Shown one piece after another: positions 1 through 12,065 of a DNA stretch of 12,065 nt. Under the pieces are notes generated by a model that was not told the DNA's origin, did not search any database, and saw nothing but the letters and a program-made list of their open reading frames with translations. The number at the start of each line of letters is the position of its first letter. Positions within the stretch are counted from its first letter, which is position 1. Where the stretch lies: positions 1 to 12,065 of the forward strand of contig JAPSGG010000012.1 in the NCBI GenBank assembly GCA_031177845.1. The letters are read 5' to 3'. Position numbers and translations under genes: made by a program. The DNA comes from Chromatiales bacterium (GTDB lineage: Bacteria; Pseudomonadota; Gammaproteobacteria; JACCYU01).

Positions 1-247
1 GGACGATCCAGGCGTTCCAGTCATGCCGTCTCGTCTCGATGCGGCTCGCTGCCCGCATGTCTACAGCCACCCTGGGCCCGCGCCTCTTCATAGAGTTGCG
101 TGCCCAGACCCAAATAGCTACCACGCCCGCGGCGATGGCGCCCAGAATGGCAGCCGCAGAGTGGCAGCGATGGACCGTACCTGCGGTAGCTTCGGCAAGG
201 TGGCTTCCAGCGCAAAGACGGCGATCGTGCTGGCATCCATTGCTAGG
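1..247 (-). pseudogene. Partial or decayed membrane-protein reading frame at left edge
   Basis: On the minus strand this frame is open from a stop at 250-248 to the window edge. Its centre reads like a real membrane segment (AAAILGAIAAGVVAIWVWAR) followed by a basic KRRG stretch and a charged tail, as in a single-pass inner-membrane protein with a cytoplasmic tail. The first 25-30 codons of the frame look unlike protein, and no ATG, or GTG with a ribosome binding site, precedes the membrane segment. In the neighbouring frame an ATG near 240 opens a more protein-like stretch (MDASTIAVFALEA). A frameshift could join the two. I do not recognise the family. The call rests on hydrophobicity and codon choice only, so a shadow frame is possible. 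Confidence 0.25.
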
Positions 248-534
248 CTATGTGCCGACAGAGGATAGAAGCTGCGCTACTCTGGTTATATGGGCAAGGG
301 AGGAATCGTCAGCAGGAATTCCATCCGATTCAATATACGTCGCCGTGAACGCTGCCAGGATTCCGAGCGGCGGCCGATGGTCCCGCTTCGAGCTTGGGAG
401 CGCTGCCGCGCCGCTCGGGCTGGTATCGGCGCAAATTCAAGACATCTGGGTAGGCAGAGATACCTTCCGGCGTACGTAGTCCGATCAGGCAGTGAGCTCA
501 AGCGCCCGCGATGGCCGACCTCTGATCGGGCCAT
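248..534. other. Stretch with no assignable gene; contains an inverted repeat after the patatin gene
   Basis: No open frame here has a convincing start. On the minus strand about 55 codons ending at the stop 250-248 look coding-like (for example LGILAAFTATYIESDGIPAD) but have no start, so they may be a gene remnant. An 8-bp perfect inverted repeat, CCGATCAG (481-488) and CTGATCGG (522-529), lies just past the patatin stop codon. Its 33-bp loop and the lack of a T-run argue against an ordinary intrinsic terminator. Confidence 0.3.
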
Positions 535-1542
535 TCAGCCGAATAACTCCAGCAGGTTTACTGAGGAGCGTTTCCCCAAATGATGAAAGTTATAACGAAG
601 CCATGCCTCTGCCTGGGTTCGGCCGCGATCCCGCAGCAGCGATAGGAAAGTTGCATCATTGTCAAGCTTGCTGACTCCGGCCTGCTGAGCCAAAAACTGA
701 TCTGCCTCGATTAAGTGAATGTTAAGGCGCCGCAGGCGGCGTTCCAAACGACCCACAGATAAGAGCCGACGCTCGACCTGCTTTTTGGCTCGGGTGATCG
801 CCTGCATCTCGCGCAGGAACGTGGTACCGAAACTCAGTTCCCGTGTGCGGTGCTGGATCCCCGACGCCGAAGTCGGCACGTTCGTGCGACTGAGTGGATG
901 TAGAAGCGTTATGACAATGTCCGATGAGGCGCATTCGTAGACCAGTGGGAACAGCGCCGGATTGCCAGCATAGCCACCATCCCAATACGCCTCACCATCA
1001 ATGACGATGGCATCGTGCCATGATGGCAGCCGCGTCGAGGCGAGCAGGGCGTCTGCTGTCAACTCCGCGGCCGTAAACAAGCGTAGCTTGCCGGTTCGCA
1101 CCTGCGTGGTGGCGATATAGAGTTTGATGGGGCACTCCGCCTGCAGCCGCTCGAAATCAATCAGCTCAGCAACCGCATCGCGTAGCGGATCGAGGTTCAA
1201 GGGATTGAGCTCGTGTGCTGAAAGGGTGTGCGTCAGCGCAAGTGCGCCTTCCAGCGCCAGCGCCCGGTAAGGGCTACGAGCCGCCGTGGTACTCATGCGC
1301 GGCACATTCAGGCCAATGCGGCCCCAAAGATCAGCCAATACGCGCCGGGCGCCGTCGCGACCTTCAGTGATCAGTCCATAAGCTAGCGCGACTGCATTGA
1401 TGGCGCCACTGCTGGTTCCACTGATTCCCTCGATGAAGAGACGTTCATCTTCCAGCAGCCGATCGAGCACGCCCCAGGTGAACGCACCATGCGCACCGGC
1501 GCCTTGCAGCGCGAGATTGATCACCTTCTCTTTTGCCCGCAT
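535..1542 (-). CDS. Patatin-like phospholipase
   Basis: The 335-aa product is predicted to be a patatin-family acyl hydrolase, which cleaves fatty acyl esters with a Ser-Asp dyad. All family marks are visible in order. The glycine-rich oxyanion loop GAGAHGAF is at residues 14-21. The nucleophile elbow GTSSG is at 42-46, with Ser44 the likely nucleophile. The DGG motif at 188-190 supplies Asp188. There is no signal peptide, so it is probably cytoplasmic. The start at 1542 is preceded by AAGGA about 10 nt upstream. It lies downstream of the phasin gene on the same strand but a hairpin separates them, so it probably has its own promoter. In PHA-producing bacteria some patatin-like proteins associate with granules; a link here is inferred from the neighbouring phasin only. 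Family is certain, substrate unknown. Confidence 0.93.
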   Translation of the reverse strand: MRAKEKVINLALQGAGAHGAFTWGVLDRLLEDERLFIEGISGTSSGAINAVALAYGLITEGRDGARRVLADLWGRIGLNVPRMSTTAARSPYRALALEGALALTHTLSAHELNPLNLDPLRDAVAELIDFERLQAECPIKLYIATTQVRTGKLRLFTAAELTADALLASTRLPSWHDAIVIDGEAYWDGGYAGNPALFPLVYECASSDIVITLLHPLSRTNVPTSASGIQHRTRELSFGTTFLREMQAITRAKKQVERRLLSVGRLERRLRRLNIHLIEADQFLAQQAGVSKLDNDATFLSLLRDRGRTQAEAWLRYNFHHLGKRSSVNLLELFG

Positions 1543-1617
1543 AGCAGAAAATTCCTTCTTCGATAAACGTCTTACCGCTGGCTAAATGACACCGCCCGGT
1601 TTATGTCGGACCTAAAG

Positions 1618-1652
1618 AGCCCCGCTTGCGTGAGCGGGGCTTGATCCTTTTT
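1618..1652 (-). terminator. Hairpin terminator between phasin and patatin genes
   Basis: A perfect 9-bp GC-rich stem, AGCCCCGCT (1618-1626) and AGCGGGGCT (1633-1641), encloses a 6-nt loop. On the minus strand it lies about 70 nt past the phasin stop and is followed by CTTTAGG, a weak T-run. On the plus strand a better T5 run (1648-1652) follows a few bases after the stem, so it may work in both directions. The minus assignment follows from the phasin being the only gene that reads into it. Confidence 0.75.
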
Positions 1653-1713
1653 GATCACTGTGCTGCATGCGCGACCGCAACACCGCGCGCCGGGGACTGG
1701 AGTCCTGTCGCGC

Positions 1714-2088
1714 TTAGGCAGCCTTCCGGGCAGTCCGCTGCGCCTGGTCGGTAGCCTGGTCCAGGCCCTGCGCCAGCCGCTCACCATAGGCCTGCCAGGC
1801 ATCAGCGACGGCCTCCACGGCCTGCGTGAGGCTGTCGGCATAGCGCTGGCCATGGCGCTTCACTAGATCCGCCTGCGCGGAGGCGAACTCGCGCGGATCA
1901 CGCACCTGCCCGACCAGCTGCAATTGGTCGTTCGCGGCCTCAAGGGCCTGGCTGCAGAGCCCCTGCTGAATGCCGGCCAGACGCTGCAGGATCTGCGACT
2001 GCACGCCGGTCATGTCCTGTAGGGCGTTAACCATGGAACGATTGACGTTTTGCGCCTGAGTCACGAATGGAATGCTGGTATCGGTCAT
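1714..2088 (-). CDS. Phasin family protein
   Basis: The 124-aa product resembles phasins, small amphipathic helical proteins that coat polyhydroxyalkanoate granules in the cytoplasm and control their size and number. It is almost entirely predicted helix and rich in Ala, Gln and Leu. The typical phasin order is present: an N-terminal segment with FVTQAQNVNRSMVNALQDMT, a central QxLQRLAxIQQGL segment, then a long heptad-like tail ending RTARKAA. An upstream in-frame start at 2199 would add 37 unlikely residues. The start at 2088 is chosen because AGGAG sits 10 nt upstream and the family-like sequence begins there. A promoter and palindrome lie just upstream, and a hairpin downstream. It implies that the host makes PHA, though no PHA synthase lies in the window. 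Confidence 0.85.
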   Translation of the reverse strand: MTDTSIPFVTQAQNVNRSMVNALQDMTGVQSQILQRLAGIQQGLCSQALEAANDQLQLVGQVRDPREFASAQADLVKRHGQRYADSLTQAVEAVADAWQAYGERLAQGLDQATDQAQRTARKAA

Positions 2089-2143
2089 AGTCGATGGTCT
2101 CCTGAAGGTCAGTGAATGAATGCCCAGAGGGGCGTATCCGAAT

Positions 2144-2184
2144 ATGTTGCAGTGCAGCATAACGCGGCTGGCGCTCGCCGTCAA
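2144..2184 (-). promoter_or_regulatory. Phasin promoter with overlapping palindromic operator
   Basis: Reading on the minus strand, a -35 box TTGACG (2184-2179) is separated by exactly 17 bp from a -10 box TATGCT (2161-2156), a good sigma70-type match. A 17-bp near-palindrome (2144-2160, ATGTTGCAGTGCAGCAT) overlaps the -10 box and the expected start site near 2149. Both half-sites carry TGCA and ATG/CAT, with only the centre and one symmetric pair imperfect. This placement is typical of a repressor site. Phasin genes in several proteobacteria are repressed by PhaR, which is reported to bind TGC-rich palindromes, so PhaR is the natural candidate. That assignment is inference. Confidence 0.6.
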
Positions 2185-2198
2185 GGCCGCAAGCACCA

Positions 2199-2227
2199 TA
2201 AATAAAAAGCCCCGCCTCTTGGGCGCT
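2199..2227 (-). terminator. Intrinsic terminator of the DUF6489-like gene
   Basis: On the minus strand, about 40 nt past the stop of the small gene ending at 2264, an imperfect GC-rich stem with arms AGCGCC and GGCGGGGCT and a short AAGA-type loop is followed directly by TTTTTATTTA. The stem has a bulge or mismatch, but the U-tract is strong and the position is right. Confidence 0.6.
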
Positions 2228-2263
2228 TACCGCTCGAAGAGGTTGTGCTGAGGTCCGCCGCCC

Positions 2264-2515
2264 TTAATCTTTGGACGGCTTCGGCTCCGTCATGCCCATC
2301 TGTTTCCAGAACATCTTCTGCAGCTCGGCCAAGCTCTGGCTGACTGCGGGCATCCAGGTCCGGATCAGGGTCTCGGGATCGAGATTCTGGATGTGGTCGC
2401 GCACACGCTCCTCTAGCTCTCCTATCAGACGCTCCTGCATCGGTGCGACATTGGGAAGCCCGATAAACTCTCGCGCCTCTGCCGGGGTGCAATCAACGTT
2501 AATGGTAAACTTCAT
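2264..2515 (-). CDS. Small conserved protein, DUF6489-like
   Basis: The 83-aa cytoplasmic product begins MKFTINVDCTPAEAREFIGL and has a charged helical centre (ERLIGELEERVRDHIQNLDP) and a WMPAVSQSLAELQKMFW segment. This arrangement, an N-terminal beta strand with DCTPAEAR then FxGLPxVxPxQ, matches my memory of the DUF6489 family of small proteobacterial proteins; no biochemical role is known to me. The start at 2515 is chosen over one at 2599 because GGGAGA lies 8 nt upstream and the conserved sequence begins at this Met. It sits upstream of the phasin gene on the same strand, but its own terminator and the phasin promoter lie between them. The Pro-rich and Trp-containing second half could be a helical assembly surface. 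Confidence 0.75.
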   Translation of the reverse strand: MKFTINVDCTPAEAREFIGLPNVAPMQERLIGELEERVRDHIQNLDPETLIRTWMPAVSQSLAELQKMFWKQMGMTEPKPSKD

Positions 2516-3247
2516 GTGTTTTCTCCCAAGCTTCCATAGCATTACAGCAAATTCTACATCTGGACGCCGTATCCCTCGGCGTCCGCCCCACCATCGCATA
2601 TATCGGTGCCGGTACTTCCAGCGATCGTATCATTGCCGAGCCACCGCAGATGACGCCGTCACCTTCAAAGGCAAAGGGTACTTCCATCGCCACCCAGGTC
2701 ATGGATGGCGTCCGGGCCCTCTATTCCGTGAATAACATCCCGGCCGGTTTGCCGATAATCGTCGCAGGCAGTCCGTAGTCGAAGTAGATTCTACGCGCCG
2801 AAAATATGCGATGAGAGATCGTACGAATACGTCGACAAGATCTGGACGCGGGAAACGGAGCGATTCAAACTTGGTCTGTGCCAGCACATCGCGGGACTAC
2901 ATACTTAGCCTCGAAAACCGGGCTCCCGCGCCGTCTGCCATTGCGCGTCTGCACAGCCTGGTGTATGAGCAGCAGGCGACTAGCCAATATCTGCTGACGG
3001 CGCGATCCCGATATGACTGCCCGGCATCGGAGCCGCGAACGGCGGGCCTGAGGACTGTAGCAGGACCTCGGAGGGCACAGGCTTCAAACCGAGCTTCGAT
3101 CTGATCTTCAGGTTAGGCGTACTGGACTTCATCCTCGCGGCGGTGGTCGCAGCGCTCATCTGGCGCACGAGCGTCGATGTAGTCGCAGTCGGCACCGGCG
3201 CATCCATCGATCAATTGGCGCATCGGCATATCACGCAGAGGTGACGC
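2516..3247. other. Non-coding or decayed stretch with several broken coding-like frames
   Basis: No intact gene is supportable here, although parts look protein-like on the plus strand in successive frames. One runs about 2548-2778 (with IAYIGAGTSSDRIIAEPPQ and VRALYSVNNIPAGLPIIVAG). One runs about 2782-2907 (with YEYVDKIWTRETERFKLG). One lies around 2925-3012 (with IARLHSLVYEQQATSQYLL). The last is 3017-3244. None has a start codon with a ribosome binding site, and the frames change, as expected for a decayed gene or for indel errors in the assembly. Minus-strand frames across 2499-2887 are open too, so the coding strand is not certain. Confidence 0.3.
3017..3244 (+). pseudogene. Membrane-segment reading frame ending just before the hydrolase gene
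   Basis: This frame begins after a stop at 3014-3016 and ends at the TGA 3242-3244, three bases before the TTG start of the hydrolase in the same frame. Third codon positions are strongly GC-biased, as in real genes of the window. The sequence contains a clear hydrophobic helix (LGVLDFILAAVVAALIW) followed by VDVVAVGTGASIDQLAHRH. No ATG, GTG or TTG start is available at its head, so it looks like the 3' remnant of a gene. I do not recognise the family. A shadow or chance frame remains possible. Confidence 0.3.
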
Positions 3248-3904
3248 TTGAAGAAGGGCTCCGATCTACAGATCGTTGAATCCGCACCGTTACGGTATGT
3301 CCTCGCCCTTCCTGCTGCGCTCGCCTCCGAAGGAGGGGGTTCGCCGTTGATTTGTTTCCTGCACGGTTATGACGAAGCCGCACCGCTCGAGATCCGTCGA
3401 GCGCTCACCCGCTACGGCCCTCTACGATCCGTTGACAGATCTGAGGCGGCCGAAGACTTCATTGTCGTCGCGCCTCAACTGCCCGTGGCCGGCGACACCT
3501 GGTACCGGTACGCGGATGAGGTCCGGCAGATCGTGACCCAGGTTCAGCGCGCCCACAATGGAGATCGCCTGCGCACCTATCTGACCGGCTTCAGCTTTGG
3601 TGGCAACGGCGTATTCGATTTGGCGCTAATCCAACCTGATTGTTGGGCTGCGCTCTGGGCAGTAGACCCGACGCGGGTTCCTAATGAGGACCCGAAGCGC
3701 CCGATCTGGCTCTCCTTCGGTGAAGTCGCGAGATATCGGAAGGAAGGCTTCATCCGGGCGCTGGATCTCAAGGCCGCCGAGACAAACGCCGAGGGTGATC
3801 GACTCTATCTCGATCAGGGGCAGGACCACGTGGGCTCAGCAGCGCTCGCTTACCGCGATGAGCGAATCTACGCTTGGCTGCTATCCAAGCGACGTCTTCC
3901 CTGA
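3248..3904 (+). CDS. Alpha/beta hydrolase (esterase / PHB-depolymerase-like)
   Basis: The 218-aa product has an alpha/beta-hydrolase core and is probably a cytoplasmic carboxyl esterase. The oxyanion segment CFLHGYDE (residues 36-43) is followed by a strand VVAPQ. The nucleophile elbow GFSFGG (114-119) makes Ser116 the likely nucleophile. QDHVGS near the C terminus gives His194 as the catalytic base. The acid is less clear; Asp140 (WAVDPTRVP) or a later Asp is possible. The layout resembles the short esterase/PHB-depolymerase and phospholipase/carboxylesterase groups. The start is a TTG with AGAGGTGA ending just upstream; no ATG is available near this position. The tautomerase and methyltransferase genes follow on the same strand, so it may head an operon. 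Substrate is unknown; the nearby phasin only hints at PHA. Confidence 0.82.
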   Translation: MKKGSDLQIVESAPLRYVLALPAALASEGGGSPLICFLHGYDEAAPLEIRRALTRYGPLRSVDRSEAAEDFIVVAPQLPVAGDTWYRYADEVRQIVTQVQRAHNGDRLRTYLTGFSFGGNGVFDLALIQPDCWAALWAVDPTRVPNEDPKRPIWLSFGEVARYRKEGFIRALDLKAAETNAEGDRLYLDQGQDHVGSAALAYRDERIYAWLLSKRRLP

Positions 3905-3965
3905 CCTTCGGCTTTCGGGGAGATGCAACGGATAATCAATCTGAGGCGTCGATAGCACAGCTAAA

Positions 3966-4346
3966 ATGCCATTCATTCACGTCAAGTCCCTGCCTTTTGA
4001 AAAGCCACTCGCTATGGGCGCGGTGCTGGAGGGCATCACCGAGGATTTCGCTAAGGCGACGAATATCGACCCTGAACACGTCACAGTCACCTGGGAGTTT
4101 CTGTCTCCGGACCATTACGCTGTCGCGGGAAAGGCCGCGGAGCGACAGCCGCAGGTTTCGCATCCGTTGCTCGTCGATTTGCTGGCGCCGGATTTCAACT
4201 CACCAGCGGCCTTCGAGAAGATGCTTGGCGCGGTCGCTGCAAGCATTGCGAAGCACGCCAAGATCCCAATCGGCAATATCTTTGTTAACTGCCGCGCGGC
4301 GCACTCGGGAATGGTCCTTGATGCCGGAGCGATCGTTCGCTGGTAG
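3966..4346 (+). CDS. Tautomerase-superfamily protein
   Basis: The 126-aa product begins MPFIHVKSLPFE. Removal of Met would expose Pro1, the catalytic base of the 4-oxalocrotonate tautomerase/CHMI/MIF superfamily. The length, about twice that of the short 4-OT chains, fits the CHMI-like or fused subgroup with two beta-alpha-beta units. The first unit spans about 2-55 (with ITEDFAKATNIDPEHVTVTWEF split by a helix), the second about 66-126. Such proteins interconvert keto and enol acids or add water to unsaturated acids; the substrate here cannot be told. The ribosome binding site is weak. The next gene starts 8 nt after its stop and the hydrolase ends 61 nt before it, so one transcript is likely. 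Confidence 0.78.
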   Translation: MPFIHVKSLPFEKPLAMGAVLEGITEDFAKATNIDPEHVTVTWEFLSPDHYAVAGKAAERQPQVSHPLLVDLLAPDFNSPAAFEKMLGAVAASIAKHAKIPIGNIFVNCRAAHSGMVLDAGAIVRW

Positions 4347-4354
4347 TCAGGTCG

Positions 4355-4822
4355 ATGCAGAATCCAACCGACTCGCCCGACGTGCTGGTATTTCCCCCGT
4401 TGCTCTTCGGTGCGGCGCTGGCGCTGGGGCTACTACTCCATTGGCTCTACCCGGTGCATCCATTGCCCGTATTGGCCGCTCGCCTACTGGGTGGGCTGCT
4501 ACTCGTCCTGAGCGGTCTGATGGCCTACTCCGCCGAATCCGTGATGAAGCGCGCCGGAACGAACATTCGTCCCGATCGACCGACTTTGGCTATCGTCTCC
4601 GACGGACCGTTTCGCTTCAGCCGCAATCCGCTGTATCTCGCCCTGACCGGGCTCTATGCCGGTATTACCCTTCTGGTGAATGCTTTGTGGCCGCTGGTTC
4701 TGCTGATCCCCGTGCTGGCAGTGCTGAGGTGGGGGATCATTGCTCGCGAGGAGCGATACCTCGAGGCCAAGTTCGGCGACACGTATCGAACCTACAAGGC
4801 GCGTGTGCGGCGCTGGCTCTGA
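4355..4822 (+). CDS. Isoprenylcysteine carboxyl methyltransferase-like membrane protein
   Basis: The 155-aa product is an integral inner-membrane protein with about four hydrophobic helices (roughly residues 11-31, 38-60, 93-112 and 112-128). It carries the ICMT/PEMT signature: GPFRFSRNPLYL at 84-95 and an acidic-basic C-terminal block starting REERYLEAKFG at 131, ending YKARVRRWL. In the eukaryotic enzyme these regions bind S-adenosylmethionine. Bacterial members probably methylate small or lipid substrates, since bacteria lack prenylated CaaX proteins. The start at 4355 is an ATG only 8 nt past the tautomerase stop, with AGG just upstream, which suggests translational coupling. The gene converges with the transporter gene, leaving only 18 bp between the stops. 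Confidence 0.88.
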   Translation: MQNPTDSPDVLVFPPLLFGAALALGLLLHWLYPVHPLPVLAARLLGGLLLVLSGLMAYSAESVMKRAGTNIRPDRPTLAIVSDGPFRFSRNPLYLALTGLYAGITLLVNALWPLVLLIPVLAVLRWGIIAREERYLEAKFGDTYRTYKARVRRWL

Positions 4823-4840
4823 GCTCATCAAAAACCGACT

Positions 4841-5920
4841 TTAAGGGAAAGACTCTGACGGTCGCTCGCCCATCACCCGCACCGAGTCGCCCAGCGTATC
4901 CTCGATGTAGAGCATTTGTACGAGGATCGCGACTACCACCGCCAGCGGCGTGGCCAGCAGCAAACCCATGATTCCCGCCAGTACACCGCCCAGGGCCAGT
5001 ACGATGATGAGATAGGCTGGCGGGATGTCGACGGTGCGCTCCGCAATTAGCGGCGCAATTAGATAACTCTCCACGAACTGAACCACGCCATAGACCATGA
5101 GGGCGTACAAGGCTAGAAATGGGCTTTCGAGGAATGCCACGAGTAGGATAGGTACCAGGGCGAGGATGGGCCCAATAAACGGCACAAAATCGAGTAGCCC
5201 CGTGATAAAGCCCAGCGCCAACGACAGTGGCACGCCGATTATCAATAATCCGATATAGGTCAAGATCCCGACCAGCGCCATCGAGGCTAGACGCCCTACG
5301 AACCAACGCCGCAGCGCGTGTCCCAATGCTCGGACGATGTCATGGGCGCGCTCGCGCTTCACCGGCGGTACGAGACGCACGGCACTTTCGATGTACAGAT
5401 TCGGGGTATAGGCCATGAACATGCCAATCACCAGAATGGCAATCATGTTAGTAATCGCGCCCACTACAGTGGAGAAGGCCCCAGCGATTTGCGTCAGCAT
5501 GCTGGCGCCCTGGGAGATGAGCTCCGAGGGCTGCGGTACGTTCCTGAGCAGCATGCGGCCCCACTCGTAGTGATTGATCTGGGAACGGATATTGTCCAGC
5601 GATGTTGGCAGACGCCGGACGAGTTGATTCATCTGGTCCATGATGTAGGGCCCCAGCCACCAGCCGATCGCGCCGATCAAAACAATCAGCGTGATCAGGA
5701 CAAGCGCCAGCGACCAGCGACGCTTGAGGGACGTATGCTGCTGCACTGCGACGGCCAGACCGTCGAGGGCTACGGCTACCAGAATGCCCGCGAAGCTCAG
5801 CAATAGCACGTAACCCACGCGCCACAGGAGGTACATCGAAAGTACGGCGAGCAGGACGATACCGACCGCGATCGCTACGCGACGCGCAAAGCTTCGATCC
5901 AGGGCCGCCTGATCCGTCAT
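4841..5920 (-). CDS. AI-2E family transporter (PerM/UPF0118)
   Basis: The 359-aa product is a polytopic inner-membrane protein of the AI-2E exporter superfamily, named after TqsA; members export small molecules or ions and most have no proven substrate. Typical features are visible. There are two helices at about 14-57, then one at 69-90, and a soluble helical segment at about 91-150 with LVRRLPTSLDNIRSQIN. A helix follows near 151-170, then the diagnostic cluster of helices from 215 on with DFVPFIGP (244-251), QFVESYLIAPLI (281-292) and LLATPLAVVV (321-330). The length is normal. The ribosome binding site before 5920 is weak, and the preceding gene ends 54 nt upstream on the same strand, so co-transcription is likely. 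Confidence 0.92.
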   Translation of the reverse strand: MTDQAALDRSFARRVAIAVGIVLLAVLSMYLLWRVGYVLLLSFAGILVAVALDGLAVAVQQHTSLKRRWSLALVLITLIVLIGAIGWWLGPYIMDQMNQLVRRLPTSLDNIRSQINHYEWGRMLLRNVPQPSELISQGASMLTQIAGAFSTVVGAITNMIAILVIGMFMAYTPNLYIESAVRLVPPVKRERAHDIVRALGHALRRWFVGRLASMALVGILTYIGLLIIGVPLSLALGFITGLLDFVPFIGPILALVPILLVAFLESPFLALYALMVYGVVQFVESYLIAPLIAERTVDIPPAYLIIVLALGGVLAGIMGLLLATPLAVVVAILVQMLYIEDTLGDSVRVMGERPSESFP

Positions 5921-5974
5921 GAAGTCTGACGATGGACTACAGGTACGACAAGTCGCCAGGCGTGCCGCTCGGCA

Positions 5975-6292
5975 TCATGAGGGTGAGAACAGAATCCTGG
6001 GCGTTGGGCTGGTGATCGTGACGCGCCAGCCACCTTCGCGTAGGGCCTGCTCCAATTCGCCGAGTGGCTCAAGACCGGCGATATCTTTGAGCTGGCCGAT
6101 CAGATCTGCGCCGCCTTGGACATCAACCTTCAGAGACTCCAATGGCGCGTCGGCCTCGAATCGGCTGAAGAATGCGTTGTGCAGGCCCGCCGACAACACA
6201 AGCTCGACCTCCCGGCGGTCCTGCAATGCGCGCTTGAGCGCCGGCATGCTCTCCGCGCCTGGCCACATTAAGACTTCCGGTTTGGATGCCAC
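5975..6292 (-). CDS. Hypothetical protein, 105 aa, GTG start
   Basis: I do not recognise this protein. The start is set at the GTG 6292-6290 because a perfect AGGAGG lies 8 nt upstream; the longer ORF from 6334 would place that site inside the coding region. The product is a soluble, mixed alpha/beta protein with no signal peptide or membrane segment. Visible blocks are KPEVLMWPGAES (near residues 4-15), a charged helix ALKRALQDRREVELVLSAGL, an acidic centre LESLKVDVQGGADLIGQLKDI, and a C-terminal strand GGWRVTITSPTPRI. It sits 54 nt upstream of the AI-2E transporter gene on the same strand, so it may work with it or modulate it. It also faces the repressor gene divergently across about 300 bp. 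Coding is well supported by the RBS and codon use. Confidence 0.7.
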   Translation of the reverse strand: MASKPEVLMWPGAESMPALKRALQDRREVELVLSAGLHNAFFSRFEADAPLESLKVDVQGGADLIGQLKDIAGLEPLGELEQALREGGWRVTITSPTPRILFSPS

Positions 6293-6526
6293 GTTTATAT
6301 CCTCCTGGCTGAAACACTGCAGGTCGGAGATCAAGTCTGGGCCGGCGCTGAAGATGCGCCCGGGAACAAGAGGGAGGGAGTGACCGCCCGCTTCTACCTT
6401 CCTATTAGCAATATCGATGCCTGCGGTGCCGCGGCCGCCTGAATCGGTTCCGCCGACACAAACGGCCGATAGGCACGGCTGCGAACCATCCGCCGGCTAG
6501 GCACGAACCGCGGCAAGGCTGATCTT
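6293..6526. other. Divergent non-coding region between the 105-aa protein and the repressor
   Basis: No convincing gene lies here. The only identified signal is the AGGAGG at about 6301-6306 (minus strand) serving the GTG start at 6292. It must also hold the promoter of the minus-strand pair, but I see no clear -35/-10 pair. The repressor operator and promoter begin at 6527. Confidence 0.4.
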
Positions 6527-6539
6527 TACCAATTTGGTA
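6527..6539. promoter_or_regulatory. TACC-N5-GGTA operator upstream of the repressor gene
   Basis: TACCAATTTGGTA is a perfect palindrome around its central base. The same TACC-N5-GGTA pattern occurs at 7642-7654 and 7667-7679. An extra half-site follows at once (GGTA, 6542-6545), giving a direct repeat TTGGTATTGGTAT. The site lies 63 bp before the repressor ATG and about 28 bp upstream of its proposed -35 box. It is therefore better placed for activation, long-range repression or control of a divergent promoter than for direct blocking of this promoter. Confidence 0.65.
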
Positions 6540-6567
6540 TTGGTATATGCTTGGCGTGGGTTAGACA

Positions 6568-6596
6568 TTTACCCCGCCAGTAAATTGACTTCTAAT
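6568..6596 (+). promoter_or_regulatory. Candidate repressor promoter giving a leaderless mRNA
   Basis: A -35-like TTTACC (6568-6573) and a -10-like TCTAAT (6591-6596, five of six to TATAAT) are separated by 17 bp. The expected start, 6-7 nt downstream of the -10, falls on or next to the A of the repressor ATG at 6603. No Shine-Dalgarno sequence precedes that ATG. The symmetric TTTAC-N7-GTAAA (6568-6584) overlaps the -35 region and could be a further regulatory site. Confidence 0.45.
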
Positions 6597-6602
6597 AGCG
6601 GT

Positions 6603-7298
6603 ATGGATATCTCCGAGATCCGAAGAAGAAATCTGAGGCTCATCATCGAGCAGTGCTTCAATGGAACGGCGGCCGAGTTGGCACGGGCGCTGGGCAAGCA
6701 AGCTTCTGAGATATCCAGGATCTTCAGCTCCAGACCAGAGCATCGCCGGAACGTCGGGTCGCGGCTTGCGCGGCAGATAGAAACGCTGCTGGGACAAGAG
6801 GCGGGTTGGATGGACCGGCAGCAAATGGGATTACAGGATCACCTCGAAGCCAGTGCCAGCCCGAATAATGATGCGCCGGCAGCCGACACGCGCAAGCGCA
6901 TATCCATCATCAAGCGCATACCCATCATTTCGTCGGTACAGGCACAGGATGTGGCTTCCGTCAGCCATTTCCGCCCGCATGCGATGCAGGCGAAGGAGTG
7001 GATTACAGTGACCGCGAAGGTGGGAGATCGCGCCTACGCCCTGTGCGTGGTAGGCGATTCGATGGAGCCCAAGTTCCCCGAAGGCTGCACCATCATCGTC
7101 GATCCCGATGTGGAGCCCGTCCATGGTTCGTTCGTGATCGCGCTACTTGGCGATGTCGGTCAGATCACCTTCAAACAGCTCGTCGAAGACGGCAGGCGTT
7201 ATCTCAAGCCCCTCAACCCGCGCTACCCCGTCATGCAGATGGACGATCGAGTGACGATCTGCGGCGTGATCAAGCAGATGATCATGAACTTCGACTGA
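6603..7298 (+). CDS. XRE-family / S24 peptidase phage-type repressor (CI/LexA-like)
   Basis: The 231-aa product has the two-domain layout of phage repressors. An N-terminal helix-turn-helix domain (residues 1-70) contains GTAAELARALGKQASEISRI and ends near GQEAGWMD. A linker rich in Ala, Asn and Asp follows. The C-terminal S24 domain (about 105-231) has GDSME with nucleophile Ser153, TFKQL with general base Lys191, and the closing VTICGVIKQ strand. Such repressors dimerise, block early promoters, and are inactivated by RecA-stimulated self-cleavage. The cleavage motif, usually VQAG, reads SVQAQDVA here (Ala114-Gln115), so cleavage may be impaired. The start at 6603 is preferred over a TTG at 6534 because the HTH begins there and the TTG lies inside the operator. 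It probably controls the recombination operon downstream, whose promoter carries the same palindrome as its own upstream region. Confidence 0.9.
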   Translation: MDISEIRRRNLRLIIEQCFNGTAAELARALGKQASEISRIFSSRPEHRRNVGSRLARQIETLLGQEAGWMDRQQMGLQDHLEASASPNNDAPAADTRKRISIIKRIPIISSVQAQDVASVSHFRPHAMQAKEWITVTAKVGDRAYALCVVGDSMEPKFPEGCTIIVDPDVEPVHGSFVIALLGDVGQITFKQLVEDGRRYLKPLNPRYPVMQMDDRVTICGVIKQMIMNFD

Positions 7299-7641
7299 AC
7301 CGCCCTTGCCTAAAAGGCAAGGGGTCCCATCGGTATCGGCGGTGGCTGACTTAGAATCTCCCGCTCGGCTGCGCAGTGCGCACCACTCACTGCCCCCCCT
7401 TTCATAAAGGGGGTTGATCGACGCAAGGCCTCGAGCAGGGGATTAATTCCGAGCGCACACATCCACAAAACTGGGCTCCCGTTCGCAGTGTTCACAGTTC
7501 GCCAGTTCATGCTTCGTCTGGAGCCTGCCCCGGAACTGATCCGGGGACGAGGGGTTTCCAACATCCCCGATTAGGATACCAAGCACCCTTCCGCTCCGGC
7601 CTCTTTGAGGCGCCCTTGAAAACCGGCCGCAGTCCCCAATA
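7299..7641. other. Hairpin-rich non-coding region between repressor and recombination genes
   Basis: About 340 bp have no believable gene; the frames that stay open (minus strand) have atypical composition and no ribosome binding site. Three perfect stem-loops stand out. They are CCCTTGCC/GGCAAGGG (7303-7310 and 7316-7323, 5-nt loop), CCCCCTTT/AAAGGGGG (7395-7402 and 7406-7413, 3-nt loop) and CCCCGGA/TCCGGGG (7528-7534 and 7540-7546, 5-nt loop). None is followed by a T-run on the plus strand. The first, 4 nt past the repressor stop, may still protect or end its mRNA. The others could be part of a small RNA, an origin-like or attachment site, or a repeat family. Confidence 0.45.
7303..7323 (+). 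repeat. Perfect 8-bp stem-loop just after the repressor stop codon
   Basis: CCCTTGCC and GGCAAGGG flank the loop TAAAA. The position, 4 nt after the stop codon, suggests a 3' end structure for the repressor mRNA, but the U-tract of an intrinsic terminator is missing. Confidence 0.6.
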
Positions 7642-7654
7642 TACCTTCCTGGTA
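7642..7654. promoter_or_regulatory. TACC-N5-GGTA operator, distal copy at recombination operon
   Basis: TACCTTCCTGGTA matches the half-sites of the operator at 6527-6539, and the flanks extend the symmetry to ATACC-N5-GGTAT. It ends at the edge of the proposed -35 hexamer (7655-7660). Its centre is 25 bp from that of the proximal copy. Between the two, TACCAATTT (7657-7665) repeats the first nine bases of the repressor-side operator, giving a likely weak third site. Confidence 0.65.
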
Positions 7655-7683
7655 TGTACCAATTTCTACCTTTCTGGTATAAT
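7655..7683 (+). promoter_or_regulatory. Promoter of the recombination operon
   Basis: A consensus -10 box TATAAT (7678-7683) is preceded by a 17-bp spacer and a weak -35 (TGTACC, 7655-7660). Transcription would start near 7690, leaving a leader of about 86 nt before the first ATG. The proximal operator lies in the spacer and runs into the -10 box, so repressor binding should exclude RNA polymerase. The weak -35 with a perfect -10 could also mean that an activator helps. Confidence 0.6.
7667..7679. promoter_or_regulatory. TACC-N5-GGTA operator, proximal copy over the -10 box
   Basis: TACCTTTCTGGTA shares both half-sites and the 5-bp spacing with the sites at 6527-6539 and 7642-7654. Its last two bases (TA) are the first two of the TATAAT -10 box. 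The predicted ligand is the S24 repressor encoded just upstream; this is inferred from the shared sites and not shown directly. Confidence 0.7.
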
Positions 7684-7775
7684 TTGGTCGTTGAAATCAG
7701 TAGCCGAAAGATGCCGCCGGGCCGGATCGATGACCGATGTAGGCCACGTGGCAAACCGTATTAGGAGTGAACATC

Positions 7776-8585
7776 ATGCAACGATCGACCGGCCATTCCG
7801 AGGCCGTCCATAAGGCGCCCCGCAACCCCGCGAAGCCTCAACGCAAGCGCGCGATGCGGGTCGATTCACCAAATACGCAATCAGACGTCGGTTCTGACAC
7901 CAGAGGACAGGCTATGCACGACGACGCAAATGTCTTCGGCGCCGAGGATAACGGCGACGCCTGGGCGCACCAGCTCGAGCTCGAACAGGAACAAAAGGCG
8001 ATGGAAGCCGCCGCGCTCGACAAACGACAGGATAATTACTTTGCCCAGCTCGCCAAGATCGATGTCAGCGAGCATGTGGAGAAGAAGGGTGAGTTTTCCT
8101 ATCTTTCGTGGGCATGGGCGATCGACCGGCTGCGCCGGGCTTTCCCCGATGCAACCTGGGAGGTCAAGCGATTTGATGGCGCACCCTATCTGAAGACGGA
8201 TTGCGGCTACTTCGTAGAGGTGGCGGTAACCGTCGCGGGCGTGACGCTGTCGCAGATTCATCCCGTGCTAGATGGCCGCAACCGTCCGATCGCCGAGCCG
8301 AATGCGTTCGACATCAATACCAGCATTCAGCGCTGTCTGGTCAAGGCCATTGCCCTGCACGGTCTCGGGCTGTATGTCTACGCTGGCGAGGACCTGCCGG
8401 AGGGCGCGGAGCCTCCCAAAGTAACCGAAGAGCAACAGGCCAGCTTGAAGGAATTGATCGAGGGTGTCGGGGCGGATACGGCCCGTTTTCTTGAATACTT
8501 CAAGATCGAGAAGCTTGGCGACCTGCCCGCCGCTGACTACCAGCGCGCTGTGAATGCCCTGGAAAGGAAAAGGAAGGCAGCATGA
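7776..8585 (+). CDS. DUF1071/Sak-type single-strand annealing protein
   Basis: The 269-aa product belongs to the phage annealing proteins of the DUF1071 (SSAP/Sak) group. These coat single-stranded DNA and anneal it to complementary strands in RecA-independent recombination. The core, about residues 87-208, shows NYFAQLAKIDVSEHVEKKG, then FSYLSWAWAIDRL, YPDAT-like AFPDATWEV, PVLDGRNRPI, NAFDINTSIQRCLVKAIA and LYVYAGEDLPEG, all diagnostic. Residues 1-46 are basic and low in complexity. A C-terminal helical tail (220-269) could contact SSB or the exonuclease. AGGAG lies 8 nt before the ATG at 7776; the GTG at 7767 overlaps that site and is unlikely. A second start, ATG 7914 with AGAGGA upstream, would give 223 aa and keep the whole core. 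It is the first gene of an operon and overlaps the exonuclease by ATGA. Confidence 0.88.
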   Translation: MQRSTGHSEAVHKAPRNPAKPQRKRAMRVDSPNTQSDVGSDTRGQAMHDDANVFGAEDNGDAWAHQLELEQEQKAMEAAALDKRQDNYFAQLAKIDVSEHVEKKGEFSYLSWAWAIDRLRRAFPDATWEVKRFDGAPYLKTDCGYFVEVAVTVAGVTLSQIHPVLDGRNRPIAEPNAFDINTSIQRCLVKAIALHGLGLYVYAGEDLPEGAEPPKVTEEQQASLKELIEGVGADTARFLEYFKIEKLGDLPAADYQRAVNALERKRKAA

Positions 8586-9457
8586 CCTCGGCTGTGAGGC
8601 TCGAACAGGGATCCAATGCGTGGCACAAACATCGCGCGCTGCATGCCAACGCCAGCGAAGCGGCGACGGTGATGAAGGTATCCCCTTGGGAACCGGACAC
8701 TTGGTTCAAGCTATGGCAGTTGAAGACCGGGAGAATGGTAAGAACAGGTGCCGCGCCCTGCCTGCGGCGCGGCGCCGACATGGAAGCCAGAGCAAGGGCC
8801 GCTTACGAAAAGCTGACGGGCAACATCATGCAGCCTATGGTCTTGCAAAAGGACGGATGGCTGTCTGCCAGCCTGGATGGCATCAGCTTCAACGGCGATC
8901 TGATCCTGGAGATAAAGTGTCCGCCGAGCGGCGAAGCGTCTCACACTTGGCAGCAGGCCCAAGCCGGCTCAATTCCTGAGCACTACTACTGGCAGTTGCA
9001 GCATCAGCTGCACGTCTCGGATGTGCCGACTGCCCATTTTTGGGTCTTCGATGGAGAAAAGGGCTTACTGATCGAGAAACTGCCCAATGTCGACGACCAG
9101 GACAGGCTGATCAATACCTGGCGCGATTTCTGGCAGTATATTGAAACCGACACCCCGCCTGAACTGACCGACAAAGATATCCTGCTGCGCGACGACGCCG
9201 AATGGACGTCAGCCGCGAACGCCTATCTGGCCGCCAAAGAAGAACTGCGACGCGCACAGGAGTCTGCGGATGCAGCAAGACAAGCGCTCATTGCACTGGC
9301 GGATCATACGCGGGTCGCGGGCGCGGGCTTGACCGTGACTCGATACTGGCAGGATGGGCGGATCAATTACGCTGCGATTCTGGAATTAAAAGGGGTGCAC
9401 CTTGATCGATATCGCGCCCCCAGGACACAGCAGGTCCGGATAACCACTGAAAGCTGA
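8582..9457 (+). CDS. YqaJ-like viral recombinase / lambda-type exonuclease
   Basis: The 291-aa product is a PD-(D/E)XK nuclease of the YqaJ/lambda-exonuclease family, which resects double-stranded ends 5' to 3' to create single strands for the partner annealing protein. Key features are an N-terminal WHKHR-type substrate segment with the conserved SEAATVM near 25-31, and the acidic helix RRGADMEARARAAYE (62-76). The active-site sequence follows: SASLDG with Asp99 and LEIKCP with Glu110 and Lys112, then YYWQLQHQL (136-144) on the next helix. The C-terminal part has a coiled-coil-like segment (about 219-250) and the family tail VTRYWQDGRINYA. Its ATG overlaps the stop of the annealing protein gene (ATGA), so the two proteins should be made together. 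Neighbours identify an exo/annealase pair as in lambda Red or SXT elements. Confidence 0.9.
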   Translation: MTSAVRLEQGSNAWHKHRALHANASEAATVMKVSPWEPDTWFKLWQLKTGRMVRTGAAPCLRRGADMEARARAAYEKLTGNIMQPMVLQKDGWLSASLDGISFNGDLILEIKCPPSGEASHTWQQAQAGSIPEHYYWQLQHQLHVSDVPTAHFWVFDGEKGLLIEKLPNVDDQDRLINTWRDFWQYIETDTPPELTDKDILLRDDAEWTSAANAYLAAKEELRRAQESADAARQALIALADHTRVAGAGLTVTRYWQDGRINYAAILELKGVHLDRYRAPRTQQVRITTES

Positions 9458-9470
9458 CGACCGAATAGGT

Positions 9471-9489
9471 AACCTGAGTAAATCAGGTT
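9471..9489 (+). repeat. Stem-loop after the exonuclease gene
   Basis: AACCTGA and TCAGGTT form a perfect 7-bp stem with loop GTAAA, 14 bp past the exonuclease stop. There is no T-run, so it is at best a weak or Rho-assisted 3' end. The rest of 9490-9673 holds no gene; a distant 8-bp inverted repeat (TACTCTCG 9537-9544 and CGAGAGTA 9638-9645) is the only other pattern seen. Confidence 0.45.
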
Positions 9490-9673
9490 CATGAGCCTAT
9501 CTCGGACTAACCGTCACGTTGCCTTGTAGTCCGATCTACTCTCGTCTTTATCCGCTAATACCGGACCCAGGCGAAGCAGCAACTGAGAGCAGCCTTGCTC
9601 CTGCACTCGCGCCACAGCAGTCCCGCGTAGGAATAACCGAGAGTAGCGAGGGGCTCTTCAACATCCATACAGA

Positions 9674-10270
9674 TTAGAACTGGGACTCGCCTTCCGCGCT
9701 GACGACATTGGTCGAAAATCGGGCGACCGACTTGCTGACCCGGTCGTGCTGGCGGTCCTGCTGCTGCGCGGCCGGACTGATGCAGTTGCTCATTTGGAGC
9801 TCTGGCGGCTCCATGGAGAACATGAATGGAGCCGTTTTGCCCAGCGCGCTTAAGCCGAGTAGGCTGCGAGACGACCCCGGGAATACGGCGACCTCAACGT
9901 CGTGGATCATGCAGGCTCCACCGATGTTGATGCTGCCAATCCGGTATACTGGTACGATAAGCGTTCTGCCGTCTGCCAAGATACCCTGCAGGCGCTTGAC
10001 GTAGGTCGCGCCGTCCTTGGCTTGCAGCACCGCGAGCGTGTCCTCGTTGATCGTCATGTAGCCGGCGCCGGTATCGACAAGATAGTCGAGGTTGCCGAAA
10101 CCTTCGACGTGCACATCGACGTAGTACGTGTCCGCGCCCTTGTTCTTCATGGGTACGGTCGCGGATGCTGCCATAACGTGCCCGGGCGTTACGGCAAGAA
10201 TACCCAAGATCGCAGACAGAATTCTAAGCACCCCCCCTCCAATATCGTATCCGAACTGTCGCCTAATCAT
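9674..10270 (-). CDS. Secreted retropepsin-like (clan AA) aspartic protease
   Basis: The 198-aa product starts with a basic segment, then a hydrophobic helix (residues about 15-28) and a possible cleavage at HVMA-AS near 35, so it is predicted to be periplasmic. The mature part carries one retropepsin-like domain. LVDTGAGYMTIN (64-75) has the catalytic D66-T67-G68. A flap-like strand follows at about 96-108 (GILADGRTLIVPVYRI), and the hydrophobic-Gly motif near SLLGLSAL (136-143) comes with a closing strand. Such proteins act as dimers because each gives one Asp. The C-terminal 35 residues are Gln, Asp and Ser rich and look disordered. GGAGAG lies about 9 nt before the ATG. It is transcribed away from the small periplasmic protein gene. 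Natural substrates of these bacterial proteases are mostly unknown. Confidence 0.83.
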   Translation of the reverse strand: MIRRQFGYDIGGGVLRILSAILGILAVTPGHVMAASATVPMKNKGADTYYVDVHVEGFGNLDYLVDTGAGYMTINEDTLAVLQAKDGATYVKRLQGILADGRTLIVPVYRIGSINIGGACMIHDVEVAVFPGSSRSLLGLSALGKTAPFMFSMEPPELQMSNCISPAAQQQDRQHDRVSKSVARFSTNVVSAEGESQF

Positions 10271-10633
10271 TGCCGGGACTCTCCGTTGCCCTATTCGGGA
10301 TCGCCCGTCTCAGAGCGAACATACCAGAGCACATCCGGGGTGCACCACTCGGCCGGCACTAAAGGCGACGTTTCTCGGACAAATGGTCATAGCAGCATAG
10401 GCCAGCGGTGGTCCGGCTGGATGAACGTGCCGCGGGTAGCTAACTCAAGCAAGCACCCGAATCCTCATGTGAGGATTTCTCTCAGCGTTGGATGTCGCCG
10501 CCTAGCAGTGTAAAGTGTCCGCCTGATGAAGGCGCCCGCCATCGCAAAACCGCGCTGAATCTGGGCGCTGCCATGCCTGCCAGTGCCACCACGTGCAGTT
10601 CCAAAACGGCCCATAAGACGAGGTACTCGATCG
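10271..10633. other. Divergent intergenic region with a palindrome
   Basis: This 363-bp stretch separates two divergent genes. No supported gene is present; an ORF start at 10583 belongs in frame to the next gene but lacks a ribosome binding site. The one clear element is the 16-bp palindrome at 10461-10476. I found no strong -35/-10 pair for either gene. Confidence 0.4.
10461..10476. promoter_or_regulatory. Palindrome between divergent protease and periplasmic-protein genes
   Basis: ATCCTCA-TG-TGAGGAT is a perfect 7+7 inverted repeat with a 2-bp centre. The loop is too short for an RNA hairpin terminator. A protein-binding operator is a better reading, although the distance to the genes (190 bp to one start, 158 bp to the other) leaves its target open. 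Confidence 0.35.
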
Positions 10634-11062
10634 ATGAGCCATAACAAGAACCGGCATCTTACCATGCTCTTCGGCGCAAGCTTGGTTGCCTGCACATCGC
10701 CCGCCTTGAGCGCCGACTCCGTGCGCGTTGAACTCAACAAGCTAGAACCGCAGGAAGGCGCCTGTCGGGCGTATCTGGTATTCGAAAATCAGACTCAGCG
10801 TAGCTTTTCGGGGCTCACGCTAGATCTGGTCATGTTCGACAAGGAAGGCGTCATCGCCAAGCGGCTAGCGGTCAACGCGGCGCCGCTTCCTGCCGACAAG
10901 ACCAGCGTTAAGCTGTTCGACATCGAGGGCCTCGCCTGTGACAACATCGGGCGTATCCTCGTCAATGACGTGCTCGATTGTCAGGACGAGAGCGGCGACG
11001 TCTCGGACTGCGTCGGGCTAATCGACGCGTCATCACGCAGCGATGTGGCTCTGAACAAGTAG
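10634..11062 (+). CDS. Small exported protein of unknown function, possible lipoprotein
   Basis: The 142-aa product has a short basic start (MSHNKNRHLT), a hydrophobic stretch MLFGASLVAC and then TSPALSADS. SLVAC fits a lipobox, which would make it a lipoprotein after cleavage before Cys; ALSA-D is an alternative signal peptidase I site. The mature domain is a predicted beta sandwich with the blocks ACRAYLVFENQTQRSFSGLTLDLVMFDKEG, then IAKRLAVNAAPLPADKTSVKLFDIEG and a C-terminal section with four Cys (CDNIGRI, LDCQDE, SDCVGL), probably disulfide-bonded in the periplasm. I recall similar proteins annotated only as hypothetical. The start at 10634 is chosen over a GTG at 10583 because the signal sequence begins there and GAGG lies about 10 nt upstream. 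A regulatory palindrome lies upstream. Confidence 0.75.
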   Translation: MSHNKNRHLTMLFGASLVACTSPALSADSVRVELNKLEPQEGACRAYLVFENQTQRSFSGLTLDLVMFDKEGVIAKRLAVNAAPLPADKTSVKLFDIEGLACDNIGRILVNDVLDCQDESGDVSDCVGLIDASSRSDVALNK

Positions 11063-11245
11063 GATCAGGCGCGCGCAAGTGTACCACGCACGCCACGAAG
11101 TGAAGCCAACAAGGAAGCGAATGCCGCACATTCCAAAGACCTTCAATCTGCCAGCGGGTGAGCGACCTGCACCGTGTGGGTGAGGAGCGATTGCGACCCG
11201 GTCAGCCCTAAACGTGATAATCTAGCTTATGCGCCAGGTTAGATC

Positions 11246-11476
11246 ATGTCTAACAGGGTGATGAAGCGCTGCAAGGAATGCGGCAAAAGAACCTTGCACG
11301 TTCATCCACGCACCTCGCATTCAGTTCACCTACTGCTCGCCATCGTCACGGTGGGTCTCTGGCTGCCCGTGTGGCTAATGGTGACCATGTACAATAACTC
11401 GCAAGGGCACTGCACTCGGTGTGGAAAATCCGTGTGGCTATGGCCCTTCTTCAGGAGACATCAGCGCCGGCGTTGA
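11246..11476 (+). CDS. Small membrane protein with two CxxC motifs (zinc-ribbon-like)
   Basis: The 76-aa product has CKEC near the N terminus (Cys9 and Cys12) and CTRC (Cys56 and Cys59). The two pairs flank one hydrophobic helix (about residues 27-48, HLLLAIVTVGLWLPVWLMVTMY). Two CxxC pairs make a zinc ribbon plausible, with the ribbon halves brought together on one side of the membrane if the helix forms a hairpin or dips into it. The C terminus is strongly basic (FFRRHQRRR), which suggests a cytoplasmic side. His20, His25 and His28 near the helix could also bind metal. The start is an ATG with AGG about 10 nt upstream. Similar tiny proteins occur in phages and chromosomes as hypothetical proteins; the function is not known to me. 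Confidence 0.65.
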   Translation: MSNRVMKRCKECGKRTLHVHPRTSHSVHLLLAIVTVGLWLPVWLMVTMYNNSQGHCTRCGKSVWLWPFFRRHQRRR

Positions 11477-11489
11477 TCTTGCCGCGTCG

Positions 11490-11636
11490 GTGAGGGCTCA
11501 CACTCGCTGCAAGCCGCCCCTTTCCGAAGCCGACCGCGTGGACACGCGCGTATTCGCCGCGGCCGCCGATTGCCGGGTCACGTTCCGCTTCGCGCGTGAG
11601 GACACCATGGAAGTCGATCGTAAGGATTGCCCCTGA
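11490..11636 (+). pseudogene. Possible 3' remnant of a secreted or Cys-rich protein gene
   Basis: The frame ending at the TGA 11634-11636 shows strongly GC-biased third positions across its last 40-45 codons and reads SEADRVDTRVFAAAADC, then RVTFRFARED, then a terminal DRKDCP. This looks like a real protein tail with two Cys. Its only upstream starts, a GTG inside the preceding gene and a GTG at 11490, have no ribosome binding site, so it may be a decayed gene or a frameshifted copy. I do not recognise the family. Confidence 0.3.
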
Positions 11637-11955
11637 TGAGCATGCGAGATCCTTAACGCGGACCGATGGATCGGGCACCGTGCTGCGCGAGGATGTGTTG
11701 TCGGTGCTGATGGCGCGAGCGGAGTTCGCTCGGGTGGCTTACTGGCAGTTAGTTGCTGGGGATGATCATACCCCCTTGTGGTCATGATTCCGATAAACAA
11801 GCGTCTTTTGTCCACGAATCCGGACAAACGGTCGGAGGAATCCTCCACCCAGCTGAATTGGTGGAACAGGGCTCGCGCTGTTTGCCAGACCAAACCTCCA
11901 TACGCCTGTCGAGCCCGGCGCACCGGCAGATCCCTTATGATGTGTCGATTTCGCC
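11637..11955. other. Stretch with no clear gene
   Basis: A plus-strand frame with the protein-like sequence TVLREDVLSVLMARAEFAR (about 11680-11736) ends at the TGA 11785-11787 but has no start. From 11788 on, several frames are open on both strands with poor codon bias and no ribosome binding site, so I support none of them. A near-perfect 7-bp stem with one wobble (ATGATCA 11762-11768 and TGGTCAT 11779-11785) is the only structural element. Confidence 0.3.
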
Positions 11956-12065
11956 GTGAACGTGAGTGTTAAAGACTGGCACGCTGCGCGCACAGAGTAT
12001 AAGGCGGCTGGCGCACCCATGTCAGAGCCAATCGACTGGGGTGATCACGACTGCTCTTACATCAC
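11956..12065 (+). CDS. Start of an unidentified gene, cut by the window edge
   Basis: A frame with convincing protein-like codons opens near a GTG at 11956 (or 11962) and runs off the edge. It reads VNVSVKDWHAARTEYKAAG and then APMSEPIDWGDHDCSYI. The block WHAARTEYKAAGAP looks like a helical soluble protein and the acidic WGDHD is distinctive, but I cannot name the family. No good Shine-Dalgarno sequence precedes the GTG codons; the true start could also be the ATG at about 12019. Confidence reflects only that the stretch is coding. Confidence 0.45.
   Translation, partial: MNVSVKDWHAARTEYKAAGAPMSEPIDWGDHDCSYI

Follow-up and report, generated by a model that had tools for sequence, protein, structure and literature searches.

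In phage lambda, the repressor gene cI is followed by the operator and promoter OL/PL and then by the recombination genes exo and bet, with additional control exerted at OR, and the two regulators CI and Cro share operators. Another described system of relevance here is the repressor of PDB entry 5d50, which we take to be Rep of Salmonella phage SPC32H. This repressor is described as a tetramer that is released by an antirepressor (PMC9638917).

The DNA analysed in this work is a stretch of 12,065 nucleotides (the window), which constitutes contig C338 of a draft genome (2.1 Mb, 78.5% complete). Its + strand bears three phage-type genes, which code for a repressor, an annealing protein and an exonuclease. 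We think that the locus is best explained as a lambda-like left-arm unit, in which a CI-like repressor would act on TACC-N5-GGTA palindromes at four sites (O1 to O4) and shut off sak and the YqaJ exonuclease gene. As judged from sequence comparison, we assign to this explanation a probability of roughly 0.86. The observations behind it are the sites, their spacing and place, the identities of the genes and the recurrence of the arrangement in related phages.

Genes of the Locus and Their Setting

The reading frames of the three genes are all uninterrupted:

6603-7298, + strand, CI-like S24 repressor of 231 aa (Pfam PF00717, E=1e-19)
7776-8585, + strand, Sak-type single-strand annealing protein (PF06378, E=7e-57), with an alternative GTG start at 7767
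8582-9457, + strand, YqaJ/RecE-like exonuclease (PF09588, E=2.5e-24)

Upstream of the repressor, no frame of at least 50 aa lies wholly within 6335-6527, so that neither a divergent cro nor a second regulator frame of this size is found there, and the right arm therefore seems lost. Integrase and structural families are absent among the 14 window proteins compared with PHROGs, and a complete prophage was not recognized on this contig. Of the flanking proteins, three have matches to PHROG families without known function, and one of these also weakly matches an endolysin family. The search for tRNA genes in the window gave none, direct repeats are present but include no convincing attachment-site pair, and the stretch is not set apart by its GC content. 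The right-hand neighbours, an aspartyl-protease-like gene and the gene at 10583-11062, are 66-69% conserved in two genomes of the same family, in which the left-hand genes were not found in the same order. In genome G001 the frames after the protease gene read as mutS, according to translations read by eye, and at 9457-9674 of the window the phage recombination genes occupy the place where mutS appears to follow the protease gene in that genome. The one MutS match of the host genome is located on contig C113.

Candidate Operator Sites and Putative Promoter

The sites and promoter elements in the two intergenic stretches are the following:

6527-6539, O1, exact TACC-N5-GGTA, 76 bp before the repressor ATG, OR-like by analogy with viral loci and named phages
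6570-6582, O2, one-mismatch site TACCCCGCCAGTA, 33 bp before the repressor ATG
7642-7654, O3, exact TACC-N5-GGTA, 344 bp beyond the repressor end, OL-like
7655-7660, + strand, TGTACC at the -35 position, matching TTGACA in 3/6 bases at a 17-bp spacer
7657-7665, + strand, nine-base half-copy TACCAATTT, between O3 and O4
7667-7679, O4, exact TACC-N5-GGTA, 25 bp from O3, overlapping the -10 box
7678-7683, + strand, perfect -10 box TATAAT of the putative sak-exo promoter, extended by TG at 7675-7676

An earlier note on this DNA had described the three exact palindromes, the half-copy between the last two and an overlap of the last one with the -10 box. Its coordinates proved exact and the window contains no other exact site; the half-copy is where it was said to be, and TATAAT starts in the last TA of O4. 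O2 was absent from that note. The half-copy has the same letters as the first nine bases of the 6527 site, and in 19 viral relatives its place is instead occupied by a -35-like box. The promoter scan of 6350-7800 called no two-hexamer promoter. From the -10 box and from the geometry of the -35 position, which is as in the viral loci, we infer a sak-exo promoter with the O3/O4 pair over it, co-directional with the repressor and downstream of it.

On the other side of the repressor, where lambda has an OR trio between the repressor gene and a divergent cro, the window has one exact and one imperfect site. The middle OR-like site, which lies near -50 in relatives, is absent upstream of the window repressor. 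Besides these sites, the first nine bases of O3 recur in TACCTTCCTATTA at 6395-6407, which is 132 bp to the left of O1, perhaps as a remnant site or by chance.

It could be argued that the palindromes are a functionless cluster formed by chance, as their count in the whole genome is at background and one-mismatch matches occur elsewhere in the window (8 matches in total with one mismatch allowed, against 1.68 expected). We find this explanation hardly credible. Exact TACC-N5-GGTA occurs 3 times in the whole window against 0.06 expected, and three sites were obtained in 0/200 dinucleotide shuffles of the window. Shuffling the intergenic stretches 6335-6602 and 7299-7766 in the same manner 5000 times gave a mean of 0.009 sites, never three of them and never a pair 25 bp apart. 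Moreover, spacing and place recur in the viral relatives described below.

The earlier note had held that the proposal would fail if the motif were common at unrelated genes at background frequency. As for the frequency, this concern is borne out, since the draft genome has 22 places with the motif and 29 with its reversed form. Of the 19 places beyond the window, however, 18 are covered by stop-to-stop frames with a length of 80 aa or more (the exception is on contig C270). All 19 were examined with up to 1.5 kb on either side, and neither the frame over the site nor the longest frames of the stretch (four at most) include a repressor relative. A genome-wide regulon was rejected because the motif is at background and its other places are, with that one exception, within reading frames. 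What supports the proposal is therefore the clustering within the window and the comparison with relatives.

Recurrence of the Sites in Viral Loci

Viral contigs were searched for two TACC-N5-GGTA sites 9 to 15 bp apart, which yielded at least 120 stretches, and a control pair of equal base content, CCAT-N5-ATGG, yielded 111. An un-iterated profile of the repressor family found a member within 2.5 kb of the pair in 18/80 motif loci (of the 120 listed) versus 0/80 control loci (of the 111), and a profile of the DNA-binding domain alone did so in 13/80 (of the 120 listed) versus 0/80 (of the 111). When the latter profile was iterated (E<=1e-14) and applied to whole stretches, the result was 27/120 listed motif loci versus 0/111 control stretches. 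The fetched stretch contains no family repressor in 93 of the 120 listed loci. Many repressor-less loci with gaps of 9 to 11 resemble, by eye, repeats inside replication-protein genes. Repeated TACC-N5-GGTA is seen, apparently inside phage replication-protein frames, in L254, L286, L293, L321, L323, L337 and others, and such repeats carry the same core palindrome as the operators.

In 21 of the 27 family loci the pair follows the repressor within 3.5 kb and on the same strand (not so in L275, L285, L293, L304, L305 and L337), and 19 non-redundant loci were left after removal of near-copies. An exact TACC-N5-GGTA is present at most 160 bp upstream of the repressor in 18 of these 19 loci, the exception being L353, and the next best half-site reaches 2, although the spacer of 5 is here partly given by construction, as the loci were selected with that motif. 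The start-to-start distance of the pair is 25 bp in 16 loci, 24 in two and 23 in one. Directly after the first site there is TTGNNN or TTTAC in all 19, and a -10 box of TATA or TATT type, read by eye, starts within the final TA of the second site in 15. The layout of the window matches that of the viral loci in its 25-bp pair and in the TATAAT that begins in the last TA of O4; its -35 position is poor, and TGG ahead of the TATAAT gives an extended -10.

Regarding the genes behind the pair, 83 downstream frames were collected in 14 viral loci, and the 20 larger frames of 11 loci were compared with PHROGs. Annealing proteins are found in 6 of the 11 loci: Sak4-like in L309 and L292 (in the latter, a family of unknown function scores better), Erf in L314 and L265, and RecT in L272 and L287. 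Exonucleases follow the pair in L314, L272 and L287, and a single-strand binding protein in L253. No gene with a known role in recombination was recognized in the frames scanned of L348, L353, L257 and L346. These surveys support two ideas of the earlier note, that the motif belongs to this repressor and that it is linked to the annealase/exonuclease promoter, through the upstream sites, the recurrent 25-bp pair, the annealases behind the pair and the contrast with the control.

The survey in the opposite direction started from protein similarity alone and covered 38 non-redundant loci. In each, the 200 bp preceding the repressor were scored for all 256 four-base half-sites, with spacers from 2 to 8. 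The commonest half-site is TACC (14/38 with any spacer); the runner-up, TTAC (11/38), mostly represents the same palindromes moved one base. TACC with spacer 4 occurs in 12/38 loci (mean of all half-sites 0.22), five of them (L482-L484, L487, L488) being mutually related. Spacer 5 is seen in one locus (L107) and spacer 7 in another (L481). In the 16 viral loci whose DNA-binding domain is most similar, no exact spacer-5 site lies near the repressor, and the DNA-readable relatives nearest by this domain have spacer 4, not 5. The lead of TACC among the protein-found relatives, together with their differing spacers, points to the half-site as a family trait and not to the spacer, so that the evidence for a spacer of 5 in the window is its own three sites. 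Upstream of the family repressors of L479, L482-L484, L487, L488 and L515, this operator class is present as a branch with spacer 4. Other members of the family use other half-sites, such as the TTAGC-like ones seen by eye upstream of the repressors of KO-TP1 and Chronis.

These surveys also bear on the idea that the sites are operators of another regulator, either Cro-like or a host factor, while the repressor binds elsewhere. Operator sharing between CI and Cro in lambda speaks for it, as do the spacer of 4 in the nearest DNA-readable relatives and the fact that binding of the repressor to the sites is itself a prediction. We nevertheless consider it quite improbable: the site class tracks the repressor family in the listed motif loci and not in the control, TACC is the top half-site upstream of relatives that were found by protein, and no second regulator frame that reaches 50 aa is wholly contained in the stretch 6335-6527. 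In addition, no E. coli-type LexA box with at most one mismatch is present in the window, where 3.2 would be expected by chance, although this consensus may not be that of the host.

Repressor Protein and Its Possible Release

The C-terminal S24 domain of the repressor is alignable with lambda CI and has the dyad Ser153 and Lys191 in the aligned columns; the Ser-Lys pair is kept in 118/119 repressor homologues. Its N-terminus gives no Pfam HTH match; PHROG regulator families that extend over residues 1-78 and 1-97, and the profile similarity to PDB 5d50, are signs of a possible helix-turn-helix domain. The scissile bond is Ala114-Gln115 in the window repressor versus Ala-Gly in lambda CI. Among the 119 homologues, this bond is Ala-Gly in 95, Ala-Lys in 12, Ala-Gln in 2 and Ala-Asp in 1. 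The homologues P0002-P0009, P0015 and P0017, all close to the window, have Lys or Asp after the Ala, and P0010-P0014 and P0016 have Gly. In the 70 family frames taken from loci there is Ala-Gly in 31, a gap in 19, Ala-Ser in 6 and others in the rest. Gln115 presumably occupies the same place as Gly85 of LexA. The Gly85Asp variant of LexA is given as the non-cleavable lexA3 form in PMC6363387. Because Gln115, and not Gly, follows the scissile Ala, SOS-cleavage induction should not be assumed, and it is uncertain whether the window repressor would be induced in this way.

The nearest repressor relatives (P0002-P0013, 55-70% identity) come from metagenomes, and the search of genome contigs and viral contigs with the repressor returned more distant relatives only. 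Close Sak proteins (E up to 1e-40) are not found among 369 genomes of the class besides the window's own; the host order is represented by 3 genomes in the collection. Five of the 16 close repressor relatives (P0002-P0017) share longest-contig size and sources with a listed Sak relative (repressor/Sak, longest contig):

P0003/P0128, 1681
P0004/P0129, 4101
P0007/P0126, 56,636
P0012/P0134, 4211
P0016/P0135, 10,698

We infer from the equal sizes that the paired repressor and Sak relatives sit on the same contigs.

The upstream DNA of the closest relatives was read indirectly, via in-frame extensions of the proteins, which is weaker evidence than DNA. Such extensions reach -33 in five homologues, and three of them fit a site there: P0010, P0011 and P0014 have a Tyr codon at -11 and a Gly codon at -8, that is, TAY-NNN-NNN-GGN from -33, which is the place of O2. 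P0009 fits in part, with the Tyr kept and Ala at codon -8. The extension of P0008, which is joined to another domain, fits neither the Tyr nor the Gly. A repressor-proximal site is also at -33 in L287, L335 and PseuP_224, and O1 at -76 has no exact counterpart position in relatives. In P0008 (longest contig of 1788 bases) an ATP-cone domain (PF03477) precedes the family repressor within one reading frame, which could mean insertion of the element into a host gene or an assembly error in the contig.

A possible alternative, which we doubt, is that the window holds a decayed prophage remnant, with genuine ancestral operators and a circuit that no longer works. The lack of integrase and structural families among the 14 proteins would suit such decay, and so would the imperfect O2, the missing middle OR-like site, the poor -35 and Gln115 at the scissile bond. 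Against it, the three genes are uninterrupted, O3/O4 and TATAAT are perfect, repressor and Sak relatives are on contigs of equal size in the five pairs, and the homologues, with one exception, keep the Ser-Lys pair. This alternative is compatible with a lambda-like left-arm unit, as the remnant would once have worked that way. Less likely still, although worth considering, repressor, operators, sak and exonuclease gene might be a stand-alone chromosomal cassette without the rest of the phage, with the repressor having lost the scissile glycine and therefore being released by other means than RecA-driven cleavage. If so, it would be a private, switchable recombination system of a bacterial chromosome.

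Proposed Circuit and Its Significance

Returning to the lambda-like left-arm unit, binding, repression, autoregulation and promoters are the predictions that it makes. The repressor would bind palindromes of 13 bp, the half-site being TACC and the spacer 5 bp. O1 and O2, before its own gene, would be OR-like, and O2 would probably cover the repressor's own promoter and so lead to self-limitation. O3 and O4 would be OL-like, with O4 placed over the extended -10 of a PL-like promoter. As O4 covers this element, bound repressor would shut off sak and the YqaJ exonuclease gene, and recombination by strand annealing would be switched on once the repressor is released.

We think that the main value of the analysis is a specific candidate DNA target (TACC half-sites separated by 4 or 5 bp) for a phage repressor family, which spans phages of Psychrobacter, Pseudomonas, Xanthomonas and E. 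coli as well as many viral contigs. The logic of the lambda left arm appears to be reused with at least four kinds of annealase, namely Sak in the window and Sak4, Erf and RecT in the viral loci. Should this be true, sequence would allow a prediction of the immunity groups to which these phages belong. A search of the open-licence full text of PMC gave no paper that names this operator.

Comparison with Known Systems

The N-terminal domain of the window repressor is similar to that of the PDB 5d50 repressor by profile (E=4.4e-5), and with the single sequence the match reaches only E=0.53. Nine named phage regions, chosen from protein matches, were inspected for TACC sites, and five of them have exact sites upstream of the repressor. 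These include Pseudomonas phage 5400 (spacer 5; -86 and +1018) and PseuP_224 (spacer 4; -72, -33, +66 and +92). JBD68 and Mcat9 have only one-mismatch sites near the repressor, KO-TP1 has no TACC site near it, and Chronis has none upstream and one-mismatch sites only, 449 and 815 bp beyond the gene.

In the other three, sites also precede recombination genes. Xanthomonas phage Rb1 has CI, TACC-N4-GGTA sites (-123 and +754) and then annealing protein and exonuclease genes; it differs in its 4-bp spacer and in being a complete phage. Escherichia phage phiV10 (epsilon15-like as annotated) has exact spacer-5 sites on either side of the repressor (-69; +59 and +121), with RecET further on and more sites in the other direction, whereas its 194-aa repressor is annotated with HTH motifs only, its downstream sites are 62 bp apart and the phage is complete. 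Psychrobacter phage pOW20-A (spacer 5) shares with the window the sites upstream of the repressor (-103 and -53, and one with a mismatch at -70) and a 25-bp pair beyond the gene, before a recombinase-annotated gene; unlike the window, it is a complete phage with divergent genes, and four small frames stand between pair and recombinase.

As in phage lambda, the repressor of the window is followed by co-directional candidate operators over the putative annealase/exonuclease promoter, candidate operators are also placed before the repressor, and the C-terminal domain of the latter aligns with that of lambda CI. In contrast to lambda, the half-site is TACC with a 5-bp spacer, Sak and YqaJ replace Bet and Exo, the contig is without the divergent right arm and the repressor is without Gly after the scissile Ala. 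The type of circuit is thus already known from lambda and from phages with related repressors, and the window adds another probable case.
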